IMG/VR virus record: IMGVR_UViG_3300021130_000224 | Location: 1 to 64,000 of that record | Length of the DNA stretch: 64,000 nt | Direction: 5' to 3' (one strand) | Source: a virus | In this document: piece after piece, positions 1-64,000 of the stretch | Position numbering within the stretch: the first letter of the stretch is position 1 | Layout of the letters: each line of letters starts with the position of its first letter | The notes under the pieces: generated by a model | Seen by the model: only the letters and a program-made list of their open reading frames with translations | The model's database searches: none | What the model was told of the DNA's origin: nothing | Position numbers and translations under genes: made by a program

Positions 1-71
1 TTCTCTGTAACATTTGGAAGACTGGCTTTCATTTCTTCGAGCGATAACAATACTTCTTTTTGATTTTCCAT
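1..71 (-). CDS. Partial CDS, N-terminal 23 residues
   Basis: An ATG at 71 opens a frame that runs off the left edge without a stop. The 23 visible residues begin MENQKEVLLSLEEMK, which suggests an amphipathic or coiled N-terminus. It lies 12 bp downstream of the broken radical-SAM gene on the same strand and is probably co-transcribed with it. The product cannot be identified from this fragment. Confidence 0.6.
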   Translation of the reverse strand, partial: MENQKEVLLSLEEMKASLPNVTE

Positions 72-83
72 TTTTCTGTGTTT

Positions 84-930
84 TTAAAAAATATACCTAA
101 TTGATTTGATTGAAAAATAATTTTGATAGAGTTCTTTAAACTGGCAGATCATTTCATTCTTGAGCTGCCATTGGTATCTGATGTTACCATCTACGTACTG
201 TGAGTTCTTATGCTCTTGTATCTCCGGCTTCCAGCATAGTGCATTGACGGCATCCGTATTTCTTTCGTGTTGTACATTATTGTAAGTAAGAAAGATACAC
301 TCGGATTTGAAATCAATTCCCTGTAACTGTTTAAATAGTTTGTCATACTCAGCAAGCCAACCTGGATGGTAGACAATAGGGCTGAAGTTAATGTGCACCT
401 CAAACTGTTGCTGCAGTTTTGGTATTGCTGCTATCCTATCGGTAATTTTATCCGTATTAGGTTCAAGCACATCACTATACACTTGAGGCATCAATGATAC
501 ACGTATCCGGTTCTTCTGAGGATCAATTTCGTAATCCCTCATCTTTGTAGGATACTTTGTAGCAAAGGTGCTCTTTACCTTCTCATGGTGGTTAAAGAAA
601 TCAAACACCTTCTGCCAGTTATAATACTTACCCATTAACGGCACATCAGTACTGCAGCCAATATCAACACAATAATACTTCCCATCTACCTGGTTAGGTA
701 TCTTCTCCCACGGTTGTTTAGCTACCCACTTGTCAACAGAGCTGAGAATGTTGTCTACATTTTCATTGATGTATACTTTATCTGGATTATGACGAGAAAC
801 GTAACAATAACTTTTCATGCAGCCACCCACGTCACAAACACCCGTACACAAAATTAGGAGAGATAGCATCAGAGCTTCTTCCATTATCTCGTGTAACGAG
901 TGTTTTTGTATTTTGTTTTATGATTTTCAT
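84..930 (-). pseudogene. Frameshifted spore-photoproduct-lyase-like radical SAM gene
   Basis: The main frame (266 codons from an ATG at 884) resembles the spore photoproduct lyase family from the iron-sulfur region to the C-terminus: CYVSRHNP, KVYINENVDNIL, IGCSTDVPL, a TFATKYP strand, NRIRVSLMPQVYS, FSPIVYHPGWLAEYDKLF, and an end (IRYQW...KSIRYIF) close to the B. subtilis SplB end. The natural start is a different one: an ATG at 930, overlapping the upstream stop as ATGA, reads 32 codons in another frame through SSDAISPNFVYGC and stops at TGA (832-834). The two frames join at 834-843, where TGTTTGT looks like a 4-nt duplication. Removing it would give YGCDVGGCMKSYCYV, a cluster-binding loop with unusual Cys spacing. 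The family repairs thymine dimers in spore DNA or acts on other substrates; the phage target is unknown. It could be a true pseudogene, a +1 recoding site or a sequencing error. Confidence 0.75.
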
Positions 931-1493
931 AATTCTGTTTTCATTTTCTTGTAAAGAATCTTGAGTGCTGCATATACCTCACCTCTGTCATACATGTCGC
1001 CATTTTCTGCAGGATAAATGCAACTGAGGATAGCTCTATCCATCTCTATCATATTGGTAGTATCTTCTGTAGGATCATTAAGTGGTATCCGGGCATTTAC
1101 TTTAGCTTGCTTTACATTAGTTGTAATGGCTTCAATTGCATGCTCATTAAGTTCTGTAAGCTCGTTAAGTAATAAATTCATCTCTTGCATCTGTTCACTT
1201 GTCAGATGATTCATAACTACGTTCCAAGTATCTGCATTCATAGTTGTTTTCATCTTGAGTATCATAGCATCAAGACTACGTTGCTGATCAGATGCAAGTA
1301 CCCGGTAATCTACAAAAGATTTATCCTTATTGGCTTTAGCAATTGTTGCCCATTCTTTAAGTGTATCGGATGTACGAAGACACTCCAAAGAAACTTTCAT
1401 AAGCTGCCAATAGACAAAAAAGCGTTTTATGTCATCTTTAAGAACCATGTGCTTTACTGAACTTCTGTTGAGTCTGTTTATATAATCTGCCAT
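927..1493 (-). CDS. Hypothetical protein, 188 aa, helical
   Basis: Begins MADYINRLNRSSVKHMVLK. It is predicted largely helical, with Leu/Met-rich amphipathic stretches in the middle (around 70-125) and no membrane segment or Cys cluster. The stop overlaps the 930 start of the radical-SAM gene by an ATGA junction, so the two are translationally coupled. A hairpin terminator lies upstream at 1524-1545, which may make this the first gene of a small transcript, although no clear promoter was seen. I do not recognise the family. Confidence 0.8.
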   Translation of the reverse strand: MADYINRLNRSSVKHMVLKDDIKRFFVYWQLMKVSLECLRTSDTLKEWATIAKANKDKSFVDYRVLASDQQRSLDAMILKMKTTMNADTWNVVMNHLTSEQMQEMNLLLNELTELNEHAIEAITTNVKQAKVNARIPLNDPTEDTTNMIEMDRAILSCIYPAENGDMYDRGEVYAALKILYKKMKTEL

Positions 1494-1523
1494 TTCTTTA
1501 GTTTAACTAATTTCAAAATAAAA

Positions 1524-1545
1524 GACCGGGCTGTTACACCCGGCC
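1524..1545 (-). terminator. Rho-independent terminator, minus strand
   Basis: CCGGG (1526-1530) pairs with CCCGG (1539-1543) around an 8-nt loop, with one further pair beyond a mismatch. On the minus strand it is followed by TTTTATTTT. It sits between the stop of the 1570-1755 gene and the start of the 188-aa gene. T-richness on both sides means it may work in both directions. Confidence 0.7.
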
Positions 1546-1569
1546 TTTCTTTCTCACAATCAACAATTC

Positions 1570-1755
1570 TCACATTGCTGTATCTTTAAATCTCTTTTCT
1601 GCAAGTTGCCAGGCTCTTACAAAATGCTCCCAAGAGAAATCTCTTTCTCTTTGTGTCATTGTGATAAGATCACCTTGAGGGTACATTTTATTCCACTCTT
1701 CCTTAGCAATATCTATTATTTCTGCTTTTCTTTTTGTGAAAGTAATATTTGACAT
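1570..1755 (-). CDS. Hypothetical protein, 61 aa
   Basis: Small, charged, probably helical protein (MSNITFTKRKAEIID...). Its start lies inside the end of the upstream gene (40-bp overlap), the compact arrangement usual in this block. The terminator at 1524-1545 follows. There are no recognisable motifs. Confidence 0.65.
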   Translation of the reverse strand: MSNITFTKRKAEIIDIAKEEWNKMYPQGDLITMTQRERDFSWEHFVRAWQLAEKRFKDTAM

Positions 1756-1955
1756 TCTGATACACTTTTACCTTGAATAATATTTTTTGCTTGTACCCAT
1801 GCGTTATATTCACTAATTGGTGTTTTTGCAAATACATCTTCACCATCCATTATACAATGATAAACGTGTAGCATAAAAGAACCTTCTTTACTTGTTTTTA
1901 CTTTTTGGTAAGTCAAGTGAGGGCAATTCTGTTGCACCCATTCTTTTGCTCTCAT
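1716..1955 (-). CDS. Hypothetical protein, 79 aa
   Basis: Begins MRAKEWVQQNCPHLTYQKVK and ends in a Lys/Gln-rich tail. It is a compact soluble protein with alternating hydrophobic residues, probably alpha/beta. It starts 4 bp after the stop of the 174-aa gene, so it is in the same transcript. The family is not recognised. Confidence 0.65.
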   Translation of the reverse strand: MRAKEWVQQNCPHLTYQKVKTSKEGSFMLHVYHCIMDGEDVFAKTPISEYNAWVQAKNIIQGKSVSECQILLSQKEKQK

Positions 1956-1959
1956 GGTA

Positions 1960-2484
1960 TTAATCTTTAAAATCTTTTTCTGCTTCCCAATATCCTGTAT
2001 CAGTAATATTTTCTTTTTCAGAAACAGGAATTGTCCATTTTGTTTTCAGAAGCTCATTGTGAATACTCTGAAGATTATTAAATTTACTTAGTAGTTCAGT
2101 ATAACCTTTCCGACCATCTTTACGGCCCATAACATAACCAAAAATTGCCATTACTAACAATGATATTACCGGTATTAATCCACGCATACTATTATATTCC
2201 CAATAAACCCAGTTTCCTCCAGCATCTGTATTGTCAGTCAAATGCCAACTTTCACGGACATATATCTTTTGGCCTATCGAGTAGGGGAGCTTTATGTACT
2301 GCGTTGTAAGGTTGGAATTGTTGAACTTAGCCCATATACCTTCGTGGTCTTGCATCATTCCGTTTTCTAGTACCGTATCAAGCATATAAGCGGGGTCAAT
2401 ATCAACTACCTCATAAAAAGCGGTAATCTTACCTTGCATTATCGAACGGACTTCATCCGTGGTGAATATCTTAGAGTGGCGCAT
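1960..2484 (-). CDS. ASCH-like N-terminus joined to a membrane segment
   Basis: Residues 1-95 resemble the phage ASCH/PUA-like fold: FTTDEVRSIMQGKITAFYEV, then YSIGQKIYVRESWHL, like the 'G-D-x-L-x-V-R-E-T-W' signature of that family, which is associated with RNA or nucleotide binding. The expected C-terminal half of the domain is missing. Instead, from about residue 100 there is a hydrophobic helix (GLIPVISLLVMAIFGYVMG), then a basic stretch and a helical tail. The abrupt change suggests an in-frame deletion that fused two genes, the second possibly starting at the internal Met-Arg-Gly-Leu. Confident as a gene, moderate for the domain. Confidence 0.6.
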   Translation of the reverse strand: MRHSKIFTTDEVRSIMQGKITAFYEVVDIDPAYMLDTVLENGMMQDHEGIWAKFNNSNLTTQYIKLPYSIGQKIYVRESWHLTDNTDAGGNWVYWEYNSMRGLIPVISLLVMAIFGYVMGRKDGRKGYTELLSKFNNLQSIHNELLKTKWTIPVSEKENITDTGYWEAEKDFKD

Positions 2485-2487
2485 GGG

Positions 2488-2676
2488 TTAAAGAATTTCA
2501 ATTGTTATTTTAACTTTGTTTGTATCATAGCAGTCTTTAGCCATTGATTTGGTAAGTTCTATTTTCACTTCACTACCAAAAAGTTCAACTATTGCATATT
2601 CTTTAGGTGGTTTGCTAAAAACACCCCCTATACCCATTCTCACAATATCACATATTACTGTTTTTGTCTTTTTCAT
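2488..2676 (-). CDS. Hypothetical protein, 62 aa
   Basis: Small beta-rich protein (MKKTKTVICDIVRMGIGG...KVKITIEIL) with no membrane segment. It lies 3 bp from the ASCH-like gene downstream. It is recognised only as a typical small accessory gene. Confidence 0.6.
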   Translation of the reverse strand: MKKTKTVICDIVRMGIGGVFSKPPKEYAIVELFGSEVKIELTKSMAKDCYDTNKVKITIEIL

Positions 2677-2696
2677 AATCCTCTTTGAGTGAGTGG

Positions 2697-2879
2697 TTAG
2701 TTGATAATATTTCTGCGTTTTAAAACCTTATCATCACGCATCATTTTATTGCATACATCGGTGAAGTTTTTGCCGCTTACTACAGTGCAGCCACCTGTTG
2801 CCTTATTGGTCATAAAAACTACAATATTTGGCTCATCCCATGTTATTTGCAAATCGTTGTCTATGATGATGCTTTTCAT
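2697..2879 (-). CDS. Hypothetical protein, 60 aa
   Basis: The frame is open to 2909, but the ATG at 2879 (MKSIIIDNDLQITW) lies 5 bp after the upstream stop and avoids a 25-bp overlap, so I chose it. The protein is probably a small beta-rich fold with a basic tail (MRDDKVLKRR). Unknown family. Confidence 0.6.
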   Translation of the reverse strand: MKSIIIDNDLQITWDEPNIVVFMTNKATGGCTVVSGKNFTDVCNKMMRDDKVLKRRNIIN

Positions 2880-2884
2880 TTTAG

Positions 2885-3112
2885 TTATGGACCGTATACT
2901 TTGCACCATGTTACTCCTGTTTTTGTTAGCAGGATATCTATCTTGGCTTCTGGGGCGTTTTCGCAGAACCGGTGGAGTGTTGTGTCGTCTTGGAATATCT
3001 TTCTCTCTTCGGGCTCTAACTCTTGAATTGCTTTTATGGGTACGGTTTGAAGATGCCTGTAGGCATATTCTCTGTGTGAGGCATCATAAATTGTGTATCT
3101 TAAATTACCCAC
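2885..3112 (-). CDS. Hypothetical protein, 75 aa, GTG start
   Basis: Starts at GTG 3112 with no in-frame ATG nearby: (M)GNLRYTIYDASHREYAYRHLQ. It is a charged soluble protein that ends TGVTWCKVYGP. It is the first gene downstream of the 260-bp G/C-richer gap at 3113-3373, so its promoter or a processed leader may lie there. No family recognised. Confidence 0.55.
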   Translation of the reverse strand: MGNLRYTIYDASHREYAYRHLQTVPIKAIQELEPEERKIFQDDTTLHRFCENAPEAKIDILLTKTGVTWCKVYGP

Positions 3113-3373
3113 TATGCTATAAATTTATTCCTTTTGCCATTCTCCTTCTCTCCTTCTCTTGCCTTCGCTGTGTCCTTGTCTTGTATGCTCCTACTTGTAT
3201 GCTGTGCTGGTTGTGAGTGGGTGAATTGTGTTCTCTCTTGTGTGGTGATTGTGGGTTAATGGTGTGGGCGTTCCCTGCTGCTAGATGGTAGAACGCTTTT
3301 TGTGTTAGTTTTCTTTGTTGGATGGGGGCGTTCCTTCAGCCTTCGGCAGGAAGGCGGGCTTTACGCTGCAAGT
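3113..3373. other. 260-bp non-coding gap with two hairpins and a direct repeat
   Basis: No convincing CDS in either direction. It holds an inverted repeat GCGTTC (3268-3273) / GAACGC (3291-3296) followed on the plus strand by TTTTT, and a nested hairpin CCTTC (3333-3337) / GAAGG (3350-3354) with an inner GCC-TTC-GGC. Both begin with the direct repeat GGGCGTTCC, about 60 bp apart. The base composition is richer in G/C on one strand than the neighbours, as in an RNA-coding segment. Confidence 0.5.
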
Positions 3374-3604
3374 CTAACGGTAATTTACAATACAATCAGA
3401 CCTTCTTACTGGCATAAACCAGTCGTTGCAGGTACCGCTCATAACTAATTTAATCCTGGATAGTGTATTCCTTGGCGCTTTTACAACCAATGCAAATGCC
3501 GGCTCCTTATATTGTGGAGGTGTTACAAATGATTGGCCACCTCTTATTAAACAGAAATCTACAAACTCTTGGCCATTGTAAGTTATGGATTTTATGATCT
3601 TCAT
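3374..3604 (-). CDS. Hypothetical protein, 76 aa
   Basis: MKIIKSITYNGQEFVDF...; beta-rich, with basic and proline-containing stretches and no membrane segment. It lies 25 bp downstream of the Dam-type methyltransferase and is probably in its transcript. Not recognised. Confidence 0.6.
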   Translation of the reverse strand: MKIIKSITYNGQEFVDFCLIRGGQSFVTPPQYKEPAFALVVKAPRNTLSRIKLVMSGTCNDWFMPVRRSDCIVNYR

Positions 3605-3629
3605 TTGTGTGCAATTTTTATGCTGTTAT

Positions 3630-4040
3630 TTAAAATACTACTATCATGCTGTCAAGCGGATTCCCAGACTTCAACTTGATCCTGTTGCCGTTTTCGTCCA
3701 TTTTTTCAAACTGTATTCTTCCGCGCCGGAATCTAACTTCTTTTGCGTTAGGCAGTATGATATCGTGGAATAACTTTGTCCCGGTCTGAGCAGGTATCAA
3801 TAGCACGCTGCTATTGCCTTTATCTTTCTCTGCTATTGCCTTTAGGATAAAAGCCTTCTTTAACTCAGGGCTGTACGGCGGGTTGACAAAGTTCATGCGC
3901 CCCCAGTCTATTATCAACCCATCATTTATAATCTCCCCCTCATTAAAAGGACATGGGTCGAAGTCAAAATGGAACTCTTCGTCCAGCTTATTGTATACGT
4001 CCACCGGTGTTAACCAATTGTCTGTGTCTTTTCTTTTCAT
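3630..4040 (-). CDS. Phage DNA N6-adenine methyltransferase (Dam family)
   Basis: Small 136-aa Dam-type enzyme of the kind common in phages (PF05869-like). Visible motifs are DNWLTPVDVYNKLDEEFHFDFDPCPF near the N-terminus (the WLTP and DPCP signature), NFVNPPYS as catalytic motif IV (around residue 51), and the LLIPAQTGTKLFH and VRFRRGRIQF strands typical of the family. It would methylate adenine in the phage's own DNA, most simply as protection from host restriction. The length is at the short end, with the fold core present. Its start overlaps the upstream stop by 4 bp, so translation is coupled. Confidence 0.88.
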   Translation of the reverse strand: MKRKDTDNWLTPVDVYNKLDEEFHFDFDPCPFNEGEIINDGLIIDWGRMNFVNPPYSPELKKAFILKAIAEKDKGNSSVLLIPAQTGTKLFHDIILPNAKEVRFRRGRIQFEKMDENGNRIKLKSGNPLDSMIVVF

Positions 4041-4405
4041 TTTTTTGTTGTGTTTAGTTGATAAATAAAGCCATTAATCCCTTTTCTGTCGTGCGAAGAT
4101 AAAACATTTTCTTTACACAAACAAGCAATACTAACAGAAATGCCGACAATATACGCTTTACGGTGTTTTCTGCTAACAGGTTTGGCTAATCCTTTTGTGA
4201 TAAACCTTTCCAAGAGCTCGGAAGTGGTGAATGTTTGCTTCGGATCGGTAAATTCTGCCATGATCATGCGCTTCCAGGGTATCCGTGAGTTGCCCTGCAG
4301 AACCGCAATCTCTCTCTGGGTGTTCTTTAAGTTCTGATCAAGCATTTTTATGGTGGCCAGAAGCAGTTGCTCTTCTTGTTGTAACTGGGTTATTGATTTA
4401 CTCAT
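4037..4405 (-). CDS. Coiled-coil plus winged-helix-like protein, 122 aa
   Basis: Residues 1-40 form a heptad-rich coiled coil (LQQEEQLLLATIKMLDQNL). Residues 50-115 (FTTSELLERFITKG... ISVSIACLCKENVLSS... INGFIYQL) have the spacing of a winged helix-turn-helix with a C-terminal wing. This suggests a DNA-binding accessory or regulator, perhaps acting as a dimer. It is coupled to the methyltransferase by overlapping ends. The function is inferred only. Confidence 0.6.
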   Translation of the reverse strand: MSKSITQLQQEEQLLLATIKMLDQNLKNTQREIAVLQGNSRIPWKRMIMAEFTDPKQTFTTSELLERFITKGLAKPVSRKHRKAYIVGISVSIACLCKENVLSSHDRKGINGFIYQLNTTKK

Positions 4406-4692
4406 CCTTGTTGTTTTAGGTATTGTTCAAAACTTACTTGAGGAAGGTCGTACTTCCTGATTTGTATTCCCAGTTTTTGGTATTCTCCGGGTCGAGTGAG
4501 CTTACCCCAGCCATGATTGATATCCATTCCCTTGGGCGCACAAAGAAACAATAACCGGTAATGCGGATCCGCAAATTCTGCATGCGGGGATACGTCTCTT
4601 ATTATAAAATCATGCCTATACTCAAGATTTATCAGCATGCGCCCATTAACCCAGTCGGTTAAGTGTTGCATCTTTTCTTCTATTGACATCAT
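4402..4692 (-). CDS. Hypothetical protein, 96 aa
   Basis: MMSIEEKMQHLTDWVNGRMLINLEYRHDF..., Trp/His/Tyr-rich and soluble. It has 4-bp overlaps with both neighbours, so it is part of a coupled run. No known motif. Confidence 0.6.
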   Translation of the reverse strand: MMSIEEKMQHLTDWVNGRMLINLEYRHDFIIRDVSPHAEFADPHYRLLFLCAPKGMDINHGWGKLTRPGEYQKLGIQIRKYDLPQVSFEQYLKQQG

Positions 4693-4922
4693 TTCATACT
4701 ATTTTTTAGGTTCTCGATAAAATCTGGGTCAGGCTGAATGTCAATCATTCCTTGTTTCTCCCCTACGTTAAAATATAGGTTTGGCTTACTCACCACCTCG
4801 TCAATAGCCTCTTTTCGTGCTGCGTTGAGGGCTGCAATCGCTTCCGTAATAGGCACAAGACGAGTGTCTCCTAACGAATATACGATTGGGGTATTTTTGA
4901 AATAATCTTCTGCATCTCTCAT
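4689..4922 (-). CDS. Hypothetical protein, 77 aa
   Basis: Acidic, helical small protein (MRDAEDYFKNTPIVYSLGD...). It overlaps the next gene by 4 bp. Not recognised. Confidence 0.55.
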   Translation of the reverse strand: MRDAEDYFKNTPIVYSLGDTRLVPITEAIAALNAARKEAIDEVVSKPNLYFNVGEKQGMIDIQPDPDFIENLKNSMK

Positions 4923-4973
4923 ATTTTTCGTTTTTAGTTTACTTTTAAGCCTTAAAGTACACTATGATTTTTC

Positions 4974-5366
4974 TTAGTTTACTTTCCGACCATTTTTAAC
5001 AATATCCACCGCTCGTTCTATTGCGGCTGCGAGGGCTGAGGGGTGGGTGTCGAAGCAAACTGCGGAATCTATTTTTTTAATGTGTTCAATATCTGTGATT
5101 ATAAAAGACCATCCAAATACACTTCCGACTTGTATACACACATGCAGCCCGTGTTTATCACGCAGATAGTCTTGTGCCTCGTACAGTGTCGGTGCGGAGA
5201 ACAATTGTATCATTCTGTTTGTCAAATTGGGGTGATTGTAGTCTACCTCCTCCCCTTTATCAAAATACATTTCAACCGTTGAGTTGGTAAAATAATTACC
5301 GCTCACGGGGACATCATACCCCACCTCTTTCAGCTTAATCGCTAACTGTTTTGTTACGTGTATCAT
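4974..5366 (-). CDS. Conserved phage hypothetical protein, 130 aa
   Basis: The segment LFSAPTLYEAQDYLRDKHGLHVCIQV resembles a family seen repeatedly in Bacteroidota phages and prophages, with no assigned function known to me. The C-terminus (THPSALAAAIERAVDIVKNG) is an amphipathic helix. The start overlaps the upstream stop by 4 bp. Family recognition is from memory and moderate. Confidence 0.65.
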   Translation of the reverse strand: MIHVTKQLAIKLKEVGYDVPVSGNYFTNSTVEMYFDKGEEVDYNHPNLTNRMIQLFSAPTLYEAQDYLRDKHGLHVCIQVGSVFGWSFIITDIEHIKKIDSAVCFDTHPSALAAAIERAVDIVKNGRKVN

Positions 5367-5635
5367 TGTTCCTTAGTTTTAGATTGTCTGTCTTGAATGA
5401 ATAATGCGAAAAGCTCGGGTGTAGATGGCTCTGCACAACACATACATCGTTCTCCCTGACAGGAGCCACTTACAAAGTTCGACTTTTCATTAAGTTTCTT
5501 TCTTTCATCAAATCTACCTTTAATATAAATAGCTCTTTGGGGAAGATGATCATTCATCTCTTCTATTCTATCAGATTGAGTAAAAAGTTTATTAGCATCC
5601 TCTTGAATATCTTGAGGTATTATTTGTTCTGCCAT
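5363..5635 (-). CDS. Hypothetical protein with a Cys cluster, 90 aa
   Basis: Highly charged, with a central CQGERCMCC cluster (around residues 59-67) that could bind a metal. The rest is helical. It is coupled to the downstream gene by a 4-bp overlap. Unknown role. Confidence 0.55.
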   Translation of the reverse strand: MAEQIIPQDIQEDANKLFTQSDRIEEMNDHLPQRAIYIKGRFDERKKLNEKSNFVSGSCQGERCMCCAEPSTPELFALFIQDRQSKTKEQ

Positions 5636-5638
5636 AGT

Positions 5639-5938
5639 TTATATATTTTTAAATCTTTCACAAGCTGTCAAATAACCATTCTTGGCTTCTTCTGACCATC
5701 CATCAAATGATTCTGATTCGGCTTTTTCTATTTCAACAAGTAATTGTTCTTTCTGATATTGTGCTCCTGCTTTGAATGCTTCATAATCATTCTCTGCATT
5801 TTGAGTACTATAAACTTTGTTTTGATAATGTTCAGCAGCTTCTTTAAGAGTATCTGGTTTTATACCTTGTTCTCCCGCATCTCTAAGAATAGACTGTAAT
5901 AGACTATCAATAACAATAACCTTATCTTTTTTATTCAT
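5639..5938 (-). CDS. Hypothetical acidic helical protein, 99 aa
   Basis: The ATG at 5938 (MNKKDKVIVIDSLLQSIL) overlaps the end of the endonuclease gene by 8 bp. An earlier in-frame Met at 5962 would overlap more, so I chose 5938. The protein is helical and acidic, with repeated EA/EK stretches. It may have been separated from its original upstream neighbour (6430-7062) by insertion of the nuclease gene. Confidence 0.6.
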   Translation of the reverse strand: MNKKDKVIVIDSLLQSILRDAGEQGIKPDTLKEAAEHYQNKVYSTQNAENDYEAFKAGAQYQKEQLLVEIEKAESESFDGWSEEAKNGYLTACERFKNI

Positions 5939-6386
5939 TTTTATGTATTTTAAGGTAATCAATAGCCTCTTGTAATATGTCTATATTATCAGTAGACATT
6001 CCTAATAAATGATTACATCTATGACAAAGCAATCCTCTAATTTTTCCAGAATTATGACAGTGGTCTACTGATAGAAATCTTACGTTTAAGCTTCTATTTT
6101 TAGAAGTTTCAGGTTCTTTACATATAGCACAAACATTTCCCTGACTTTCTAACATTTTATCATAATCTGATAAAGTCATTCCAAATGTTCTTAGTAGATG
6201 GTTCTTCCTACTATTGGTAGCAAACTCTTTCTTCTTTCCTAAATACATTTCACTTGCACAACTTTTACATCTGAAATTTAAACCACAGGAAGCTCTTGCA
6301 TTTTTAGTAAAATTCTTTATAGGTAGTGTCTCCTTACATATGGAACACAGCTTCTTACCATCTATTATAGTTATCTTTTCGCTCAT
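5931..6386 (-). CDS. Endonuclease VII-family HNH nuclease, probable free-standing homing endonuclease
   Basis: 151 aa from the ATG at 6386. An N-terminal Cys4 zinc site (CSICKETLPIKNF... CKSCASE) is followed by the recombination endonuclease VII core: LRTFGMTLSDYDKMLESQGNVCAICKE, the catalytic LSVDHCH, and IRGLLCHRCNHLLGM. The family resolves branched DNA or makes site-specific breaks. The frame is open upstream to 6497, but the ATG at 6386 has the -7 promoter box ending 5 bp before it, which fixes the start. It sits between two unrelated genes and carries its own promoter, as an inserted selfish gene would. Confidence 0.88.
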   Translation of the reverse strand: MSEKITIIDGKKLCSICKETLPIKNFTKNARASCGLNFRCKSCASEMYLGKKKEFATNSRKNHLLRTFGMTLSDYDKMLESQGNVCAICKEPETSKNRSLNVRFLSVDHCHNSGKIRGLLCHRCNHLLGMSTDNIDILQEAIDYLKIHKNE

Positions 6387-6391
6387 GTAAA

Positions 6392-6423
6392 CAAAAGTAC
6401 AACTTTTGTATAAGATAACCAAA
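6392..6423 (-). promoter_or_regulatory. Bacteroidota-type promoter of the endonuclease VII gene, overlapped by a palindrome
   Basis: On the minus strand TTTG (6423-6420), 20 bp, TACTTTTG (6399-6392), then 5 nt and ATG. The -7 box lies inside a palindrome CAAAAGT-ACA-ACTTTTG (6392-6408), a candidate operator. Transcription would start at or inside the ATG region, giving a leaderless message. Confidence 0.7.
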
Positions 6424-6429
6424 TAAATT

Positions 6430-7062
6430 TTAAGGTCGAATATGCTGTAATACTTCTTTTTCACACTCTGGATAAGTAGTATCACCTGTAGCTCCAATCA
6501 CATACGCCAAGTTAATAGCTTCCTTTAGTTGCATTAAACTATAGTGATTAGATACTGAAACTTCATTAGAAATTACACAAACCTCGTTGTCTTTGGTGAG
6601 TTTGAGCTTTTCTTTAAAAATAACATGCTTCATTGTTGACCCTTCATGAATACGCTCTTCAGTATCTAACTCAACCTCATCTATCTCACCATTAGCAATT
6701 ACATACTTCTCAATGAATGATTGCGGTATAGCTGGTAAACCTAATGAAGGGTCTGTTGATGCTATTATTTTCTTCCAACCTTCCACATCTTGAAAAGCTG
6801 ATGGTATTTTATTTTGTATTACCTTATAATGATTTACACCATTATTAATACAAATAACCCAATCACCTTCCTTTATCTCTTCATCACTAAGAACCAGTAG
6901 TTGTTGTGGTTGCCAAATACCACCATCAAAATTATGGGTAGCTATTCTATATCTTTCTACAGCACCTGCTTCCTCAAAAGCTGGTTTTTTAATAAGATCA
7001 TCTGCTTTATAAATACCTTTATCTCCTAAAGGTATTGTTACTATTTGTACTGTCTTTTTCAT
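6430..7062 (-). CDS. Conserved Bacteroidota-phage protein of unknown function, 210 aa
   Basis: Pattern IKEGDWVICINNGVNHYKVIQ ... WKKIIASTDPSLGLPAIPQSFIEKYV is one I associate with proteins widespread in Bacteroidota phages: an SH3-like 'GDW' module followed by the 'LPxIPQSFIEKY' helix. No function is assigned to my knowledge. The C-terminal third (SNHYSLMQLKEAINLAYVIG) is helical. Part of the theme (GD-Y/W-V module) recurs in the 9234-10382 protein. Confidence 0.7.
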   Translation of the reverse strand: MKKTVQIVTIPLGDKGIYKADDLIKKPAFEEAGAVERYRIATHNFDGGIWQPQQLLVLSDEEIKEGDWVICINNGVNHYKVIQNKIPSAFQDVEGWKKIIASTDPSLGLPAIPQSFIEKYVIANGEIDEVELDTEERIHEGSTMKHVIFKEKLKLTKDNEVCVISNEVSVSNHYSLMQLKEAINLAYVIGATGDTTYPECEKEVLQHIRP

Positions 7063-7080
7063 TGTCTATATGTTTTTGAA

Positions 7081-7332
7081 TTACCACTTTATTTCAAATC
7101 TGTCCGCAATGACAGTTATTTTATATCCCATGTTCTCTAATTCAATTTTCATAGTATCAACTATATCTCTTGATAGACCAGATGATGTAAAATCCTTTTT
7201 TATGTCAATATTATAAGAAAAATGACCATTACCCGCAACAGTATCTATATACCCTAGTATTACTCTAAGTGAGGACTTTAATGCTTTTTTCCTCATTGCT
7301 TCTGAGTGTGTTTGCTTTTTAAATAGTGTCAT
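7081..7332 (-). CDS. Hypothetical protein, 83 aa
   Basis: Basic, alpha/beta small protein (MTLFKKQTHSEAMRKKALKSSLRVILGYIDTV... YKITVIADRFEIKW). It is the first gene after the tRNA terminator at 7374-7416. No family recognised. Confidence 0.6.
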   Translation of the reverse strand: MTLFKKQTHSEAMRKKALKSSLRVILGYIDTVAGNGHFSYNIDIKKDFTSSGLSRDIVDTMKIELENMGYKITVIADRFEIKW

Positions 7333-7373
7333 GTTTTATGTTTTTGAATTGTGAAAAAATCTAAATAAAAATA

Positions 7374-7416
7374 CCTGGAGGCAGTAAAGTGAATCACTCT
7401 CTACTGCTGCTCCAGG
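7374..7416 (-). terminator. Strong terminator of the tRNA island, minus strand
   Basis: CCTGGAG (7374-7380) pairs with CTCCAGG (7410-7416), followed inward by GCAGTA/TACTGC with a 2-nt bulge and an inner AGTG/CACT. On the minus strand it is followed by TATTTTTATTT. It lies just downstream of the tRNA-Gln gene, so it ends the tRNA transcript before the 83-aa gene. Confidence 0.8.
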
Positions 7417-7454
7417 TGGCGAATACAACCGACACAGGCTGTAATAATTTGTAA

Positions 7455-7527
7455 GTAGTTCTATCTTGATTTGAACAAGATCTAACTCTGTCAAAGAGAG
7501 TTGTGCTACCGTTACACTATGGAACTA
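7455..7527 (-). tRNA. tRNA-Gln (anticodon TTG)
   Basis: On the minus strand the acceptor stem TAGTTCC pairs with AGAACTA (one mismatch). The D-arm is built on GTG/CAC, the anticodon stem ACTCT/AGAGT carries the loop CTTTGAC (anticodon TTG), and the T-stem TCTTG/CAAGA carries the loop TTCAAAT. CCA is not encoded. It decodes CAA, a common codon in this AT-rich phage. A 25-bp leader shared with the second tRNA precedes it. Confidence 0.82.
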
Positions 7528-7551
7528 TTTACCTGTCTCTCCAGGTTGTCA
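7528..7551 (-). repeat. tRNA leader repeat, copy 1
   Basis: On the minus strand TGACAACCTGGAGAGACAGG then TAAA directly precede tRNA-Gln. It matches copy 2 (7670-7695) at nearly all positions. It may be an RNase P or other processing context, or part of a duplicated tRNA unit. Confidence 0.7.
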
Positions 7552-7595
7552 CGATCCCCTTATTTCATACTGCCTCGTAGACCGTCAACGAGCTG

Positions 7596-7669
7596 TACCC
7601 CGGATTGGACTTGAACCAATGACTCTCAGTTTAGAAAACTGATGCTACTATCCACTGAGCTACCGAAGC
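7596..7669 (-). tRNA. tRNA-Arg (anticodon TCT)
   Basis: Minus-strand 74-nt gene: acceptor GCTTCGG/CCGGGGT with several G-T pairs and discriminator A; D-loop region TAGCTCAGTGGATAG; anticodon stem TCAGT/ACTGA with loop TTTCTAA (anticodon TCT); T-arm TTGG-TTCAAGT-CCAA. CCA is not encoded. It reads AGA, usually rare in hosts but frequent in this phage. It shares its leader with the tRNA-Gln. Confidence 0.88.
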
Positions 7670-7695
7670 ATTTACCTGTCTATTCCAAGCTGTCA
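7670..7695 (-). repeat. tRNA leader repeat, copy 2
   Basis: On the minus strand TGACAGCTTGGAATAGACAG then GTAAAT directly precede tRNA-Arg; one base longer than copy 1. The conserved core is TGGAnAGACAGGTAAAT. The shared position immediately 5' of both tRNAs argues for function or recent duplication. Confidence 0.7.
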
Positions 7696-7933
7696 TAACT
7701 GATTGATAATCAATTAGTTAGTGGAGGTATTCGGCACTGCCCCGAAGTCTTTCCTGTGTTCCTGAAGTAGTTACGACCATGACTGAAGATTATCGTCTAC
7801 TGTCTTTAGACTATCTACTTTTTTAAGCTAAGTACATCTTCGTTGCTTATGGTATATAGACACCAACTTTACGGAGCCTAATTTAAAGTAAGGCATCTTT
7901 GTCTTTCTAACCTCAGACAGGTTTGTAATGTGA
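7696..7933 (-). other. Structured non-coding segment upstream of the tRNAs
   Basis: No CDS is convincing here. Two clear hairpins occur: 7697-7719 (AACT-x-ATTGA arms with one mismatch and a 3-nt loop) and 7730-7746 (TTCGG / CCGAA around a 7-nt loop, similar in size to a tRNA T- or anticodon arm). A further GAAGAT...ATCTTC pair encloses several small stems around 7777-7833. These could be decayed tRNA genes or an unrecognised small RNA. I could not fold a third complete tRNA. Confidence 0.4.
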
Positions 7934-8029
7934 TTAGGCAGCAATAGCTACTTCACCAAAGATTTCTGCAAGCAGAGAATCAACATTACCATCGAAAGAA
8001 ACTGTAGTTTCTGCGTTTATTGTTACCAT
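7934..8029 (-). CDS. Possible 31-aa peptide
   Basis: ATG at 8029 reads 31 codons to TAA at 7934: MVTINAETTVSFDGN, then an acidic hydrophobic helix ending LLAEIFGEVAIAA. The amphipathic end and sensible amino-acid pattern suggest it is more than chance. The frame is open a further 21 codons upstream without an ATG (ends ...SGETDNASESKAN), so the real start may be a non-ATG codon or the gene may be degenerate. Function unknown. Confidence 0.35.
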   Translation of the reverse strand: MVTINAETTVSFDGNVDSLLAEIFGEVAIAA

Positions 8030-8123
8030 ATTTGCTTTGGACTCACTGGCATTGTCTGTTTCGCCACTTTTACTAACTACATGAAATCAATAACTGTTTT
8101 ACCCCCATATTTTAAAGAACTAA

Positions 8124-8153
8124 GGAATCTGGTTAGCTTCCTAACCAGACTCC
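8124..8153 (-). terminator. Hairpin after the RS-repeat gene
   Basis: TCTGGTTAG (8128-8136) pairs perfectly with CTAACCAGA (8141-8149) around CTTC, extended by GGA/TCC beyond one mismatch. On the minus strand TTAGTTCTTT follows, a weak T-run. It is 27 bp downstream of the stop at 8180, a normal terminator position. It could instead be a 5' hairpin of the tRNA transcript if the TACCTTTG box just beside it is a promoter. Confidence 0.5.
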
Positions 8154-8160
8154 AAAGGTA
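8153..8160 (-). promoter_or_regulatory. Possible -7 box for the tRNA island
   Basis: On the minus strand TACCTTTG matches the Bacteroidota TAnnTTTG -7 consensus and lies upstream of the 31-aa ORF and the tRNAs. No good -33 TTTG was found at 17-23 bp, so this is weak. Confidence 0.3.
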
Positions 8161-8179
8161 ATATTATTTGGTTAATTAG

Positions 8180-8359
8180 TTAACCTGACTCTGACCATGA
8201 CCATGACCTTGACCTTGACCTTGACCTTGACCATGACCATGCCCCTGACTCTGACCATGCCCCTGACCATGACCATGCGCTTGACCATGACCATGCCCCT
8301 GACCTTGACCTTGACCTTGACCTTGACCTATTTAGTTTTTTTAAATGAGATGTTATCAT
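8180..8359 (-). CDS. Arg-Ser / Trp-Ser dipeptide-repeat protein, 59 aa
   Basis: ATG at 8359, only 2 bp after the stop of the 8362-8646 gene, opens [10 protein letters not shown] and then 24 dipeptides in which Ser is nearly always second: five RS units, then [24 protein letters not shown], four RS, two WS and ES, ending in Gly and TAA. The repeat is encoded exactly by the hexanucleotide array at 8185-8328. Stop, coupling to the upstream gene and the hairpin at 8124-8153 all suit a real gene. The other two minus frames meet stops just before the array. RS-rich stretches elsewhere bind RNA or are phosphorylated, but no function should be assumed. Confidence 0.5.
8185..8328. repeat. 24-unit hexanucleotide tandem repeat (nTGACC family)
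   Basis: Exactly 24 units of 6 bp: TTGACC (9 copies), ATGACC (5), CTGACC (4), ATGCCC (3), CTGACT (2) and ATGCGC (1). The variants are arranged in blocks (runs of four TTGACC at or near both ends), as expected from slippage plus point changes. There is no unique spacer, so it is not a CRISPR. It codes for the RS/WS protein on the minus strand. Confidence 0.95.
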
Positions 8360-8361
8360 AA

Positions 8362-8646
8362 TTACAAAGTTGTCTTAAATGATTTACCAAATGATTCTAT
8401 TGCAGATAACTGTACATACCACTCATCAGATAATTTTTGAGCATCTTTAAATTTACTATCTGAAAAAGTTCCTGTTTCAAATACCTGATAAACTTTTTCA
8501 AGTTTTATACAAGTTGTATTTACTCCTACTAATTTACCATAGTAAAAGTAATTAAAACAAAAAATCAGTACTTCTTCACCTATAAGTGAGACAAACCCTT
8601 CATTAGGAACTTCTACTAATTTTGCAGTAACTGGTTGTTGTAACAT
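8362..8646 (-). CDS. Hypothetical protein, 94 aa
   Basis: MLQQPVTAKLVEVPNEGFVSLIGEEVLIFCFNYFYYGKLVGV... looks like a small beta-barrel (Sm/SH3-like) with aromatic strands, followed by KLSDEWYVQLSAIESFGKSF. It could be an RNA- or protein-binding module, but I recognise no family. Next to the RS-repeat gene, with 2 bp between them. Confidence 0.6.
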   Translation of the reverse strand: MLQQPVTAKLVEVPNEGFVSLIGEEVLIFCFNYFYYGKLVGVNTTCIKLEKVYQVFETGTFSDSKFKDAQKLSDEWYVQLSAIESFGKSFKTTL

Positions 8647-8682
8647 TGTTTGTAGTTTTAAGATTAAAAATTAAAAGTAATA

Positions 8683-8946
8683 TTATTTAGCTAACTTCTC
8701 AGCATGTTCATACTGTAACCAGGTCTTTCTCCTACTATCAGGATACTTCCACTGTTGGTATTCAGTTTCATTGTAACAGTAGCCAGCAGCACCAAATTCA
8801 GGATTGTGCACTATACATATCAGGTTAGGTATAAACTCATCACCTGATACCCGGGTGGCACCATCTGCAATGAGTGATCTGATTTTTTCTTCTGCTGTAA
8901 GACCTATAGATAATCCTTTACTATCTTCGTTAATGTACTTTCCCAT
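8683..8946 (-). CDS. Hypothetical protein, 87 aa
   Basis: MGKYINEDSKGLSIGLTAEEKIRSLIADGATRVSGDEFIPNLICIVHNPEFGAAGYC... ; contains NPEFGAAGYCYNETEY and RRKTWLQYEHAEKLAK. It resembles small phage proteins of unknown function. It follows a terminator (8973-9001), so it likely starts a new transcript. Confidence 0.6.
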   Translation of the reverse strand: MGKYINEDSKGLSIGLTAEEKIRSLIADGATRVSGDEFIPNLICIVHNPEFGAAGYCYNETEYQQWKYPDSRRKTWLQYEHAEKLAK

Positions 8947-8972
8947 TTTTAGTTTTGTTGTGAGTTAAAAAT

Positions 8973-9001
8973 AGAAAGCCGATAACTTGTACCGGCTTTC
9001 T
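8973..9001 (-). terminator. Rho-independent terminator, minus strand
   Basis: AGAAAGCCG (8973-8981) and CGGCTTTCT (8993-9001) form a perfect 9-bp stem around an 11-nt loop. On the minus strand it is followed by ATTTTTAACTC. It lies 9 bp after the stop of the 9011-9394 gene. Confidence 0.8.
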
Positions 9002-9010
9002 GTTAAATTA

Positions 9011-9394
9011 TTACTCTGCTGTTGTAAGTTCTTGCCAATTGGGAAAATAGCAATTTCTGTAGGATTTCAAACGAGCCAAACCTTTCTCATAACCTTCAAT
9101 CTTTGTATCATGTGCAGCTAGGCTTGCCCAGTTCACATTTGATGTCTGCAGGGAATTTTCACGGCTCCTGATTGCATTTTGATGATCTCTGGTTGTAGCA
9201 GAGATATCTGCCATCAGGTTACGCAGGTTATCCTCAACCTCGTACTGCAGTTCCCTCTCTTCTCGATCCTTGAGTGATTCTTTCCTGATCTCCAGGTAAG
9301 TAGGCACTGCTACCTTTTTGTTGTTTGCTGCTGCTGATGATGCATTCTGTGATGCTGCTGACTGTGCTCCCTGAGCTGATGTTCTGTTTCTCAT
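9011..9394 (-). CDS. Hypothetical coiled-coil protein, 127 aa
   Basis: An Ala/Ser/Asn-rich low-complexity start (AQGAQSAASQNASSAAANNK) is followed by a charged helical region (LEIRKESLKDREERELQYEVEDNL) and a coiled-coil body, ending in an aromatic FPNWQEL patch. Its first 54 codons overlap, in another frame, the end of the 9234-10382 gene. The normal terminator behind it supports it as the real gene. Confidence 0.65.
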   Translation of the reverse strand: MRNRTSAQGAQSAASQNASSAAANNKKVAVPTYLEIRKESLKDREERELQYEVEDNLRNLMADISATTRDHQNAIRSRENSLQTSNVNWASLAAHDTKIEGYEKGLARLKSYRNCYFPNWQELTTAE

Positions 9395-10382
9395 TTGTTT
9401 GAGTTTTTGATTGTTGATTAATTGGTGAAAAATTGTTTGATTGATTGTAAGTTGGGTAATTCTTTTTAGGACCTAAGTATACATGGATAGTTCCTGATAT
9501 ATAGGCATAGCCGTTTTCATCTACAGATTCTACTTCTCGGTCACCATAAAAATCTACTAAAGTATCATAAGATTCTTTTTTGGGACCAGTATAAAAAGTA
9601 GTAAATGAATTAAGCCATTTTTCAGGTAGTACATCTCCTACTTTCCACTGATCTTCTACAGGTGTTGTTTGTTGTTTACCTTGAGCAAGTGATATCTCTT
9701 CGGGAGTAGCTGGTCGTATGCAATCAAAAATAAAAAATAATTCTTGTTGATTACAATTTGCTTGTAGTTTGGCCCCATAACCAAGAACAGTACATACTTT
9801 TACTACATCACCTTCAATAATAGACTCATACTTAGCGGGATTACTAACTATATAAACATAATCACCTTCTTTGAAGACTACCTTTTCTGGTTCTTTTTTA
9901 AAACTTGCAAGAGTCTTCCATTCTTCAAATGTAAAAATAGGATATTCTGTTTCAGGTTCTTCTTTTTCAGAATCATGATACTCATTACCATCAAAGAAAT
10001 AGTATTTATCTGATCCACCTATACGGCAATCATCAAAATGTCTATTTATAGCATATGCAAACTCTCTTGTTTTTCTATCATTTTCTGAATCAAAACCGGG
10101 ATTAATAACCCAATGCTTCTCAGGTAATTCTACAAATTCATATGTAGCATTAAGATGAATACGCCATATCTCACCGTATTCTTCTTCTACATTAAAACCT
10201 GAATCAGAATCAAGTAAACCGGAACAAGCTTTTTTGGATGTTACTGTAACTATTATTGGTTCTTTGTGTGAGCCATAACCAAGTATACCAGAGCAACCAT
10301 CAATACCATTTGAACCTTTACCTGAATCAATCAGTTTGATCTTTGTTCCTTCAGGTAAATAACTACCTTTATTGTGCAACAT
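9234..10382 (-). CDS. Multi-module phage protein of unknown function, 382 aa; probably read through its original stop
   Basis: Repeated SH3-like modules are visible: an N-terminal G/S-rich unit (LPEGTKIKLIDSGKGSNG), then VFKEGDYVYIVSNPAKYESIIEGDVVKV, then DFYGDREVESVDENGYAYISGTIHVYLGPKK. These resemble modules common in small Bacteroidota-phage proteins. Residues about 330-382 (NISSGSTVSSITEC...) are low complexity and are the out-of-frame image of the next gene's N-terminus. The 161-bp overlap suggests that the ancestral stop, around residue 320-330, was lost by mutation or frameshift. Confidence 0.65.
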   Translation of the reverse strand: MLHNKGSYLPEGTKIKLIDSGKGSNGIDGCSGILGYGSHKEPIIVTVTSKKACSGLLDSDSGFNVEEEYGEIWRIHLNATYEFVELPEKHWVINPGFDSENDRKTREFAYAINRHFDDCRIGGSDKYYFFDGNEYHDSEKEEPETEYPIFTFEEWKTLASFKKEPEKVVFKEGDYVYIVSNPAKYESIIEGDVVKVCTVLGYGAKLQANCNQQELFFIFDCIRPATPEEISLAQGKQQTTPVEDQWKVGDVLPEKWLNSFTTFYTGPKKESYDTLVDFYGDREVESVDENGYAYISGTIHVYLGPKKNYPTYNQSNNFSPINQQSKTQTNEKQNISSGSTVSSITECIISSSKQQKGSSAYLPGDQERITQGSRREGTAVRG

Positions 10383-10407
10383 AGCATTTTGTTTTATTGG
10401 TTAAAAA

Positions 10408-10626
10408 TTACTTTTTCAGAAACTCTACCTCATCAGGATTACCTGTAAGCTTTTTGTAAATTAACTGTGCTTTAGCTGCAGATATTGCAGTACTGAACGC
10501 TTTGATGGAAAGATCACATACCTTGAGGTCCTTAGATTCTTCCCACTGTTTGTTAAGTGTATCACCAACATCAGTCATTTTTTCAATGACATCACTTACT
10601 GTTATTTTCTTTTTGCTTTTTTGCAT
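10408..10626 (-). CDS. Conserved small phage protein, 72 aa
   Basis: MQKSKKKITVSDVIEKMTDVGDTL ... AISAAKAQLIYKKLTGNPDEVEFLKK. The AKAQLIYKKLTG helix is typical of a small conserved protein in crAss-like and other Bacteroidota phages; I know of no function. It is helical and soluble. Its start overlaps the end of the upstream zinc-ribbon gene by 35 bp. Confidence 0.65.
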   Translation of the reverse strand: MQKSKKKITVSDVIEKMTDVGDTLNKQWEESKDLKVCDLSIKAFSTAISAAKAQLIYKKLTGNPDEVEFLKK

Positions 10627-11221
10627 CTCGTTTGAGTTTTAATTGTTTACGTTGAAGTTCTACAAGTTCTTGAGGAATATCGGAATGTTTAAGATTTGTA
10701 TCTAAAACAAGTGTTGATTTTATATAAATATCAGTAAGATTTTCACGTCTTTGTTTTGCAACTTCTCTAAAATATTCTCTTGTTTTAGCACTTCTGATAG
10801 GATCATTTTTCTTTCTGGCTCTATATTTTCTTCCATCAAGAACCATTTTTCCATTTTCCTTATATTTTAAATAGTATTTTTTTTCTTGTTCTTTTACTTT
10901 ATCAAGATTATTAATTCTCCATCTTTTTCTCTGTTCTGCTTTTGTAAGACCACAACATACCTTTTTTTTATATTCAGCAAGTGGAATTACTCCTTTTTCT
11001 CTATTACGTTTTATAATATATTCCAATACACGTTTTCTATGATTAAAATCTTCGTTGTATCTTTTAACATTTCTAATACGACAAGATTCTCTATCACAGT
11101 CAATACAAGTACCTCTTCTTTGTTTGATTTCTGAGTTTTTGTATTTTGTATGTATTCTATATTGCTCAATATCTTTTTCTTCACCACATTTTTTACAAAC
11201 TCTTGTTATAGATGGTACCAT
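10592..11221 (-). CDS. Zinc-ribbon protein, probable homing-endonuclease relative, 209 aa
   Basis: Start taken at ATG 11221 (MVPSITRVCKKCG). N-terminal Cys4 zinc site (CKKCGEEKDIEQY ... GTCIDCDRESCR), then a very basic region rich in Arg/Lys helices with KKYYLKYKENGKM and YRARKKNDPIRS, and a C-terminus with DIPQELVELQRKQLKLKRD, which I associate with phage GIY/HNH-type homing proteins. No complete HNH catalytic motif is visible, so the nuclease assignment is tentative. It overlaps genes on both sides (29 and 35 bp), as an inserted gene might. Confidence 0.6.
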   Translation of the reverse strand: MVPSITRVCKKCGEEKDIEQYRIHTKYKNSEIKQRRGTCIDCDRESCRIRNVKRYNEDFNHRKRVLEYIIKRNREKGVIPLAEYKKKVCCGLTKAEQRKRWRINNLDKVKEQEKKYYLKYKENGKMVLDGRKYRARKKNDPIRSAKTREYFREVAKQRRENLTDIYIKSTLVLDTNLKHSDIPQELVELQRKQLKLKRDAKKQKENNSK

Positions 11222-11456
11222 AAAGTAATGATTTATAAATTGCTGTAAATAATTCATGATCCCATTCATTCATATGATTGAGTTCATACTTATTACTATT
11301 AATAGCATTCTGGTTATATGGTCTGTAACAGTAACCATCTATCATAAAGGTCATTGCTAACCCTCTACACCATTCTGATAGTTCAGGCATTACTTTTATG
11401 TCAAAAGTCAATATTGGTCTTGTAATGCCATCAAAGTATAAATACAGTTTTTCCAT
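11193..11456 (-). CDS. Hypothetical protein, 87 aa
   Basis: MEKLYLYFDGITRPILTFDIKVMPELSEWCRG... YELNHMNEWDHELFTAIYKSLLYG; soluble, aromatic-rich. The last 9 residues lie within the start of the zinc-ribbon gene, which may have altered this C-terminus. Not recognised. Confidence 0.6.
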   Translation of the reverse strand: MEKLYLYFDGITRPILTFDIKVMPELSEWCRGLAMTFMIDGYCYRPYNQNAINSNKYELNHMNEWDHELFTAIYKSLLYGTIYNKSL

Positions 11457-11482
11457 TTATGTTAATGTTACTTGTTAAAAAT

Positions 11483-11507
11483 AGTAGCCGGTTATTTACC
11501 GGCTACT
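11483..11507 (-). terminator. Rho-independent terminator, minus strand
   Basis: AGTAGCCGGT (11483-11492) and ACCGGCTACT (11498-11507) form a perfect 10-bp stem with a 5-nt loop, followed on the minus strand by ATTTTTAAC. The stem includes the last codons and stop region of the 70-aa membrane protein gene. Confidence 0.82.
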
Positions 11508-11704
11508 TTATTTGTATCAAAAAGACCAAAATACATTGCATTGATTAGGAATACACCTACCGTCATGAAGCTGCAGAATCCCCATAACCACAGTTTATCT
11601 GGATGTGCATTAGGATCTTGGCATACAAAATATCCTGCTATATCAAGCATTATTACCAAGAGCAGTAAGAACAGAATAAAGCAATTTGCGAGTTTAGTTT
11701 TCAT
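11492..11704 (-). CDS. Two-TM membrane protein, 70 aa
   Basis: ATG at 11704 overlaps the upstream TGA as ATGA, so it is preferred over an earlier in-frame Met. Two hydrophobic helices are visible: LANCFILFLLLLVIMLDIAGYF... (around 5-25) and LWLWGFCSFMTVGVFLINAMYF (around 38-60). A small phage inner-membrane protein of unknown role. Confidence 0.7.
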   Translation of the reverse strand: MKTKLANCFILFLLLLVIMLDIAGYFVCQDPNAHPDKLWLWGFCSFMTVGVFLINAMYFGLFDTNKVAGK

Positions 11705-11859
11705 ATCAATTCCAACTCCTCCTCCTCTACAGGTGTTACAGTTGCAATAATAACAGAAGGATAGTACATATCCAGTTCCTGCCATGTGCCGGTGAACTCT
11801 TTCAGTAGAGAGTTCTTGCTTTTGGTTGTTTTGAACTGAAATTTGAAGATCTGATTCAT
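11701..11859 (-). CDS. Hypothetical protein, 52 aa
   Basis: ATG at 11859 (MNQIFKFQFKTTKSKNSLL) to TGA at 11701; the stop overlaps the next start by 4 bp. Basic N-terminal half, then YYPSVIIATVTPVEEEELELI, a strand followed by an acidic tail. Similar 'I/VTVxPVEEE' tails occur in small Bacteroidota-phage proteins. Supported by coupling and by filling the gap exactly. Confidence 0.6.
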   Translation of the reverse strand: MNQIFKFQFKTTKSKNSLLKEFTGTWQELDMYYPSVIIATVTPVEEEELELI

Positions 11860-11887
11860 TTTGTTTTAGATTTTAAAAGTTAAACAA

Positions 11888-12034
11888 TTAAAGTTTAAAA
11901 GAAATATCTGTTTCTTCCATCATATCCCAATTAGGTACATCTGTAGTTAACTGGAAACATTCTTGTTTAAGTTGCTCAAGTTCTTTTTTCTGTTTGAGCA
12001 GATCTTGGATTTCTTGATTCAATTCTATCCACAT
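11888..12034 (-). CDS. Hypothetical coiled-coil protein, 48 aa
   Basis: Start chosen at ATG 12034 (MWIELNQEIQDLLKQKKELEQ); the frame is open 14 codons further but that part is hydrophobic AT-rich leader. A short amphipathic coiled coil followed by an acidic tail. Not recognised. Confidence 0.5.
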   Translation of the reverse strand: MWIELNQEIQDLLKQKKELEQLKQECFQLTTDVPNWDMMEETDISFKL

Positions 12035-12079
12035 AGTTGTTAAGTTTTTAACATTTAAGAAAATAAAGTATAACAATAG

Positions 12080-12265
12080 TTACAATGGTCCAAGGTTAAC
12101 AAGATAAAATAATGACCACAAGGCAACAAGAAGAAGAGAAAGGAAGCCAGCTATGATGTAGTTAGATTCTTTCTTATCAATGATAGATTTTATAACCTGC
12201 TCAAGATAAGTAATAGAAACACCTATAGAAAGTGCAAAGAGAACAAATTGTAATAACTTTTGCAT
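12080..12265 (-). CDS. Two-TM membrane protein, 61 aa
   Basis: MQKLLQFVLFALSIGVSITY forms the first helix, then a basic loop (SIIDKKES) and a second helix IIAGFLSLLLVALWSLFYLV. Typical tiny phage membrane protein; role unknown. Confidence 0.65.
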   Translation of the reverse strand: MQKLLQFVLFALSIGVSITYLEQVIKSIIDKKESNYIIAGFLSLLLVALWSLFYLVNLGPL

Positions 12266-12338
12266 AAAGAAAAGAAAGTTGGCGGTTTTACCCTGTGAGA
12301 AAATGAAATTGTGAAAATATGAAAAGAATTACCGGTTT

Positions 12339-12402
12339 TTACCCTGACACAGGCGAGACGATCTCCAACGATGGCATCTCAGATACTCCTGTATCAGGGT
12401 AA
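12339..12402. repeat. Long imperfect inverted repeat in a 234-bp gap
   Basis: Arms TTACCCTGA-c-ACAGG (12339-12353) and CCTGT-a-TCAGGGTAA (12388-12402) pair over 14 bp with one mismatch. The 34-nt centre can form a further GAGA/TCTC stem. There is no T-run on either side, so it is not an ordinary terminator. The motif GGTTTTACCCTG also occurs upstream at about 12283. The rest of 12266-12499 shows no CDS. Confidence 0.6.
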
Positions 12403-12499
12403 TGGCATGACTTACCGAATAAATCAGGATTTACATGCAACCCGGCAATGCTAAAATACAATTATTGCCAATAGTTACTACTACTACATCAAGGTAACA

Positions 12500-12751
12500 T
12501 CAATTAACCCATATCAACAGAATAAGAAACCCTATAGATAGGATCAACAAAAAGACAGGAAGAACCCGACAAATTCTTGTATATCCTTCTAAAGCAATAA
12601 TGGCCAGGAACGTCAATACCCGAATTAAGCCACCCAAGATGCCTAACATCCTGCTGATCCATATGATACAAGGCCTCCATATAGGAACCATAACGATCAT
12701 TGATATCAACAAGATGAACAGAAAGAACAGAAGGATTAGAAGAATGACCAT
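12500..12751 (-). CDS. Probable three-TM membrane protein, 83 aa
   Basis: MVILLILLFFLFILLISMIV, then a loop with WRPC, then a second helix LGILGGLIRVLTFLAIIALE and a third LPVFLLILSIGFLILLIWVN, separated by basic loops (positive-inside pattern). An alternative frame (12504-12800, 98 aa, MNQQCSTALPVLP...) overlaps it; its strong T-ending codons are explained by the T in second position of the hydrophobic frame, so I prefer the membrane protein. Confidence 0.45.
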   Translation of the reverse strand: MVILLILLFFLFILLISMIVMVPIWRPCIIWISRMLGILGGLIRVLTFLAIIALEGYTRICRVLPVFLLILSIGFLILLIWVN

Positions 12752-12959
12752 CAGAGGTAGATGGAAGAACCGGTAAAGCAGTACTACATTGCTGATTCAT
12801 AACGGACTATAAGAGAGTGATTAAATGTGATGAAATAAAGGTAATCAATGGACAAGTTCACAGGTCCAAAAACAAGAAAAATACCAAAATAGTCAAAAAG
12901 ACATAAAAGCCTTGTATATAGTCACCCTACATACCTTTCTCACACCAATGTTCCACGTA

Positions 12960-13283
12960 TCACATTTTGTTAATGCGGTGCAAATTAAGATGACATGTTC
13001 TACATAACCATTTGACTTCCAATGGTTTAGTATAATCAGAGTGGTGTGCTTCTGTTTTATTATTACTACATAGTTCACAAGGCTGAGGTATTAGTTTACC
13101 TCTCTTTATGTACACTTTAGTATACGCCCTACAGTTAGCTTTTAACCTTTGTTCCGGTGTTAATTCACTGTGTTTGGGCCTATTCTCCCTCATATTAGAA
13201 GCATGACAAGATCTACAGTATCTGTATTTACCTACTCTATTGTCTTCTAATGGCTTACTACATTTACTACAAGTTGCTTTCAT
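12960..13283 (-). CDS. HNH zinc-finger endonuclease, 107 aa
   Basis: ATG at 13283 (MKATCSKCSKPLED). First Cys4 site CSKC ... YCRSCHA (residues about 5-35), then the HNH core: CELCSNNKTEAHHSDYTKPLEVKWLCRTCH-LNLH, with the HH-x-DY pair and two CxxC zinc ligands. This small HNH type is abundant in Bacteroidota phages, where it acts as a free-standing homing endonuclease. The promoter -7 box ends 5 bp before the ATG, which fixes the start. Confidence 0.85.
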   Translation of the reverse strand: MKATCSKCSKPLEDNRVGKYRYCRSCHASNMRENRPKHSELTPEQRLKANCRAYTKVYIKRGKLIPQPCELCSNNKTEAHHSDYTKPLEVKWLCRTCHLNLHRINKM

Positions 13284-13287
13284 GTAG

Positions 13288-13329
13288 CAAAGATACACAT
13301 ATTGTTCCACATAAACAAGTGGAACAATA
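13288..13329 (-). promoter_or_regulatory. Promoter and operator-like inverted repeat of the HNH gene
   Basis: Minus strand: TTG (13318-13316), 20 bp, TATCTTTG (13295-13288), 4 nt, ATG. The -33 lies in the loop of a perfect 11-bp inverted repeat TATTGTTCCAC (13300-13310) / GTGGAACAATA (13319-13329), a good site for a dimeric regulator that would block the promoter. Confidence 0.68.
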
Positions 13330-13340
13330 GTTATTTTGCA

Positions 13341-13483
13341 TTTCAATGCAGTTATGTATAACAACTATTTGCTATCTGTTGAAAGAAAATCTAACTCAGA
13401 CGTAAAAAGTTGTTTCCACATAGGGTCAAAAACAATACTTTTCAATACATAACGATAAACCACTATGTATAACTGCATTGAAA
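13341..13483. repeat. 15-bp inverted repeat flanking a 113-bp spacer
   Basis: TTTCAATGCAGTTAT (13341-13355) is the exact reverse complement of ATAACTGCATTGAAA (13469-13483). The interior has no CDS and further TATGTATAAC elements. It could be the ends of a miniature element, a cruciform or a recombination scar. The gap 13284-13528 otherwise holds only the HNH promoter. Confidence 0.7.
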
Positions 13484-13528
13484 ACACAAACAAATAACCA
13501 ATGAGCTACAGATGTAACCCATTGATTA

Positions 13529-13720
13529 TCAGTGTTTAATGTATGAGCAAGATGACTCAAGCATAGCCTCATGTAGACCAATGTAATAATCCTTAATATA
13601 TTCACGTAACACATTACGTAAATCTACAAGATCATTCCAATGGTCACTTCCTTTCTTCAAAGTATACATCTTTTCACTGAGAGAATGTACCTGTGCTTCT
13701 AATGTTTCAATGTTTTCCAT
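13529..13720 (-). CDS. Hypothetical coiled-coil protein, 63 aa
   Basis: MENIETLEAQVHSLSEKMYTL then LRNVLREYIKDYYIGLHEAML: a short heptad helix followed by a second helix. Soluble and probably dimeric. Unknown family. Confidence 0.6.
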   Translation of the reverse strand: MENIETLEAQVHSLSEKMYTLKKGSDHWNDLVDLRNVLREYIKDYYIGLHEAMLESSCSYIKH

Positions 13721-13757
13721 TTCATCTGTTTAGATTGTTTAAGAATATTGTTTACTG

Positions 13758-13805
13758 CTACCTATTAAGGTTTCGAGCCTTACATTGTTCCACTATTATA
13801 GGTAG
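13758..13805 (-). other. tRNA-like mini-structure
   Basis: On the minus strand CTACCTAT and ATAGGTAG form an 8-bp closing stem (acceptor-like), with TAAGG-CTCGAAA-CCTTA just inside its 3' side, a 5-bp stem with a 7-nt loop like a T-arm, then CA after the stem. There is no room for D and anticodon arms (48 nt in all). The 5' part contains GTGGAACAAT, the same box as at the HNH promoter. A tRNA remnant or mimic, or coincidence. Confidence 0.4.
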
Positions 13806-13881
13806 ACACCTTGAGAGAAGGAGAATAGGGTATCAGACATTGCATTTGCTTTTAGAGAGACTTTCCAAAGAGAATAAAGGA

Positions 13882-13899
13882 AGGGGGCGTTAGCCCCCT
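13882..13899 (-). terminator. Rho-independent terminator, minus strand
   Basis: AGGGGGC (13882-13888), loop GTTA, GCCCCCT (13893-13899): a perfect 7-bp stem, followed on the minus strand by TCCTTTATTC. It lies 6 bp after the stop of the 99-aa gene. Confidence 0.8.
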
Positions 13900-13904
13900 A
13901 CCTA

Positions 13905-14204
13905 TTAAACCCCCAACAGTGCCATCATCTTCTGTTCTGCTGCAGCACGCATGTCTTCGATAGTCATTATGTTGTCGATTGCATCGAGGCTGACAGTGCC
14001 GAAGCTTGTTTCCTTAATGGTAATCATCTGACGACCATTAGGTGCAAACCATTCTTCCTTGGCTGCATTAGGATTCTTCAGTAGCTTCTCTGCTTCTGCA
14101 CGAGACTTGCAGCCACGAAATAAGTAAGTAACGTCCGATGTACGGAGCTTCATGTTACCATTGTCACTAAGTGACCATTCACCAAAAATTGTGTCGTTTG
14201 CCAT
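13905..14204 (-). CDS. Hypothetical protein, 99 aa, first gene of the minus block
   Basis: MANDTIFGEWSLSDNGNMKLRTSD... with FRGCKSRAEAEKLLKNPNAAKEEWF and a helical C-terminus ending QKMMALLGV. It opens the minus-strand block at the divergent region and is closed by its own strong terminator, so it is probably a monocistronic early transcript. GC-richer codons than its neighbours. Unknown function; a regulator is possible but not shown. Confidence 0.7.
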   Translation of the reverse strand: MANDTIFGEWSLSDNGNMKLRTSDVTYLFRGCKSRAEAEKLLKNPNAAKEEWFAPNGRQMITIKETSFGTVSLDAIDNIMTIEDMRAAAEQKMMALLGV

Positions 14205-14320
14205 TTTTCTATGTTTTTAAGGCGTTAAACAATATAGCATGTACTGGGGATATCCCGACTGCCAAATGAGTGACCGGGTTGGTTAGATAGACTGGTTAAC
14301 CTACTGACACACTTATCAAA

Positions 14321-14412
14321 TACCGGGGGTTAAATTATTAGGGTCATATAGGGGGGATATTTATATGTGGATACCTATAGGGGGAGTGTTTACCTTGATG
14401 AGTAAATAGGGG
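14321..14412 (+). promoter_or_regulatory. G-tract boxes upstream of the late promoter
   Basis: TAGGGG occurs at 14349, 14378 and 14407, exactly 29 bp apart, with longer G-runs in the first two, and a further CCGGGGG at 14323. They stand in the divergent region 14205-14475 just before the promoter at 14421-14451. This looks like a tandem operator or activator array. The rest of the gap shows no CDS. Confidence 0.55.
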
Positions 14413-14420
14413 CAAAAAAT

Positions 14421-14451
14421 TTTGAACTAAGATAAAAAGTAATTACTTTTG
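14421..14451 (+). promoter_or_regulatory. Bacteroidota-type promoter for the plus-strand block
   Basis: TTTG (14421-14424), 19 bp, TACTTTTG (14444-14451): a full match to the Bacteroidota primary-sigma consensus. It is followed by TTAGGAAAA, a downstream extension shared with the two boxes at 15291 and 15344. The first ATG (14476) is 24 bp downstream. Confidence 0.8.
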
Positions 14452-14475
14452 TTAGGAAAACCTAACTACATAGCA

Positions 14476-14790
14476 ATGTCTACATTTTATATTTTGATAA
14501 AGTTTGGAGTTATAATTAGTCCAATTTTGTTTCTTGTTTTCATTGCTAAAGTTAATTATCTTATACATGTAACCAATAAAAATCACAATAGCATTATGGC
14601 ACAGTTAACTGATTTTCAGCAATTGGCAAGTGAGATCAACACTGCTACACAAAACATTTCTGCATATGTACAAGGTACAGGTATGAGTGCTGCAGAACAA
14701 GATGAAGCTCTTGTTACTATTAAAAATGCAGTAGCAGGTCTTACTGCAGCTATCCCTCACGCTGCTCCTGGTACTGAGCAACAAGGGTAA
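14476..14790 (+). CDS. Single-TM coiled-coil protein, 104 aa
   Basis: Start at ATG 14476 (MSTFYILIKFGVIISPILFL); an upstream in-frame TTG overlaps the promoter and is rejected. One N-terminal membrane helix (about 5-27), then a helical region with DFQQLASEINTATQNISAYV and an Ala-rich tail. Similar short proteins in phages serve as structural or membrane adaptors, but the function is not known. Followed at once by a terminator, so it forms its own transcript. Confidence 0.7.
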   Translation: MSTFYILIKFGVIISPILFLVFIAKVNYLIHVTNKNHNSIMAQLTDFQQLASEINTATQNISAYVQGTGMSAAEQDEALVTIKNAVAGLTAAIPHAAPGTEQQG

Positions 14791-14811
14791 GAAAAAAAAA
14801 CATTGATCAAT

Positions 14812-14842
14812 AAAAGGGTGTCACTAATAACGGCACCCTTTT
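14812..14842 (+). terminator. Rho-independent terminator
   Basis: AAAAGGGTG (14812-14820) and CACCCTTTT (14834-14842) make a 9-bp stem with a 13-nt loop and a short T-run. It follows the 104-aa gene and lies 13 bp before the next start. Confidence 0.78.
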
Positions 14843-14854
14843 TAAATATAATCT

Positions 14855-15289
14855 ATGCAAAAAAATTATAATCCTAATCCAGTAGTTTATGCTACTTGGT
14901 ATAGCACCTTGAGGCAGATAGCAATAAAACATGGATATGCTGCTTGCCTTCATGGGAGCCTTCTCAATGACATGGATATTGTTTTGATACCATGGGTAAG
15001 TAGTGCAGGTAATCCCCTTAACATGCTCCTTGAGATGAAAGAAGCTACCAACGCAAAGCTCATCTACTTTCATCCTATTAAGGTAGCAACAGAAATGGGA
15101 TACGCACCAGTAGTATATCCTGATTCTTTAGATACACCAAAAGAGTTTACACCCCATGGCCGGGAATCCTGGGCCCTACAGATCAATGATACTGCATATA
15201 TTGATATCTCTATAACACCAAGACTATCTCCTCCCTGTGCAGAAATAGAATGGAAAGAAATAGAACAATACCCTGAAGCTATGTGCTAA
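14855..15289 (+). CDS. Nucleotidyltransferase-like phage protein, 144 aa
   Basis: LRQIAIKHGYAACLHGSLLNDMDIVLIPWV followed by PHGRESWALQINDTAYIDISITPR matches my memory of a widespread small phage family: the G-S-x-x-x-D-x-D layout resembles the nucleotidyltransferase fold. Catalytic Asp candidates are in NDMDIVL and YIDISI. Activity and substrate are unknown. Soluble, single domain. Confidence 0.6.
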   Translation: MQKNYNPNPVVYATWYSTLRQIAIKHGYAACLHGSLLNDMDIVLIPWVSSAGNPLNMLLEMKEATNAKLIYFHPIKVATEMGYAPVVYPDSLDTPKEFTPHGRESWALQINDTAYIDISITPRLSPPCAEIEWKEIEQYPEAMC

Positions 15290-15290
15290 C

Positions 15291-15298
15291 TAACTTTG
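15291..15298 (+). promoter_or_regulatory. -7 box TAACTTTG
   Basis: TAACTTTG followed by TTAGAAAAT, matching the extended box of the main promoter. No TTTG at the expected -33 distance, so it may depend on the extension or on an activator. Confidence 0.45.
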
Positions 15299-15343
15299 TT
15301 AGAAAATATTTTAGAAATCCTAACCAAGTATGATAATTCTCAC

Positions 15344-15351
15344 TACCTTTG
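15344..15351 (+). promoter_or_regulatory. -7 box TACCTTTG
   Basis: TACCTTTG followed by TTAGAAATA, 22 bp before the ATG at 15374. The third copy of the extended box. No clear -33. Confidence 0.5.
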
Positions 15352-15373
15352 TTAGAAATATAACAACTACATA

Positions 15374-15658
15374 ATGGATACGTTTCAAACCGGCAGCACA
15401 GTCTTAACACAGACACCCACAAAGTTCTACTGGATTCTTTATGGTACCAGGTCAGGATCATTAATTGGAAAATGTATTGCTACGCATCCTTTCCAATATA
15501 TTCACAATACTAATCTCAATGACCCTAATCAAAAGTGGGGAAAGATTAATCTCGTTAACTGGAAAGAGATAACTGCCGAAGAGTTCTCATTGTGGGCAGA
15601 GCTTAACCCTAATCTGAGTGAATCAACAGATATAGGAGAAATTCATCAAATGGATTAA
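15374..15658 (+). CDS. Hypothetical protein, 94 aa
   Basis: MDTFQTGSTVLTQTPTKFYWILYGTRSGSLIGKCIATHPFQYIHNTNLNDP... soluble, beta-rich, with an acidic tail (FSLWAELNPNLSES). Preceded by its own promoter-like box. Not recognised. Confidence 0.65.
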   Translation: MDTFQTGSTVLTQTPTKFYWILYGTRSGSLIGKCIATHPFQYIHNTNLNDPNQKWGKINLVNWKEITAEEFSLWAELNPNLSESTDIGEIHQMD

Positions 15659-15670
15659 ACAATTAAATAT

Positions 15671-16051
15671 ATGATAGATATCGGAGTATCAGCACAAGAA
15701 AGAGCTGACATCAAAGCAGAAATGAAAAAGACACAAGAGGCATACAATACTGACGTAAGTATTGGTGTACTTGGGGGTCGTGCACTGGTTCTTCCTATTA
15801 TGGAAGAAGAGAAGGAAAGTCTGATCATCATGGATGAGAAGATAAAGAAAGAACTGAAAGGAAATGGCCTTGAGAGGGCTATTGTAAAATCAGTAGGTGT
15901 CGATGTAAAAACCATTGTGCCCGGGGACATAGTATATGTATACCCTAATCAATTTGAGGCAACTATAGCACTCAATGGTGTAGGTTATCTTGTATATCAG
16001 GAACGTGCAATAATTGCCAAAGATCTGGTACCGGTTATTCCTCAGCATTAA
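15671..16051 (+). CDS. GroES-like co-chaperonin, 126 aa
   Basis: From about residue 35 the sequence follows the GroES/gp31 layout: GGRALVLPIMEEEKESLII, a mobile-loop-like stretch (MDEKIKKELKGNGLERA), IVKSVGVDVKTIVPGDIVYV, and a C-terminal strand VGYLVYQERAIIAKDLVPVI. Phage co-chaperonins such as T4 gp31 replace host GroES so that GroEL can fold the major capsid protein. An N-terminal helical extension of about 30 residues is extra. Recognition is by pattern only. Confidence 0.6.
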   Translation: MIDIGVSAQERADIKAEMKKTQEAYNTDVSIGVLGGRALVLPIMEEEKESLIIMDEKIKKELKGNGLERAIVKSVGVDVKTIVPGDIVYVYPNQFEATIALNGVGYLVYQERAIIAKDLVPVIPQH

Positions 16052-16060
16052 AAATAGTAT

Positions 16061-16309
16061 ATGAATCCAAATATAGTAGAATTAGTAGAAGAAAAAATAA
16101 AAGACTATCCTTCTAAAAAAGGATTTGTTTGGATACCTGATTCCCCTTCATTTATATTTTGGTGCATACCAAATCATGATACAAGTAAAATGTATGAATT
16201 AACATTAGGAGTAGAAGTACCTGTAGAAGAAGCTGTTACTAAAATTAGATCTTTTTATTTAGCAATTACTGATGTAGCTTCTCATGCAACGCCCCCAAGC
16301 ACAATATAA
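16061..16309 (+). CDS. Hypothetical protein, 82 aa
   Basis: MNPNIVELVEEKIKDYPSKKGFVWIPDSPSFIFWCIPNHD... ; helical start, aromatic strand core, helical end. It follows the GroES-like gene by 9 bp in the same operon. Unknown. Confidence 0.6.
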   Translation: MNPNIVELVEEKIKDYPSKKGFVWIPDSPSFIFWCIPNHDTSKMYELTLGVEVPVEEAVTKIRSFYLAITDVASHATPPSTI

Positions 16310-16320
16310 AATATTTACTC

Positions 16321-16506
16321 ATGCAACACGTATTTGAGTTTGTAGCTAAGTTAGCCGATGATAAGGTTGTGCATATGAACTATATAGGGAAGACTTCTCG
16401 TCATAGTAAAGTAACTGAAAAGATACTTGAAGATCTTAAAAAGGTATACAATATTGAACGTGATCAAGTAGTTGACCTTTATTTGAAACCAGTTAAAAAG
16501 AAATAA
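16321..16506 (+). CDS. Hypothetical protein, 61 aa
   Basis: MQHVFEFVAKLADDKVVHMNY...; a small alpha/beta protein with a Lys-rich C-terminus. The stop TAA overlaps the next ATG (TAATG), so it is coupled to the following gene. Confidence 0.6.
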   Translation: MQHVFEFVAKLADDKVVHMNYIGKTSRHSKVTEKILEDLKKVYNIERDQVVDLYLKPVKKK

Positions 16507-16916
16507 TGCAACAAGTAGCAATACAGAATGGAACAACCTTTGCTGATCGAGATGGTCAGCAATGGTTGGGCTTTTCTTTCAAAAGAAAGAAGGCAGATAA
16601 AAGAGATATTGCAACTGCTTATTTTCAATTACTCTCTGCGTTTAACAATCTTAAACTTAGTGATGGTGAAATAAGTTTACTTGCTCACATTGCTTTAAAT
16701 AAAGGAATTGTTTCTGGTCCTTGTAAAATAGGTTATGTAGAAAACTATAACAGTTCTATAGCTGCTGTCGATAATACTATCAGTAAGTTGAAGAAAAAAA
16801 AGATTCTCATTAAAAAGGAGAATACTGTATTTCTTCACCCTAAAGTAACACTAGATTTTAATAACCAGAGTAACTTTATTTTTTCATTCAAATGCATACT
16901 CGAGACAAATTCATAA
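16506..16916 (+). CDS. Helix-turn-helix-like protein, 136 aa
   Basis: The middle part (LSDGEISLLAHIALNKGIVSGPCKIGYVENYNSSIAAVDNTISKLKKKKILIKK) has the layout of a winged HTH of the MarR/replication-initiator sort, with a recognition-like helix and a basic turn. It may be a late regulator or a DNA-packaging adaptor. It overlaps the next gene by 25 bp. Confidence 0.6.
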   Translation: MQQVAIQNGTTFADRDGQQWLGFSFKRKKADKRDIATAYFQLLSAFNNLKLSDGEISLLAHIALNKGIVSGPCKIGYVENYNSSIAAVDNTISKLKKKKILIKKENTVFLHPKVTLDFNNQSNFIFSFKCILETNS

Positions 16917-17344
16917 ATCTACCGGCTGCAGATATTATAAATCATAGGAGTGGCAACAAGACAATTGACCCTATATATAAAATACCTGAAGACAAAATAA
17001 CTGAAGATTGTATAGCAGCAGTGGCAGAACAGTTAGGTATTAGTAAGGGGGTTGTTCGAGAGATTCATAATTTTCAGTGGGCAAAAGTCAAAGAAGGTAC
17101 CGATACATTCAGAACTATTCATGTCTCTAAGTTCTTTAAATTAAGGTTGAGTCAGTTTAAAGTACCCATGTATATTGATGAGATTAAAGAAGAAATAGCA
17201 TATATTGAAGGGAGACTTGAAGAATCTTTAAGACCAACTAAAAGAAAAGAACTTCAGGAAAAGAAAAAAGTATTGGAAGAAAAAATAGAAGTACTTAATG
17301 TACAGCTTGCAAAATGTGTTCAACGTAAACAAAAGAATATATGA
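16892..17344 (+). CDS. Possible HU/IHF-like DNA-binding protein with coiled-coil tail, 150 aa
   Basis: Residues about 37-90 (CIAAVAEQLGISKGVVREIHNFQWAKV... IHVSKFFKLRLSQFKV) match the HU order: two helices then a strand with aromatic residues. Residues 100-145 form a strong Glu/Lys coiled coil. Its position upstream of terL and its DNA-binding look suggest a role in packaging or nucleoid control; a small-terminase role is also possible. Tentative. Confidence 0.5.
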   Translation: MHTRDKFINLPAADIINHRSGNKTIDPIYKIPEDKITEDCIAAVAEQLGISKGVVREIHNFQWAKVKEGTDTFRTIHVSKFFKLRLSQFKVPMYIDEIKEEIAYIEGRLEESLRPTKRKELQEKKKVLEEKIEVLNVQLAKCVQRKQKNI

Positions 17345-17724
17345 AAATAGAATTTGGAAAATTGCTTGAAGGAATTGGCAATGCTGTATTTATAAAAGAT
17401 TCAGTAGAGAAAATAGCTGCTGAAAGAATAGCTATTTGTAATGAGTGTCCTCATTACTCCCCTAATGTACTGAAGGCCGGCGGTGGTCCATTTATGCGTA
17501 AGGATAACTTTTGTACAGATTGTGGCTGCAATATGTATTTGAAGACAAGAGCAATGTCTGCTTTTTGCCCTCTTGGTGGTATTGGTTCTCATTTCCCAGA
17601 TGAGGTATCTAAGTGGCCGGCCCTGACAACAGATGGTGAAGCAGCAGAGAAGATCCTGGAGACACCTGAGCTCAAGAAAGATATTGATGCCTACAAGATA
17701 AAACTTAATGCAAAACAAAATTGA
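17341..17724 (+). CDS. Cysteine-rich zinc protein, 127 aa
   Basis: Cys residues are paired as CNECPHY (residues 33-36), then CTDCGCNMYLKTRAM and CPLGG, giving one or two zinc sites of the type C-x2-C...C-x2-C-x-C...C. Proteins with the string 'CxxCGCxLxxKxR...CPxG' are common in Bacteroidota phages near packaging genes; their role is unknown. Overlaps the upstream gene by 4 bp. Confidence 0.7.
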   Translation: MKIEFGKLLEGIGNAVFIKDSVEKIAAERIAICNECPHYSPNVLKAGGGPFMRKDNFCTDCGCNMYLKTRAMSAFCPLGGIGSHFPDEVSKWPALTTDGEAAEKILETPELKKDIDAYKIKLNAKQN

Positions 17725-17730
17725 AGAGTA

Positions 17731-18042
17731 ATGGCAACGGTTAAGAAACAGATATACATTAATACTGAACTTGAGTGGGCTGAACAAAAACTTCAGGAAT
17801 GGAAGCAGTATGTTGATGAAAACCCTTTTCAACACATGAAGGATCGTATTGAGTTCAAGCCTACTGCTAAAGGAGGATTGATACCAATGGTGATTGCATC
17901 AATTGAATCACAGATAAAGTGTGTTCGTGATACGATGAAAGAATATCTTGTACTTTTGGAACAAGTTGATAAAATGCGACAGGCTGAAGAACATAAGAAG
18001 AAAGATGTAAAAGGCGGTGCTGATCGACCATCCAGAATGTAA
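17731..18042 (+). CDS. Hypothetical helical protein just before terL, 103 aa
   Basis: MATVKKQIYINTELEWAEQKLQEWKQYVDENPF... then an amphipathic helical region and a basic tail. Its stop overlaps the terL ATG (TAATG). Position and size would suit a small terminase subunit, but no family motif is visible. Confidence 0.6.
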   Translation: MATVKKQIYINTELEWAEQKLQEWKQYVDENPFQHMKDRIEFKPTAKGGLIPMVIASIESQIKCVRDTMKEYLVLLEQVDKMRQAEEHKKKDVKGGADRPSRM

Positions 18043-21000
18043 TGATAGTTGAAAAGAAAATAAAAGAGATTAAATTCTCGGACTTCTTTAAAAACAAGAA
18101 GAGCATTCCTCCAAGGGGGTCAGATGCTTATGACAAACTTGTAAAGGAAGAAGAGGCAAGATGTTTAGGAGGTGTCATGGTCGATGGAGTATTTTTCTCC
18201 GGCTGGCTTTACTGGCACCTTAATCATTGGTGGATACGTGATGACATTGAGGACGAGTATGAAAATATTGTAAGACGTAAATTATTACCTTCTCTCCGGG
18301 ACAATGAGTGGATAGTTGCTCAATACCTTGAGGAATGTAGAGTAGAAAAGAAAGGTTACCTGCATATAGGTGTACGCCAGTTTGGTAAGAGTGAGATTAT
18401 GGCTTCTTACCAGGGTTATCATGCAACACTGTTTCAGAATACACAGAATGTAATAGTAGGTGGTAATGACTCTGACTTATCACTGTTAAAAGATAAAATT
18501 GACTTTGGTCTAAAAAATCTTTGGGAAGGATTACGTATCCCAATGCTTGATAAAGACTGGAGAAAACCCATGGTTCGTCTGGGACTTAAAGCAAAAGACA
18601 ACGATGATGAAGTATGGTCATATCTTATCATCAGGAACGTAGCGGATGGTAAGAATACAGAAGGTCCTGCCGGTGTTACAGCTAAAGCTTATGCAACCGA
18701 TGAGATTGGTAAGTTTCCATTTGCACAATCTTTTGAAGCTGCAAAGCCGGCCTTTAAATCTAAATTCGGTTGGCGTTGTGTACCACTATTGTTCGGATGT
18801 GTATGTGCAGGAACAAAAGTATGGACAAATAATGGGAATTTTATAAACATTGAAAATCTTGTACCTGAAAATGGAATTATAGGGTATAACGGAGAAGAAA
18901 GTTCAAAAGAAATTATTACTTATTGGCAACCTCCTTTTGAAAAGCCTTGCTATAAAATAGCAACTAACACCGGAAGATACTTAGAATGTAGCGAAGATCA
19001 CCCTATTTTATATAGAGCACGAGATGAAAAAGAAGGGCATAGATCTAAAAGGGTTCGTAAAGTTTATTTTAAAGAAGCAAAAGATATTCAAGTAGGAAAT
19101 CAAATAGCTGTAATAGAGAACGTAGATATTTTTTCTGAAAAAGAAATGTGGGAACCTAGGGTAGTAGGATGGTTGATAGGAGATGGTTCTTATGGGTTTG
19201 ATAAAACACCAGTACTTTCAAATTGTGATTTAGAAATAAACTCATATATAGAAAACAATTTAAACACTAAAACAGAAAGTACATATCTTACAAAAGATGG
19301 TAGGGTATATAAAGAAACACGTATAAAAGATATTTGTAAAGAACTGAGGAAAATAGGTATATACGGGCAAACAAAACTTAAAAAAACTTTGCCTATAGAA
19401 GTACATTCTTATTCTAAATATGCTATAACAGAATTATTAGGCGGTTTATTTGATACAGATGGTACAGTTGGTGGATACAATAAAGGAATACCTATTATAG
19501 CATTAGCAGCTTCTTCTGAATTTCTCCTAAAAGAAGTTCAGTTTTTACTTCAAAAATTAGGTATACATTGTACCATAAAAAGAATTAAAGCAAATATTAA
19601 AGAAGGAAGAAAAGACAGAAATGATCATTACAGATTATCTATTTGTGATAAAAAAAGTATAAAGATGTTTTATGAACAAATTTCTTTTTACGTTAAATAC
19701 AAACAAGAAAATCTGTCTAAGTGTGTTGAAAGATTAAATTCTAAAAAAGAGCAAATACCAAAAGAATTAAAAGGCATTAGATTAGAAAGGGTAGTTAGTG
19801 TAGAGTATATAGGAATTAAACCTGTGTATAATCTTACTGCAGGCACTACTAATACATATATTGCTAATGGTATCGTTACTCATAATACCGGAGGCTCTTT
19901 TGAAAAGGGAGCTGATGCTGAACGATTCTTTTACCACCCGGATGCCAACAACTTCCTAGCAGTAACTGATCCTATAACAGCCGAAAGAACTTGTGTGTTT
20001 ATGTCGGGTCTGTACCGCCTTGATTGCAAGTATGAAACTACGCTTGGTGATTATCTTCGGAAGGAAGGAAAGATAACACATGATACAAAAGAGCTGAACA
20101 AAATACCATTCCATGCTTCTGACAAAATAAAAGCCCTTGAGACAATCAAGGCAGAAAGAGCAAATAAAGCACTTGACCCTGATCAGACAGAGTACCTGAA
20201 ACTTATCATGTACTATCCTCTAACTCCAAAAGAGTGTTTCCTTTCTTCATCTGAAAATTACTTCAATGGAGATATTGCCCGAAACCAGAAGGAAAGACTC
20301 GAGGTCATGTTTCCTGGGCTTAAGGTTGGTATGTATGTTGATCTCTATGAAGAGGAGGGTATTATAAAACACAAACCTTCAACCAGATTACCTGTCTCTT
20401 CATTCCCTAAAGGACCAAAAGAAGATACCAACTGCCCGATAGTAATACTAGAGCACCCCGGCCCCATGCCTCCTTATGGTTTATTTGTTGCTGGGATTGA
20501 CCCTTACCGTTTTGAGAAAGCTCCAAACTCGGATTCATTGGGGGCAATTTATATATTTAAAAGAGCATATGATGCTTTAAGTGATAGCTTTCAAGACATG
20601 CCGGTTGCTTGGTACGTGGCTAGGCCAGACAGCAAAGACACTTGGAACAACAATGTAAGACTACTGATCAAGTACTACAATGCAATTGCACTTTGCGAAA
20701 ATGATGAGATGTCATTTATTGATTATATGATTGCAAAAGGGGATGGTCACATGCTCATGGATACTCCTGATTGGATCAAAGAGTACAGTCCTACAAGTAG
20801 TGCTAACCTCAGACAGAAAGGCGTAAGCTCTTCTCCAAGAAACATTGAGCTATTTAATACTAACCTAAAGCAGTACATGGAAGAGTACTTTGCATCTGCT
20901 CCGGTTCCCGGCTCTGAGGAGACAAGAAAGGTACTTGGTGTTGCCAAGATTTACGATTCTGTATTACTTGATGAGATTATTAAATGGAACAAAGATGGTA

Positions 21001-21194
21001 ACTTTGACCGCATCAGGGCATTGTCAATTGCAATTACCTGTGCAAGAAAAATGGATTTACAACGTATTCAACCACAAGTTGAAGATAATGAACCACAAGT
21101 AGTAAAACCTAAACGGAGGAGAAGTGGTCCATTTAAAGAAATGAACAGTACTATATTTGGCCCGAGAGGGAGTATAAACAGACTTTTTAAATAA
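18042..21194 (+). CDS. terL: Terminase large subunit, interrupted by an intein (1050 aa precursor)
   Basis: Packaging motor ATPase and nuclease. Walker A-type VRQFGKSE (residues 111-118) and Walker B-type YATDEIG (217-223) lie in the N-terminal extein. The coupling motif FGTGGS is split by the intein between FG (252) and TGG (616). The nuclease half has VAGIDPYRF, ALCENDEMSF and the final FDRIRALS acid. After removal of the 363-residue intein the enzyme is 687 aa, normal for crAss-like phages. No HNH or holliday-type fusion is seen. Starts at the overlapping ATG 18042, coupled to the upstream gene. Confidence 0.93.
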   Translation: MIVEKKIKEIKFSDFFKNKKSIPPRGSDAYDKLVKEEEARCLGGVMVDGVFFSGWLYWHLNHWWIRDDIEDEYENIVRRKLLPSLRDNEWIVAQYLEECRVEKKGYLHIGVRQFGKSEIMASYQGYHATLFQNTQNVIVGGNDSDLSLLKDKIDFGLKNLWEGLRIPMLDKDWRKPMVRLGLKAKDNDDEVWSYLIIRNVADGKNTEGPAGVTAKAYATDEIGKFPFAQSFEAAKPAFKSKFGWRCVPLLFGCVCAGTKVWTNNGNFINIENLVPENGIIGYNGEESSKEIITYWQPPFEKPCYKIATNTGRYLECSEDHPILYRARDEKEGHRSKRVRKVYFKEAKDIQVGNQIAVIENVDIFSEKEMWEPRVVGWLIGDGSYGFDKTPVLSNCDLEINSYIENNLNTKTESTYLTKDGRVYKETRIKDICKELRKIGIYGQTKLKKTLPIEVHSYSKYAITELLGGLFDTDGTVGGYNKGIPIIALAASSEFLLKEVQFLLQKLGIHCTIKRIKANIKEGRKDRNDHYRLSICDKKSIKMFYEQISFYVKYKQENLSKCVERLNSKKEQIPKELKGIRLERVVSVEYIGIKPVYNLTAGTTNTYIANGIVTHNTGGSFEKGADAERFFYHPDANNFLAVTDPITAERTCVFMSGLYRLDCKYETTLGDYLRKEGKITHDTKELNKIPFHASDKIKALETIKAERANKALDPDQTEYLKLIMYYPLTPKECFLSSSENYFNGDIARNQKERLEVMFPGLKVGMYVDLYEEEGIIKHKPSTRLPVSSFPKGPKEDTNCPIVILEHPGPMPPYGLFVAGIDPYRFEKAPNSDSLGAIYIFKRAYDALSDSFQDMPVAWYVARPDSKDTWNNNVRLLIKYYNAIALCENDEMSFIDYMIAKGDGHMLMDTPDWIKEYSPTSSANLRQKGVSSSPRNIELFNTNLKQYMEEYFASAPVPGSEETRKVLGVAKIYDSVLLDEIIKWNKDGNFDRIRALSIAITCARKMDLQRIQPQVEDNEPQVVKPKRRRSGPFKEMNSTIFGPRGSINRLFK
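18798..19886 (+). mobile_element. Intein with LAGLIDADG homing endonuclease (363 aa) in TerL
   Basis: Begins at Cys253 (CVCAGTKVWTNNG, block A), has block B CSEDHPIL with Ser where Thr is usual, two LAGLIDADG motifs (VVGWLIGDGSYG and LLGGLFDTDGTV), and ends with blocks F/G VYNLTAGTTNTY-IANGIVTHN before Thr616 (+1 nucleophile). Cys1, the penultimate His and the final Asn are present, so self-splicing is expected. The DNA is richer in A/T than the flanking exteins, consistent with horizontal gain. Insertion lies exactly in the conserved ATPase coupling motif, a classic intein target. Confidence 0.95.
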
Positions 21195-21201
21195 TTGCAA
21201 T

Positions 21202-23877
21202 ATGGCAATCATAAAATACTTAGCCGAATACAATGCACCTCAAGAAGTGCTTTTGAATTTATTTCCAGACCAGTTCATTGGAGAGGGTCTTGACATTGAT
21301 TCTAATAGACGAATCACTGACAAGGCAGGTAACGTAATACCTATGCCTCGGCAGCATGTAGATGGTATTACCAAACGCTCTGGTAACTGGTGGAAGATAA
21401 ACATGGACTATTTTTATACTGTTGCACTTGCTCAGTATAACTACCAGCGTATCAGGATAGTTCGTAACTATGAATTGATGAAAGGTAAACTTCGTCCTGA
21501 AGATTTCTATGCAGAAGGACCAGTCATGTCATTTGTAGATGAACTTATTCGTGATGCTGACCTACCTGCATATGTACAGCATTATCCTATTCTCAACCCA
21601 CCAATTAATACAATGGTAGGTGAAAAAAGTAAAAGACCTGATGTAGCCAGACCAAAAGCAGTAGATGATCAATCCAAGAATGAAGAGGCCCAATTTTATA
21701 CCAAGCTATATCAAACCTATATTATTGATAGTGCAAAACAAAAAATCGCTGAAGATCTTAAACAGCAAGGTGTAGATACTTCTGACATTGAAGGTTTTGA
21801 TAAACAAGTAGACCAACTTACTACTGAGAAAGTAAAAGAGTACATGATGGATTATACTTCTGCTGCGGAAGTATGGGCATCTAATATGCTTCAGGCATTG
21901 AAACGTGAGTTTAATTTAAAAGAAGAATTTGAACAAGGTTTCCGTGACTTACTTATAAGCAACAGAGAGTTCTTCCATAACTATGAAGACCGTAGTCGTA
22001 CAGGGTTTAAAGCAGAGAAAGTCAATCCTAAAAATGTATGGTGGCTTACTACACCTGATAAAAAATATATCAAGGATGCATATGCTGCCGGCCTGATTGA
22101 GATAATGGAGCTTAGTGAAATCATCAACAAGTATGATCTTACTGAAGAAGAGATAGACCACCTTCGTAACTATGCAATGCAAGCTTTCTATCCTTACTCA
22201 AGAACTACCAACCTTGAAGCAGGTAAGACAGGTGCTGAGAGCATTCAGTACAATGCGTATGATGATCTGGTTCTGAGAGAAAGACAGAACATGGAAGCCT
22301 GGATGAACAACGATAACAACCAAGATGTCAATGGTCTTCTTGGTAATGCAGCCCCATCTGTAGGTACATTTGGTAACCGTTTCATTGTTACTACTGCTTA
22401 CTGGTTATCAAAACGTAAAATTGGTCTACTGACTTACATTGATAAAGATGGTAACATACAATCAGATATGGTTGATGATAACTACAAAGACGGTCAACAT
22501 CCTCAAGAATTATCTATTGAATGGAAATGGGAAAACCAGTGGTACAAAGGTGTAAAGATTGGTGATGACATCTACTATGTTGAGCCACTTGAGATCTTGG
22601 ACTATTGTCCTATCATTGGTGTTGTACATGAAATCGAGAATACAGTTTCTACATCTCTTGTGGATTTGATGAAACCTTTTCAGACACTTTACAATATCTG
22701 CATGAATCAACTCTACAGATTGCTTGAAAAAGAAAAAGGTAAAGTGCTTCTGATGTCTCGCCGGCACGTACCTCTACAGAAGAATGGTACATACGAAGAC
22801 AGTATGGAAATATGGGAACGCCAGGCAGAAGAGCAAGGTGTTATCTGGGTTGATGATAGTCCTGACAATTTAAAAAAGCCATCTTCTTTTAATCAGTACA
22901 CTGTAATTGACTGGACACTTTCTCAACAAATGCAAACACGCTATGAATTAGCAATGCAGTTGAAGAATGAATGTTGGGAATTGATTGGTATCAATAGACA
23001 ACGACTTGGATCAATTGCCGCATCTGAATCAGCAACCGGTACAAATACAGCAGTATCACAATCCTATGCTCAGACAGAGCCATACTTTGTTCAACAAGAG
23101 TATGTTGAAAATCAAGAGCTTCAATGTGTACTTGATATGGCATTATACCTTGAAGCAAGGAAACCAGATTCTACATTAAGCTTTATTGATAACGAGGGTG
23201 GAAATGCCTTCGTAAAAATTCAAACAGAGACTCATTTAAAAAATCGTGACATCAAACTCTTTATGACCTCAAGGTCAGATGATATGAGAGTCTTCCAGCA
23301 AATCCAAGGTCTGGCCCAGGCAGCAATGCAAAATGGAGCAAGTCTATACGAAGTTGCACAAATGTATACAGAGACATCTACTCGCAAGCTTCTTGATGTA
23401 TACAAGAAACTCAAAGAGAAGAATGACCAAATGCTACAACAGAAACAGCAGATGGAACAACAAGCACAGCAAATGGAACAGCAAAAGATGGAACAAGAAG
23501 CTGCAAGAGAAGATAAATATCATCAAGATGAGATACAAGTAAAGACTTATGAAATTGATACCAAGGCCAATACTGAATTGACTATTGCTCAAATTAAAGA
23601 GCGTATGAAGATGGCTGAAATCAATCGTGCTACAGACGAACCGGATTTTCTTGACATCATGGCACACCGTCAAAAAGAACAAGAATCAATTTACAAACGT
23701 GATATAGAAGATATGAAAGTTCAAATGATGAAAGAAAAGTTAGCTCAGGAGAATATGAAAGCCGGTACTGATGCTCAACATAAAGAAAGAAAACTTGCCC
23801 TTGAGTCAGAACGAAATGATATTGAAAAGGATAAAGTGAAGATGATGAAGAAAAAGATATCCTCTAACTCAAAGTGA
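21202..23877 (+). CDS. Portal protein, 891 aa
   Basis: Follows terL by 7 bp. Length and layout fit the long crAss-like portal: an N-terminal segment, a helical core with IDWTLSQQMQTRYELAMQLK and GINRQRLGSIAASESATGT (a portal-like stretch), and a C-terminal 200 residues made of a very long Gln/Glu/Lys coiled coil (QQMEQQAQQMEQQKMEQEAA onward). In podovirus portals such a tail forms the barrel that extends into the capsid. It would form the dodecameric ring for DNA entry and for binding the ring proteins. Assignment from position plus fold clues. Confidence 0.82.
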   Translation: MAIIKYLAEYNAPQEVLLNLFPDQFIGEGLDIDSNRRITDKAGNVIPMPRQHVDGITKRSGNWWKINMDYFYTVALAQYNYQRIRIVRNYELMKGKLRPEDFYAEGPVMSFVDELIRDADLPAYVQHYPILNPPINTMVGEKSKRPDVARPKAVDDQSKNEEAQFYTKLYQTYIIDSAKQKIAEDLKQQGVDTSDIEGFDKQVDQLTTEKVKEYMMDYTSAAEVWASNMLQALKREFNLKEEFEQGFRDLLISNREFFHNYEDRSRTGFKAEKVNPKNVWWLTTPDKKYIKDAYAAGLIEIMELSEIINKYDLTEEEIDHLRNYAMQAFYPYSRTTNLEAGKTGAESIQYNAYDDLVLRERQNMEAWMNNDNNQDVNGLLGNAAPSVGTFGNRFIVTTAYWLSKRKIGLLTYIDKDGNIQSDMVDDNYKDGQHPQELSIEWKWENQWYKGVKIGDDIYYVEPLEILDYCPIIGVVHEIENTVSTSLVDLMKPFQTLYNICMNQLYRLLEKEKGKVLLMSRRHVPLQKNGTYEDSMEIWERQAEEQGVIWVDDSPDNLKKPSSFNQYTVIDWTLSQQMQTRYELAMQLKNECWELIGINRQRLGSIAASESATGTNTAVSQSYAQTEPYFVQQEYVENQELQCVLDMALYLEARKPDSTLSFIDNEGGNAFVKIQTETHLKNRDIKLFMTSRSDDMRVFQQIQGLAQAAMQNGASLYEVAQMYTETSTRKLLDVYKKLKEKNDQMLQQKQQMEQQAQQMEQQKMEQEAAREDKYHQDEIQVKTYEIDTKANTELTIAQIKERMKMAEINRATDEPDFLDIMAHRQKEQESIYKRDIEDMKVQMMKEKLAQENMKAGTDAQHKERKLALESERNDIEKDKVKMMKKKISSNSK

Positions 23878-23996
23878 TAGGTTATTTTTTTTGATTAACG
23901 GCATATAGAAAACAATATTTTTTAACTAGTCAAGGTAAAAAGTTGTTGGTTACATCAAAGCAGCTTTACCTTTACATCAACAAATTACAACTACAT

Positions 23997-25250
23997 ATGG
24001 CACAAGAAACCTTCTTCGATGAAGATCTCGACTTTGGTGTTGAGGCTTCTCAAGCAGATGCAAAAGAGTTTGAAGCCTACATGGATGGCACTCCTGCTCC
24101 ATCAAATACATCTTCTGATAAAATCAAACCTGCTACCGATAAGGACAAACAGGAAGCTGCAGATAAAGGCAAAGTCAAATCTGATGAAGAGAGAGCTGAG
24201 GAAATGAGGGCTGCTAAACGAAAAGAAGAGGATGATGCTCGAAAGTTTATTGAGGGCAATGATGATGATGCTGAAAATGATGATGACAATGTTCAGAAAT
24301 CTCAGACAAAAAAATCTACAAATGAAGATCATAATAATGATGAAGAATCAGATAATGATTTTGAGTCATTAGCAAAAGATTTGTATAAGGTCGGCATCTT
24401 TACACCAGATGGAGAAGATGAAGAACTTCCTGCAACATCAGAAGAGTTCATCGAAAGGTTTAATTGGGAAAAACAGAAGATGGCAGAACAAATGGTTTAT
24501 AGCTTTGCCGGCAGACATGGTGAACAATATAGAGATTTGTTTAATGCAATCTTCGTGAATGGTGCAGATCCAAAAGAATACGTTAACCAGTATTTGGAAA
24601 CACAGCACTTCAAAGACATGGACCTCAGTGATGAGGATAACCAACAGTCAGTTGTTGAAGCGGCTTTGAGAAACCAAGGGTGGGAAGAAGACGATATCAA
24701 GGCCGAGGTTAAGAAGCTAAAGCTTAATGCCGACCTTGAGAGCACAGCACAGAGACATCAAAAGGCTTTGGTTAAAACTGAGGAAGCTCAGTTAGCCAAA
24801 ATCCAAGAAGAATCAAAAGTTCGTCTTGAACGTAAAAAACAACTTGAAGCACAGTATTCTACAAACATCAGGAATATCCTCGGTGAGAAATTAAAGACAC
24901 AAGACTTTGATGGCATCCCGGTAAACAAGGATTCAGCTAATAAAGCTGTTGATTTCTTGGAAGCTAAAAAGTGGAAGCTGCCTTCAGGTGAATTAATCAC
25001 CGACTTTGACAGAGTGATAATGGATCTTCAGCATCCACAGAATCATGAAGCCAAAGTAAAGCTTGCTCTCCTTCTTATGAAGGGGTATGAGCCGGGCAAA
25101 CCAATCAGTCTCGATCTTGGGCCAGTAGCAAAAAAAGCTGTAAGTAAAGAAAGCAATGAGCTCTTCAACTTTGTAAAAGGAAAGAAAGCAAAAGCTAACG
25201 ATACTTTCGGTGATGGAAAAAGAAAATCAACATTCATTGATGGATTATAA
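23997..25250 (+). CDS. Probable scaffold/assembly protein, 417 aa
   Basis: Start at ATG 23997 (MAQETFFDEDLDFG); a longer TTG frame from 23943 is unlikely. Very acidic, low-complexity N-terminal third (runs of D, E, N: EGNDDDAENDDDN), then a helical, Glu/Lys-rich middle, ending GDGKRKSTFIDGL. Position between portal and MCP is the usual scaffold place. The charge pattern is typical of scaffolds that line the inside of the procapsid. No protease gene was seen beside it. Confidence 0.7.
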   Translation: MAQETFFDEDLDFGVEASQADAKEFEAYMDGTPAPSNTSSDKIKPATDKDKQEAADKGKVKSDEERAEEMRAAKRKEEDDARKFIEGNDDDAENDDDNVQKSQTKKSTNEDHNNDEESDNDFESLAKDLYKVGIFTPDGEDEELPATSEEFIERFNWEKQKMAEQMVYSFAGRHGEQYRDLFNAIFVNGADPKEYVNQYLETQHFKDMDLSDEDNQQSVVEAALRNQGWEEDDIKAEVKKLKLNADLESTAQRHQKALVKTEEAQLAKIQEESKVRLERKKQLEAQYSTNIRNILGEKLKTQDFDGIPVNKDSANKAVDFLEAKKWKLPSGELITDFDRVIMDLQHPQNHEAKVKLALLLMKGYEPGKPISLDLGPVAKKAVSKESNELFNFVKGKKAKANDTFGDGKRKSTFIDGL

Positions 25251-25274
25251 TTATTAAACTAAATTTTACTTAAA

Positions 25275-26840
25275 ATGGCATTACAACAGATACCTGGCTA
25301 TAGTTCAGGGTACATTGCGACAAGATACTCCTCTATGAATAAGAGGGCTCTGGGTAAGTTCACGGACTCTAACCATATCCAGATGCTGCATTCAGAATCA
25401 CCTGCAGATTACGACAAAAAGATCATCAGCCTGTACACGCAGACTAGCCTGTACTCAAATGACTTCCTGCAGATGATCATGAAGTCCAAGCCATACTACA
25501 TCAACAAAGCAACTGACTACTGGAAATGGAAAGTAAATGTTCCATATCAGTTCCCTGTGCTTATTGAAATTCCGGACAGCACTCTCAATCTGAGCAATAT
25601 AGGTATTGACCGTCAGACCTTTGAAATGGTATTTGACAAGAAAGAGTTCTTTATCAATGACGTTATTACCGCCAACCGTATGTACGGTCAGCAGTTTATT
25701 GTTATGAATGATCCGGTTCAGTGGGGTCGTGCTTGGAAGTATACAATGCAACTTGTAACTACCAACCCAATGACTACTTCAGTTGATCCACAATGGCTCG
25801 TTGAAGGTCGTGAGTTTGAGTTCCTCTACAATGCTACTGGTGAGTTTGATGAAAGAGGTTCTGGTCTAGGTTCTCTTGGTGACGAGATTACCTTGTATGA
25901 ATCTTTGGGTTCTGCAAACATGGTGGAGCACACTGTAACCGACTGGGCTGATACTAAAGTGGCTAACGCTAATACTCGTGGTACAGACAAAGACGGTAAC
26001 CTGATTGACTTGATTATGTACTCTAAGAAAGTACGTAACCAAGAAGGTGAGCACAAATATGTTACAGCATGGGAACCATTTATTGAAATGGAACTTCGTA
26101 AGCGTATGCTGGACATGAAGGTAAAGAAAATGATCTGGGCACAGGGCGGTTCATCAAATACCGGTTCTGGTACTCAGGAAATGAAGAAACTGTCAATGGG
26201 TGTGTATCCTCGTATGAGAGCATACGGTAACCTAGAGCAGTACAATGCCGGCCAGTTCTCAATCAATATTATCCGTAACGTATTTGGTGATTTGTTCTAC
26301 CGTAGGGAAGATATGAAGAACCGTAGGGTGAAACTGTTCACCAACGAAGCAGGTATCGAAGTATTCCGTACTGCTGCTAAGGATGACCTGTTGAAAGCTG
26401 GTTTCACAATCATTGCTGACAACCGCTTCATCGAAGGTAAAGGCCAGAACATGACCATCAACTGGGCATTTGACTCAATGGTAACTATGGATACAGGTCG
26501 TATCGAAGTATCTCACCTGATGGAGCTTGACCTGCCTCAGACAAACTCTGAGTATGGTCGCAACAAGAAGTCTACTCCGATCTTCATGGTGTTTGATGTT
26601 TCACCTCAAGGTGACCAGATGTCATCTGACAATATCCGTGAGGTTCGTCCGGCATCTGCTCCTAGCATGACTTGGGGTTATGTTGACGGTACTTACCATC
26701 ACATGGGTCACGCAGCTTCTAAGGGAATGAGTTCAGCGAACATGTTCCCAGGTTATAAGATCTGGATGAAAGATCGTTACGATGTGTTTGTTGAAGATAT
26801 CACTCGTACAGCACTTATCGAGCAGGTACCACAGTTCTAA
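25275..26840 (+). CDS. Major capsid protein, 521 aa
   Basis: Resembles crAss-like HK97-fold capsid proteins in length and order: an N-terminal arm (IPGYSSGYIATRYSSMNKRAL), a long helix region around FLQMIMKSKPYYINKATDYW, the P-domain stretch MELRKRMLDMKVKKMIWAQGG, and a C-terminal KIWMKDRYDVFVEDITRTALIEQV. Codons are richer in C-ending forms than the neighbours, as in highly expressed genes. It follows the scaffold candidate by 24 bp, and a hairpin 49 bp downstream may stabilise its mRNA. Confidence 0.85.
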   Translation: MALQQIPGYSSGYIATRYSSMNKRALGKFTDSNHIQMLHSESPADYDKKIISLYTQTSLYSNDFLQMIMKSKPYYINKATDYWKWKVNVPYQFPVLIEIPDSTLNLSNIGIDRQTFEMVFDKKEFFINDVITANRMYGQQFIVMNDPVQWGRAWKYTMQLVTTNPMTTSVDPQWLVEGREFEFLYNATGEFDERGSGLGSLGDEITLYESLGSANMVEHTVTDWADTKVANANTRGTDKDGNLIDLIMYSKKVRNQEGEHKYVTAWEPFIEMELRKRMLDMKVKKMIWAQGGSSNTGSGTQEMKKLSMGVYPRMRAYGNLEQYNAGQFSINIIRNVFGDLFYRREDMKNRRVKLFTNEAGIEVFRTAAKDDLLKAGFTIIADNRFIEGKGQNMTINWAFDSMVTMDTGRIEVSHLMELDLPQTNSEYGRNKKSTPIFMVFDVSPQGDQMSSDNIREVRPASAPSMTWGYVDGTYHHMGHAASKGMSSANMFPGYKIWMKDRYDVFVEDITRTALIEQVPQF

Positions 26841-26888
26841 TAAGGATTCTCCTAATAGAATTTGGATAGTAATAAAATTAAGGGTTAC

Positions 26889-26914
26889 GCTCCCCTCACC
26901 CTAAGCAGGGGAGC
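26889..26914 (+). terminator. Hairpin after the capsid gene (attenuator or mRNA-stabilising)
   Basis: GCTCCCCT (26889-26896) and AGGGGAGC (26907-26914) form a perfect 8-bp stem around 10 nt. No T-run follows, so partial termination or protection of the capsid message is more likely than full stop. Confidence 0.5.
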
Positions 26915-26937
26915 ACCAACTACATACTGTGATTAAA

Positions 26938-27987
26938 ATGGCAAGGATAGCTAAAATCTTACCTCTTCCTGTAGCATACAAGCAAGGAGAGATGACAATG
27001 CAAAACGCCCTAGCAGAAAAGGGATACATGAGACATCCGGGTACCGGAATAGGAATTTGCCCAGTTCAAGGACTTGATGGCAAGTATCTAACTGGTCTTG
27101 ATCCTGAAGCAAACTACATTCGTAGAATGCGAATGGTTAATCCTGAAGCTGCTGACTGTGAGGCAACAATAGTAAAGGAAAGAAAAGAACGTCTTGAAAA
27201 CATAACTGGCTTAGATCTTGGTCCTCGTTCAGAGTATTACTCTGGAGTATACGGAGCAAAATTTAATACCGGTTTGGTAGCATCAAGGGTAAAACTGGTA
27301 GATGGAGAGAACGTCTTCAACTTCAGTAACCCACACAAAGAGATAGAGTTTTGGTGGCTCACGCAGATAACTGATCTTATTGCATTGTCTCAGGAAGAGT
27401 GGAAGAAAGGAAATTGTAAGTCAACTGTACAGTTTTACATTTCCAATCCAGAAGCTGAAGCCGCTATTGTCTATGCTCAGAATATGACCGTAACTAAGGC
27501 TATAGAAACTCTGAGACAGATGGCAGTTGATAGGCAGAGGAAAGTAGCTAAACTAATTGGCCTACCAATCACAGACAACGATAAGCCAGAAATTGTATTC
27601 AACATACTCTATACAATGATATCGAAAGGTTCAATAGAGACTGGTGAGTACAAAGGTCAAAACTCGGTTGACCTGTTTAACAGGATAGCCGGCATGACCG
27701 ACAAACTTCTGACAGTTAGAAGTCTTGTGAGAGAAGCAATCCAACTGAGGGTACTGTCAAAACGTAACGGTATCATTTATGAAGGAGAAGCATCAATAGC
27801 TCAGTCTGAAGATCAGTTGATAGATGAACTATCACTTGATTCAAAACAGATGGAGCGACTGGCTCTCGAAACAAGAGTAGCAGACAAGAAGAAAATCAAG
27901 AACAGCATTGAAAATTATTCATATGTTGCTCCTGAGAAAACCGAAGAGGCTAATGCCAAATCAACCAAAGCAGAGGGCAAAAAGTAA
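26938..27987 (+). CDS. Conserved head protein, 349 aa
   Basis: Start at ATG 26938 (MARIAKILPLPVAYKQG); a GTG three codons earlier is possible. Contains HPGTGIGICPVQGLDGKYLTGL near the start and a helical middle with QMAVDRQRKVAKLIGLPI, then a Lys-rich tail (KSTKAEGKK). crAss-like phages have a protein of this size directly after the MCP; the exact role (head completion or packaging adaptor) is not clear. Confidence 0.65.
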   Translation: MARIAKILPLPVAYKQGEMTMQNALAEKGYMRHPGTGIGICPVQGLDGKYLTGLDPEANYIRRMRMVNPEAADCEATIVKERKERLENITGLDLGPRSEYYSGVYGAKFNTGLVASRVKLVDGENVFNFSNPHKEIEFWWLTQITDLIALSQEEWKKGNCKSTVQFYISNPEAEAAIVYAQNMTVTKAIETLRQMAVDRQRKVAKLIGLPITDNDKPEIVFNILYTMISKGSIETGEYKGQNSVDLFNRIAGMTDKLLTVRSLVREAIQLRVLSKRNGIIYEGEASIAQSEDQLIDELSLDSKQMERLALETRVADKKKIKNSIENYSYVAPEKTEEANAKSTKAEGKK

Positions 27988-27996
27988 CCATTATGT

Positions 27997-28725
27997 ATGA
28001 TACCAGTTCAGAATTTATTATTTGCCATAGATACCAAAGCCAACCGGCTTAGTAATCTGAGGGGACAGTTCATACCTAATGAAACCAAGATAGATCTTTT
28101 AAATAAGGCCCAGGTAAAACTGGTATTGAAGAAAATCGACCCGAACAATGTGTATCAGTTAGGGATGGATGCCTTCTCAAAAAGATATGAAGACCTGCAA
28201 AATTTTCAGGTCACATATGAGAAGCTCACCTTAACTACTACACCCGGGGACGTACTTAATAGTTATTTTGTACCGTTTAGTTCAATGTCAAATGATATGA
28301 TGATCCCAACTACCTCTTATGTACTTGCTACTAAAGGTAACTGTAAGGATAGGTTACTTGATGTCATTGATTTTATGAAGCATGCGGATATCAGAATGTT
28401 ATTAAAATCTCCTCACTACCAGCCAAGTTTTAACTACCAGGAAACATTGGGTGTAATATCTGGAGATAAAATATATGTCTACAGTGATTCACAAAATAGT
28501 TTTACTCCCAATGAATTGTATTTATCGTATCTTCGTTACCCAAAGGACATGGATATAACTGGATATGTTCATCTTGATGGTACATTATCTACTACAGTAG
28601 ATTGTGAACTTGAAAGTTACCTTGAGGATGAGTTGGTAGATTTAGTTGTTACTGAGCTTGGAGATGCTACAGCTAATCAAGAATTATCACAGTATAGTAG
28701 AGTAAGAACAAAAGAAAACGAATAA
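27997..28725 (+). CDS. Head-tail ring/connector protein, 242 aa
   Basis: Opens IPVQNLLFAIDTKANRLSNLRGQFIPNETKIDLLNKAQ and has the YVYSDSQNSFTPNELYLSYLRYP strand pattern and acidic end SYLEDELVDLVVTELG, a layout shared with adaptor proteins that bind the portal ring. Position after the head proteins suits it. Assigned by context and general fold look only. Confidence 0.6.
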   Translation: MIPVQNLLFAIDTKANRLSNLRGQFIPNETKIDLLNKAQVKLVLKKIDPNNVYQLGMDAFSKRYEDLQNFQVTYEKLTLTTTPGDVLNSYFVPFSSMSNDMMIPTTSYVLATKGNCKDRLLDVIDFMKHADIRMLLKSPHYQPSFNYQETLGVISGDKIYVYSDSQNSFTPNELYLSYLRYPKDMDITGYVHLDGTLSTTVDCELESYLEDELVDLVVTELGDATANQELSQYSRVRTKENE

Positions 28726-28753
28726 TAACTTTAAAAACTTAAAATAAAGCAAA

Positions 28754-29911
28754 ATGGCAGACTTTTCATTAACCAACCTCTTTGTAGTATCAAAGAGCAA
28801 CACGTTACCAACAACAGGATCAACTAACAACCTGACCTCAAGTCCGGCACAGTTTGGTATCTTCCTCCCTGATAATACCCCGGCAACGGTTGCTACTGTG
28901 GGTAATGCAAAGTATATATACCTTGCTCAAGGTAGGAATATTTACTCTGCAAATGAAGGCAGTAAAAAATCAGATCTGATTGTTGGTGCAAATGTACTTG
29001 AATGGTACAAGGTTACCGGTAGCTTGACGGCTAAGACCCAGATCACTCAGGTAACATTCATACCTAATGGTGCAATTGCACTGGCTTGTCAACAAGATGT
29101 ATCTATAACAATCCGTTTGGATTCATTCTATATCAGGGCAGCATATAACAACTCACTGACTCGTACAGTGATGATTACAACACCATGTTGCTCTTGCGGT
29201 GCAAATCCATGTGACAGCTTAACTACCAGTCAGATACAACAAGTGAATGAAGCTTTTGTTACAGCTATCAATAATGATAGTATCCTGAATCAGTTTGTAA
29301 CTGCTTCTCTTTCTACTGATCTGAACAGTTTCTATATCACCGGTAAAACGCTGCAGACTTATGGACAGGGTACATCAGTCGATCTGACCAACTTCCCTTA
29401 CCAATTTGACCGCATGTCATTCTGGACATACATCATGGAAGGTCCGGATCTGACTACTGACTATGAGGTGCAGAACTACTGTAACACATATGGTACAGCT
29501 ACTATCCTGCAGAGAGCAAATTATCCTCAGCTTACACCAGCTGAAGTACAGCAGCTTGAAAAAGACTTCTTCTCATATCAGGCTGAGTACAAACATATCT
29601 TCAGCAATGTCAACTACAATGGAGAGTTCCAGACATACGTTGACAGTACTGCAGCATATGACTTGTACTACATCAGGTTCTGGCAACCACAGGTTACTGG
29701 TCGTGACGTAGGTACTACACGTATGGATGAAACAGTAATAATTGCAATTCCGCAAGATATTACTCCACCAAACGGTACTGCAATCACAGCAATATTGACA
29801 GCGTTCTTGGGTAATGCTGATAACGATACTACTGCAAATACTACCGCTACTACTACTTACTCAACAAGTACTAACACTACTACAACAAGTACTACAGTAC
29901 AGGTTCCTTAA
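28754..29911 (+). CDS. Structural protein, probably auxiliary capsid or tube-like, 385 aa
   Basis: Starts MADFSLTNLFVVSKSNTLPTT; a beta-rich body with CCSCGANPC (residues about 144-151), a tail-sheath-like strand region around FPYQFDRMSFWTYIMEGPDL, and a Thr/Ser-rich end (TTANTTATTTYSTSTNTT) that could be flexible. It is the last gene before the strong terminator at 29937-29975 and so closes the capsid transcript. No firm family. Confidence 0.6.
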   Translation: MADFSLTNLFVVSKSNTLPTTGSTNNLTSSPAQFGIFLPDNTPATVATVGNAKYIYLAQGRNIYSANEGSKKSDLIVGANVLEWYKVTGSLTAKTQITQVTFIPNGAIALACQQDVSITIRLDSFYIRAAYNNSLTRTVMITTPCCSCGANPCDSLTTSQIQQVNEAFVTAINNDSILNQFVTASLSTDLNSFYITGKTLQTYGQGTSVDLTNFPYQFDRMSFWTYIMEGPDLTTDYEVQNYCNTYGTATILQRANYPQLTPAEVQQLEKDFFSYQAEYKHIFSNVNYNGEFQTYVDSTAAYDLYYIRFWQPQVTGRDVGTTRMDETVIIAIPQDITPPNGTAITAILTAFLGNADNDTTANTTATTTYSTSTNTTTTSTTVQVP

Positions 29912-29936
29912 TAGTAAGTACAATCCGTAACTGACC

Positions 29937-29975
29937 AAAGGGGGATAGGGGAAATTGCCTCTGTCCCCCTTTTTC
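29937..29975 (+). terminator. Strong terminator closing the capsid transcript
   Basis: AAAGGGGGGA (29937-29946) pairs with TCCCCC plus T-run (29965-29975), with an inner AGGGG/CCTCT stem. It is a textbook rho-independent terminator and lies between the 385-aa gene and the lysis cassette. Confidence 0.85.
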
Positions 29976-29989
29976 TTAAAACTAAAATT

Positions 29990-30304
29990 ATGTTTTCTTC
30001 TGATATTTTATGGGTAATGATATTAGGTGTGTTTATTGGAATAGCATTTATTATAGGTGCTGTTGTATATGTAAACAAACTATTTATTCATGAAACAAAA
30101 GAAATACTGGTTAGGTTTATATTAATGGTATTTGCAGCTCTTGTTGCTGTATTTATAATAGATAAAGTAGTAGCATTTAAGATTAAATTATTGTCTGATG
30201 AAATAAGCAGTCAGTTATTTGATTTAATTAAGACCCTAACTTTGATGATATTCTCATATTATTTCGGGACTCAAAAAAACAATACTGAAAATGGCAAAGC
30301 TTGA
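29990..30304 (+). CDS. Holin-like membrane protein, 104 aa
   Basis: Three hydrophobic helices: ILWVMILGVFIGIAFIIGAVV, LVRFILMVFAALVAVFII, and LTLMIFSYYFGTQ, then a polar C-terminal tail (KNNTENGKA). This is a typical holin topology, and the muramidase gene overlaps its end by 14 bp. Holins open the inner membrane for the endolysin. No strong RBS. Confidence 0.7.
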   Translation: MFSSDILWVMILGVFIGIAFIIGAVVYVNKLFIHETKEILVRFILMVFAALVAVFIIDKVVAFKIKLLSDEISSQLFDLIKTLTLMIFSYYFGTQKNNTENGKA

Positions 30305-30710
30305 AATAGCATTAGATGGCACCTTAAAGAATGAGGGCTTTTACGGTAACGATCCTTCTGATACAGGTGGTGAAACTCTTTGGGGCATAGCTAGAAAACC
30401 AAACCCAAAATGGGTTGGTTGGCCTATCGTTGACTCATTAAAAAATGAAGATCATTTCCCTCAATGTTTAAAAGAAAATAGTGAACTCTTTGAAGCAAGA
30501 GATTTGTTTTATAGGGAAGCATTTTGGAATGTAATTAAAGGTGATGATATAATCAACCAAGAGGTTGCCAACGATCTGTTTGATAAAGCAGTCAATATGG
30601 GAGTGCATCAAGCAGTAGTACTTTGTCAAAGATCATTAGATGTACCTGAGACTGGTAAAATGGACAGTAGTACCATTAATGTATTAAATACAAATAATCC
30701 ATACGCATGA
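30291..30710 (+). CDS. GH108-type N-acetylmuramidase endolysin, 139 aa
   Basis: The sequence LKNEGFYGNDPSDTGGETLWGIAR carries the family signature: catalytic Glu in NEGFY and the D-P-x-D-x-G-G-E-T loop. The C-terminal half has helical pieces AREAF-like RDLFYREAFW and LFDKAVNMGVHQAVVLCQRSL of the PG-binding lobe. It hydrolyses the peptidoglycan glycan chain in lysis. It overlaps the holin gene by 14 bp and the next gene by 4 bp, so the cassette is coupled. Confidence 0.9.
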   Translation: MAKLEIALDGTLKNEGFYGNDPSDTGGETLWGIARKPNPKWVGWPIVDSLKNEDHFPQCLKENSELFEARDLFYREAFWNVIKGDDIINQEVANDLFDKAVNMGVHQAVVLCQRSLDVPETGKMDSSTINVLNTNNPYA

Positions 30711-31024
30711 AAGAGAAATTAAAAATAGCTATAGTAATAATTGCAAAAATTATTATTACAATATTGATGTTTTGGTATTGTACTTCACCTGCAAAGGCCC
30801 AGTCAATAATAAAACCAGTAGATAGTTGTACTTACTACAAGCGTAAACTGGATACTACGATGCATCAGTTGTATATGACCAGAATGCAGATAAATGCAGC
30901 CAAGTTCTATATTAAGATCTGTCAGAAAAGACCGGCTAATAAGAAGTTTTTCTATGGCTGGATGACACAAAGAGCTATTGTAGATAAGCCAAGTTTTGAC
31001 CCATCACCAATTACTGTTAAATAA
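30707..31024 (+). CDS. Small signal-anchored lysis-associated protein, 105 aa (spanin candidate)
   Basis: N-terminal basic stretch and membrane helix (IAIVIIAKIIITILMFWYC), possibly a signal peptide ending at TSPAKAQ, then a helical, Lys-rich periplasmic-type region with CTYYKRKLDTTMHQ. Position after the endolysin suits an inner spanin component, but no outer-membrane lipoprotein partner is seen next to it. The role is inferred from position. Confidence 0.5.
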   Translation: MKEKLKIAIVIIAKIIITILMFWYCTSPAKAQSIIKPVDSCTYYKRKLDTTMHQLYMTRMQINAAKFYIKICQKRPANKKFFYGWMTQRAIVDKPSFDPSPITVK

Positions 31025-31030
31025 AAAACA

Positions 31031-31603
31031 ATGTTAGTACAACAACTTCCGGATCTTGAACTTGCTCTTATTGATTTAAGAGATAGTTCGGTTATTGCTA
31101 TAAGTGATTTAAGTACTTACGGTGCTATACCTTCATCAAACCAACTTGCACTACAAATAACTCCTCCAGGATACCCAACTGTAAATGTTCCATTTAGTCC
31201 ATTGAATGTAAATGTATACAAGTGTGTTGATCTTGGAGTTACCTGTTCTGATTCAGGTTGTACACCTTTACCAGATGGTATATATGAAATAGTATATACT
31301 GTAGTAAATGTTCAACCCAATGCTGTAATCAGTAAAAAGTTTATTAAGATTGATACAATCAAATGCAAGTACCAACATGCTTTCCTCAAGGTAGATCTTG
31401 AATGTGGTTGTCACAATCCATCATACGCAAATTACATGACCGAACTCCGTTCAATTAAACTGTACATAGATGGAAGTGTTGCTGAGTGTAATGCAGGAAA
31501 TTATAGGCTTTCTGGAGAGTACTATAAAAAAGCTGACATGATGCTGGATAAGTTATCTTGCAAATTTCCGGGAAGTAAATGGAAACAATGTAGTAACTGT
31601 TAA
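31031..31603 (+). CDS. Cysteine-rich structural protein, 190 aa
   Basis: Contains PDGIYEIVYTVVN... then KFIKIDTIKCKYQHAFLKVDLECGCHN, NAGNYRLSGEYYKKADMML and a CKFPGSKWKQCSNC end. Similar proteins with the 'DGxYxIxY...KxxDTIxCKYxxAFLxxDL' pattern occur beside fibre genes in Bacteroidota phages. Probably a fibre-attachment or hub component. First of a run of Cys-rich genes. Confidence 0.55.
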   Translation: MLVQQLPDLELALIDLRDSSVIAISDLSTYGAIPSSNQLALQITPPGYPTVNVPFSPLNVNVYKCVDLGVTCSDSGCTPLPDGIYEIVYTVVNVQPNAVISKKFIKIDTIKCKYQHAFLKVDLECGCHNPSYANYMTELRSIKLYIDGSVAECNAGNYRLSGEYYKKADMMLDKLSCKFPGSKWKQCSNC

Positions 31604-31613
31604 ACTAAAGTAT

Positions 31614-31778
31614 ATGGCTTGCAATAGAGTAAAATGCGTAAATCAAACTTGTAGTGTCATTCTTCCTGCATGTCAGATGATACAAGGAATGTGCCCTACT
31701 TGTTACGTAAACAAGAATCAACAACAACAAAACAAAACTGTAAATGTTCTTAATCAATCCAACATTAACCGACACTAA
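31614..31778 (+). CDS. Cysteine-rich small protein, 54 aa
   Basis: ATG 31614 (MACNRVKCVNQTCSVILPAC) to TAA 31778, with six Cys including CPTCY, followed by a Gln/Asn-rich tail. It fits exactly between the neighbours, overlapping the next start by 35 bp. Its Cys pattern matches the neighbours and suggests a metal or disulfide link in the fibre module. Confidence 0.5.
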   Translation: MACNRVKCVNQTCSVILPACQMIQGMCPTCYVNKNQQQQNKTVNVLNQSNINRH

Positions 31779-32016
31779 CCTGAACAATGATGGGTACAAT
31801 AACTTGCTTGATGGCATTGATAGAACCATTGCTAATCTTGCAAGTACACAGTATCTTAATCATGTGAATGGTTATCAGAACAAAGTAGATTTTACTTTGT
31901 ATGACAGGCTATGTGAGTACAGAGAGATCTTAATGGATAAATTCATGGGATGTAATTGTCTGGATGATGAGTATACAATATACATAATTTCAAAAGTTCA
32001 AAAACTAATTTGCTAA
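31744..32016 (+). CDS. Hypothetical protein, 90 aa
   Basis: MFLINPTLTDTNLNNDGYNNLLDGIDRTIANLASTQYLNHVNG... ending FMGCNCLDDEYTIYIISKVQKLIC; helical with a Cys pair in GCNC near the end. It is one base from the collar-domain gene. Likely a small structural part. Confidence 0.55.
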   Translation: MFLINPTLTDTNLNNDGYNNLLDGIDRTIANLASTQYLNHVNGYQNKVDFTLYDRLCEYREILMDKFMGCNCLDDEYTIYIISKVQKLIC

Positions 32017-32017
32017 T

Positions 32018-33211
32018 ATGGGAAGTGCATGTAATAATTCAGTAAGTAATAATTACTTTGAAAAGCTGACACCAGACACAGGAATAGTGTATACTGGCCC
32101 GACTATAACTGCCTTGGGTATTTGTACAGGAGATAGGTTAAATGAAGTAGAGGCAGTGCTTCTTCAAAAGATACTTGACTATGCTACCGGTGTGGGAATA
32201 TCAATACCAAGTATTGATCTTACTACATGTACAGCTTTTACAAGCTGTATTACCTGTTGCAATAATGGTTGCACAGATCTTCCTTGTTTACTTGAATGTT
32301 ACAAGACAGCTATATGTACAATATGGGGAGATGTACAAACTTTGCAGTCTCAGGTAAGTGCACTGCTTGATGGTCCTTACAATACAGGTTGCTTGACTGG
32401 TCTTTCAACTAACCCAACCCTCAACCAGATCATTCAGCAGTTGATACTTCAATTCTGCACACTGCAAACACAAGTCGCCACCTTGACAACACAGGTAACT
32501 AATCTTACAACAGGGCTCCCGGTGCAAATAGGAAACTTCTTGTTGAATGCCCTTACTACCTGTCAAGGTACTAATACCCTTGTAACAACTGGTGCAGGTG
32601 CAAGTGCACAGATAGCATTTAAAGGATTTGTACCTATAGGTGCCATCATACCATATGCCGGACCTACAACAAATAAATTTGATTCAACAGGGCTTGGTCT
32701 TGCAAATACCGATGTATGTGACTTTGCCCTCTGTAATGGTAAAAATGGTACAGTAGATATGAGGGAGCAGGTACCTGTAGGTTGTGGTGCAGGGGTAATG
32801 GGTGGTAGTACACTACCCTCAAATGCCAGTGGTGCCAACTATGCATTAGGTGCTTTGGTAGGACAAGCTTCAGTAACATTGCTTTCTAACCAGTCAGGCT
32901 TTCCTGGTTCTGCAATTACCATAGTTGATAATGGACATGACCATGTTTTATATTTTAATCAAAGAAATGGTAATTTTACAACAAATGGTAGCAATGGTTA
33001 TATGGATGCTACTTCTGTACCTGGTTCTAATACAGGAGGCACAGCACCATTTGTACCTGCAAATAATGTAGTATCAGGTTCAACTATTCAAGCAAAAATA
33101 AGTAAATCATATAGTAATATATCAATAAGTGCAACTGCGACAAACGCTCAACAGTCACATGAAAACAGACAGCCTTCAAGGGCATTGTTATACATTCAAA
33201 GAATAGCATAA
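32018..33211 (+). CDS. Tail-collar-domain fibre protein, 397 aa
   Basis: N-terminal Cys-rich part (residues 1-150) with helical coil, then a phage tail collar domain: FVPIGAIIPYAGPTTNKFDS, FALCNGKNGTVDMREQVPVGC, a G/S/N-rich loop and SHENRQPSRALLYIQRI at the end. Collar domains trimerise and often form the tip of receptor-binding fibres. The end overlaps the next gene by one base (TAATG). Confidence 0.82.
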   Translation: MGSACNNSVSNNYFEKLTPDTGIVYTGPTITALGICTGDRLNEVEAVLLQKILDYATGVGISIPSIDLTTCTAFTSCITCCNNGCTDLPCLLECYKTAICTIWGDVQTLQSQVSALLDGPYNTGCLTGLSTNPTLNQIIQQLILQFCTLQTQVATLTTQVTNLTTGLPVQIGNFLLNALTTCQGTNTLVTTGAGASAQIAFKGFVPIGAIIPYAGPTTNKFDSTGLGLANTDVCDFALCNGKNGTVDMREQVPVGCGAGVMGGSTLPSNASGANYALGALVGQASVTLLSNQSGFPGSAITIVDNGHDHVLYFNQRNGNFTTNGSNGYMDATSVPGSNTGGTAPFVPANNVVSGSTIQAKISKSYSNISISATATNAQQSHENRQPSRALLYIQRIA

Positions 33212-33720
33212 TGAGTACTATTTGTTGTCCTCCGGGTTCCGTATATGTAGATGGGTCAGGTAATTATACTGACCCTTCACCCATTATTGGTACAGGTCAT
33301 GTTAGTAATGCAACTAGTTCAGGTGTTATTAATGCATGTAATAGATTAGTTAATATTACTCCTAATGTATCTGCAGTTGCAATACCTACTGGCAGTAGTA
33401 CAGTAAATTGTTTATGTTGTCCTTCTGGATACACATATAGCTCATATACCGGTAAATGTGTAGGATTGAGTTCTCTTGACCCTGCTGTTCCAACTGTGCC
33501 TTGTATTACTTGTGTTTGTCCTCCAGCAATTATAAATACTTGCCCTACTTGCGGAACTCAAGGACACGCAATTGTTTTTAAATTTGATTTTAATAAAAAG
33601 GCATGTTATAATTGTACACCTCAAGATAACAATGGTCCAAGTTGTCTTGATTCTTTTTTACCTCCACAGTATATTGATCCGATAATTGATTTTGAACTTA
33701 GAAATAAAAACTTTATATAA
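33211..33720 (+). CDS. Cysteine-rich fibre-associated protein, 169 aa
   Basis: Two copies of a CCPxGxxY motif (ICCPPGSVYVDGSGNYTD and CLCCPSGYTYSSYTGKCVG), then CITCVCPPAIINTCPTCG and CYNCTPQ. About 19 Cys in 169 residues. Likely disulfide- or metal-linked and displayed with the fibres. Coupled to both neighbours by overlapping stop-start. Confidence 0.65.
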   Translation: MSTICCPPGSVYVDGSGNYTDPSPIIGTGHVSNATSSGVINACNRLVNITPNVSAVAIPTGSSTVNCLCCPSGYTYSSYTGKCVGLSSLDPAVPTVPCITCVCPPAIINTCPTCGTQGHAIVFKFDFNKKACYNCTPQDNNGPSCLDSFLPPQYIDPIIDFELRNKNFI

Positions 33721-35540
33721 TGGCATACGATAGCACCCTGGTAGTTTATACCAATGTACCGCTTACATATATTAATGTAACTCCGGGAATGAACCTGCAA
33801 ACAATATTGCAGAACATTAATACTGCTGTAAATACAATGAACCCTGCTCCAAATTATAGCGGTTATAATCTTGGACCGTATTATGGTTACAGTATTACAC
33901 AAACAGATGGTACATCTCATCCTACTAATACTCAAAACTTTGCTGAGGGTATAAGTAAAATTGTATGTAAAACAGAAAGTGATCTTTACACTTTTATCAA
34001 TACTACTTATCCTGCAAATCAGACAACATTAAGTAATGCAATAACAGCATTGCAAATTCCTGGTTTGACATATTCTTATACTGGTGGGGGAGGTTCAATT
34101 TCTATCACAAGTGGTATGACAAGAAACCAAGTATTAACTGCTACGTATACAGGAGTAGGTAACATACTTGCACTTTTGAATGCTCCAGGTAGTACATGGA
34201 GTACATTGTCTATATCTACTCCTACTAATATAAATACCGCATTTAACTCATTGATTGCTTATTTATCTAATCTTACAACATCACTTAGTGGATATCAAAC
34301 TGCAATAGGTACATTTGACAACTCTGCAAATTGTCTTGCAGGTACAAGTACAGATAGTGTTAGGACTACAATTAGCTCTATTATAACTTACATATGTAAT
34401 ACTTTACCTTCATTTAACGCATCATCTATAACTACAAGTTGTTTAACTACTCAAACAAGTCTTCAAAATTGGGTGCAGCAATTAGCACACGCTGTAGATG
34501 GTCTTATAAATTCAACTGTAGTAGGTGTAACAGATAGTTCATTAATTGCAACAAGTACAAGTTGTGGGGGTAAAACTTTGTCTATTAATCCTTCTTCAAG
34601 TCTTGTTACTAAAGTACTTAATAGTTCATCTGATACTACCCCAGGCTATTTAAGTAATAAAGTATCTGCAGGTTCAAATATCACTATCAGTACTCTTAAT
34701 TCAGGAGCTAATGAACAGATACAGATATCTGCAACATTGCCTACTCCTAATCAAGTTGCTGTAAACTCATCTGATATTGCTCCGGCCTTTCTACAAAATA
34801 AATTACCAACTACTGCAGGTACTTGGGGGTTATCAATAAATGTTGCACCAAGTTCTGATAATACTCAATTATATTTACAACCGCAAGTAAATGATCCATA
34901 TGCATTTATTCAAAACATGTTTAAGTATATAAGTAGTGATCCAAATTTACTTGCATTATTTTGTACTTTAGTTTCTGAGTGTAATGGCAATCAATGTTAT
35001 CCACCTACTGCACTTATTGTTACAATATCTGGATCTACATTTAATTTATCTTGGACATATGGTGCAAATAATACATCACAGATTGTAGGCTACAGACAGA
35101 GAGGTAATGTTGATTTTATAACAAATGCAAATATTACATCTGCTAATCCGCAGTCTTCTACTACTAATAGTGCAAGTGTTACTGGTCTTAATAACAATAC
35201 TGTTTATCAGTTCCAAATAACTTCCATTTGTACATCAAGTAATAGTCTTAGTAATATATATGAGTCTGTAATATTCTCTCAGCAAAGTATTACAGATGGT
35301 GTAAACGCTGGAGTAATATCTGTAAATCAGGCACCAATGCCTACTGTAAATACAATAACTTATACTTTATATTCTGGACAATCTCCTGTGCAAACTGTAT
35401 ATGGTACAGGAATAAATCCTGTTGCTAAATTTGCAGCAGTTAGTTCAGGTAACTATACAGTTAAATATAGTTATACAACATTGGTAAATGGCATAAATGT
35501 AACCAGTTCAACTTATACATCAGGTACTATAACAGTATAA
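33720..35540 (+). CDS. Fibre protein with fibronectin type III domain, 606 aa
   Basis: A Thr/Ser/Asn-rich beta body with long low-complexity strands. Residues about 430-515 (PPTALIVTISGSTFNLSWTY ... NTVYQFQITSICTSSNS) match an FnIII module: the W in the B strand and the Y-x-F-x-I strand are in place. Such modules bind carbohydrate or host surface proteins. Starts at the overlapping ATG after the upstream stop. Confidence 0.72.
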   Translation: MAYDSTLVVYTNVPLTYINVTPGMNLQTILQNINTAVNTMNPAPNYSGYNLGPYYGYSITQTDGTSHPTNTQNFAEGISKIVCKTESDLYTFINTTYPANQTTLSNAITALQIPGLTYSYTGGGGSISITSGMTRNQVLTATYTGVGNILALLNAPGSTWSTLSISTPTNINTAFNSLIAYLSNLTTSLSGYQTAIGTFDNSANCLAGTSTDSVRTTISSIITYICNTLPSFNASSITTSCLTTQTSLQNWVQQLAHAVDGLINSTVVGVTDSSLIATSTSCGGKTLSINPSSSLVTKVLNSSSDTTPGYLSNKVSAGSNITISTLNSGANEQIQISATLPTPNQVAVNSSDIAPAFLQNKLPTTAGTWGLSINVAPSSDNTQLYLQPQVNDPYAFIQNMFKYISSDPNLLALFCTLVSECNGNQCYPPTALIVTISGSTFNLSWTYGANNTSQIVGYRQRGNVDFITNANITSANPQSSTTNSASVTGLNNNTVYQFQITSICTSSNSLSNIYESVIFSQQSITDGVNAGVISVNQAPMPTVNTITYTLYSGQSPVQTVYGTGINPVAKFAAVSSGNYTVKYSYTTLVNGINVTSSTYTSGTITV

Positions 35541-35542
35541 CC

Positions 35543-37906
35543 ATGAGTGCAGGAATATCTAAAGGATTATGGAACGCCCAATTGAACTTACCCTTTTTAA
35601 TAGATGGAGTAGGTAACCCTGGTGATTTTTATAATGTAGATGTTGCCGGTTATCAGAATACAGGATCAGGAATGAATTTGTATTCTTATGGTGGTATTGT
35701 TGTAATGGACGCTTTAAATAAATGGATACCTGAACCCGGAGCAAATCAAAATTGTAGTATTGTTACATCTGTTGCATCAGATGGTACTATTAATGTTTCA
35801 CCAAATACAGGCGATGTAATTGTATCGTTACCTAATACTGGTGTAGCTGCAGGATCTTATACAAATACATCAATTACTGTTGATGCTCAAGGTAGAATAA
35901 CTGCAGCATCAACTGGTACAGGAGGGGGCATTTCATCTATTACTGTATCATTGCCTTTATCATCTACAGGTGGCAGTAACCCAAATATATCCATAAGTCA
36001 AGCAGGAACAAGTACAGATGGTTATTTAAGTGCTAGTGATTGGAATATTTTTACAAATAAACAAAATGCAATAACTCTTACCACAACAGGTAATTCGGGT
36101 AATGCAACTTTTGTAAGCAATACTTTAAATATTCCTAATTATACAGCATCTGGTATAGGTGCTGTTCCCACTACAAGACAGATAACTATAAACGGTACTT
36201 CTTATGATTTATCTGCTGATAGATCATGGTCAGTAGGTACAATAGCATCTTTAAATGGTCTTACAGGATCAACTCAAACATTTGTAAATGATACAAATGT
36301 AACTATTGTTTCTACTGGTACTACTCACACTTTGACATGGAGTGGTACACTATCCGATTCAAGAATATCTTCTGCATCTACTTGGAACGCTAAACAATCT
36401 GCACTTTCAGGAACAGGTATAGTTAAATCTACATCGGGAACTATTTCTTATATATCAGGTACATCATCTCAATTTGTGAAAGGAGATGGCTCATTAGATT
36501 CTACTTCATATGGCACAGTTGCATCAGTATCTGGTACAGCTAATAGAATCACATCTACTGGTGGAGCTAACCCAGTAATAGACATAGCTTCTACATATGT
36601 AGGACAAGCATCTATTACTACTCTTGGTAATATCTCAACAGGTGTATGGGGAGCCACTTCTATATCTGCTATTAAAGGTGGCACAGGCTTAAGTATCTAT
36701 ACTACTGGTGATATGATTTATGCTAATACCGCTACATCATTTACTAAAGTAGGAATAGGTTCTAATGGACAAATATGGACAGTTGTAAGTGGAGTTCCTG
36801 CATGGTTAACGCCAATAATACCCACTCTGGATCAGATACTAACATCCGGAGCTATATCTACTACTACTATTAAGATACAAGATAGTTTAATTACTCCAGT
36901 CTCAGCTACTTGGCAAACTCAAAGCTCTTTTGTTGTAAGCTATAACGGAGCAACATTATCAGGTCTATCTTATGGTGGAGGAGGTACATATGGGATAATA
37001 CAAGTAGGTGACGGTACTCATAATATAACTATTCAACCTACTACTCTTACAAATAGTTGGATACAAACCTTACCAAACAAATCAGGTACATTTGCAATGT
37101 TATCTGATATTACATCAGGTACAGTAACTTCTGTAGGTTTAACTTCATCTGATATAACTGTTACAGGTACATCTCCAATTACTACATCCGGCTCCTGGTC
37201 ATTGTCTTTACCAGTAGTCAACAGTAATGTTGGTACATACAACAATGTAACAGTTAATGCCAAAGGCCAAGTTACTGCAGCAAGCAATGTATCATATCTT
37301 ACTACGGCTATAACATCACTTAATGGTCTTACTGCAGCAACTCAAACATTATCAAGTACTGATCTTAATATAACTTCATCAACAAGTACTCACAGTTTTG
37401 CTATAGCCAATAATGCTGTTACTTATGCTAAAATGCAAGCTGTATCGGCAACATCTAAATTACTTGGTAGTTCATCAACTAGTACACCTGTACAGGAAAT
37501 AACATTAGGTACTGGTATTAGTATGTCAGGTACTACTTTATCTGCTACTGGTTCAGGAGGTTCTTTAGGTATTACATTAAGTGGCAGTGGTGGTACTATT
37601 ACAACTGGATCAAAAGGTTACGCAAGAATGCCAAGGGCCGGCACAATAACAAGCTGGACATTGGTTGGTGACCAGGCATCTGGTTCAATAGTAGTTGATG
37701 TAAAAAGATCAACGTATGCAGGATTTCCTACAACAACCTCTATTGCCGGTACTGATTTACCTACAATATCATCTGCCCAAAAAGCAACTGATTCTACTTT
37801 GACAGGATGGGGATCTACTTCACTTGCTCAAGGTGACATAATAGAGTTTGTAGTAAACTCTTGCACAGCATTTACTTTTATAACACTTTCAATATCTTAT
37901 TCATAA
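35543..37906 (+). CDS. Long tail fibre, 787 aa
   Basis: Repeated S/T/G-rich beta units of the type ITSLNGLTAATQTLSS... and ISSITVSLPLSSTGGSNPN, with a shaft-like core (GTVTSVGLTSSDITVTGTSP) and a terminal globular domain from about residue 690 (ITLSGSGGTITTGSKGYARMPRAG...FVVNSCTAFTFI). Such fibres are common in Bacteroidota phages and determine host binding. Confidence 0.78.
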   Translation: MSAGISKGLWNAQLNLPFLIDGVGNPGDFYNVDVAGYQNTGSGMNLYSYGGIVVMDALNKWIPEPGANQNCSIVTSVASDGTINVSPNTGDVIVSLPNTGVAAGSYTNTSITVDAQGRITAASTGTGGGISSITVSLPLSSTGGSNPNISISQAGTSTDGYLSASDWNIFTNKQNAITLTTTGNSGNATFVSNTLNIPNYTASGIGAVPTTRQITINGTSYDLSADRSWSVGTIASLNGLTGSTQTFVNDTNVTIVSTGTTHTLTWSGTLSDSRISSASTWNAKQSALSGTGIVKSTSGTISYISGTSSQFVKGDGSLDSTSYGTVASVSGTANRITSTGGANPVIDIASTYVGQASITTLGNISTGVWGATSISAIKGGTGLSIYTTGDMIYANTATSFTKVGIGSNGQIWTVVSGVPAWLTPIIPTLDQILTSGAISTTTIKIQDSLITPVSATWQTQSSFVVSYNGATLSGLSYGGGGTYGIIQVGDGTHNITIQPTTLTNSWIQTLPNKSGTFAMLSDITSGTVTSVGLTSSDITVTGTSPITTSGSWSLSLPVVNSNVGTYNNVTVNAKGQVTAASNVSYLTTAITSLNGLTAATQTLSSTDLNITSSTSTHSFAIANNAVTYAKMQAVSATSKLLGSSSTSTPVQEITLGTGISMSGTTLSATGSGGSLGITLSGSGGTITTGSKGYARMPRAGTITSWTLVGDQASGSIVVDVKRSTYAGFPTTTSIAGTDLPTISSAQKATDSTLTGWGSTSLAQGDIIEFVVNSCTAFTFITLSISYS

Positions 37907-38145
37907 TGACTTACAAAATACTTAGCGTATCTCAAATACAAGATACAATTACTACAACAGTAGAAATCACTTTATCAACAGGTGTAGAAACTATTGATAT
38001 TATTCATTTCAGACCAAGTTCTGTTGAAGAAATTAACCAAAATGTACAAAACAGATTATTGTCGGAACAATCAAAAATAGATGCTATTAAAACAGTATCT
38101 AATTTAATTACAACAATACCTGTAGGGGAAACAGTAACAATATAA
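37906..38145 (+). CDS. Small fibre-module protein, 79 aa
   Basis: ATG 37906 overlaps the fibre stop (TAATG): MTYKILSVSQIQDTITTTVEITL, then a helical middle and ...NLITTIPVGETVTI. Beta-rich N-terminus plus coil suggests a fibre chaperone or attachment piece. Confidence 0.55.
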   Translation: MTYKILSVSQIQDTITTTVEITLSTGVETIDIIHFRPSSVEEINQNVQNRLLSEQSKIDAIKTVSNLITTIPVGETVTI

Positions 38146-38149
38146 TTAA

Positions 38150-39745
38150 ATGGCAACTTATTACTTTAGAAACTCAGGTAACTCTGCTTGGTCAACAGCT
38201 ACAAACTGGAGCTTGACAAGTGGAGGAGGTGCAACCGGAGCAGTACCTACTTCTACAGATAATGCTATACTAGATGCCAATTCAGGTGCTTGTACTATCA
38301 GTAGTACCAGTGTATGTAAAACACTTAATACTACAGGATATACTAGTACTTTAACATTAAATGCAGGTATAAACGTATCTGGTAATATTACTATTGGAGT
38401 AAATACACTTTGGTCTGGTACAGGTACTTTAGCTTGTTATGGTGATGCATCGACACATACTGCTACTATAACATCTAATGCAAACATAATAGGTGTGCCA
38501 TTTCAATTTTATTGTAATGGTTCAAGTTCTACTTTTACATTAAGTGGTGATTTAACAGTAAACGCTCTTGTATCAACTTCAGCATCTACTGGAGCATTAA
38601 CTACTACTATAAATAGCGGTAATATATTTTGTAAAACATCCTTTTATCTTCATGTAGCTAATGGAACAACTTGTACTACAACAGGTACAGCAGTCATTCA
38701 ATTAGTAGGTACCGGAACATTAACAAGTGGAAGCGGTACATTACAGAATAATCTTATAATCAATACATCTGGTGTAATAACTTGGAGTGGATATGCAGGT
38801 ACATTAACTTATAATACAGGTACTATAACATATATAGCAGGTACTGTAACAGGTACAACTAACTCTACACTGGCTATGACTGGTGCTACTACATTAGATC
38901 TTAATAATGGTGGATTAGGGAATTATTTGAATTTAAAACTTTCTTTTGCTAGTTCATCAACTATAACATTAATAAGTAATGCATATACTTCATTAGGTGT
39001 TCAAAATGCTAATAGTGCTATTTGTGTAGTTAATGGTTATGGTATTTATATATCAGGAGGTACTCTTCAGTATTATAGTATGAGTGGTACTACTACTTTT
39101 TATATAAAAGGTACATGTACCATGAATACAAGTGCTGGTGGACTACAGAATAGTGTAGTATTTGATGCAGGTGCAAATACTATAACATTAGGTACAAATT
39201 CATATTCTACTGGAACTATAACCTATACATCAGGTGTAATAAGCTCCACAGGTACTTTTACTATAACTGGAACAACAACACTTAATACTACAGGTATGAC
39301 CTGGGGTACTATGACAATAAACTCTGGAACAATAACATTAAACTCTTTATTATCAGTAACTACTTTTAATATAGGTAACTCTAACCAGACAGTAACATTT
39401 GCAGGCTCTGCTGGGTATAATATAGGTACACTTAATATGCAAACAGGTTTTAGTATGAGTATGATACTTTCTACAGGTATTACATATACAGTAAGTACTT
39501 CTTTAAATTTACTTACATCTTCAATAGCAAACCCTAATATTATCAAATCAGGTACTCCTGGTACTAAAGCTACTTTTATTCTTTCTAGTGGGGCTACACA
39601 AAGTAGTCATTATATTACAGTAACGGATATAGATAGTTCAGCAGGACAAACTATATGGGTATGGAAACCCACACTTTCAAATACTTTAAACTGGAATACT
39701 TTAACTAATGCAGCTATGCAATTTTCATCAACTTTTGTAAATTAA
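38150..39745 (+). CDS. Beta-solenoid fibre or adhesin, 531 aa
   Basis: Starts MATYYFRNSGNSAWSTATNWS, a motif I associate with Bacteroidota phage fibre and adhesin proteins, then about 25 short G-T/N-T-I repeats of the type TLNTTGMTWGTMTINSGTIT, as in a right-handed beta-helix. No signal peptide. It ends in a small jelly-roll-like tip (YITVTDIDSSAGQTIWVWKP). Confidence 0.75.
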   Translation: MATYYFRNSGNSAWSTATNWSLTSGGGATGAVPTSTDNAILDANSGACTISSTSVCKTLNTTGYTSTLTLNAGINVSGNITIGVNTLWSGTGTLACYGDASTHTATITSNANIIGVPFQFYCNGSSSTFTLSGDLTVNALVSTSASTGALTTTINSGNIFCKTSFYLHVANGTTCTTTGTAVIQLVGTGTLTSGSGTLQNNLIINTSGVITWSGYAGTLTYNTGTITYIAGTVTGTTNSTLAMTGATTLDLNNGGLGNYLNLKLSFASSSTITLISNAYTSLGVQNANSAICVVNGYGIYISGGTLQYYSMSGTTTFYIKGTCTMNTSAGGLQNSVVFDAGANTITLGTNSYSTGTITYTSGVISSTGTFTITGTTTLNTTGMTWGTMTINSGTITLNSLLSVTTFNIGNSNQTVTFAGSAGYNIGTLNMQTGFSMSMILSTGITYTVSTSLNLLTSSIANPNIIKSGTPGTKATFILSSGATQSSHYITVTDIDSSAGQTIWVWKPTLSNTLNWNTLTNAAMQFSSTFVN

Positions 39746-39755
39746 TAATAATAAT

Positions 39756-40043
39756 ATGAATACTGAAAAAATAAAAGAGCTGTTTAAATTTTCATGGTCA
39801 CAAGCTTTTAGTGACAGTAATGGAAAATCGAGTATTTTACCTATGGCAGGTGCATATATTGTATTAGTAGGAGGACTTGGTTTTCTTTATGGTGGAGTGA
39901 CTAAAGATACTAATCTTATAACTCAATCAGTTATTATGACTGGTATAGGTGCCGGTATTTTAATGGGTCGCAAAATTGTAAATGGTAAACCCGAAGATCT
40001 TCCTTTTATGGATCAAGGTAATGACAAACCTAACCAGTCTTGA
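39756..40043 (+). CDS. Membrane protein, holin-like or fibre-module, 95 aa
   Basis: Hydrophobic stretches MAGAYIVLVGGLGFLYGGV and SVIMTGIGAGILMGR. It has two helices with a short loop and a polar tail. It may be a second holin or an internal membrane component. It ends the fibre region; the gap that follows carries a promoter box. Confidence 0.55.
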   Translation: MNTEKIKELFKFSWSQAFSDSNGKSSILPMAGAYIVLVGGLGFLYGGVTKDTNLITQSVIMTGIGAGILMGRKIVNGKPEDLPFMDQGNDKPNQS

Positions 40044-40088
40044 TAGGTTATTTGTTTCTGACCTAACCTAAGTGATTAATTTGTATCT

Positions 40089-40096
40089 TAATTTTG
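40089..40096 (+). promoter_or_regulatory. Promoter box of the ring-protein operon
   Basis: TAATTTTG fits TAnnTTTG and ends 4 nt before the ATG at 40101, as in the nuclease genes. No TTTG at the standard -33, but the gap 40044-40088 is AT-rich. It would start the tail operon, possibly with a leaderless message. Confidence 0.5.
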
Positions 40097-40100
40097 TACT

Positions 40101-40859
40101 ATGCAGAAAGCATCTAATAGAGAAGCCATCAGTAAGGTCAGGGGTTTATTTAAGCTCCAGAATACGGATACGTATTCTAACATTACTGACCGGCTAATTC
40201 TTAGTGAATTACAGAGCACTGCTTTAAAGTTTATCAAACAAACTACTGATAGACGTAAACTTTGGAACTCTCCAAACATATTCAAAGTAATTCCTTGTTT
40301 ACTGCTTGAGCAAGTCCCTCTATCAGAATGTGCACCTTATGTTGGAAAATGTACAGTTGCAAGATCTGTAGTTAAACTACCAAAGATTGCTGAAGGTACT
40401 AACTTCGGAATGCTTATTCAGGGGATATACTCTGTTGACATGGTATCAAGGAGATTCATTGAAAGTACCCCTGACAGGTATGTAAACAGCTTACAGTTAG
40501 GTTTAAAGAACAGCCAGATACATTTTTGGATACAGGAAGGATACCTGTATGTAGGAGATGATAAGATTGAAAGGGTTAAGATATCAGCCTATTTTGAAGA
40601 AGATATTCCTGAGACACTGATACCTTATCCTTCTTATTGTGGAACATCATTAGGTAAAGGTTGCTGTCCTGCTTCTGATCAAATAGCAACTATCAATGAC
40701 ATGAAGTTTTGCTGTCCTCCCAATCCTTACGATGAAGAGTTTGCTTGTCCTGGTTACATGGTAGATGATGTAATTAATACAGTTGCACAAAGATTACTCA
40801 ATACATATAAACGATCAGCAGCAGATCAAGGTACAGATGGTAGAGACGAAACAAAATAA
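40101..40859 (+). CDS. Ring-type head-tail connector protein, 252 aa
   Basis: Opens MQKASNREAISKVRGLFKLQNTDTYSNITDRLILSELQSTALKFI, has KVIPCLLLEQVPLSECAPYVGKCTVARSVVKLPK, then SLQLGLKNSQIHFWIQEGYLYV and a Cys-rich end (CCPASDQ, CCPPNPYDEEFACPG). This is the layout of the crAss ring-protein family. It would form one ring of the connector below the portal. Confidence 0.68.
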   Translation: MQKASNREAISKVRGLFKLQNTDTYSNITDRLILSELQSTALKFIKQTTDRRKLWNSPNIFKVIPCLLLEQVPLSECAPYVGKCTVARSVVKLPKIAEGTNFGMLIQGIYSVDMVSRRFIESTPDRYVNSLQLGLKNSQIHFWIQEGYLYVGDDKIERVKISAYFEEDIPETLIPYPSYCGTSLGKGCCPASDQIATINDMKFCCPPNPYDEEFACPGYMVDDVINTVAQRLLNTYKRSAADQGTDGRDETK

Positions 40860-41412
40860 AAGGTACGAGGGCTTGTCTGAAGCATACAGACCAAATCCTC
40901 TTTCATACGATATTGTTACAGGAAGTGTAGCAATGTTTAAGGAGTTCAAAAAACTGAACCCACAACTAAATATCGACAACAAGCAGTACAAACAAGTAAT
41001 TGAGCAAATTAACTTGTACTACATAAAACATCTTCTTGATACCGGAAATATGGTCTTTATACCAAATGGTTTAGGAAAAATGATGATTCAAAAGAATCAA
41101 CGGAAACTAAAGCCTACAAAAGACGGATCCTCTAAATATCTCAGAGCCCCAATTAATTGGCCGGAAAGTTACAAGCAAGGAAAAATTATATATTATTTGA
41201 ATGAAAGTACCGATGGTTTTACGTATCGGTACTTGTGGCTTAAAAAAGCTTCATACATTGAAAAGAGCAGCATGTGGTTATTGGTCATGACAAAAGAGGC
41301 CAAGCGATTACTGAAGGAACGAATTGAGAGTACTGAGAAAGATTACAAAAGTTTATACAAAGAGCTATTGTCGAAGAAAACAAATATATTCATTAATAAC
41401 GCAATGAAGTAA
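40837..41412 (+). CDS. IHF/HU-like structural protein, 191 aa
   Basis: Start at ATG 40837 (MVETKQNKRYEGLSEAYRP). The middle (IVTGSVAMFKEFKKLNPQLNIDNKQYKQVIEQINLYYIKHLLDTGNMVFIPNGLGKMMIQK) follows the HU/IHF helix-helix-strand order, then a basic arm and a C-terminal DGFTYRYLWLKKASY stretch. crAss-like phages carry IHF-like genes at this place beside the ring proteins. Overlaps the ring gene by 23 bp. Confidence 0.65.
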   Translation: MVETKQNKRYEGLSEAYRPNPLSYDIVTGSVAMFKEFKKLNPQLNIDNKQYKQVIEQINLYYIKHLLDTGNMVFIPNGLGKMMIQKNQRKLKPTKDGSSKYLRAPINWPESYKQGKIIYYLNESTDGFTYRYLWLKKASYIEKSSMWLLVMTKEAKRLLKERIESTEKDYKSLYKELLSKKTNIFINNAMK

Positions 41413-41413
41413 A

Positions 41414-42340
41414 ATGAAAGACAAACTGATATCGCCGGCCAGAGTATATGCCAGAGTTAAAGAAGAGATGAGATCTTACTTTAACACCGGGGCTATTGAT
41501 GACTTGCTCTTCCCAATCTGGACAAAGGATTGTATAAATAAATTTGAGAATACATATCTTCCACTAAAAGAAGCTGTAATGGATATGCACCACCATAAGT
41601 GCACACTTCCTTGCGACTTCAAAGCAGTGAGAGAAGTATGGATGACTTTTACTTACGACAAAGGTCCTGTCACATCTCCTCATGTTTTCTATTACCAGAC
41701 TGACTGCCGTATCAATCCTGCACCTGCTCCAGGTGAAATTTGTGAAGATTGTGTACCAGGGTATCAGTGCATGGCTCCTTCTCAAACACCTACACCTGTA
41801 GCATTACCATCTCTTTGTGGTGTGCCGCCAGAGTATGTAGTAACACATAAGGTAATGGAGCAGATGATGTTTCGTTTCCATGTTACAGGGATGCTGAAAC
41901 CAGGTAATTTTAAAACTATTGGTAAGTGTGCAAATGACTCTCCCAACCTTGATGCATATTGCATTGATACATTTGATATTGTGGGTGACAAACTTGTTAC
42001 CTCTTTTGCTCAAGGTACTGTATACATGGCATACTTTGCTGAGAATGAAATAGTACCAGAAGATGAAGGTCCTGATGCTGGTTACTATATGATACCAGAT
42101 AATGACCCATTTGAAAAGTATCTTATTGCATATTTAAGGTACATGGTTTACCAGCAATTATTTGATCAGAGCACAGATGAAAGCTTTAATCAGATAAAAG
42201 CAAAAAGAGATGATGCAGAGGATAAGATGTGGCATGCTTATACAAATGCAAAAGCCTATGCTGTCAACCAAGATATCTACTCAGTTGAAAGAGCAATAGT
42301 AAGAAGTTATAACAAAAACAATAGGTTCAGAATCAGGTAG
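41414..42340 (+). CDS. Ring-type connector protein, 308 aa
   Basis: Starts MKDKLISPARVYARVKEEMRSYFNTGAIDDLLFPIW, then YLPLKEAVMDMHHHKCTLPCDFKAVREVWMTF, a disordered Cys/Pro-rich loop (PGEICEDCVPGYQCMAPSQTP), and a helical end with DPFEKYLIAYLRYMVYQQLF. In crAss-like phages a protein of this kind directly precedes the muzzle. Codes with the next gene in one operon. Confidence 0.7.
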   Translation: MKDKLISPARVYARVKEEMRSYFNTGAIDDLLFPIWTKDCINKFENTYLPLKEAVMDMHHHKCTLPCDFKAVREVWMTFTYDKGPVTSPHVFYYQTDCRINPAPAPGEICEDCVPGYQCMAPSQTPTPVALPSLCGVPPEYVVTHKVMEQMMFRFHVTGMLKPGNFKTIGKCANDSPNLDAYCIDTFDIVGDKLVTSFAQGTVYMAYFAENEIVPEDEGPDAGYYMIPDNDPFEKYLIAYLRYMVYQQLFDQSTDESFNQIKAKRDDAEDKMWHAYTNAKAYAVNQDIYSVERAIVRSYNKNNRFRIR

Positions 42341-42342
42341 TT

Positions 42343-45300
42343 ATGGCAGGTAATCAAAATATGAATCAAAACAGGGCACTAGCCGGCTTGAATACTGACA
42401 ACATTATAAGTCAGGTTCAGGAAGGTTATGTTACAGATGCACTGAATGCTATCAATGGTTCATTTGATGGGAACCAGGTTACTTATCAGAATGAAGAAGG
42501 TAACGTACAGTGCATTACAATGCCTACTGGATATAAGTGCATTGGGCTAAAAAATATAATGGAGATATCTCAAGTATGGTATTTCATTACTAACACGACT
42601 ACCAACTATTCTATGATAGGATATGTGGCAAGTAATAATTGCACATTTGTTCCTGTCATAGATGATTCTGTATTTGGTAGCGATTTGTTGAATTTCAACA
42701 TAGCTTACCCTATCCATAAAATTGAAATAAAGACAACCAACTGTTCAACTCAATTGTATTGGACAGATAAATATAACCATCGTAGATTTCTTGATATCAA
42801 TAACCTACCATGGCAGACCGGTTCTCCAGGTGTACTGGATACAAACAAAATGGAGATACAACCCATTTTTAAAATTCCAGAAATTACACCAACTGCAATA
42901 ACAGTTGGCGGTAATCTTTTAGAGGGTACATACCAATTTGCTATACAGTACTCAAGTATTAAAGGTGAAGGAATGACATCTTGGTATTCGGTAACTAACC
43001 CTGTTAGTATCTTCCTTGAGTCAAAGGTATCTGCAAGTTATAATCTGCAGACAAACTACGCCATCCCATTGGTTATCAGTAATCTTGACATGACAAGATT
43101 ATATGAATATTTTAATCTTGCCGTAATCAAGACAATTAATGCAGTGACAACAGTAGAGTATGTTGGCACCTATTATATTCAGACTGATACATACAATCAT
43201 ACCTATACAGGTGATGAACAAAGTAGTACCAATATCCAATTGACCTTAATGGATATTATGACTCAGAACGACTACTATGATCTGGCCGGTGATCTTACTC
43301 AAGTAGATAATACTCTTGTGTGGGCAGACATGGTTAAAGAAGAGGATATTAGTTATCAAAAGATATTTAACCAAGTCAAGGTACACTGGGGAACTTCTCA
43401 GATGCCAGTAGGTCAAACTATTGGTTATCACAATGGAGTAGAGTGTGCAGAAGCAAAAGGATATTTCAGGGATGAGGTATACGCACTTGAAGGTTGCCTT
43501 TTGTTTAATAACGGTAAACAATCTACACGTTTTCATATACCAGGCAGAGAAGCTACTGCATATGATTTGGAAGCAATTTCTAATGCTGATGAGCAAGCTG
43601 TAGTAACAGCAACTTGTCCTGCACCTCTTATGCCAAGATGGAAAGTATATAATACCGGTTCAGTACTGGGATCTTTACCGGGGTCAGCAGATCTTTGTAC
43701 TGGTATCCGACCATGGCAATATGGTGAGATGTCATATTGGGAGTCGGAAGAGATATACCCAAACAATGCTTTTATCTGGGGTACACTGGCTGGTCAACCT
43801 ATTCGACACCACAAGTTTCCTGATTGTACAGTTACTCCTATACATGACAGTGCTGTTTCACCCGGGCCAGGTGTGGGCTATTCTCCTGGTTACGTATACC
43901 CTATAGGTTTCAAAATAGATATTCAGTCACTCTATACTGCAATTATTAACTCTCCTGATCTTACAGAAGCTCAAAAGCGTTCAATTACTGGCTTTAAGAT
44001 AATGAGATCTGACAGAGCCGGTGAGAGAAGCATTATAGCAAAGGGTATGTTCTATAATGTAGGACAATATGATAAAGATGGGTCAACCTATTTTTATCCA
44101 AACTACCCATTCAATGATTTGAACCCGGATGTATTTATTTCATCAAAGCCTGTAACATCTATTCCTTATACTTGGAACCACAAACTTACAGGCAATACTG
44201 ATGCAGGTACTCCTTTAAACAATTTCCAAAATAGTAGATTTACATTTCATAGTCCTGATACTCATTTCTATCAGCCTTCAGGTATCCAAGATTCATTAAT
44301 GAACCTTGAGACAGCAGAGTATGGTACTTGTAAAGCTCACTTTGTAAAAGTCAAGAACAATGCAGGTGAGAAAATCAGAACTATAAATGCACTGGAGATT
44401 GCTCTGGCTGCAGCTTTTGTGTCTACTGTTGGTATTGATATAAATATAAGTAACTCTGCAACGGTTGGAACTACTACTGATACAACTACTACTGTAGATA
44501 TCCGACCAACATTTAATCCTCAAAACTTCTTCCCGACATATAATAATATGTTGGACATACTGGATAAATTGTCTCCATACTACAATTATGGATGGCAATA
44601 TAATGCAGTAGGGTATTATACAAACTCTGTTCCTATTCCTCAAAACGTAGGTAATAAAGTTAGATTTATTAACTATGGTGGTTACATTACACCTGGTCTA
44701 CAAGGAACATTTGGAGATGTTCATCCTATCAATAATACAGGAAGAGAATCTTCTGTATATGTTTCTATAGCCGGTAGTATGTTATATCCTCATCAGCAAG
44801 TTAATACCAATGGACAGAATCTTGGTGTACCTATAGATACATCAAGGAAGATTGCATCGCAAGTTGGCATGCGTGAAAGTTCAACACCTTTCTATGAACC
44901 AATATCAGCATACTATGGTTCAATTAAAGCAATACGTCCTGGTCAATACGGTCAAGTGTTTTCATACAGGCCAATTGACACCGGTACATTTGGTGCATTC
45001 TTTGACACTCAAGGTAATCCTATAAATGACCACCCAATTGTTTATGGTGGCGATTGCTTTATTAACTTGTTTGCACTCAAGATAAAACATCCATTCTATT
45101 TAAAGTCAACAGTTGATAAGCCAGATGGTTTTGATATTGATTACAACCAAGATGCTGATCCAAACAATACTTCTCAGGCCTACACAAATACAGGCAATGT
45201 AGGTTATCCTATATGGTATTATTCTACTAGCAACCTTCCATTTGTAGCAGATCCATTGTTGCATGGAGGCTTAGTAAATCTAAATAATAGTCTGAACTGG

Positions 45301-47205
45301 TTAAATGGTTTATATAACAATATAGGAGCACCCGGCAACAATCTATTTACAAATTTCTTTGATGTATTAGGAGCAATGGTTGGAACTGTAGTAATTATAC
45401 CTGTACTTGTCTTAGAGATATTGGAAATATTTGTAGGACTGATTACAGGCCACCTGCTCACTACTGTTGGCCTCAAGGTAACTAATCTTGATTACTACCA
45501 ATATGATGACATCTATGAAAAGGGTATGGCATATTTATACGCATATGGTATCCCCTATTACTTCTGTGAGTCTCAGGTAAACGTAGATATGCGACAAGCA
45601 TATAATGACAGAGAAGGTAACTTCTATCCTAATGTGGCTACCGATATTCCAGATGAGTGGGTACAGGAAACCAATGTGCCTATTGCATTTGACAACACTT
45701 ATACATATAATAAAACTTACAGTAAACAAAATCATGAAACTGCTTTTACTGTCCTTAGACCTGATTGGGAACCTGGACAACAATGTTACATCACTTATAA
45801 TAACAGAGCTGTATGGAGTGAAGCATCTGACATGGAGGATACAAGAAATAACTGGCTCGTATATAAGCCGGCAAATACCTTTGACTTCCCGAAATCGTTT
45901 GGATCTTTAGTTGCAATGGATAGACTGGAATCCAGAGCTGTAATGGTAAGATATGTAAACCATACACAGTTATATAACGCCCAGGCTACTATTGAAACTA
46001 CGGCTATAAATGCAGCTCTTGGTACCGGTGCACTATTCTCCGGTACTCAACCAATTGACTTCAATATGTCTGATTCTGGTTATGCAGGTACTCAGCACAA
46101 GTTCTTATTGCAAACAGAGCATGGTCACATCTTTGCTGATGCAATGAGAGGTCAGATAATCTTAGTTAGAGGTACAGCAATCGAAGAGCTTTCAAATGAA
46201 AAATACCACAATGCAAAATGGTTCCAAAATAATTTACCATTTAACATTATAAAATATTTTCCAACGTATCCTATTGATAATCATTTTAATGGCTGTGGTT
46301 TACATGGTGTGTATGATGATTACTATAAGAGGTTAATGTTAACCAAAATTGACTATACTCCATATGACGGAGTTATGTACGATGGTACTAACTTTTACAT
46401 AGAGGAACTAGTTACACAAAACGTAAAATTACACTCGCAAACTACCCTACAAAAAGTAATTGTACAGCTTGGTGACCCAGAGTATTTCTGCAACAAAAGT
46501 TGGACAATGAGTTTCTCTTTCTTATCTAATAGCTGGATAAGTTGGCATTCTTACATCCCGAATTTCTATGTTCAGAACAGTGTCTCTTTTCAATCAGGTA
46601 AGAATGATGACACTTGTACTGTATGGAATCACAACCAGACATTTACATTGTTCAATAACTTTTATGGTCAGGATTATCCTTACATCATAGAGTATCCATT
46701 CAGTTATCAATACCTTGATCAGCTATTGCAATATGTAGAGGAGTACATGACTGTATTAAAATACAATGATGAGGGTATCTATATTGAGCCGAATGAAACA
46801 GTTTATTACACGCAGACAATTGTCTACAATAAACAAGCATCTACTGGGTTACTTAACCTTATACCAAAAGATATTAATAACAGGGCTCAGTATTTTAGCT
46901 ACCCTAAATACAACCCAGATTCTATAGATATTCTTGTAACAAAGGTAGATCATATGTATTCATACAATATGTTGTGGAATAATCTGAAGAGTCCTAACCT
47001 TACACAATGGACAAATAACTGTACACCAGAATTAGGTAATAAAACATTAAATCAGGTTAACTTTGATTACTCAACAAAGAGTTTTCAGAAGTATCCTCTC
47101 AGGGCCAAAGACACCTTGATCAGGCAAATGTCAAATAGAGTGTCAATGGCTTACAAAATGATTAGTAAATTTATAGTCGCTAAGACTCAAAATATGATCA
47201 GCTAA
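42343..47205 (+). CDS. Muzzle/stabilization-type tail protein, 1620 aa
   Basis: Starts MAGNQNMNQNRALAGLNTDNIISQVQEGYVTDALNAINGSFDGNQVTYQNEEGN, the pattern of crAss-like large tail (muzzle) proteins, then a very long beta-rich body with aromatic patches, hydrophobic stretches around residues 1000-1050 (FFDVLGAMVGTVVIIPVLVLEILEIFVGLI) and a helical C-terminus. It would form the tail tip that closes the DNA channel. Ends by overlapping stop-start with the next gene (TAATG). Confidence 0.8.
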   Translation: MAGNQNMNQNRALAGLNTDNIISQVQEGYVTDALNAINGSFDGNQVTYQNEEGNVQCITMPTGYKCIGLKNIMEISQVWYFITNTTTNYSMIGYVASNNCTFVPVIDDSVFGSDLLNFNIAYPIHKIEIKTTNCSTQLYWTDKYNHRRFLDINNLPWQTGSPGVLDTNKMEIQPIFKIPEITPTAITVGGNLLEGTYQFAIQYSSIKGEGMTSWYSVTNPVSIFLESKVSASYNLQTNYAIPLVISNLDMTRLYEYFNLAVIKTINAVTTVEYVGTYYIQTDTYNHTYTGDEQSSTNIQLTLMDIMTQNDYYDLAGDLTQVDNTLVWADMVKEEDISYQKIFNQVKVHWGTSQMPVGQTIGYHNGVECAEAKGYFRDEVYALEGCLLFNNGKQSTRFHIPGREATAYDLEAISNADEQAVVTATCPAPLMPRWKVYNTGSVLGSLPGSADLCTGIRPWQYGEMSYWESEEIYPNNAFIWGTLAGQPIRHHKFPDCTVTPIHDSAVSPGPGVGYSPGYVYPIGFKIDIQSLYTAIINSPDLTEAQKRSITGFKIMRSDRAGERSIIAKGMFYNVGQYDKDGSTYFYPNYPFNDLNPDVFISSKPVTSIPYTWNHKLTGNTDAGTPLNNFQNSRFTFHSPDTHFYQPSGIQDSLMNLETAEYGTCKAHFVKVKNNAGEKIRTINALEIALAAAFVSTVGIDINISNSATVGTTTDTTTTVDIRPTFNPQNFFPTYNNMLDILDKLSPYYNYGWQYNAVGYYTNSVPIPQNVGNKVRFINYGGYITPGLQGTFGDVHPINNTGRESSVYVSIAGSMLYPHQQVNTNGQNLGVPIDTSRKIASQVGMRESSTPFYEPISAYYGSIKAIRPGQYGQVFSYRPIDTGTFGAFFDTQGNPINDHPIVYGGDCFINLFALKIKHPFYLKSTVDKPDGFDIDYNQDADPNNTSQAYTNTGNVGYPIWYYSTSNLPFVADPLLHGGLVNLNNSLNWLNGLYNNIGAPGNNLFTNFFDVLGAMVGTVVIIPVLVLEILEIFVGLITGHLLTTVGLKVTNLDYYQYDDIYEKGMAYLYAYGIPYYFCESQVNVDMRQAYNDREGNFYPNVATDIPDEWVQETNVPIAFDNTYTYNKTYSKQNHETAFTVLRPDWEPGQQCYITYNNRAVWSEASDMEDTRNNWLVYKPANTFDFPKSFGSLVAMDRLESRAVMVRYVNHTQLYNAQATIETTAINAALGTGALFSGTQPIDFNMSDSGYAGTQHKFLLQTEHGHIFADAMRGQIILVRGTAIEELSNEKYHNAKWFQNNLPFNIIKYFPTYPIDNHFNGCGLHGVYDDYYKRLMLTKIDYTPYDGVMYDGTNFYIEELVTQNVKLHSQTTLQKVIVQLGDPEYFCNKSWTMSFSFLSNSWISWHSYIPNFYVQNSVSFQSGKNDDTCTVWNHNQTFTLFNNFYGQDYPYIIEYPFSYQYLDQLLQYVEEYMTVLKYNDEGIYIEPNETVYYTQTIVYNKQASTGLLNLIPKDINNRAQYFSYPKYNPDSIDILVTKVDHMYSYNMLWNNLKSPNLTQWTNNCTPELGNKTLNQVNFDYSTKSFQKYPLRAKDTLIRQMSNRVSMAYKMISKFIVAKTQNMIS

Positions 47206-49661
47206 TGAAAAAGAACTGGTTAAAGCAATATGCACAGGAGGGTAAAGTAGATTATTGGAATGAACTTGCCAAGGCTAAGTATGGTCAGAATATGCCAAAT
47301 ATGACTGATGAACAAATAGCTATAGTAAGAGATACTAATCGTGTTACCGATGACCCTTTGATGATACCTGGTTCACCAAGAGTAAAGGCTCAATCAGGAA
47401 CTAAGGTATCAAGCAAGGGTTATAAGAAGAACTCTCCAGATAAGAATGAGCCGATGCTTACTATCCCAAGCAACAGGATAACTATGCAGGATGTAGAGCA
47501 TCCTGTAATGGCATACCCTTCTGCCGGTAATCCTACTTTCATGCATCCAGGTGGTGAGTACTACTTTCCTCATGCTGATTATGTAACAGAAGTACCTGCT
47601 ATGGCTCAAGGTGGAATGATTAAAAGAGCAGATGGTCATTACTCTAAAAGAGGTTTGTGGGATAATATTAGAGCAAATGCTGGCTCTGGTAAAAAGCCTA
47701 CTAAAGAAATGCTTAAACAGGAAAAGAAAATAAAAGCTTCTGAAAAAGCACAAGATGGAAAAAAACTTAGTGCATCTGATCTTGCTAAATTAAGACAAGC
47801 AGTAGCTAACTATAATCCTTCTCCTTATCAAGATATGGACCCTGCTATGTTGCAGCAATATAGAGAGAATCAACGTGTAATGCAACTTGCTGCTACACCT
47901 CAAGGTAAAGTACAACTTAAAAAAGAAGCAGAAGATAAAAAGTATGCAAACAAGAAAAAACAAGAAGTAGCAAAAGATAAAGAAACAAGAAAAGAGCTAC
48001 AAGAACAATATGCAAGACAAAGGTTTGCAGATGACCCATCTGTTATAAACCCTGCATACTGGCAAACAGATCCTCAGACAGGTAGGACTCCTCAACAACG
48101 TCTTGATGACATGGGTACAGACTTGCAAACCCGGGTATTTCGTGGTGGCACTGATGTAATTGACAACTTGAATCCTGGTGTATGGGTTGCAGGAATGGCA
48201 GGTAACCTTGCAAAAGCACCATTAAAAGCACAACAAGAAAACTCTTACACGCCATATCTATCTGCTCTTGGTGAACCACTTGCATGGGGGATAGGTGAGG
48301 AATTAATAGCACCTTATGTAAATAAAGCAGTTGGTAAAGCATCTCAAAAAATAAAAGATGCGTACTCTAAACTAAATGATGCTGTAAAACCACCAAGGTA
48401 TAGTCTTCCAATGATGACAGATATTGTGCCTCAAGTATCACAAAATATAAAAGCAAATTATAAAGATATATTAAAAGCAAGACAAATTTTTTCACCTACA
48501 TTAACCGAAGGTTATGAGTATATAGATGAATTAGCTGATGCTTACTCAGTACAAGATAAACTTGATGTTTTTGGACAGTATAAAAATTATCCTTTTTCAG
48601 AACAACGTCTTTGGAATCCATATGATCCAAATTCTATTAAACCTTTATCAAAAAGTGAATTTGCTAAAAAGGTAAAAGGTAATTTAAAATCATTAGCATT
48701 TCAACCAGAAAAAATAGATGCTGGATATAAAAAAGGAATAGAAGAAGCAAATACTTTTGTTAGAGGAGTTTCTACCAATTGGGATGCTATTAAAAAATCT
48801 AATCCAGAAGGATTTAAAAATATAACTCAAACATTAGAAAAGGTAGGAATAGATTGGAAAAATAATCCAGATCAAGCTGCTGTATATATGGCAACACATA
48901 TTCCAGGTGATACAGGTTATGGTAGAGCAGGTTTAAATCCAAACGAACATGCATTATATACTTCTAATTCTGAAGGAACTGCAGAAGGGTATACATATGG
49001 AGATGGCTATATTGTAAAAGGAAGAAAACCTATTAATTTTAAAGGAAACAATAGAAGAGAATGGTTAAAAGAATTACCAACTGTTATTGATGAAGATATA
49101 ATAAATGCTCATGAATTAGGCGTTAAAGAAAACCCAGCTAAATTTGATTTTCGTAACATGATGGATTTCGGTAATGATAATTTTGAATTTTCTAAAACAA
49201 AAAAATTAAATAATAATTTAGTTGATAAATGGGAAAATGATTACGCAGCTTTTTTAGAAACGCAAAATTTAGAACACCCTGATCCTATTGTAGGTTACGG
49301 TTTTTACGATTTTGATGATGTTCCAGGCATTGAAGTGAAGGGATTAGAAGATCTTAAAAAAATACATAATTTTAAAGAAGATTGGTTTAATAAACACAAA
49401 GACAAAATTAAAGAATTTGATATACCTGAGTTACCAAGTTCCTATATTAAAAAAACAGACCATATTAAATTTAATGATTATGCTCATTATTTACATGTAG
49501 GAGAACCTGGGCAAAAAGTATTAGAACCAATAAATGTAAAACAAATAACTCCTGAAATTTGGAAAAAAACGAATAGGGGACATTATGGGACACCATCAAA
49601 TGGGTTATCAAAACAAAAATACGGTGGTAAATTAACAAAGAACTGGTTACAAAATTATTAA
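47205..49661 (+). CDS. Cargo-type virion protein with ADP-ribosyltransferase-like region, 818 aa
   Basis: Begins MKKNWLKQYAQEG and ends KLTKNWLQNY, so the same NWLxxY tag is at both ends. Residues 98-145 have VEHPVMAYPSAGNPTFMHPGG and MAQGGMIKRADG, patterns of crAss cargo proteins. A helical, Lys-rich stretch follows (150-290). Residues about 515-610 (NTFVRGVST... HALYTSNSEGTAEGYTYGDGYIVKGRKPINF) resemble the R-S-E class ADP-ribosyltransferase core: an early Arg, then the YTS strand and a helix. The final catalytic Glu cannot be placed. The codons become A/T-rich from about 48400, so this part may be a later insertion. Confidence 0.62.
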   Translation: MKKNWLKQYAQEGKVDYWNELAKAKYGQNMPNMTDEQIAIVRDTNRVTDDPLMIPGSPRVKAQSGTKVSSKGYKKNSPDKNEPMLTIPSNRITMQDVEHPVMAYPSAGNPTFMHPGGEYYFPHADYVTEVPAMAQGGMIKRADGHYSKRGLWDNIRANAGSGKKPTKEMLKQEKKIKASEKAQDGKKLSASDLAKLRQAVANYNPSPYQDMDPAMLQQYRENQRVMQLAATPQGKVQLKKEAEDKKYANKKKQEVAKDKETRKELQEQYARQRFADDPSVINPAYWQTDPQTGRTPQQRLDDMGTDLQTRVFRGGTDVIDNLNPGVWVAGMAGNLAKAPLKAQQENSYTPYLSALGEPLAWGIGEELIAPYVNKAVGKASQKIKDAYSKLNDAVKPPRYSLPMMTDIVPQVSQNIKANYKDILKARQIFSPTLTEGYEYIDELADAYSVQDKLDVFGQYKNYPFSEQRLWNPYDPNSIKPLSKSEFAKKVKGNLKSLAFQPEKIDAGYKKGIEEANTFVRGVSTNWDAIKKSNPEGFKNITQTLEKVGIDWKNNPDQAAVYMATHIPGDTGYGRAGLNPNEHALYTSNSEGTAEGYTYGDGYIVKGRKPINFKGNNRREWLKELPTVIDEDIINAHELGVKENPAKFDFRNMMDFGNDNFEFSKTKKLNNNLVDKWENDYAAFLETQNLEHPDPIVGYGFYDFDDVPGIEVKGLEDLKKIHNFKEDWFNKHKDKIKEFDIPELPSSYIKKTDHIKFNDYAHYLHVGEPGQKVLEPINVKQITPEIWKKTNRGHYGTPSNGLSKQKYGGKLTKNWLQNY

Positions 49662-49662
49662 T

Positions 49663-52600
49663 ATGAAAAAGAAAGCAACATTACACCCATTTCTTAAAAT
49701 GGCAGGAGTTAAATCTGAAAAGGAACTATATGATAAGTATCCTACAGATGAGCACTTCTTTAAAGCTTATCCTCAAGCTAAATATGGAATGATGATGGCA
49801 CAAGATGGTGCAATGACATTACCCAATGCTAAACCAAATGTAGCATGGCAACCATCTGGTCAAGGATTAAGTCCTGCAGATAATGTGGCAGGTCTAAATG
49901 CTGCAGGTCCAATGCCACAACAGGGTGGATATCAAGCTGCTCAAGGTCCTGTATTTGAAGGACAAATGCCTGAACAAGAACAGCAAAAACAGGAACAACC
50001 TGAAGTCAAAGAAAATAAAAAGGGTAATAATAAAAATAAACTAAAAATAAGTGCAGGTAAAAAAACTTGGGACCCATTTGCAAAAGATAATGCATGGAAT
50101 ACAGGTAAAGGTGTTGCTACTACAGATGTAATAGCAGGTGGGCTTGCTATGACCGCAGGGGCAATACCTTTTCAGCCGGCCAAGAAAAATCAGGATATTT
50201 TACCACCAGCAATTACTACCGGCAATTATGGTTATGGTAGCCAGGCATCCTTTGAAAATGGTGGTAACATCTCTCCGACAAAAGCTCGTGAGATGCTACA
50301 CAATCCTCCTCATGGTAAACCTCTAAGCGAGAAACAACGTAAGTACTTTGGTGCAATAGCTTCTGGTTATGCAGATGATGGTGCTAAAATGGCAATAGGT
50401 CAGCTTGGTCAAATAGAGCATAAACTGAATGAACTAAAAAAAGTAGTTACTCCTGATTCAGAAATAGAACCATGGGTAGCAAGCAAAGTAACATTAGCTG
50501 CAGACTATCTAAATAATGTAGGTAACTACATGCAGTTTAACCCTGATGCACAACCTCAAGGTCAGCAACAAATGCAACAACCAGGTATGTACATGGGTGG
50601 TTATTTACGTGCAGATGGTGGCCCTATGATTACACATGTAAAACCTTCTCCGTATACTTACTACCGTCCAATGACAAAAACAAATCGTCAGAAGATGGAC
50701 ATGCCTGATTACATGCCTGGTCAAAGTACTCCTGATTTACCTTTTGCTGCTAATGGTATTAATATACCTGGAGTAGGAGGTTATCAGGCACCAGTTACAG
50801 ATCAAGAAAGGGAACAGTGGAATCAGTATCAATCTACAATGTCTCACCAACCCGGAACATATGTAAGAAACTGGCAGCACAATCAGGATTTCCAAAAACA
50901 AATGGCACAGCAAACTGGTTTTGATTACAATAGAGCCGGTGCAATACAAGCCGATATGCAAGCTCGTAGCCAACAGTATCCTGGCTCAGTAAGTGGTATA
51001 AAACCCGGTGCAACTGAAAACCAGAACTGGGGAGGTGATGCTAATTGGGTAGGTGATAGAGAAAGACAAAAGGCTTATGGTAAATATGAGTATTTGCATT
51101 ATGATCCTAAAGGTAATTTATATCCAGGAGAAGCTGGTCATAAAGAAGCAAGTTTTACTCCTATGACCAAAGAGCAAATGGGAAATTGGGAAAACTCTGC
51201 TTATACTAAAGGTCCTAATCAATGGGTAACTAATAATCAAGGTATTGGAATGAATGCTCCTCAATCTGAGATAGATAAACTTTATCAACCTGGAGCACAA
51301 GGTAGTGCTCCTTCAGCCGGAGGCTTTGGTTCAAATACTCCTGTAGCAAGTTCTACTCAACCTCGTACAAAAGCTTTTCCTACAATGGATCAAGCCAAAG
51401 CTGCTTATGCTAAAAAGAAAGAAGGTGTTGAAACAAAATGGAATGCTACTAGTGGAGAATATGAAGAAGTAGGTAAAGGAAGTAAAGCAGTTGCAAATAC
51501 CGATAATTCAGGCCCAGGTCAAGAAGCTTATTCAGTTGATGCCACAAGACGTACAGGAAAAGGTTCAGATGAAGCAAAATATGGTAAGCAAATGATACCT
51601 GGAATGTATCACCCTGACCACGATATGGAAATGCTTGATCAATATCCTCACAAGATGGGTGGTATGTACAAACCGTATTCCCATACATACACAATGGCTC
51701 AAGGTGGACCTATTCCATTTGCAAATGGTGGCAATACGGGTACAGATGTACATGTAGAAGATAGTAAATTTAAAATGCTTTCTCCGCATACAGCCGAAAT
51801 TGGAGGAGATTATCATTCTAATGGTGGTACAGATATACAAGCCAACGGACAAAAAGTAGAGGCAGAAAAAGGAGAAACCCTTCACATACAACCTGACGGA
51901 AGTACTATTGTTGGTGGTAATCTTATTTTTCCAGGTACCAATACTAAAATAAAAAATGTTTACAAAAAAATAGCTAAAAATTTGGAGGCACCTCTTGCTA
52001 AGATGCAAAAGAAAAATGATAAGATAAAAGATAAAGCTAGTTATTTTTTAAATGAATATGGTAAAGCTGGAGATGGTCCTACTAATCAATTCAGAGCCCC
52101 TGCTTTCAATTATGGTAAAGTACTTGCTGACATGAATGAGCAGAACCAAAGAAGCATAGAAGATAAACAACAAGAAATTGTAGCAATAAAAGGTAAGGTA
52201 ACTGATGTACAAAATAAAATGCTGGAACTTGGTGGGATGATTGATCCTGAACATGGTGCCAAAAAGGTATCTCAAATGTTTAAAGGTAAGGATCAATTTA
52301 CAGCAAAGTGGGGTACGAGAATGGCACAAAAAGGTATTACATTAAAACAAGGAGCAGTTGATACATTTGATCCTAATATGGACCCAGGTATTACAGGTGA
52401 GCAACCTAAGTCAACACCTTATGAATTTGACCCATCTAAATCAGGTGTTGTTCCTGAATCTGAACCTAAACATCCAGATTGGGCTTACAAGCCAGATGGA
52501 AGTAAGATGACTCCTGAAGAAATGCAGAAAAATCTTATGGATAGAAAAAAACCAGAAGGTAAAGGCAAAGGTAAAGGCATAAGAGAAAAGCATGTAATTA

Positions 52601-53415
52601 ATCCAAATGCAATTAGGGATATATTTGAACAAGCCGATCCTTATCAGTCAATGCAGGTACAACCCTACCTTGAGCCAGAGTATAACGTATCTTTCCAACA
52701 AAAGAAGAATGCTATACAATCTGCTTTTGCCCCGGCAATGAAAGCTGCTAAAACTTCTGGACAACAAGCAGCAATAGCTGCTCAGATGGCAGAACAACTT
52801 GGAGCAGTTGATAGTGAAGAGTTTAACTTTAATCAGCAGAATAGAGGTCAGATACTTGGAAGGAATCTTGGTGAGATGAGAGGTGTTCGTGATACAAACA
52901 TGAAACTTGGAATGGATGCTTATGAGAAAGGTTTAGGTGCAAAAGAAGCAGCACGTCAGATAAGAAGACATGGTGGTGAAAAAGTATTTTCTGACTGGAG
53001 AACTGTTGATGCCGAGAATAAAAGACTTGGTACATATGAAGATTTTGCAGGATGGTTCCAAGATCCTGCTACAAGAGATTATATAAGAACTCTTCCTCCT
53101 GAAAAATTAACTGAAGCTATTGCAAGTATTGTTGATCCTAATAAAAAGGAAATTGTCACTTCTACTGAAGAAGATGGACCAAAAGGTAAAAAGAAAAAGG
53201 TTCAGACAAAACAAGAAGAAGCATACTTTGGTACATATTTCCCAGGTATACAAAGAACATACTTTGGAGGTGGTGCAGTAGGTGGTGGAATGGGACATGG
53301 TGGTGGAGGTATGCATGGAATGCCAGGACATGCCGGCTCAATGGCCTCAAGGTATTCTCCGGGAGGTGATGCATCTTACTATGAAAAGAAAAAGAAGAAG
53401 AAAAAGACTACCTAA
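49663..53415 (+). CDS. Large cargo-type virion protein, 1250 aa
   Basis: Starts MKKKATLHPFLKMAGVKSEKELYDKYPT. It has a long Q/P/G-rich low-complexity N-terminus, a segment PPHGKPLSEKQRKYFGAIASGYADDGAKM (216-243), a set of GG-tags (MAQDGAM at 45, SFENGG at 196, YLRADGGPMI at 314, MAQGGPIPFANGG at 678), a beta domain around 700-760 with HSNGGTDIQANGQKVEAEKGE, helical coil 760-1100, and a Gly-rich, Lys-ending tail (GGGMGHGGGG...KKKKKKK). These fit injected head-cargo proteins of crAss-like phages. Confidence 0.7.
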   Translation: MKKKATLHPFLKMAGVKSEKELYDKYPTDEHFFKAYPQAKYGMMMAQDGAMTLPNAKPNVAWQPSGQGLSPADNVAGLNAAGPMPQQGGYQAAQGPVFEGQMPEQEQQKQEQPEVKENKKGNNKNKLKISAGKKTWDPFAKDNAWNTGKGVATTDVIAGGLAMTAGAIPFQPAKKNQDILPPAITTGNYGYGSQASFENGGNISPTKAREMLHNPPHGKPLSEKQRKYFGAIASGYADDGAKMAIGQLGQIEHKLNELKKVVTPDSEIEPWVASKVTLAADYLNNVGNYMQFNPDAQPQGQQQMQQPGMYMGGYLRADGGPMITHVKPSPYTYYRPMTKTNRQKMDMPDYMPGQSTPDLPFAANGINIPGVGGYQAPVTDQEREQWNQYQSTMSHQPGTYVRNWQHNQDFQKQMAQQTGFDYNRAGAIQADMQARSQQYPGSVSGIKPGATENQNWGGDANWVGDRERQKAYGKYEYLHYDPKGNLYPGEAGHKEASFTPMTKEQMGNWENSAYTKGPNQWVTNNQGIGMNAPQSEIDKLYQPGAQGSAPSAGGFGSNTPVASSTQPRTKAFPTMDQAKAAYAKKKEGVETKWNATSGEYEEVGKGSKAVANTDNSGPGQEAYSVDATRRTGKGSDEAKYGKQMIPGMYHPDHDMEMLDQYPHKMGGMYKPYSHTYTMAQGGPIPFANGGNTGTDVHVEDSKFKMLSPHTAEIGGDYHSNGGTDIQANGQKVEAEKGETLHIQPDGSTIVGGNLIFPGTNTKIKNVYKKIAKNLEAPLAKMQKKNDKIKDKASYFLNEYGKAGDGPTNQFRAPAFNYGKVLADMNEQNQRSIEDKQQEIVAIKGKVTDVQNKMLELGGMIDPEHGAKKVSQMFKGKDQFTAKWGTRMAQKGITLKQGAVDTFDPNMDPGITGEQPKSTPYEFDPSKSGVVPESEPKHPDWAYKPDGSKMTPEEMQKNLMDRKKPEGKGKGKGIREKHVINPNAIRDIFEQADPYQSMQVQPYLEPEYNVSFQQKKNAIQSAFAPAMKAAKTSGQQAAIAAQMAEQLGAVDSEEFNFNQQNRGQILGRNLGEMRGVRDTNMKLGMDAYEKGLGAKEAARQIRRHGGEKVFSDWRTVDAENKRLGTYEDFAGWFQDPATRDYIRTLPPEKLTEAIASIVDPNKKEIVTSTEEDGPKGKKKKVQTKQEEAYFGTYFPGIQRTYFGGGAVGGGMGHGGGGMHGMPGHAGSMASRYSPGGDASYYEKKKKKKKTT

Positions 53416-53477
53416 CCAAATCTGATAGTATTTATCTTTTGTAAACGTAAAACTAATCAGGAACATTAATTAACTTT

Positions 53478-53510
53478 ACGGAGCTAATCAGACAGGTTAG
53501 CTCCGTTTTA
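53478..53510 (+). terminator. Rho-independent terminator
   Basis: ACGGAGCTAA (53478-53487) and TTAGCTCCGT (53497-53506) form a perfect 10-bp stem with 9-nt loop, then TTTT. It separates the 1250-aa gene from the 899-aa gene. A near-consensus -7 (TATCTTTTG) lies before it at about 53451. Confidence 0.82.
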
Positions 53511-53523
53511 AAATATAAAAAAG

Positions 53524-56223
53524 ATGGCAAGTTATTTGTCAAAGCCTACTGAATATGCACCGTACCAACCTACAATTGATGCAGAGTTGTACGGAAAAAT
53601 GCTTATGAAGAAAGAAGCTGACTATCAAGAGGGAATCAAAAAAACTCAATCTGATATAAACTATCTTGGATCATTACCGGTAGGCAATGATGCAGATAGA
53701 CAATATCTGCAAGGTATTATACATGGCATTACTACTGAGATAAATAATAATGTAAATACCAACTGGTCAGATCAAAGTATCCAAAATATTACACATGATC
53801 ACATAAGCAAACTTGCCAACGATTATATTGTACAAACAGCTACAAAATCAGCTTTGCAATGGAAATCAGATAAACAAAAGGCAATAAAGAGTCAGGAAGA
53901 AAATGAAGGTAAGGATATTGCTAATCAGTACAATTTAGCTAAGACAAGTAATCCCTATTTGAATGCTGAAAAAGCAGGTACTGCTTATAAAGGTTCTTGG
54001 ATACCGTTTGTGGATATTAGTGAAGCTCGTACTAAAGTTGCAAAAGATGTACCAGTTGAAGAATGGACACAAAGCGATACAAAAGGTTTAGGTACTATGC
54101 AATATGCTGATATTGTAAACCAAAATTTTAAAGCAAGAAAACCTGATAAAATAAGAGATTCGCTTATTGGTTACATTGATACAAATCCTGGTGCTAAAAC
54201 ACAACTTGTTTTAGAGGCAGACTATGCATATAAAGATTACGATAAAGCAGCTACAGTAAATGAATTATATAATGCCAAGTTAAAAAACTTATCGCATTAT
54301 CAATTACAGTTAAATCAAAATAATAAAGATTTGACTTCTTTAGGTGATTTGAGCAATCCGGCTGTTGTTAAGAAAAGAGCTCAGTTAGAAAAAGAGCGTA
54401 AAATATTAGAAGGTAATTATAAAAAAGAGGCTTTAGATATTTACCAAAATGTAAATAATGAGGTTGAGTCAATTTGGGAAGATGAAAATAAACGAAGTGG
54501 TTTGTTCAATAATCTCTATAAAGAAAAATGGATACAGCAAGCTATAGATAATTATAGTTTCAATGATTCTCAAGGTATAACTATACAAGGACAAACAGCT
54601 TTCCAAAAACAAACGGCCTTTGCTCAAGGTAGCAGAGATCAACAAAAACTTGATTTAGAATTAAAAAAAGCTTTAGCTGAAAAAACAGCAAGCAAGGAAA
54701 ATGAATACGGTATAATAGTTCCTCAAGGTATTGCTTCAGATAAAGCAAACAGTTCATACGCAAAAGCAACTGATATAGTTCAGAAAAAAGATGAGCAGAT
54801 AAGTAGAAACTCGTTGAATTTATTATACAATGTATTTAGTGTAAATGGTGGTTTTGAAGGTTTAGAAAAAGATTATGATGGTAAAACTATTAAAATAACT
54901 AGACCGTATACTGCAGTCAATGTACCTGGAGTAGGTATACAAAATTTACCAACTCAGGTTTTTCTTGTAGGAGGTGAATACACTGACTCAAAAGGTAAAA
55001 AACGTACCTATGATGGTATGTTAAATCAGTTTATAAACTCTTACAGAAACGGCGAATACAAAAACACAAATAAATTAAGTGCTCAAGGTGGGGCTTTTAC
55101 AATAGGAGATGCTAACATAAAAGATATCCAAAAAATATCAGAAGATTTATACAACCAAGCAGATAAAAAACATCTTATTGCCACTACAGAAAAAGAAGTT
55201 TATAAAAAATTAAATATTCCAAATTTAGTCGATAACTTAAATAGTAATCCTATAAATGGAGTAAGTGGCAAGGATCTCATAAAGTATAATAGTTTACCCC
55301 AAAGTATTTTAGATGACTATCACGAGGCTTATGAAAAAGGCGTATATGACCCTAAAGATAGAAGTGAATATGAACTTAAAAATAAACTAAAAGAACAGGT
55401 TTCAAAATCATTAATAGAATATGGTTTAGATCCAAGCAAAATTTACAATATTAAGTATGCAAAAAGTGGTATTATAAAAGAAATAAAAGATAAAACAAAA
55501 GATGCAGCAGTTGAATTAAATAGAGCTTTTGAACAAAAAAATCTTATAACTACTCCCTTGATTAGAGAATGGACTGGCGATAAAGATGAGTTACATAAAT
55601 TAAGTAGGGAAGATGTACAAAATTCAAGAGCAAGAGCTATAAAAACTTTTGCACAAACTTTTGTAAGTCAACCTGGAGCAGATGCCAAATTAATAGGAGA
55701 TGCCCAAAAAATTGTTAGTTTTTATGAAGATAAACAAAAAGGTAAAGTAGATGATTATCCTACTTTACATTATACTCAAGATCCTGATACCAAAGAATAT
55801 ATTTTGACTGTAGAAAAAGGTGGTGAACAGGTTAACTTACCTGTAAAACAAGATCAGGCAAAACTATGGAAATGGGATCCTACTATAGGTGAAGTCAGTG
55901 ATCTTGAACAAACAATAAGATGGAATAGATATGGCTCAACTATTCCTACAAATCCTTCAAGTGGTAAACCGGAAGTAATGAGTTTTGAGAATGCAAGACA
56001 CATCGGTACATTAGGAAATAAGGAATTAAGATACCATGTTGTTCCAAGAAATAGTTATAGTGGTGAAACAGAATATACTGTTTATTTTTATGACAAGGAA
56101 GTAGATAGTTCAAAAGAACCTGAAGTAAAAGTACAACCTGTACCAGATAATGATTTGAACAGATTGGGACAATCTATTGAATTACACAAAGAACAAATTC
56201 AACAACAAAACAAAAGAAAATAA
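53524..56223 (+). CDS. Large virion protein, 899 aa, helical
   Basis: MASYLSKPTEYAPYQPTIDAELYGKMLMKKEADYQEGIKKTQSDINYL... The N-terminal segment recalls crAss-like cargo proteins. The body is mostly coiled coil with repeated Lys/Glu helices; there are no Cys clusters or hydrophobic segments. Ends in a basic HKEQIQQQNKRK tail. It overlaps no gene and is followed 2 bp later by the giant ORF. Confidence 0.65.
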   Translation: MASYLSKPTEYAPYQPTIDAELYGKMLMKKEADYQEGIKKTQSDINYLGSLPVGNDADRQYLQGIIHGITTEINNNVNTNWSDQSIQNITHDHISKLANDYIVQTATKSALQWKSDKQKAIKSQEENEGKDIANQYNLAKTSNPYLNAEKAGTAYKGSWIPFVDISEARTKVAKDVPVEEWTQSDTKGLGTMQYADIVNQNFKARKPDKIRDSLIGYIDTNPGAKTQLVLEADYAYKDYDKAATVNELYNAKLKNLSHYQLQLNQNNKDLTSLGDLSNPAVVKKRAQLEKERKILEGNYKKEALDIYQNVNNEVESIWEDENKRSGLFNNLYKEKWIQQAIDNYSFNDSQGITIQGQTAFQKQTAFAQGSRDQQKLDLELKKALAEKTASKENEYGIIVPQGIASDKANSSYAKATDIVQKKDEQISRNSLNLLYNVFSVNGGFEGLEKDYDGKTIKITRPYTAVNVPGVGIQNLPTQVFLVGGEYTDSKGKKRTYDGMLNQFINSYRNGEYKNTNKLSAQGGAFTIGDANIKDIQKISEDLYNQADKKHLIATTEKEVYKKLNIPNLVDNLNSNPINGVSGKDLIKYNSLPQSILDDYHEAYEKGVYDPKDRSEYELKNKLKEQVSKSLIEYGLDPSKIYNIKYAKSGIIKEIKDKTKDAAVELNRAFEQKNLITTPLIREWTGDKDELHKLSREDVQNSRARAIKTFAQTFVSQPGADAKLIGDAQKIVSFYEDKQKGKVDDYPTLHYTQDPDTKEYILTVEKGGEQVNLPVKQDQAKLWKWDPTIGEVSDLEQTIRWNRYGSTIPTNPSSGKPEVMSFENARHIGTLGNKELRYHVVPRNSYSGETEYTVYFYDKEVDSSKEPEVKVQPVPDNDLNRLGQSIELHKEQIQQQNKRK

Positions 56224-56225
56224 TT

Positions 56226-59200
56226 ATGCCAGGTACAGATCAGTTTGGATTTCCAACTTTGCCTAATATGGATAATTCTCAGAAAGATGCAAATCAAACA
56301 CTTTCTGAAAACCAAAATAATGTAGTAAACCCTGCGTTTGTCTTACCTTCTCTTACAAGGGAGTCAAAAAACTTGATACCGAATAAAAGTTCTGCAAGTG
56401 GGGTTTTTGATGACATAATGAAAACTGCAGAAACCCTTACAAGTAAAGGGCCTTCATTAACTGAGCTTACTACTAAAACTGCACAGGATGTTCCAAAAGA
56501 ATACCGTACAGGTAAATTTCCTATGTATTATGGTCCAGAAACTGAAGATTTTTATGGTAAGTCTCAGGGTACCGGAGAAAAGTTATTGTATGGTGTAGGC
56601 AGAGGTATATCTTCAGGTTCACGAGCATTTCTTCAATCTACAGTAGGACTGGTAAATGACATAGCATCTGTATCTACTGGTGGAAGCTTTACTGACAATA
56701 ACTTAAACAAATGGTTTGATACATGGCAAAAAGCAGATGATCTTGATATGCCTCTGTATCAAACAAAAGAAGAAAGAGATAGATCAGGTTGGGATCCAAG
56801 AGGTTGGGTAACTGGTAATAATGTTGCTCACTTTATAGAAAGTTTGGGCTTTATGGCAGGTATGGCAGGTGGTGCATATGTTACTGCCGGTGCTGGAGAA
56901 TTTGCCATAGGGGCAAGAGTAACTGGATCCATAATGGCAGCATATGATGAAGCTATTGCTAGTTTCTCAGAATTAGCTGCTAAACAAGCTATATTAGTAG
57001 GAGTAGAGGATGGCGAAGTTGTAGCAAAGGCTTTGTCTCAACAGTTAATGAATGATGTAAAAGCTATTCAAGCAGAAGCTACAAGCGGTGCAGTAAAGCT
57101 TGATAAAGTAAATAAACTACTCAATGCAAGTAAAGCTGACCTTGATGCAAAATATGCAGCAAAGTTATTAGGTGCAGAAAAAATAAAGCAAACTATTTAT
57201 GGTGGTATAGGTAATTTAGGTATAGCATCTTCAGCAGGTTTTGAGGCAAAAGAACAGTTCAAACAGAACTACATTGACTCAATGCGTGAAAGAGGTTTTG
57301 AACTAACACCTGAAGAACTTCAAAAGCTTGAAGGTGTTTCTACAAGTGTTGCAAGATGGACAGCTACTGTTACAGGTGCACTGGGAGCTATTTCTTTTGG
57401 TCATGCATTTAAAGGAATTGTTGCAAAAGGAGAAGCCGAAACAGCAGTAAGAGAAGAAATAAATAATCTTGTAAACAAAGAAATACTTACTTCTGAAGAA
57501 ATAGCTGCAAATAAAATAGCTAAAACTGCTACAGGGCCTCATATAGAAGGTAAAACAGAATACGTTGATCCTACACAAGCAACAAAGAAAGCAGATAACT
57601 TTATAGGAAAGGTTACTCAGAGTGCACGTAGAGTAGGTAAAGTTGCTGGACAAAATATTGGAAAAATATATGATCCATTTGGTGCTATTACAATGGCTGA
57701 GTTTTCAATGGTGTCACCTGCTATAGAAAACTATTTTTCAAAGCAATACCAAACAGGTGATGCTGACGTATGGGCAGATGCAATAGGTCCTAATCTTGAA
57801 AGAGTATTTGGTACAAAAGAAGGCATAGGAGAACTTATATCAGGTGGCCTTGCAAGTGGATTTTTCCAGGTGGGTGAAAACATAAAAACATCTGGAAAAA
57901 GGAAGAGTGCAACGGAAGCTGCAGCAAATGGAATGAATAAAACTTACATGGGCACTTACCTTAAAGATCTTACTCAGTCCATCAAGGTAGGTAGAGCATT
58001 TGATGAAGAAGAAAAAGATGCTATAATGTCCGGTGACAAAAAGAAACAGTATGACTCAAGAATGTCAAAACTGTTTGCATACATGTTACCAAGAGTAAAG
58101 CATGGTAAGTTAGAATACATTAAATCCGATATAAGAGGTTATCGTGAGCTTCTTGCTACTGATGAGGGCCGTAAACAATTACGTGCAAGTGGAGAATTGC
58201 CGGCAGAAGGTGATCTGGTAAAACAAGCAGAAGAGCTTAATCAACATCTTAATAAGATAGAAGCTTATGCTGAGAATGCAGATAAGACTTATAAAGCTCT
58301 TCGTTTAAACCATGGTTCCGACCCAAGATTTAAAGATGAAGTTTTTGAAAAGTTGTTATATGCTTCTTCAATGATTGATAACGCATCCGAAAGAATCGTT
58401 AATATTTCAAAAGAACTTGATACCAATAAAGATATTACTCCTCAGATAAGAACTCAACTTGTTGAACTTCAAAAGTTAATGAGCAGACCTCTTACTGCAG
58501 AAGAATCATTTGAACTTCTTAAAAATCTTGGTGAATCAAGAGAAGAAATTATTAATAAACTTTCAGGTAGAAAGAATATTAGTGATCTTAGAAATAAGAT
58601 AGTTTCTAACATAAAAGGTTTAAGTATTAATGAGACTAAGCAACAAGAGCTTATTGGTAAGATGGGTGATATGCTTAAATTAACCAATAGTAAAACTGGT
58701 TATTTAAAAGATTATCAGACAATGATACTTAACCCTGAAATGGCTCATGATTTTAGTAGGAACAGCTTACCTGGTTTCCATGAAGAAATGCCCATGGGTA
58801 AAGGAGAAGGAGAAGAAGGTGGTCCGGAGAAACTTACAAAGACCATAAAAGTAAAACATGCAGGTAGTCCTTTTATACTAGGATCAGATGGTAAAAAGAT
58901 ATTTACCCCTTCTGACCTTGAGGTAGGTGAGGAGTATATAGGTGGTGTAAGAGAACTTTATGATGAATATAAAGGTGAGCCTACCAAAATGAAAAACTTC
59001 CCTAAATTCAGATTAGAAGGGGAGGTTGAAAAAGAAAGACAGACAAGTAAAGGTATTCTTAAAGAAAAGAAGATATTAATAAGTGTACCAGTAGGAGAGA
59101 ATGGTGATAGAAGATACATGGAAATTGATCCCAAAGTATTTGAAAAGTATAAACTTACAAAACTTAAAGATCTTCAAAAAAATGAAGAGGCAATGTTCTA

Positions 59201-62200
59201 TGTAAATCATGCAAATGATGTATTTACATATGAATTTCAGAAAGGTAACTCTGATGCAATAAAAGATGGCATTATAACTTTTGATAAGGATAAAAATGTT
59301 TTAGCCTTCCGTTACAGAAGCAATGATGGCAAGGTAAGAGATCATGTTATTGATTTACAAAGAGCACTTGAAGAAGACAGACTAAAGTTTAAAGACAGTA
59401 AAAAAGAAATAAGTAAAGAAGAATATGATAGAATTAAAAACTATCGTGATCCTAACTATACAATGAAAGCTGCTCGTCAAATAGAAATAATTGATGAAGC
59501 TACTAAAGAGTACAGAACAGAACTGGAAGAAGTTAAAGGTAGAATAAAAGAACGTGAAGATTTGCTTGGTCAACTTCAGGATACCATTGCTGGTATTCAG
59601 GAGAAAATGAAAAAACAAGGTACTACTAAAAAATCTTTAACTCAGTACACAAAAGAACTTGTGTACATGCAGGAATTACATGATTCTTTACATGATGACC
59701 TTGAGCCATTGCTTGCAAGAAGGGAAGAACTGCAATCTCATTCTGACATAGTAGAAGGTTTAAAAAGTAATATACTTAACCATCCTAACGGTGTTGAGTT
59801 TATTGAATACTTGAAAAAATCTCAAGAGAACATAAAAGCTGAGAAAGAGAAAAACGATACTGCAATTGAGCATCTGAAAGGTCTTATTTCAAAAGCAAAA
59901 GATTTTATTGTCACTCTGAAAGATTCATTACTCAAGAGAATAGCAAAGTTTGAAGCAAGGTATCCGAGTGAAACACCAGGACGTATAGGAGAAATGTCTC
60001 AAAGTGAAGCTAATACTTTGTTGACAATACTAAGAGCTAATGAGTATGATTTCCCTAAAAAACAAGGTATTACCTATGACGATAGTTCTCTTTGGAAAGA
60101 AGAACAAATAGGTACTCAGAATCCATCAAGGTTGACAGAGCAAACAAGAGCACTTAAAGAGTTCTTAGAAACAAACAGAGACTTCTTTAAAGATCGAGAT
60201 GAAATACTAAAGGATACTAATATACTTGATGTTAAAGAAAATGAAATAGAAGCTAATGAAAAAGCTATTGCTGAATTATTAGCTGATAATAAGGAACTTG
60301 AAAAAGTCTTTAATATTCTCGACAAGATAACTAAACAGTTTGAAGAAGAGTATAAGAGATGGAAAGAAGATGTTGTACTTACTCAAGCATACCGGGAATC
60401 ACCAAGTGCACAAAGGGTTCTTAGAGAAATGCAAGCAGCAATGAATGCAAACTCTTTACCTATTGTCCCTACATCTTTACTTGATAAAGCTGTAAGGGCC
60501 GTGTTAAGAAAAATACCGTTTTTTAAAATGAAGGGTTTACAACGAAATCCTTTTGCTGATAGTATTATAGTTGATAGTACAAATAAAAATACTTCTTTTT
60601 ATCAGCAACACAATAACTGGCCTGATAGAGAAAGAGATTTTACAGCTAATCTTACTAAATGGTCATTTAAGTTAAATGGCAGTAAGTTTGGTTTAGGTAG
60701 TGCTATAGAGCCTGATAATGTAAAGGTAATGGTAGTTAATACCGGCAACCAATCTGCTTTTGGTTTTGAAGGTTTTGTACCTGAGAGTTATCAGAGTTAT
60801 GATAAATCAGAAACTATTTTCAACAAAGGAGAAAATAGAGATAACTCAAGAGCACAGGTAGCACTTGTTTATACATATCAAGATGAATCAGGTAGGACAT
60901 TTACTATAGATAAAGATGGTAATCTTTTATCTGAAATAAAACCGGGTGCAGAACAACATGATTTTGACAACATGGTGTTTACCTACCTTGATCACTCAAA
61001 CCTTAAAAGAACAGGTGCATATAGAGCAGGAGAGAGTAAATTTTATGATGCTGAAAGTTTTAGTCAAGATGAACTAAATGCTATTCAAGCAAGTGCTACA
61101 TCAATGCGTAAAAAGCTTCTTGATCTAAATGGTCAATTGTTGCTTGATTTTGATGTAATGGGAGGTTTTATTAATAAACCTAAAGAACTGGATGAGGAAA
61201 TTTCTGATGGTACGGAAGGTGATGAAGAACCAAAGAAGAAGCCGGTAATTAACAGAAGTGTTACAGAAGTAGGTTTAATGTCTGATTCAGATCTAAGTAA
61301 GCCAAATATTCTTGCTGTAGCAACTGACGTAGATCCTGAAAACAATAAAGTAGCCAGAGTAGATGGAGAACTTATACCTACTGCTTTACCATTTTTAAGA
61401 TTGAAATCTGGTAAACCGGTAATACTTACAACTAATAGGTTTACAAAAGAGCAGGCTGAGAACATTTATAATGTTCTGAAAAAGATTGCTAATTCAATGT
61501 TCAGAGCATATGGTAAATCAGAAGGTTCTGCTGAAGAAGGTGCAGTTGATAGATTGAGAAATGTTTCTACTGGTAAAGAAATAAGTGCTATGTGGAGATA
61601 CCTTTCTACAATATCTTATTTCCGTAGACCAGAAGAAGGAGAGACTCTTGACAGAAATCAATTCTACCTTGATGGAAAAGGTAATATTGTAATGGGTAAA
61701 ACGTCATGGAAATTTGATCCTAAGACACTTAATGATCCCGAAGTAAAAGAAAAGATAATTACAATTATTGCCGGCTCTGACAAAATACCAGGCCTATTCC
61801 ATAATGTGGATAGTCTTTCTTTACGTGAAAGAGGTACTGAACCTTTTGAAGAATACATTGTTGATGATAATGGTAATGTAAAAGAGGTTAGAACCTGGGA
61901 AACTTTAAATCATTGGTATCTATCAGATAAATATCCTGATGGTACGGCAAGAAATAAATCAGAGAATGATAATAACATTCCTGTGACTATCAATGCAAAT
62001 GTACCTTCTTCTACCGGTGATGTTGCCATAGAAGGTCGTTACATTAAGGTAAGAGGTATTGGTGAAGAATACAAGCCTAAGATAAAGGAAAAGAAAACAG
62101 AACAGACTCACCCGAGTGCTGCACCCAAGCCAAAGGCTCCTGAACCTCAATCTGCTCAAGGTAAAACTGAACCAATAGAAGAGTTTTCTTTTGAACTAAA

Positions 62201-64000
62201 TGGTAATAAATATCCAATAACAGATGGTAAAATTGAAATAGTTCAAGATTATACTACTTATACTATTATCCCTAAAATAGAAGGCAATAATATAAAAATT
62301 GAAAATGCTCAATGGTCAATTAAAGATCCTAAAACAGGAGAAGTTAAAACAGCAGAAGCTAAAACAGCTTTAAAAGACGTATTTGAACAAAAACTTAAAG
62401 AGCAATATGCTGATCATTTAGCTAAACAAGCTGAAGCAAATAAACCTGCAGAACCTGTAGTTACTACTGATGTACCTGTATCGGATATAGAAGCTAGAAG
62501 AGCTGAGATAGAAATAAAAATACAGGAAAAATTAAAACAACTTGATGAAAGTGATAAAAGGTCATTAGAGGCAATAATGCCTAATAATCCTAATCATCCT
62601 ACATTTAAAGTAGGCATGAGATATAATGATGGCATGAGAGTAATTATTCAAAATGCTAAACCTTCAGATAATTTTGATGGTAGAGAAGATAGTTATATTG
62701 CAATTACTAAAATAATTGAACCTGCTGAATATAGAGCTGATGGTAAAATGACTAAAGCTGCTAAAATTGAAACTACAATATTCAATACTAAAGAAGAAGC
62801 TGATAAAGCTATTGCAGATACCTATGCCAAAATTCAAGCACAGGTAAAAGAAGGTAAACGTCAAAAAGATGCAAATGCTAAATTTGATACAGAACTTGCT
62901 GCTTTAGATAAAGAAGGTACAAGTACTACAGAAGAACCTCAAGTAATACCTGCTGAACCTCAAATAGAAACTAAATCAGGTAAGCCTGAAACTACAAGTA
63001 ATGTTGTAGAAAGTGTTAGAGAAAAAGCACAAAGACTAAAAGACCAACTTAATGGCAATCCTCCTAATACAAGGATTGTACAACCTGGAGAAGTAGCTGT
63101 TAGTGATCACAAAGGACACGAAGAATTTATTACTTGGTTGAAAGATAAATTACCGGGTGTTAAGTATAATGAACTGCACGATGTTGTAAGAATAACAGGT
63201 GCTAAATCTGCATGGGGTATAGCGAAAGATCACATTATTAGTGTATTTAAAGATGCACCACTTAGTGCAAAATATCACGAAGCATTTCACCCTGTATTTG
63301 ATGTGTTTCTTACTGACAGAGAAAAAGCTAATGTGATCAGAGAGTTTAAGAATAGACAAGGTAAGTTCTTTGATTTAGGTTCAGGTAAGTATATAAACTT
63401 TGCAGATGCTACTGTATATCAAATTGCAGATAGACTTGCTGAAGAGTTTGGTATATATAAGACTACCGGTAAAATGCCGGAATATACCCCTAAACAGCAG
63501 AATTTCTTTAAAAGATTGTGGGCAGCATTAACGAACATCTTCCGTACACCAACAACTATAGATAGTATCTTTAAAAAAGTAGATGAAGGTGGTTTTAGAA
63601 ATACAGAACCATTACGTGAAATAGGTATTAATAACTACAGTACTGTACAAGGATTAAGAAATAGATTTACTGAGCAGGAAATATCTGCCAATGTAAAAGG
63701 TATAGCACTTGAGATATACAGAAATCTTAGATTAGATACTGGTAAAATGCTTAAAACTCTTGAAGGTAAAACTACATTCAAGGAGTTAATTGATCCCATA
63801 AAAGAACTATTTAACTGGAGATTTCATCTTGAAGATTCTGAAGCTAAATTTATGGAGAACGGTGTATTTACAATACATGCACCTGATTCTCCATTTGGTG
63901 ATGTACAGAAAGATAGTTTAACTCAAAATTGGCAAAATGTTCTTGATAACTGGGATGATTACATGTCAGAAGTAAAGTCTTTCCTTAAAACAAAGGGTAT
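56226..64000 (+). CDS. Giant polyvalent cargo protein (partial, over 2591 aa) with zincin motif
   Basis: ATG 56226 (MPGTDQFGFPTLPNMDN) opens a frame with no stop up to the window end. Seen in order: an N-terminal region with hydrophobic helices (AHFIESLGFMAGMAGGAYVTAGAGEF, about 200-230, and TGALGAISFGHAF near 385), a long coiled-coil half (about 600-1450), a Pro-rich linker (about 1957-1988), and near residue 2351 the HEAFH zincin motif in LSAKYHEAFHPVFDVFLTDREKANVIREF. Such giant proteins in crAss-like phages are packaged in the capsid and injected, often with RNA polymerase domains that could follow beyond the edge. Confidence 0.72.
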   Translation, partial: MPGTDQFGFPTLPNMDNSQKDANQTLSENQNNVVNPAFVLPSLTRESKNLIPNKSSASGVFDDIMKTAETLTSKGPSLTELTTKTAQDVPKEYRTGKFPMYYGPETEDFYGKSQGTGEKLLYGVGRGISSGSRAFLQSTVGLVNDIASVSTGGSFTDNNLNKWFDTWQKADDLDMPLYQTKEERDRSGWDPRGWVTGNNVAHFIESLGFMAGMAGGAYVTAGAGEFAIGARVTGSIMAAYDEAIASFSELAAKQAILVGVEDGEVVAKALSQQLMNDVKAIQAEATSGAVKLDKVNKLLNASKADLDAKYAAKLLGAEKIKQTIYGGIGNLGIASSAGFEAKEQFKQNYIDSMRERGFELTPEELQKLEGVSTSVARWTATVTGALGAISFGHAFKGIVAKGEAETAVREEINNLVNKEILTSEEIAANKIAKTATGPHIEGKTEYVDPTQATKKADNFIGKVTQSARRVGKVAGQNIGKIYDPFGAITMAEFSMVSPAIENYFSKQYQTGDADVWADAIGPNLERVFGTKEGIGELISGGLASGFFQVGENIKTSGKRKSATEAAANGMNKTYMGTYLKDLTQSIKVGRAFDEEEKDAIMSGDKKKQYDSRMSKLFAYMLPRVKHGKLEYIKSDIRGYRELLATDEGRKQLRASGELPAEGDLVKQAEELNQHLNKIEAYAENADKTYKALRLNHGSDPRFKDEVFEKLLYASSMIDNASERIVNISKELDTNKDITPQIRTQLVELQKLMSRPLTAEESFELLKNLGESREEIINKLSGRKNISDLRNKIVSNIKGLSINETKQQELIGKMGDMLKLTNSKTGYLKDYQTMILNPEMAHDFSRNSLPGFHEEMPMGKGEGEEGGPEKLTKTIKVKHAGSPFILGSDGKKIFTPSDLEVGEEYIGGVRELYDEYKGEPTKMKNFPKFRLEGEVEKERQTSKGILKEKKILISVPVGENGDRRYMEIDPKVFEKYKLTKLKDLQKNEEAMFYVNHANDVFTYEFQKGNSDAIKDGIITFDKDKNVLAFRYRSNDGKVRDHVIDLQRALEEDRLKFKDSKKEISKEEYDRIKNYRDPNYTMKAARQIEIIDEATKEYRTELEEVKGRIKEREDLLGQLQDTIAGIQEKMKKQGTTKKSLTQYTKELVYMQELHDSLHDDLEPLLARREELQSHSDIVEGLKSNILNHPNGVEFIEYLKKSQENIKAEKEKNDTAIEHLKGLISKAKDFIVTLKDSLLKRIAKFEARYPSETPGRIGEMSQSEANTLLTILRANEYDFPKKQGITYDDSSLWKEEQIGTQNPSRLTEQTRALKEFLETNRDFFKDRDEILKDTNILDVKENEIEANEKAIAELLADNKELEKVFNILDKITKQFEEEYKRWKEDVVLTQAYRESPSAQRVLREMQAAMNANSLPIVPTSLLDKAVRAVLRKIPFFKMKGLQRNPFADSIIVDSTNKNTSFYQQHNNWPDRERDFTANLTKWSFKLNGSKFGLGSAIEPDNVKVMVVNTGNQSAFGFEGFVPESYQSYDKSETIFNKGENRDNSRAQVALVYTYQDESGRTFTIDKDGNLLSEIKPGAEQHDFDNMVFTYLDHSNLKRTGAYRAGESKFYDAESFSQDELNAIQASATSMRKKLLDLNGQLLLDFDVMGGFINKPKELDEEISDGTEGDEEPKKKPVINRSVTEVGLMSDSDLSKPNILAVATDVDPENNKVARVDGELIPTALPFLRLKSGKPVILTTNRFTKEQAENIYNVLKKIANSMFRAYGKSEGSAEEGAVDRLRNVSTGKEISAMWRYLSTISYFRRPEEGETLDRNQFYLDGKGNIVMGKTSWKFDPKTLNDPEVKEKIITIIAGSDKIPGLFHNVDSLSLRERGTEPFEEYIVDDNGNVKEVRTWETLNHWYLSDKYPDGTARNKSENDNNIPVTINANVPSSTGDVAIEGRYIKVRGIGEEYKPKIKEKKTEQTHPSAAPKPKAPEPQSAQGKTEPIEEFSFELNGNKYPITDGKIEIVQDYTTYTIIPKIEGNNIKIENAQWSIKDPKTGEVKTAEAKTALKDVFEQKLKEQYADHLAKQAEANKPAEPVVTTDVPVSDIEARRAEIEIKIQEKLKQLDESDKRSLEAIMPNNPNHPTFKVGMRYNDGMRVIIQNAKPSDNFDGREDSYIAITKIIEPAEYRADGKMTKAAKIETTIFNTKEEADKAIADTYAKIQAQVKEGKRQKDANAKFDTELAALDKEGTSTTEEPQVIPAEPQIETKSGKPETTSNVVESVREKAQRLKDQLNGNPPNTRIVQPGEVAVSDHKGHEEFITWLKDKLPGVKYNELHDVVRITGAKSAWGIAKDHIISVFKDAPLSAKYHEAFHPVFDVFLTDREKANVIREFKNRQGKFFDLGSGKYINFADATVYQIADRLAEEFGIYKTTGKMPEYTPKQQNFFKRLWAALTNIFRTPTTIDSIFKKVDEGGFRNTEPLREIGINNYSTVQGLRNRFTEQEISANVKGIALEIYRNLRLDTGKMLKTLEGKTTFKELIDPIKELFNWRFHLEDSEAKFMENGVFTIHAPDSPFGDVQKDSLTQNWQNVLDNWDDYMSEVKSFLKTKG

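Follow-up and report, generated by a model that had tools for sequence, protein, structure and literature searches.

In eukaryotes, an RNA-processing fold is combined with a low-complexity, Arg-rich chain in the SR proteins, which have RS domains, and in Sm proteins, which have RG-rich tails. The pair of phage genes analyzed here resembles both, in its Arg-Ser dipeptides and in the association of such a fold with an Arg-rich chain. However, the variable (X) position of the phage dipeptides is occupied by Arg, Trp and Gly in near-equal parts, neither an RRM nor any Pfam domain was found in the 59-residue repeat protein, whereas SR proteins join an RRM to an Arg-Ser domain that SR kinases phosphorylate, and the resemblance does not imply common descent. 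Closer to phages, a solved Sm-like protein is reportedly of putative cyanophage origin. Members of the Sm/LSm/Hfq superfamily, such as Lsm1-7 (4m75), archaeal SmAP (1i8f) and the Sm protein of P. abyssi (1h64), have a small five-stranded barrel like that predicted for the upstream phage protein. Yet the phage protein shows no significant sequence match to them and no visible Sm2 Arg-Gly motif, and it is encoded by a phage beside a repeat gene. The fold is probably also common to the DUF6948 proteins of uncultured Caudovirales phages, several of which are among the viral-library matches in structure searches with Foldseek, whereas our proteins gave no above-cut-off Pfam match. Our literature search found no paper on DUF6948, and we know of no association of these proteins with repeat genes. 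Concerning the repeat itself, the C9orf72 hexanucleotide expansion yields arginine-rich dipeptide-repeat proteins that are reported to stick to RNA or ribosomes (PMC8021787, PMC8096919). Those products reportedly derive from a disease expansion by non-canonical translation, whereas the phage protein belongs to an ordinary gene that has a start codon, mixes R, W and G, and is under selection at the amino-acid level. CrAss-like phages also have tandem-repeat evolution hot spots, for instance the BACON domain repeats (PMC6949934), but there the repeated units are whole domains, while in the locus described here the unit is two residues.

The stretch of DNA analyzed, hereafter the window, covers 64 kb of a virus record that is 108 kb long. 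Its terminase, portal and major head proteins are of known phage types and, in our judgement, the overall genome layout looks crAss-like. An earlier note on the window had described a 59-residue RS/WS dipeptide-repeat protein made of 24 six-base units, starting 2 bp past the upstream gene and followed by a hairpin, and all these elements were recovered (Table 1). The ORF consists of the leader, the 24 units, a single Gly codon and a TAA stop, and the junction with the preceding 94-residue gene reads TAA, TT, ATG. The array had also been called pure; its period is exactly six, yet the units are of five kinds (AGGTCA and TGGTCA nine times each, GGGGCA three times, GAGTCA twice and AGCGCA once). 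Tandem Repeats Finder (TRF) placed the strongest array of the window at 8192-8329, with scores of 143 for period 6 and 176 for period 18. Since five of the six frames through this period-6 array are free of stops, the openness of the ORF is uninformative; a long ORF by itself is weak evidence of coding, and comparison with relatives fills that gap. Not one but two hairpins lie past the gene and likely mark the end of the operon. Two related loci, L047 and L048, have at the same place, right at the repeat-gene stop, a hairpin (ACACTCTAG...CTAGAGTGT) that resembles a terminator and has a T-run behind it, which suggests that the repeat gene closes the operon there.

Table 1. Coordinates of the repeat gene, its partner and adjoining features in the window.
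Feature	Position	Strand	Basis or comparison
RS/WS/GS dipeptide-repeat gene, 59 aa	8180-8359	-	ORF; position, leader and amino-acid repeat conserved in relatives with other codons
Non-repeat leader of the repeat gene, 10 residues	8330-8359	-	MITSH leader common to L047, L048, L053 and L056; leader type tracks Sm-like subfamily
24-unit hexanucleotide array encoding X-Ser (or X-Ala) dipeptides, X = R/W/G/E/S	8186-8329	-	Unit number and order differ from L047 and L048
2-nt gap between Sm-like gene stop and repeat gene ATG	8360-8361	-	Most relatives have either an ATGA overlap or a short gap
Partner gene, encoding a 94-aa protein with a predicted Sm/LSm fold	8362-8646	-	AlphaFold2 pLDDT 93.6, pTM 0.80; Foldseek PDB matches
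Two hairpins just 3' of the repeat gene	8124-8185 (8170-8185 and 8124-8153)	-	MFE -29.1 kcal/mol, z = -4.2
tRNA-Gln(UUG) and tRNA-Arg(UCU)	7455-7669	-	Downstream of the repeat gene; L047 has both, most other relatives do not

A search with the upstream 94-residue protein alone retrieved 11 loci and, in all 11, the ORF directly downstream is a short leader followed by a run of [Arg/Trp/Gly]-Ser dipeptides. Some of them encode Ser as TCA, others as AGT and a single one as AGC; TCN and AGY codons cannot be interconverted by a single base change without leaving Ser. Scans by Ser codon type brought in many more virus contigs, with X-Ser arrays built on TCA, TCT, TCG, AGT and AGC among the matches listed. 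For an unbiased measure of the pairing, the upstream protein was aligned separately for its two subfamilies (A3 and A4), and these alignments were searched against virus contigs blind to the repeat. Among the loci with at least 80 bases downstream, an ORF with an uninterrupted run of five or more Arg/Trp/Gly-Ser dipeptides, no more than 900 bases downstream, was present in 135 of 153 (88%) and absent at this threshold from 18. The repeat ORF was likewise present at 10 of 13 Sm-like loci on genome MAG contigs labelled as very different bacteria and one archaeon, contigs that may themselves be phage. In the reverse direction, repeat ORFs found by DNA pattern and having a start codon and 700 bases upstream were preceded on the same strand by an Sm-like gene in 90 of 112 cases, and several of the remaining ones are extra copies at loci with tandem repeat genes. 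At L062, L092, L163, L287, L089 and L135, between three and about ten repeat genes stand in tandem as a family with a shared leader and differing arrays, and most of these loci have a single Sm-like gene nearby. The spacing is tight: among 120 non-redundant pairs, 49 overlap and 37 lie within 15 nt of each other (86 together). Clustering of the neighbours revealed no conserved third gene beyond the pair. Those that could be named are mostly genes of replication, recombination and DNA methylation, which suggests early expression of the module.

Hundreds of environmental phage contigs carry the repeat gene, usually beside the Sm-like gene. In GenBank phage records we found the pair only twice, in MW202573 and MW202825, both derived from spring-water metagenomes. 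The repeat protein of the former (43 aa) is annotated as hypothetical; in the latter the Sm-like gene and the first repeat ORF are unannotated and a second repeat ORF just after is called hypothetical. In the literature covered, searches for the repeat strings or the pairing returned no relevant paper and one unrelated string match; an earlier mention may exist elsewhere. The earlier note knew of no phage parallel, which stands for the literature searched and fails in nature, where the gene is common and its Sm-like neighbour had gone unrecognized. A widespread phage module made of an Sm-like protein and a hypervariable RS/WS/GS repeat protein has apparently not been described.

Run with 74 relatives, AlphaFold2 confidently predicted the 94-residue protein to be a five-stranded barrel with strands at residues 25-30, 34-42, 46-57, 68-79 and 83-88. 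Nearly all of the best 50 Foldseek matches in the PDB were Sm/LSm proteins (Lsm1-7, archaeal SmAP and spliceosomal Sm), the best being 4m75_K (E 5e-4, TM-score by target 0.77). The second subfamily, only about 15-25% identical to the first, also gave a confident barrel (pLDDT 90.8) and mostly Sm/LSm matches, none of them with E below 0.001. The five-stranded Sm (SH3-like) barrel is thus present in the predicted structures of both subfamilies. At the sequence level the Pfam LSM profile remained sub-threshold (E 0.065, 13.4 bits against a cut-off of 23.4), and a PDB sequence search found no relevant match. Pfam and NCBIfam gave no match above cut-off, PHROGs none with a convincing E-value and PADLOC-DB models none at all for either protein of the pair. 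By eye, a strongly conserved G-K-L-x-G-V-N-x-x-C-x-x-L stretch in alignment A3 is similar to Sm1 (G-x-L ... D/N ... L) with one residue less, whereas the Sm2 Arg-Gly motif is not conserved, the end of the alignment reading S-A-I-E-S-F-G at that place. We therefore regard the upstream protein as Sm-like, a membership that rests on predicted structure, and classical Sm RNA binding is not assured because the Sm2 Arg-Gly motif is absent and no profile passes its cut-off. The leader of the repeat protein is matched to the subfamily of its partner. Its K/R fraction averages 0.32 with subfamily 1 versus 0.08 with subfamily 2, and leaders of the MNxA type accompany 4 of 59 members of the first and 49 of 61 of the second. 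We would expect such co-variation if the leader contacts the Sm-like protein; shared operon descent could yield an identical pattern.

In a typical repeat protein a short leader precedes about 8-45 X-Ser dipeptides; Arg, Gly and Trp each account for close to a third of the X residues, and their order is not fixed. Its net charge has a median of +9, with very few acidic residues. In 111 arrays with 10 units or more, entropy at positions 1 to 6 of the unit averaged 1.53, 0.26, 0.15, 0.01, 0.01 and 0.12 bits. Base 1 sets the residue, Gly (GGG), Trp (TGG) or Arg (CGG, AGG), and the third base of the Ser codon, synonymously free, is nearly invariant within an array. The arrays are thus homogenized at synonymous sites, as expected for unequal exchange or slippage, and mixed at the single site that sets the amino acid. 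The shares of Arg, Gly and Trp at the X position (0.31, 0.32 and 0.29) show no significant correlation with GC content. From low to high GC, in turn, AGG falls from 0.25 to 0.03 while CGG rises from 0.08 to 0.28 (rho -0.79). A DNA-level requirement for NGG, such as a PAM decoy, was not supported, since at base 1 only A and C trade places as GC content changes, and T and G do not follow it. The Ser codon class switches between TCN and AGY a minimum of 5 and as many as 15 times on the tree of the Sm-like protein, a count made on short proteins with many unresolved forks; the arrays seem to have been repeatedly replaced or rebuilt while the kind of protein stayed constant. Since codon families and composition conserve amino acids and not DNA, the conserved coding frame is the [Arg/Trp/Gly]-Ser frame, the same that had been translated in the earlier note, with identical amino acids reached through different Ser codon families. 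The alternative frames, Gly-Gln/His on the minus strand and Leu/Met-Thr and Asp-Leu/His on the plus strand, are lost when the Ser codons become AGY. A diversity-generating retroelement, whose adenine mutagenesis would turn AGG into NGG and give R/W/G, was not supported either, as the A of TCA is fixed within arrays. Among the Ser codons TCC is nearly missing, with 15 of about 2,300 and dominance in none of the 111 arrays. This avoidance could be explained by the near self-complementarity of NGGTCC, in which GGTCC self-pairs around a T-T mismatch, or by the AvaII-type sites that NGGTCC repeats make.

Repeat number was compared in 39 pairs of complete loci with upstream DNA at least 90% identical. 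The length of the repeat gene differs in 26 of the 39, a figure drawn from contigs of different samples in which some length differences could be repeat assembly errors. Assembly error is unlikely as a general cause because the order of the units changes and the frame is kept. Pairs with 100% identical upstream DNA encode 44 and 72, 72 and 42, 77 and 61, 71 and 67, 63 and 61, and 61 and 59 residues. The window and L047, 99.7% identical upstream, encode 59 and 55 residues with a clearly different order of units. In the closest pairs (99.7-100% upstream identity) the differences are even numbers of residues, that is, whole six-base units. The proposal of a tunable protein, variable in repeat number with its frame intact, is borne out by these pairs, and relatives with frame-breaking unit lengths, which would have spoken against it, were seen in none of the 39.

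Taken jointly, we regard the coding frame, the gene pairing, the predicted Sm fold, the selection at the amino-acid level and the in-frame variation as shown computationally and, together, as very likely. As to function, a multivalent RNA-binding assembly is the simplest reading because the tail is basic, with Arg and Trp, and the partner is Sm-like. The first gene would encode an Sm/LSm-fold protein and the second, coupled to it, a basic repeat protein with a partner-matched leader. The Sm-like protein, probably a ring, may be the docking site of the leader, and the X-Ser tail may be a disordered sticker-and-spacer polymer in which Arg and Trp would bind RNA through charge and stacking while Gly and Ser would provide flexibility. 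The pair would then form a multivalent RNA-binding, possibly condensate-forming, assembly early in infection. Its strength would depend on repeat number and on the Arg:Trp:Gly mix and could be re-tuned fast, as units of the array are gained, lost and shuffled with the frame kept. We favour this translated two-gene module as a whole only tentatively, at somewhat less than even chances. That it is a phage RNA-granule system built on an Sm-like protein, its hexanucleotide array, selected for equal Arg, Trp and Gly, being a rapidly re-tuned sticker polymer, is a possibility we hold more doubtfully.

The main rivals to an RNA-binding assembly are a membrane-active Arg/Trp peptide and a protein that shuts off the host by coating RNA or ribosomes. 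In the first, which we consider unlikely, the repeat protein would be a cationic membrane peptide (a toxin, a superinfection exclusion factor or a lysis helper) under the control of the Sm-like protein, which would act on either its mRNA or the peptide. A chain in which Ser alternates with Arg and Trp is indeed short, strongly basic and Trp-rich, similar in make-up to the Arg/Trp-rich antimicrobial peptides, the coupled two-gene layout recalls a toxin and its regulator, and no homologue has a known function. However, by eye the leaders have no hydrophobic stretch sufficient for a signal peptide or membrane helix, a chain more than half of which is Gly and Ser is better suited to a soluble, flexible polymer, and PADLOC gave no match. 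In the second, also improbable, the repeat protein would stick to RNA or ribosomes and shut off host gene expression, with the Sm-like protein delivering or restraining it. Fast variation suits a conflict with the host, the replication genes that prevail among the named neighbours point to a probable early region, and C9orf72 and phage hexanucleotide arrays both give Arg-containing dipeptide repeats (for C9orf72, PMC8021787 and PMC8096919). Yet the likeness is confined to Arg, and those products have nothing that corresponds to Trp or to the equal thirds. We give a small chance to an ordered beta fibre or sheet, with Ser on one face and R/W/G on the other, as a scaffold or a virion or cell-surface element. 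Strict alternation over tens of residues in relatives suits a two-faced strand, and length variation fits a fibre, but a face on which Gly, Arg and Trp follow one another at random, a third of it Gly, is ill suited to a stable fibre, and the sampled neighbours are mainly DNA-metabolism and not structural genes. Finally, a DNA element (a recombination hot spot, protein-binding array or decoy) with the frame as a by-product of period 6 would agree with the five open frames and the long, repetitive, variable arrays, but such a non-coding array is ruled out, or very nearly so, by codon-family switching and composition: its core changes from GGTCN to GGAGY, as Ser codons alone explain, R:G:W stays constant while AGG and CGG track GC content, and the array sits behind, and coupled to, an Sm-like gene with a matched leader.

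With order free and composition constant across phages at about a third each of Arg, Gly and Trp, plus Ser, the repeat protein offers a rare natural experiment on selection for composition. The predicted Sm-like partner makes the idea of phage ribonucleoprotein assemblies directly testable with two small genes. If the RNA-granule reading is true, these phages would hold a natural, functional and evolvable counterpart of the arginine-rich dipeptide-repeat proteins. The locus also illustrates how a phage gene that is common can escape notice through short-ORF annotation and low-complexity masking, as the family libraries searched do not include it.

Three other features of the window deserve mention. 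A short way past the AGG-rich repeat gene is the tRNA-Arg(UCU) at 7595-7669 (minus strand), which can read AGA and AGG. Of the relatives examined, it was detected in L047 alone; it could decode the AGG codons of the array, with uncertain relevance. The gene of the terminase large subunit, 18042-21194 on the plus strand, is interrupted by an apparent intein with a LAGLIDADG-type endonuclease ('NTYIANGIVTHN' near its end), and the best PHROG terminase match covers the part of the gene after the intein. At some distance, the region is flanked by two minus-strand ORFs, 5931-6497 and 10592-11269, with zinc-ribbon or HNH-like Cys-His patterns, which are possible homing endonucleases.
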